Shown here piece after piece: positions 1 through 8,882 of a stretch of 8,882 nucleotides of DNA (positions are counted from its first letter, which is position 1; every line of letters begins with the position of its first letter). The position numbers and the translations under genes were made by a program. The DNA comes from Acetobacteraceae bacterium (GTDB taxonomy: Bacteria; Pseudomonadota; Alphaproteobacteria; Acetobacterales; Acetobacteraceae). The notes under the pieces are model-generated. The model did not search any database. It was not told where the DNA came from and was given only the letters and a program-made list of their open reading frames with translations. The stretch lies in contig CANJXD010000219.1 in NCBI GenBank assembly GCA_947478535.1, forward strand, positions 1-8,882, written 5' to 3'.

Positions 1-1
1 G

Positions 2-76
2 AGCGACAGTTTCACGGCGCTATTAAACCGCGGCGGCGCCTTCACGGCGCTGGCGCAGCGCCAGCTCGGCGCGTGA
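2..76 (+). CDS. C-terminal end of an unidentified protein, possibly an ABC exporter (partial)
   Basis: An open frame enters from the left edge and stops at TGA 74-76, giving 24 residues that end in ...RGGAFTALAQRQLGA. A tail of the form 'LL-x-RGGAF-x-x-LA-x-RQL' is common at the extreme C-terminus of ABC exporter ATPase subunits, where it follows the H-loop region, so that is the best guess. No catalytic motif lies inside the window, so the identity is inferred from the tail alone. The 11-bp sequence TTCACGGCGCT occurs twice (11-21 and 41-51) because FTAL is encoded twice with the same codons. The stop codon directly abuts the stop of a minus-strand reading frame (77-79), so two coding ends converge with no spacer. 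Confidence 0.35.
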   Translation, partial: SDSFTALLNRGGAFTALAQRQLGA

Positions 77-135
77 TCAGGACCGCAGGAATTCCAGCAT
101 GTCCTGGTTCAGCTGCTGCTTGTGCGTGTCCGCCA

Positions 136-421
136 GCCGATGGTGCGGGCGCGGGCCTCGGCCAGGGCAAATGGGGTCACCCTCGCCGGCGACGCCGCCG
201 GGATAGGCGTCCCCCTCATCGAGGAACAGGAACCGCGCCGTCATCGAGCGCAGCCCGACCGCGCTGTTGGCCCCGCTTAGCACCAGGATGCCGCCGGGGA
301 ATTCCTTCGACAGCATGGTGTTTCCGCTGTCGCGTGCGCGGGCCGGCGCGACCCGTTCCCGCAGGGCGGGCGTCTCCTCCAGCAGCGGGTCGATGCGCTG
401 GCGGCTGAACCGCTTGGCCAT
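136..421 (-). pseudogene. Phage terminase large subunit (GpA family), internal fragment with frameshift
   Basis: Read from 421 downward, the frame gives MAKRFSRQRIDPLLEETPAL, then SRDSGNT-like and KEFPGGILVLSGANSAVG segments, then LFLDEGDAYP and GEGDP. This is the characteristic ATPase core of GpA-type large terminases, the motor that packages DNA into proheads; the DE of LFLDE is the Walker B pair. Intact members are about 600 or more residues, so only about 95 remain, with neither end. After GEGDPI the homology continues in another frame as ALAEARARTIG, which one extra A in the run at 169-171 explains. The usual DEVDAYP reads DEGDAYP. Homology stops near 136; the original frame then runs to TGA 77-79 ending in LNQDMLEFLRS, which does not look like terminase. 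This is a dead remnant. A Nu1-like small-terminase remnant lies on the same strand at 1855-2436. Confidence 0.85.
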
Positions 422-657
422 CCGGATATTCAGGGCAGCGGGACCCGGAAAACCTAGCTGCGCTTGACCAGCCCATCGGTGACAACGCGCCGCTCGGCAT
501 GATCGTGAAGACAGGGAAACAGCACCCCAGTCCGACGCCGCTCGTGACGAAGTTCGTCGCCACGCTTCACGCCGGAGGTAAAGCGCGTTGCTACAGACCC
601 ACACCCTTGCGACGCGGCGGACTCTGGGCGAAAATACCGACAAGGCGCAGCCGGCCA
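422..657. other. Stretch without a recognisable gene
   Basis: Between the terminase scrap and the stop of the solute-binding protein no frame gives a recognisable family. One minus-strand frame is open from roughly 615 to a TAG near 448 and ends in ...RRVVTDGLVKRS, which has a plausible protein-like composition, but I cannot assign it and it has no clear start. No terminator hairpin or repeat is evident. Confidence 0.4.
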
Positions 658-1629
658 CTATTGGGGCGTCAGGCCTGCTGCCGCGGCGACGGAGTTCCAG
701 ATCGCCATCTCCGCCACCTTCTCACGCATATACGCCTCGCCTCCAGTGCGGTCGGGCGTGTAGCCTAGCTCGGCCAGGCGGCCTGCGATCGCAGGATTGA
801 AGATTGCCTCGGCAAACGCCGCGTGCAGCCGGTCAATCAGCGGTCGCGGCACGCCGACCGGCGCGAAAAGACCCCATTCCGAACCGGATGGGAAACCGGC
901 GTAGCCCTGCTCCTCGAAGGTCGGAACGTCCGGCAGCGCTGCATTGCGCCGCGGGCCGGTGACGCCGATCGCCAGAAGCTCGCCAGTCTGCACGAACGGC
1001 TTGCCGATGCTCGCCCCGTTGATGGTGAGTGTGATGTGACCGGTGATCGTGTCAGTGATCGGCATCATGCCACTGCGATAGAGGACGTGCTCCATGTCGA
1101 TGCCCGCGCGCCGCTTCAGGAGCTCGCCGAGCAGATAGGCGCCGGTGCTGCCGGTGCCGTAGCTGACGCTGCCTGGGCGCGCCTTCGCCTTCTCGATCAG
1201 CTCCACCAGGTTGCGCGCGCCGAAGTTGCGGTTGCCGTACAGAACAAACGACCCGTAAGCGGCGCGGATTACCGGCGTCACATCCGTCATGGGATCATAC
1301 GGCAGATTGGAGCGCGAGACCTTGTTGATGTGCACGCTGGAATCGCCGAATAGCAACGTGTAGCCGTCGGCTGGTGACCGCACCACGTACTCTGTGCCGA
1401 TGACCCCTTCGGCGCCAGCGCGATTCTCGACGATGATGGTGCCACCCAGCAGCTCGGCGGCCTTCGGCGCGATCAGCCTTACCAGGATATCGGTGCCGCC
1501 GCCGGGGGCGATGGGAACTACCACGCGGATCGGCCTGCTTGGATAGGATGGCTGGGCCAACGCTGGCCCTACCCGCGGCCCTGCTACGGCGCCAAGCAGC
1601 CCGCCGGCTACGACATGCCTTCGCTTCAT
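658..1629 (-). CDS. Bug/TctC-family periplasmic solute-binding protein
   Basis: A 323-residue protein of the tripartite-tricarboxylate-transporter (TTT) solute-binding family, normally about 320-330 residues, so full length. Residues 1-25 form a signal peptide with a double arginine (MKRRHVVAGG), a hydrophobic stretch and a likely cleavage after PALA. Family landmarks follow in order: PIRVVVPIAPGGGTDILVR (32-50), VENRAGAEGVIG (67-78), DGYTLLFG (88-95), YDPMTDVTPV (111-120), SYGTGSTG (156-163), PDVPTFEEQGY (233-243) and EWGLFAPVGVPRPLIDRL (251-268). Such proteins bind carboxylates or related small organic anions in the periplasm and pass them to a TctA/TctB membrane pair. No TctA or TctB is nearby, so this is an orphan, as most Bug proteins are. 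The ATG at 1629 is chosen over an upstream frame extension to 1746 because GGAAGGGG lies 7 bases before it and the signal peptide starts there. The ligand is unknown. Confidence 0.9.
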   Translation of the reverse strand: MKRRHVVAGGLLGAVAGPRVGPALAQPSYPSRPIRVVVPIAPGGGTDILVRLIAPKAAELLGGTIIVENRAGAEGVIGTEYVVRSPADGYTLLFGDSSVHINKVSRSNLPYDPMTDVTPVIRAAYGSFVLYGNRNFGARNLVELIEKAKARPGSVSYGTGSTGAYLLGELLKRRAGIDMEHVLYRSGMMPITDTITGHITLTINGASIGKPFVQTGELLAIGVTGPRRNAALPDVPTFEEQGYAGFPSGSEWGLFAPVGVPRPLIDRLHAAFAEAIFNPAIAGRLAELGYTPDRTGGEAYMREKVAEMAIWNSVAAAAGLTPQ

Positions 1630-1660
1630 AGCGTGACCCCTTCCAATGAGCGGAGCGGTC

Positions 1661-1688
1661 ATCATACATGCCATGCGGGTGCCGTCAC
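1661..1688 (-). promoter_or_regulatory. Possible sigma-70-type promoter of the solute-binding protein gene
   Basis: On the minus strand TATGAT (1666-1661) matches the -10 consensus at 5 of 6 bases. GTGACG (1688-1683), 16 bases upstream, matches the -35 consensus at 4 of 6. Transcription would begin near 1654, about 25 bases before the ATG at 1629, leaving room for the ribosome-binding site. The match is by eye only, and the -35 box is weak in a GC-rich background. Confidence 0.3.
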
Positions 1689-1854
1689 CGGCGATGATGC
1701 GGGTCTTCGCACGCCGGCCGCACCCCCGACGCCAGCGTCTGCTCATCCCCCCGCGTCGTACGCGTCACGCAGTTCTTTGGCGCCCAGACATTCGCCATGC
1801 GAACCAGCAGGAGTATCGAGACCTTCTGCGTGGACCAGCGCATCGCTCGTCTGA

Positions 1855-2436
1855 TCACGGCAGTGGAGACCGGTCCCCTCCCAGGCCTGCTGGATCGAAG
1901 CGATCGGCCGCCGCCGTCAGCAGGTCGTTGATGTGGCTCTGCAGGATGGTCTGCAGCAGATGCGGGTCGACGCTGATCTCGGCGGCGATCAGGCCGGAGA
2001 GGCGGGCCGGCCAGTTCGGCAGCGCGTCGCCCATGGTGCTGCCGATCTCATCGAGCGCGGCATTGGCCTCGGTGACGTCGAGCAGGCGGCGCTTGGTCTC
2101 GTCCAGCGAGAGCCGCTGCGCCTCCACCTTCAGGGCAAGCTGCGCCACCTTCAGCCGGGCGAAGGGCGTGCCCTCGGCGCCGGCGCCATTGGCCAGCGGC
2201 GAGCGCGAGGGATCGGCGGTCTCGGTCAGGCGGCGGCGGGTCTTGTCGATATCCCATTGGCCGTCCGGCTCGCGGGTAATCCGGCCGGCGTCGACGAGCA
2301 CCGGATTCACGAAGCCGAATTCGGCGATGGACGCCGCGATCTGCGCGACCTGGGACGGCGCGTGCGTGCGGGCATTCTCGGCATACGGGACCAGCCCCGC
2401 CACCGGCAGGCTGCTCACCACGAGATCAAGCTGCAT
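1855..2436 (-). CDS. Chimeric ParB-like N-terminus fused to Nu1-like terminase small subunit
   Basis: A 193-residue reading frame built from two phage genes. Residues 1-50 (MQLDLVVSSLPVAGLVPYAE..., then NARTHAPSQVAQIAASI and EFGFVNPVLVDA) are the beginning of a phage ParB/Srx-fold nuclease-like domain, cut before its GHGR motif. From residue 51 (GRITREPDGQWDIDK...) to the end it matches the terminase small-subunit/Nu1 type, which recognises packaging sites: the end of the helix-turn-helix, a middle part with basic and acidic runs (ALKVEAQRLSLDETKRRL), and the C-terminal region NWPARLSGLIAAE...LLQTILQSHINDLL. The first part of the Nu1 DNA-binding helix-turn-helix is missing. The start is set by GGAGGT eight bases before ATG 2436. 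It overlaps the tail of the preceding fragment by 11 bases. It is open and could be expressed, but both domains are incomplete, so it is probably non-functional. Confidence 0.7.
   Translation of the reverse strand: MQLDLVVSSLPVAGLVPYAENARTHAPSQVAQIAASIAEFGFVNPVLVDAGRITREPDGQWDIDKTRRRLTETADPSRSPLANGAGAEGTPFARLKVAQLALKVEAQRLSLDETKRRLLDVTEANAALDEIGSTMGDALPNWPARLSGLIAAEISVDPHLLQTILQSHINDLLTAAADRFDPAGLGGDRSPLP
2287..2382 (-). repeat. Direct repeat copy 1 (ParB-domain segment)
   Basis: A 96-bp segment aligned without gaps to 4043-4138, with about 11 mismatches (roughly 89% identity). Both encode AENARTH(A/S)PSQVAQIA and the following SIAEFGFVNPVLVDA on the minus strand. The copies are in the same orientation and flank the MFS carrier gene. 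The match ends at the point where this copy switches to Nu1-like sequence. Confidence 0.85.
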
Positions 2437-2545
2437 CGGCGGTGACCTCCATCCGCGCCGCGGCAACGGCGCGGTAATCGCGTCCATCGTCCGCCAGCGT
2501 CATCGGCGGGTCGGGATGCAGCATCCGCCAGTGCCACGCGCGGGG
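2426..2545 (-). pseudogene. C-terminal scrap of an unidentified phage gene upstream of the ParB-like start
   Basis: A minus-strand frame ends at TGA 2428-2426 with WHWRMLHPDPPMTLADDGRD and then YRAVAAARMEVTADAA. The composition, the stop 11 bases inside the next gene and the GGAGGT inside its last codons are typical of tightly packed phage genes, so this looks like the true end of the gene that preceded the ParB-like gene. I do not recognise the family. The sequence loses coding character near 2550-2590, where the promoter-side sequence of the MFS gene begins, so the rest of the gene is gone. Confidence 0.45.
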
Positions 2546-2619
2546 GCGTGTCAGGGCTTGCCGCGCGCGCCGCGGCGGCGTCAGATAAGCTTGGCCGGTC
2601 ACCGGCTGGAGAATGCGCC

Positions 2620-3900
2620 ATGCTTGCCTCGGTGCTCGCCCCGCGTCTCGCCCGCCACGGCATCCACTATGCGTGGGTGATGGTGGCGCTGACCTTCCTG
2701 GTCTCGATCTGCACCTCGGCCGCGGTCAGCCTGCCGGGTGTGCTCATCCTGCCGATGTCGCGCGAGCTCGGCTGGGGCCGCGGCGAGGTCTCCGGCGCCA
2801 TGGGGCTGATGTTCCTGCTGTTCGCGGTGACCGCGCCCTTCGCCGGGGCGCTGCTACTGCGCTACGGGCTGCGGCGGATGGTGGTCACCGGCACCGCGCT
2901 CGCCACGTTGTGCGTGCTGGGCGTGACCCGCACCACCGAGCCCTGGCATGTCTGGCTGGCCCTGGGCGTGCTGGGCCTGGCCGCGGGGATGATGGCGCTG
3001 GTGCTGTCGGCCACGGTCGTAAACCGCTGGTTCCAGGAACGGCGGGGGCTCGCCATGGGCATCCTGACGGCGGCCTTCGCGGCGGGGCAGCTCAGCTTCC
3101 TGCCGGCGGCGGCGGCGCTGGCGGAATCGCAGGGCTGGCGCGTCGCGGTGGCACCCGCCGTGGCCGGGCTCGGGCTCTGCGCGCTGCTCTATGTTCTGTT
3201 CGCGCGCGACTGGCCGGCGGACCTCGGGCTCGCGCCCTTCGGCGGGGTGGCGGTGGTACGGCCGGCGACGCCGCCGGCGGGCAACGCCGTGGCGTTCAGC
3301 CTTGGCGTCCTGGCCGAGGCCTCGGCGACGCGCGCGTTCTGGATCCTGGCCGGAACCTTCTTCATCTGCGGCCTGTCCTCGACCGGCATCGTCAGCCAGC
3401 ACTTCATCCCGTTCTGTGCGGACAACGGCGTCGGCGCGGTGACTGCGGCGTCGATCCTGGCGCTGATGGGCGTGTTCAACTTCGTGGGCACGGTCGGGTC
3501 CGGCTGGCTGACCGACCGCTACGACAACCGGATGCTCCTCGCGTGGTATTACGCGCTGCGCGGTATGTCTCTGGTCTGGCTGCCCTTCGGCAATTTCGAC
3601 ATGTTCGCGCTGACGCTCTGGGCCGTGTTCTTCGGGCTCGACTTCGTCGCCACGGTGCCGCCCACGGCGCGGCTCACGGCGCAGCATTTCGGGCCGGAGA
3701 AGGCGGCGGTGGTGTTCGGCTGGATCTTCGCGGCGCACCAGCTCGGCTCCGCCACCTCGGCGCTGTTCGCCGGCATCTGGCGCGACGCCGTAGCGACCTA
3801 CCTGCCGGCTTTCGTCACGGTGGGGCTGGCCAGCATCCTGGCCGCCGTGGTGGTGCTGGCGCTGCGGAACACGCGCGCGGCCCCGCCACGGCCCGCCTGA
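2620..3900 (+). CDS. MFS transporter, monocarboxylate/oxalate-formate porter type
   Basis: A 426-residue inner-membrane carrier of normal length with about 12 predicted transmembrane helices: roughly 16-40, 60-80, 86-102, 109-133, 145-167, 173-195, then a central loop, 239-262, 273-297, 304-323, 327-348, 362-385 and 394-415. The loop after helix 4 carries NRWFQERRGLAMGI, typical of the monocarboxylate porter/oxalate-formate antiporter branch. The MFS motif A equivalent GWLTDRYDNR (295-304) sits between helices 8 and 9. Such carriers move small mono- or dicarboxylates. The ATG at 2620 is preferred over the in-frame upstream start at 2548 because GGAG lies 8 bases before it and the extra 24 residues are alanine/arginine-rich with no helix. 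It is read against the surrounding phage remnants and is bracketed by two direct repeats. No defect is visible. The substrate is unknown; organic anion uptake is an inference from family and neighbours. Confidence 0.9.
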   Translation: MLASVLAPRLARHGIHYAWVMVALTFLVSICTSAAVSLPGVLILPMSRELGWGRGEVSGAMGLMFLLFAVTAPFAGALLLRYGLRRMVVTGTALATLCVLGVTRTTEPWHVWLALGVLGLAAGMMALVLSATVVNRWFQERRGLAMGILTAAFAAGQLSFLPAAAALAESQGWRVAVAPAVAGLGLCALLYVLFARDWPADLGLAPFGGVAVVRPATPPAGNAVAFSLGVLAEASATRAFWILAGTFFICGLSSTGIVSQHFIPFCADNGVGAVTAASILALMGVFNFVGTVGSGWLTDRYDNRMLLAWYYALRGMSLVWLPFGNFDMFALTLWAVFFGLDFVATVPPTARLTAQHFGPEKAAVVFGWIFAAHQLGSATSALFAGIWRDAVATYLPAFVTVGLASILAAVVVLALRNTRAAPPRPA

Positions 3901-4408
3901 GCGGTCTCAGGGCCCGGGGCCGTAGAGCCAGGGCACGCGCCTGTGCCGGGGAGAGGTGGCCGAGCCACAGCACCGGTACCGAGGCGAGGCCCCGCTGCTT
4001 TGCTGCCATGACGCGGCCATGGCCGGCGATCAGCACGCCCTGGGCATCGACCAGCACCGGATTCACGAAGCCGAACTCGGCGATGGAGGCCGCGATCTGC
4101 GCCACCTGGGACGGGGAGTGGGTCCGGGCGTTTTCGGCGCACTCGGTGCCGCGATGGACGCCCTTCGCCCGGCTGCGGAGCTTCATCAGCTCGGACCAGA
4201 TCTCCGCCTTGTGCGTCGGGGCCTTGTTGCCTGCGACGCTACTGAGGAACAGGCCGAATTCGTCGATCTGGAACAGCCGCGCGGGGTGCTGCTCCAGGGC
4301 GGACATCATGCCCCGACCGGAAGCGAGGCTTTCGCCACCGAGGTAGCGCTCTAGCTTCGCGAGATCGAAGCAACGCCGGCGCGCCTCCATGGTGCGGTCA
4401 TCACTCAA
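3815..4408 (-). pseudogene. Chimeric frame: DUF3987-like phage replication protein fragment fused to ParB-like domain
   Basis: The open frame runs from about 4408 to TGA near 3815, but only 4351-3923 is recognisable. Residues about 21-89 (YLGGESLASGRG, ALEQHPARLFQIDEFGLFL, HKAEIWSELMKLRSR, HRGTE) match the ATPase part of DUF3987-type phage/plasmid primase-helicase proteins, with IDEFG in the Walker B position. At residue 90-91 the sequence jumps into a ParB-like domain (AENARTHSPSQVAQIA...GVLIAGHGRVMAAKQRGL...LGHLSPAQARAL), which retains the GHGR motif missing from the other copy. The ParB start is cut at the same alanine-glutamate where the repeat ends. After residue about 162 the frame becomes arginine/proline-rich and merely antisense to the MFS gene end; in another frame VPWLYGPGP stops at 3909-3907. 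Parent proteins are several hundred residues, so this is a deletion product rather than a working gene. Start choice is uncertain (TTG 4408, ATG 4390). Confidence 0.7.
4043..4138 (-). repeat. Direct repeat copy 2 (ParB-domain segment)
   Basis: Partner of 2287-2382, same orientation, about 89% identical over 96 bp. One end (4138) coincides with the fusion point to DUF3987-like sequence. At the other end this copy continues into the normal ParB-like sequence with GHGR, whereas copy 1 diverges into Nu1. Offset between the copies is 1756 bp. Confidence 0.85.
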
Positions 4409-4487
4409 ACCTCGCGCTGATGATTTCGGTATATTGGCCGACCGGCCGCACCTGGAGGGCGCGGGGCTGGCGAAGCGTCTTCTGATG
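4401..4487 (-). other. Possible C-terminal end of an unidentified gene
   Basis: A minus-strand frame ends at TGA 4403-4401 with LRQPRALQVRPVGQYTEIIS then ARFE. The composition and the stop lying just ahead of the next frame resemble a genuine gene end, but I cannot name the family and there is no start. It meets the plus-strand BRO scrap near 4488, so a junction is likely there. Confidence 0.2.
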
Positions 4488-4490
4488 CTG

Positions 4491-4600
4491 CATGGCCTCG
4501 CCTACTCGCTCATCCTGACCAGCCGAAAGGAGGCGGCGCGTCGGTTCAAGAAGTGGGTTACGGCCGAGGTGCTGCCCGCGACGCGCCGCAATAGCGACGA
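4491..4600 (+). pseudogene. BRO-family phage antirepressor fragment
   Basis: In the frame through 4497-4589 the product reads LAYSLILTSRKEAARRFKKW followed by VTAEVLPATRR. This is the highly conserved end of the BRO-N domain (usual form: S-ESGLY-x-LI-x-x-SRK-x-EA-x-x-F-x-x-WV-x-x-EVLP-x-IR), found in phage antirepressors and regulators that bind DNA or relieve repression. Only about 31 residues survive of a domain of about 100 and a protein of 200 or more. Sequence before LAYS and after LPATRR does not match. The frame stays open to TGA 4854-4856, but that part looks like non-coding read-through. Unlike the other phage scraps it lies on the plus strand, as early regulatory genes often do relative to late genes. 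Confidence 0.7.
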
Positions 4601-4860
4601 CATGGTGGCAGTGGTGGGGGTGACGCGCTCGCGGCCATTCGGGAGTTCGTCGACCATACCAGTCGTTGCCCGCATCGCGGCGCGTAGGGCGGCCCAACCG
4701 CTGGCATGGTCTCGGATCGGGCTGGTGCAATCGGCCAAGATGTCCAGGCGGCAGGTCGCTGAGCCGTCAAGCCGGTCGGCTGCAGCCCGGCCCTGGCGCG
4801 CGGTCATCGAGGCCGCGAGAAGACGCGCGCGGAGGTGCTGGGCGATAGGCGCGTGAACAT
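4601..4860. other. Stretch without a recognisable gene between phage scrap and ABC operon
   Basis: No family can be named. A minus-strand frame (about 4800-4600) includes RLDILADCTSPIRDHASGWA and VDELPNGR, with protein-like composition. A short plus-strand frame near 4817-4860 reads EKTRAEVLGDRRVN. Both may be further deletion scraps. The left border of the operon sequence is at about 4861, where an in-frame TAG (4846-4848) precedes the first recognisable ATPase residues. Confidence 0.35.
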
Positions 4861-5082
4861 GGCTGGGACGCGCACCGCAAGACCGTGGTCTTCGTCACCC
4901 ACAGCCTGACCGAGGCGGTCTACCTCTGCGACGAGGTGGTGGTGCTGAGCGGCCGCCCCGGCCGCATCCTGGAGCGGATCGAGATCGACCTGCCGCGCCC
5001 CCGGACCTGGGAGGTGATGGCCGGCGAATCCTTCGGCCGGCTGCGGGAGAAGATCTGGAGCCTGATCCGGGTGCAGGCATGA
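4861..5082 (+). pseudogene. ABC importer ATPase (SsuB/TauB type), 5'-truncated
   Basis: Only the last 72 or so residues remain: WDAHRKTVVFVTHSLTEAVY, then LCDEVVVLSGRPGRI, then a C-terminal tail ending IRVQA. FVTHS carries the H-loop histidine, and VVVLS-x-RPGRI is typical of nitrate/sulfonate/taurine-type ATPases, which are about 250-270 residues and energise uptake at the cytoplasmic face. Walker A, Q-loop, signature (LSGGQ) and Walker B are all absent, and the frame is closed by TAG at 4846-4848, so the gene cannot make an active ATPase. A GTG at 4885 would give 65 residues without function. Its TGA overlaps the permease ATG (ATGA at 5079-5082), the normal coupling of such operons. The break lies just where phage-like scraps begin, so a deletion or rearrangement removed the 5' part, and probably an upstream binding-protein gene as well. 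Confidence 0.85.
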
Positions 5083-5843
5083 CGGCCGTCACCCTGCGCT
5101 GGGTGGTGCTGGCGGCCATCGTGCTGCTGTGGGAAGCGGCGCCGCGGCTCGGCTGGGTGCCGCCGGTGATCCTGGCCGCGCCGAGTGCCACGCTGGTGGC
5201 GGGCTTCGAGGATGCGGGCGTCTTCGCGCGCGCGCTGCTGTTCACGCTGGGCGAGATCGCCGCCGCGCTCACCATCGCCTATGGGCTGGGCGGCCTGGCA
5301 GGGGTGGTCATCGGCGCCTCGCCGCTGCTGCGCCGGGCGCTGCTGCCGCTGGTCTCCTCGGTCTACGCGATTCCCTTCGTGGTCATGTATCCCGTGATGA
5401 CCGCCTGGCTCGGCATCGGGCCGGCGAGCAAGGTGTGGTTCGCCGGCTTCTACGGCTTCTTCCCCGTCGTGCTTTCGGTCGCCGCCGGCGTACAGCTGGT
5501 GGACCGCAACCTGGTGCTGATGGCGCGCGCGGCCGGCGCGAACCGCACCCAGATGGCATTCGAGGTGCTGCTGCCCGCGGCGCTGCCGGCCATCATCTCC
5601 GGCCTGCGAATCGGCGGCGCGCTGACGACCATCGGCGTCGTCGTGGCGGAGATGCTGGCCGCGACCGATGGCATCGGTTTCCTCATCACCCAGAACCGCA
5701 CCATGTTCCGCACGCCCGAAGTCTATTTCGGCATCCTGCTCGTGCTGCTGCTCGCCGGCACGCTCGACACACTGATCGGGCGGCTGGAACGCCGGGCCGC
5801 GCGCTGGCGGCCGCTGCGCGAAGGAGAACGCTACAATGCCTAG
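5079..5843 (+). CDS. ABC transporter permease (SsuC/TauC type)
   Basis: A 254-residue integral membrane protein of usual family length. It has an N-terminal helix (about 8-22), core helices near 61-80, 88-107, 120-138, 180-193 and 214-235, and the cytoplasmic EAA coupling loop at 148-170 (MARAAGANRTQMAFEVLLPA, then ALP), where the permease docks on its ATPase. The family imports small anionic or aromatic compounds such as nitrate, sulfonates, taurine, phthalate or pyrimidine precursors, so the substrate is open. The start at 5079 overlaps the ATPase stop (ATGA), implying translational coupling. The 3' end overlaps the lyase gene by 8 bases. The gene itself shows no defect, but its ATPase partner here is truncated and no binding protein is in view, so it would need partners from elsewhere in the genome to work. 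Confidence 0.92.
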   Translation: MTAVTLRWVVLAAIVLLWEAAPRLGWVPPVILAAPSATLVAGFEDAGVFARALLFTLGEIAAALTIAYGLGGLAGVVIGASPLLRRALLPLVSSVYAIPFVVMYPVMTAWLGIGPASKVWFAGFYGFFPVVLSVAAGVQLVDRNLVLMARAAGANRTQMAFEVLLPAALPAIISGLRIGGALTTIGVVVAEMLAATDGIGFLITQNRTMFRTPEVYFGILLVLLLAGTLDTLIGRLERRAARWRPLREGERYNA

Positions 5844-6720
5844 CCCCGGACGCCGTTTGCGGTCCCTGATCGAGGCCGGCGGCACGCTGGTCGTGCCTGG
5901 CGGCGGCTCGCCGCTCGACCTGTTGCTGGCGGAACAGGCGGGCTTCACCGCCGGCTATGTCAGCGGTTATGCCACGGCGGCCCAGCGCTATGGCCTGCCG
6001 GACATCGGCCAGATCGCCTTCGCCGAGGTCGCGGACATGGTCCGCGCCACCACCGCGGTGGTCTCCATCCCGCTGATCGTCGATGCCGACACGGGCTATG
6101 GCGATGTCGCGAACGTCGCCCGCAGCGTGCGCGGGCTGGAAGCCGCCGGCGCGGCGGGCGTGCAGATCGAGGACCAGATGTGGCCCAAGCGCTGCGGCCA
6201 CATGGACGGCAAGATCGTCGAGCCGCGCGAGGTCGCGCTGCGCAAGCTGGGCGCCGCGCTAGCCTGCCGCCGCGACCCGGCCACCGTCATCGTCGCCCGC
6301 ACCGATGCGCGCGGCCCGCACGGGCTGGACGAGGCGCTGGAACGCTGCCGCCTGTTCAAGGCGGAAGGCGCCGACATCCTGTTCGTCGATGGCCCGCATT
6401 CGTCCGAGGAGCTGCGCATCATAGCGCGCGAGCTGCCCGGCCCGACCATGGCCAACATGTCGGAAACCGGGAAGACGCCGCTGCACAGCGCGGAGGAGCT
6501 GGGCGCGATGGGCTATGCGATCGCGCTGTTCCCCTCCTCGCTCGCGCGCATCACCATCGCCGCCGCGCGCGGCTTCCTGGCCGAGCTGCGCCGCAGCGGC
6601 GACAGCCGCGGCTGGCTGGACCGGATGGCCTCGCTTGAGGAGGCCAATGCCGCGGTCGGCCTCGATGCGATCCGCGATTTCGAGACCGCGATGCTGGAGC
6701 GTAACCGCCATGGCACATGA
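5836..6720 (+). CDS. Isocitrate lyase/PEP mutase superfamily C-C lyase (2,3-dimethylmalate or methylisocitrate lyase-like)
   Basis: A 294-residue cytoplasmic enzyme, full length for the PrpB/dimethylmalate-lyase branch (about 290-300). Visible motifs: PGGGSPLDLLLAEQAGFTAG (21-40), DADTGYGD (83-90) for Mg2+ binding, IEDQ (111-114), KRCGH (118-122) with the catalytic cysteine of true lyases (absent in PEP mutases), ARTDA (154-158) and MANMSE (205-210). It should cleave a 2-hydroxy, 3-substituted C4-type diacid by retro-aldol reaction to an oxo acid (pyruvate, glyoxylate or similar) plus a carboxylate. The ATG at 5836 overlaps the permease end; AGGAG (5822-5826) lies nine bases upstream. Its 3' end overlaps the next gene by 11 bases. 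With a LeuC/LeuD-type hydratase downstream it most resembles the dimethylmaleate hydratase-dimethylmalate lyase pair. The exact substrate is inferred, not shown. Oxaloacetate decarboxylase activity, found in some relatives, is an alternative. Confidence 0.88.
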   Translation: MPSPGRRLRSLIEAGGTLVVPGGGSPLDLLLAEQAGFTAGYVSGYATAAQRYGLPDIGQIAFAEVADMVRATTAVVSIPLIVDADTGYGDVANVARSVRGLEAAGAAGVQIEDQMWPKRCGHMDGKIVEPREVALRKLGAALACRRDPATVIVARTDARGPHGLDEALERCRLFKAEGADILFVDGPHSSEELRIIARELPGPTMANMSETGKTPLHSAEELGAMGYAIALFPSSLARITIAAARGFLAELRRSGDSRGWLDRMASLEEANAAVGLDAIRDFETAMLERNRHGT

Positions 6721-7642
6721 GTTCCTGCCGACCGGCCCGCAGGCGGTGGACCGCCTGCTGCAAGGCGCGGTCGACCTGCACCACCACGGCTTTCCCGAAT
6801 TCTCCTTTGACCACCCGACGCGGCTCGACGACGCCGCCGAACTGACCCATGCGCGCGCCGCGGGCATGGCAGGCATCGTGCTGAAATCGCACTTCTTCCC
6901 GACCACCACCGTCGCCTGGCGCCTGGGGCGGGAGGTGGAGGGGATCGCCGCCTTCCCGTCCATTACGCTCAACCCCTCGGCCGGCGGCTTCTCGCCCATC
7001 TGCCTGGAAGCCGCGGCGCGGCAGGGCGCGCGGGTGGTCTTCTTCCCGACCTGGGGCGCGGCCAACGACATCCGCCGCGGCGGCATCAGCCGCTACGTCG
7101 CGCGCTAGATCAAGTCCGCTGCCTCCCTGACGCCGGAAGGCGGGCTGACCGTGACCGATGCTGCCGGGCGGGTGCATGGCGAGGTCTCGGAGTGCCTCGC
7201 CATCGCCGCCGAATTCGGCATGCTGGTGGCCACCGGCCACGTCTCGCCGCGCGAAAGCCTGGCCCTGGTGGCGGAGGCCAAGCGTCTCGGCGTGCGGGAC
7301 GTGATGTTCCAGCACCCCGACAGCCACTCCATCGGCGCGACGCGCGAGGAGATCCGCGACCTGGCGGCGGCGGGCGCAATGGTGGAGTTCTGCGCGCTGG
7401 GCTTCCTGCCCGCCTTCCAGCGGCTCTCGATCCCCGACTGCCTCGCGATCATCGAGGAGGTGGGCGTGGACCGCGTGGTGCTGACGACGGACTGCTTCTT
7501 CGGCTGGATGCCGCCGGCGGCCGAATTGCTGCGCATCACCCTCGGCAGCCTGCTGTTCCACGGCATGGCGGAAGCCGATGCGGCGCGGCTGGTGCGGGAC
7601 AACCCGCGCCGCATGCTCGGGCTGCCGCTGGTGGAGGGCTGA
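6710..7642 (+). pseudogene. DUF6282 family metal-dependent hydrolase, interrupted by an in-frame TAG
   Basis: The frame ATG 6710 to TGA 7640-7642 encodes a 310-codon amidohydrolase-like TIM-barrel protein, close to normal DUF6282 length, but codon 133 is TAG (7106-7108). Before it: VDLHHHGFPE (21-30, N-terminal metal-binding histidines), AAGMAGIVLKSHFFPT (50-65, conserved lysine and histidine) and SITLNPSAGGFSP. After it: ATGHVSPRES, QHPDSHSIGA, a long acidic helix, and LTTDCFFGW, then a C-terminal DNPRRMLGLPL typical of the family. The flanking residues read ...RYVAR-stop-IKSAASL; one base change from CAG or another sense codon would create the TAG. No activity is established for DUF6282; a cyclic amide, lactone or amide hydrolysis is plausible from its fold. 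The start overlaps the lyase end by 11 bases, and the large hydratase subunit begins 3 bases after its stop. Without TAG suppression only a 132-residue fragment is made. Confidence 0.85.
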
Positions 7643-7645
7643 GCC

Positions 7646-8805
7646 ATGGCCGCGCTGACGATCACCGCCATCGGCACAGGCCGCCCCTTCGACCCCGACC
7701 GGATCGTACTGGTCGATGACCACTTCGCCCCCGCCAAGGACGTGGAGAGCGCCGAGGCGCTGCGTCACACGCGCCGCTTCGCGGAGGCGCATGGGATCCG
7801 CCACCACTACGGCCCCGGCCGCGGCGGCATCGAGCACACGCTGCTGGCCGAGATCGGCATGGTCGGCCACGGCGATATCGTCTTCGGCGCGGACAGCCAC
7901 ACCTGCACCGCCGGCGCCTTCAACGCGCTCGGCATCGGCTTCGGCTCCACCGACCTGGCCGGCGCGCTCGCGGCCGGCCGGCTCTGGCTGCGCATCCCCG
8001 CCAGCATACGGGTGCAGATGACCGGCGCGCCCGGGCGGCACGTCACGGGCAAGGATGTGATCCTGGAGGTGATCCGGCGCATCGGCTCGGACGGCGGCCT
8101 CGACGCCTCGCTGGAATTCGGCGGGCCGGGTGTCGCGGCGCTCGGCATGGATGAACGGATGGCGGTGGCGAACATGGCCGTCGAGGCTGGCGCCGATGCC
8201 TGCGTCTTCGAGGGCGACCAGCGGTCCTTCGACGACATGGCGGCGCGCGGGATGGTGCCGCGGGCGGCGGTCGCCGCCGATGCCGGCGCCGCGTATCGGG
8301 AGACGATCGCCCTCGACCTCGGCCAGTTGTCGCCGCTGGTGGCGCGGCCGCCCTCTCCGGCCAATGGTACCCCGGTGGGCGAGTTGCGGGGCACGCGCGT
8401 CGATCAGGTCTACATCGGCAATTGCTCCAACGGCACGCTGACCGACCTGCGCCAGGCGGCCGAGGTGCTGCGCGGGCGGAAGGTGGCGCCGCATGTGCGG
8501 CTGGTGGTGGTGCCGGCGACGCAGCGCATCTGGCGCGCGGCGCTGGCCGAGGGGCTGCTCGATGTGTTGGCGGAGGCGGGCGCCGCCGTCTCGACGCCGA
8601 CCTGCGGCGCCTGCTTCGGCGGGCATATGGGCATATGGGCATCCTGGCCGCCGGCGAGGTGGCGGTGGCGACCACGAACCGGAACTTCCGCGGCCGCATG
8701 GGGCATCCGGAGTCGGGCGTCTTTCTGGCCAATGCCTGGGTCGCCGCGGCGGCCGCGGTCTCGGGCGAGATCGTGCCGCCCGGCGACATCCTGGGGAATG
8801 GCTGA
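7646..8805 (+). pseudogene. Aconitase/LeuC-like hydratase large subunit, N-terminally short and frameshifted
   Basis: Large subunit of a [4Fe-4S] hydro-lyase (3-isopropylmalate, citraconate or dimethylmaleate hydratase type). ATG 7646 has GGAGGG seven bases upstream and starts MAALTITAIGTGRPFDPDRI. LeuC-type proteins have about 45-55 more residues before this point, including a conserved active-site segment, so the start seems joined to an interior codon. Then come DDHFAP (24-29), GRGGIEH (58-64), GADSHTCTAG (81-90), the cluster ligand motif IGNCSNG (257-263, Cys260) and PTCGACFGG (318-326, Cys320 and Cys323). A tandem duplication of GCATATGG (8623-8638) shifts the frame at residue about 329; without it the protein continues [20 protein letters not shown] and ends [13 protein letters not shown] at TGA 8803-8805. 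The shifted frame loses the substrate-binding NRNFRGR motif and stays open into the small subunit. The gene is probably inactive here. Confidence 0.85.
8623..8638 (+). repeat. 8-bp tandem duplication causing the LeuC-like frameshift
   Basis: GCATATGG occurs twice in tandem (8623-8630, 8631-8638) inside codons for GGHMG. Removing one unit restores the conserved reading frame [12 protein letters not shown]. This is the signature of replication slippage, or of an assembly or read error in a short repeat. Confidence 0.85.
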
Positions 8806-8882
8806 GATGCGCATCGAGGGCCGCGTCCATCGCTTTGGCGACCATGTGGACACCGACGTCATCATCCCCGGCCGCTACCTCA
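8798..8882 (+). CDS. LeuD-like hydratase small subunit (partial, runs off the right edge)
   Basis: ATG 8798 (or ATG 8807) opens a frame reading [20 protein letters not shown] then VIIPGRYL at the edge. [21 protein letters not shown] is the invariant N-terminal signature of the small (swivel-domain) subunit of LeuCD-type and related hydratases, which pairs with the large subunit at 7646-8805 to form the active site. The start overlaps the large-subunit stop (8803-8805), the usual coupling. With ATG 8798 there is little room for a ribosome-binding site; ATG 8807 has GGGG ten bases upstream, so either may be used. Because of the upstream 8-bp duplication, this frame is also continuous with the large-subunit frame. 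The true protein would be about 160-200 residues; only 28 are visible. Confidence 0.88.

What the first reader, a model, noticed from the sequence alone, without database searches (positions are those of the whole stretch)
5079..8882. Candidate undescribed degradation pathway: hydrolase, aconitase-type hydratase and C-C lyase with a dedicated importer
Established precedent: dimethylmaleate hydratase (an aconitase-family two-subunit enzyme) makes 2,3-dimethylmalate, which an ICL/PEPM-superfamily lyase splits into pyruvate and propionate in nicotinate fermentation. The same enzyme pair is encoded here in order with a DUF6282 hydrolase and an SsuC-type permease. I infer that a transported cyclic or amide precursor is opened by DUF6282 to an unsaturated diacid (maleate, citraconate or alkylmaleate type), hydrated, then cleaved. 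DUF6282 has no described reaction known to me, so intact versions of this operon in relatives could assign it one.
Basis: inference. Interest (0 to 1): 0.7.

Follow-up and report, generated by a model that had tools for sequence, protein, structure and literature searches.

The report
Broken copy of conserved degradation operon
This stretch of bacterial DNA is a decaying copy of a conserved but unassigned set of genes that appears to import a small compound, convert it to an organic acid and split it into usable pieces; intact copies in other bacteria could reveal what an unassigned enzyme family does.

Summary
The gene order is real: ATPase tail, permease, isocitrate-lyase-type lyase, DUF6282, LeuC, start of LeuD. 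The window copy is damaged: ATPase mostly missing, a stop inside DUF6282, and LeuC lacking 41 N-terminal codons and frame-shifted by an 8-base tandem repeat. Each enzyme has an intact relative at 97-99% identity. Xanthobacter tagetidis has the whole set with a complete importer. DUF6282 is predicted to be an amidohydrolase-superfamily barrel. Against a strict reading: other DUF6282 genes sampled mostly lack these neighbours, the nearby LeuC is of two types about 30% identical, and sister lyases pair with DUF427. Unexpectedly, a related lyase clade sits in LeuC-LeuD-lyase-HyuB-HyuA operons, where HyuAB, a family that includes cyclic-amide hydrolases, stands in for DUF6282. A module of hydrolase, hydratase and C-C lyase is supported; the substrate, and an unsaturated diacid as DUF6282's product, remain inference.

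The parts
4864..5076 (+). C-terminal remnant of an ABC transporter ATPase; the rest is missing, upstream DNA carries phage-gene fragments
   Evidence: Reads KTVVFVTHSLTEAVYLCDEVVVLSGRPGRI...; 69-78% identical to the ATPase C-terminus in seven loci with the importer (L001, L003, L006, L008, L009, L011, L012)
5079..5843 (+). ABC importer permease, intact frame
   Evidence: PF00528, 79.3 bits; nearest NCBIfam models SaoP, TauC and SsuC, all under their cut-offs
5836..6720 (+). ICL/PEP-mutase superfamily C-C lyase, intact frame, motif WPKRCGH
   Evidence: PF13714 133.5 bits; best solved relative petal death protein 1zlp; clade of DUF6282-linked lyases
6710..7642 (+). DUF6282 (amidohydrolase-superfamily) gene, interrupted by TAG at 7106-7108
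   Evidence: PF19799 on both sides of the stop; uninterrupted 98% relative P0001, whose model has pLDDT 90 and an amidohydrolase-superfamily fold
7646..8805 (+). LeuC/homoaconitase-type hydratase large subunit, pseudogene: 41 N-terminal codons missing, frame shifted by a tandem 8-base repeat at about 8626-8642
   Evidence: PF00330; NF001614 397 bits; alignment with P0242; sequence
8807..8882 (+). Start of LeuD-type small subunit ([25 protein letters not shown]), cut by window end
   Evidence: Sequence, by likeness to the LeuD of L011, which follows LeuC there and matches TIGR02087 LeuD/DmdB family, 190.9 bits; the 25 window residues themselves were not scanned

Best explanation
The window holds the damaged 3' part of a catabolic operon: solute-binding protein, permease, ATPase, permease, lyase, DUF6282, LeuC, LeuD. 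In intact relatives the importer most likely brings in a small ring compound or ester-like acid. DUF6282, a probably metal-dependent amidohydrolase-superfamily enzyme, most likely hydrolyses it to a carboxylic acid. The LeuCD pair hydrates or isomerises that acid to an alkylmalate-type 2-hydroxydiacid, and the lyase splits it into a 2-oxoacid (pyruvate or glyoxylate) and a smaller carboxylate. Shown: gene order, families, conservation, predicted fold, catalytic motifs and lesions. Inferred: the reaction order, hydrolysis as the DUF6282 reaction, and the class of substrate. The window copy itself is very probably no longer functional.
Against: No substrate evidence at all. The LeuC in six of the seven genomes is 29-34% identical to that of L011, the window type, so the hydratase may act on different compounds. 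Of 13 readable close DUF6282 loci, 5 have no lyase next to them. Of 19 distant places in the class none has the lyase or LeuC nearby. DUF6282-LeuC contig coincidences, 3, are within the range of the jitter control (mean 0.8, maximum 6). Window-type LeuC is listed for many Roseomonas; for two named taxa DUF6282 and LeuC hits are on contigs of different length (P0016/P0328, P0017/P0282). Between petal death protein (213 bits) and 2,3-dimethylmalate lyase (138 bits) come chains named carboxyphosphonate mutase (195) and methylisocitrate lyase (171 and less). The superfamily also has decarboxylases and hydratases.
Confidence: 0.45

Rival explanations
1. DUF6282 is a lactonase in a hydroxy-acid (saccharinic-acid-like) or sulfonate-like pathway: it opens a hydroxylactone, a sulfopropanediol-dehydrogenase-like enzyme and a 3-hydroxyacid dehydrogenase oxidise the product to a malate-type acid, and LeuCD and the lyase finish it.
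For: In L006, L008 and L012 the operon is preceded by LeuC, LeuD, a 3HCDH-family enzyme, a histidinol-dehydrogenase-family enzyme and a LacI-type regulator. In L008 the histidinol-dehydrogenase-family enzyme is nearest to sulfopropanediol 3-dehydrogenase, 402 bits against 265 for histidinol dehydrogenase; family matches also in L001 (cut at the locus edge) and L105. The importer resembles sulfonate importers. Lactonases are among the nearest folds.
Against: No match to the histidinol-dehydrogenase profile in the L011 stretch; SsuA-family cut-off not reached. A sulfur-cleaving gene was not specifically searched for.
Confidence: 0.25
2. DUF6282 is a non-hydrolytic amidohydrolase-superfamily enzyme (decarboxylase or hydratase) that acts after, not before, the lyase/hydratase steps.
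For: 2,6-dihydroxybenzoate decarboxylase is among the Foldseek matches; distant DUF6282 genes sit with MmgE/PrpD, and in two loci also with ICL.
Against: The best structural matches in the second look are named as hydrolases; fold alone shows no function.
Confidence: 0.15
3. No single pathway: lyase plus DUF6282 plus importer form one unit, and LeuCD paralogues are independent neighbours.
For: LeuC near the operon is of two types, and in L009 lies on the other strand beside a GntR gene; lyase sisters without LeuCD.
Against: Extra LeuC-type gene within 10 kb in 7 of 7 genomes, where roughly 0.02 per genome would be expected at random (my estimate from 3 to 7 family members in 3.4 to 7.1 Mb; the genomes are partly related).
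Confidence: 0.15

Closest known systems
Dimethylmaleate hydratase and 2,3-dimethylmalate lyase of nicotinate fermentation (recalled)
   Same: Aconitase-family two-subunit hydratase plus ICL/PEPM-superfamily lyase; that pathway also has an amidohydrolase-superfamily ring opener (enamidase, recalled)
   Different: Here DUF6282 and an ABC importer; other nicotinate-pathway genes were not specifically searched for; substrate untested
Petal death protein (1zlp)
   Same: Best solved relative of the window lyase; shares WPKxCGHM
   Different: Plant protein on a long branch outside the DUF6282-linked clade; its alkylmalate substrates are recalled
Methylcitrate cycle (PrpB/PrpD/AcnD)
   Same: Hydratase plus ICL-type lyase logic; some distant DUF6282 genes sit with MmgE/PrpD
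   Different: Window lyase 263 bits against prpB cut-off 354
LeuC-LeuD-lyase-HyuB-HyuA operons found here (L101, L116, L118, L119, L121, L125)
   Same: LeuCD plus related lyase plus a hydrolase-type family
   Different: HyuAB (hydantoinase/caprolactamase-type) in place of DUF6282; separate lyase clade

Membership tests
DUF6282 (PF19799) | Pfam gathering score 26.8 | tested here: met
   105.9 and 80.7 bits for the two pieces
Amidohydrolase superfamily | (beta/alpha)8 barrel like known members | tested here: met
Amidohydrolase superfamily | HxH ... H ... H ... D metal ligands (recalled pattern) | tested here: met
   H24, H26, H177, H202, D261 conserved in 117-119 of 120 homologues and in 54-56 of 56 loci-derived sequences; metal binding itself not tested
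Amidohydrolase superfamily | Metal-dependent hydrolysis | not testable with these tools
   Needs assay
ICL/PEPM superfamily lyase | Domain match and K-[KR]-C-G-H active-site motif (motif recalled) | tested here: met
   PF13714 133.5 bits; WPKRCGH
Methylisocitrate lyase PrpB | NCBIfam TIGR02317 cut-off 354.4 | tested here: not met
   263 bits
2,3-dimethylmalate lyase | Cleavage of 2,3-dimethylmalate | not testable with these tools
   Sequence relation only: 3fa3, 138 bits, behind petal death protein (213 bits) and several methylisocitrate lyases
Aconitase/3-isopropylmalate dehydratase large subunit family (NF001614) | NCBIfam cut-off 385 | tested here: met
   397.4 bits for the damaged fragment; 520.5 bits for intact L011
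Canonical LeuC (TIGR00170) | cut-off 560.25 | tested here: not met
   172 bits window fragment, 198 bits L011; met by the other operon type in L008, 616 bits
Aliphatic sulfonate/taurine importer (SsuC/TauC/SsuA) | NCBIfam cut-offs | tested here: not met
   SsuC 95.4 of 347, TauC 103.6 of 342; SsuA_fam 127.1 of 163.5 for the L011 solute-binding protein
HyuAB-LeuCD-lyase operon | HyuA and HyuB next to the lyase | tested here: not met
   No HyuA or HyuB profile match in L001-L027 and L105; the window itself was not scanned with these profiles, but the genes beside its lyase are the permease and DUF6282

The most novel reading that the evidence does not exclude
DUF6282 and HyuAB are interchangeable ring openers feeding one widespread, undescribed hydratase-lyase module that degrades alkyl-substituted cyclic imides or lactones, for example the dialkylmaleimides left by chlorophyll and heme breakdown. 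The opened dialkylmaleate would be hydrated by LeuCD and cut by a petal-death-protein-like lyase to pyruvate or another 2-oxoacid plus a short acid.
Probability: 0.06. Interest if true: 0.8.

Novelty: new variant of a known kind. Interest (0 to 1): 0.5.

Why it matters
DUF6282 is a Pfam family of unknown function, and no paper in the searched library holds its name. A conserved operon with its own solute-binding protein in named isolates (Xanthobacter tagetidis, Fodinicurvata fenggangensis, Caballeronia telluris) gives a direct way to assign its reaction. The parallel HyuAB operons suggest a general module in which different front enzymes are swapped ahead of a shared hydratase-lyase pair.

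Tried and rejected
Window's own genome: none held. Plasmids: the lyase (443 records) and DUF6282 (45 records) gave only matches under 60% identity. Search of solved structures with the DUF6282 alignment gave only weak hits, best to phosphotriesterase homology protein (E 0.006), hence the fold search. One search covered the L011 LeuC in a wrong frame and found nothing; that is no result. In one search two queries (the L011 LeuD and LeuC) were mis-framed; LeuD was searched again with right coordinates. Riboflavin catabolism was checked as a hydrolysis-hydration-retroaldol precedent (PMC12746152, passages only): analogous chemistry, the string DUF does not occur in its main text. PMC7609661 (passages) was used only for titles of cited papers on petal death protein and dimethylmalate lyase. 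Paper searches, listings only: DUF6282 (0 papers), dimethylmalate lyase (7), petal death protein (4), citraconate terms (0), Hyu plus LeuCD plus lyase (0), dimethylmaleate/nicotinate/amidohydrolase (85, 20 listed), maleimide terms (583, 15 listed), sulfopropanediol terms (35, 20 listed). No listed title or abstract start describes these operons; the unlisted ones were not seen. I looked for an Acetobacteraceae genome with the LeuC of an intact relative in 65 genomes: 4 matched at E 1e-90 or better, none over 44% identity. The close-subfamily loci L004, L005 and L007 have other kinds of genes around DUF6282 (ten proteins from several loci scanned).
Full report
What is in the window. Searches confirm, in order on the + strand: the tail of an ABC ATPase (4864-5076), a permease (5079-5843), an ICL/PEP-mutase-superfamily lyase (5836-6720), DUF6282 (6710-7642), an aconitase-family large subunit (7646-8805) and the first 25 codons of a LeuD-type small subunit (from 8807, read by eye against L011). 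The genes overlap or nearly abut, as in an operon.

The window copy is decayed. The ATPase lacks about 200 residues (the one in L008 has 271); in front of it lie fragments of phage genes (terminase large and small subunit, ParB-like, antirepressor). DUF6282 is interrupted by TAG at 7106-7108. The LeuC-like gene lacks 41 codons after its seventh, compared with P0242 (97% identical, 424 residues), and its frame is shifted by an 8-base tandem repeat near 8626-8642. Uninterrupted near relatives are listed: DUF6282 P0001 98%, lyase P0121 99%, LeuC P0242 97%. Assembly error cannot be excluded for any single lesion; four together argue for real decay.

Intact operons. One scan of named genomes, with a single motif pattern and so incomplete, gave 27 loci with DUF6282; later searches added L105 from genome G717. 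Of these 28, 14 belong to the close subfamily (profile score over 500, or split over two frames in L019). L010 starts just before the gene and cannot be judged. Of the 13 others, 8 have the lyase directly upstream (L001, L006, L008, L009, L011, L012, L019, L105); 7 of these show solute-binding protein and ATPase too, and L019 starts inside the permease. L003 has the importer without the lyase. L002, L004, L005 and L007 have neither in the DNA held (for L007 only 1.2 kb upstream). L011 (Xanthobacter tagetidis) carries solute-binding protein, permease, ATPase, permease, lyase, DUF6282, LeuC, LeuD in one run, with LeuC 64% identical to the window's.

The hydratase. I tested the genomes of seven of the eight lyase-bearing loci (not L019, whose contig is short). 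In 7 of 7 a LeuC-type gene lies within 10 kb of DUF6282 (0.3 to 9.4 kb), and each genome has another LeuC-sized aconitase-family gene with a higher score elsewhere. Only L011 has the window type; the other six are 29-34% identical to it and 48-94% identical to one another; of these L008 was scanned and reaches the canonical LeuC cut-off. So the hydration step recurs but the enzyme was recruited at least twice. Exact contig-length coincidences among the listed metagenome hits (119 DUF6282, 118 lyase, 118 LeuC values) are 8 for DUF6282 and lyase (jittered mean 1.0, maximum 6), 5 for lyase and LeuC (mean 0.7, maximum 4) and 3 for DUF6282 and LeuC (mean 0.8, maximum 6, so not clear on its own). 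One length, 114911, appears in all three lists. Short lengths can coincide by chance.

Results against a universal link. In the class of X. tagetidis 18 of 385 genomes have DUF6282, at 20 places. Apart from X. tagetidis itself, none of the 19 other places shows the lyase or LeuC in the DNA fetched; two show MmgE/PrpD (L055, L064), and several contigs are short. In the order of Caballeronia telluris 10 of 300 genomes match; of the nine besides C. telluris, at 28-37% identity, none has the lyase and four have a TctC-type binding protein. Of the 14 distant loci, two have the lyase (L017, L021), one LeuC (L014), and five MmgE/PrpD (L013, L014, L016, L017, L021). DUF6282 as a family thus often sits among organic-acid genes but with changing partners. 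For two named taxa DUF6282 and window-type LeuC hits are on contigs of different length (P0016/P0328, P0017/P0282).

The lyase family. In the same 385 genomes (at most six candidates scored in each) five have a lyase at 55-64% identity, then 48% or less. Besides X. tagetidis, the four others (L097-L100) all have a DUF427 gene directly beside the lyase and no match to the DUF6282, LeuC, LeuD, ATPase or binding-protein profiles. More distant lyases often sit in operons with LeuC and LeuD: 9 of 19 loci fetched (L101-L104, L115-L129), 6 of these 9 with HyuB and HyuA (L101, L116, L118, L119, L121, L125). L122 and L124 have LeuC a few kb away. Four of the 19 (L115-L118) had been picked because LeuC was found there, and the rest by hand, so 9 of 19 is no unbiased rate. 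A tree of 43 lyases gives a clade of 16 (97/95) with the window, the eight DUF6282 loci and seven database relatives, joined to the four DUF427-linked ones (100/99), and a separate clade of 10 (100/100), of which 8 have LeuCD and 6 HyuAB. The motif PK[RK]CGH is present in 40 of 41 session-derived lyases; the exception is L117, a long branch. Petal death protein is the best solved relative (213 bits), ahead of a chain named carboxyphosphonate mutase (195), methylisocitrate lyases (171 and less) and 2,3-dimethylmalate lyase (138). [quoted passage not shown] substrate details are recalled.

Mechanism. Most likely: import, hydrolysis by DUF6282, hydration or isomerisation by LeuCD, C-C cleavage by the lyase. 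Families and order of genes are shown; the direction of flow and the substrate are inferred. The HyuAB operons are the best circumstantial support for a ring opener in front, because that family includes caprolactamase (L101 HyuA matches NF050156 with 531 bits, below its cut-off of 1000, and acetophenone carboxylase models less well). In contrast, the sulfopropanediol-dehydrogenase-like gene beside L008 and the sulfonate-type importer point to hydroxy acids, lactones or sulfonates.

Verdict. The pathway remains unassigned. I rate it a new variant of the known hydratase-plus-lyase scheme with moderate interest.

Noticed in passing
L097, L098, L099, L100: A sister clade of the window lyase is encoded directly beside a DUF427 (PF04248, two stretches) protein in 4 of 4 genomes, without DUF6282, LeuCD or importer matches.
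   Followed up: partly
L101, L116, L118, L119, L121, L125: Alphaproteobacterial operons LeuC-LeuD-lyase-HyuB-HyuA, apparently a second use of the hydratase-lyase pair with a hydantoinase/caprolactamase-type enzyme.
   Followed up: partly
window 80-658, 1858-2487, 3818-4408, 4389-4853: Truncated and chimeric phage genes (terminase large and small subunit, ParB-like joined to other fragments, antirepressor) in front of the operon.
   Followed up: partly
window 2287-2382 and 4043-4138: Direct repeat of 96 bases (89% identical) inside two ParB-like fragments, flanking an open MFS transporter frame (2548-3900) that is nearest to L-lactate and oxalate/formate transporters but under their cut-offs.
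   Followed up: no
L013, L014, L016, L017, L021: Distant DUF6282 genes lie near MmgE/PrpD genes, in L014 also a UGSC-family protein.
   Followed up: no
L003:5861-7842: Importer plus DUF6282 followed by a hydantoin/allantoin-racemase-like gene, with no lyase.
   Followed up: partly
L015, L018, L020: Tandem DUF6282 pairs in Nitrospinota, in L015 next to an alanine-racemase/D-serine-dehydratase-like gene and a small 4Fe-4S protein.
   Followed up: no
window 661-1746, - strand: TctC-type solute-binding protein in an open frame, not part of the operon.
   Followed up: no
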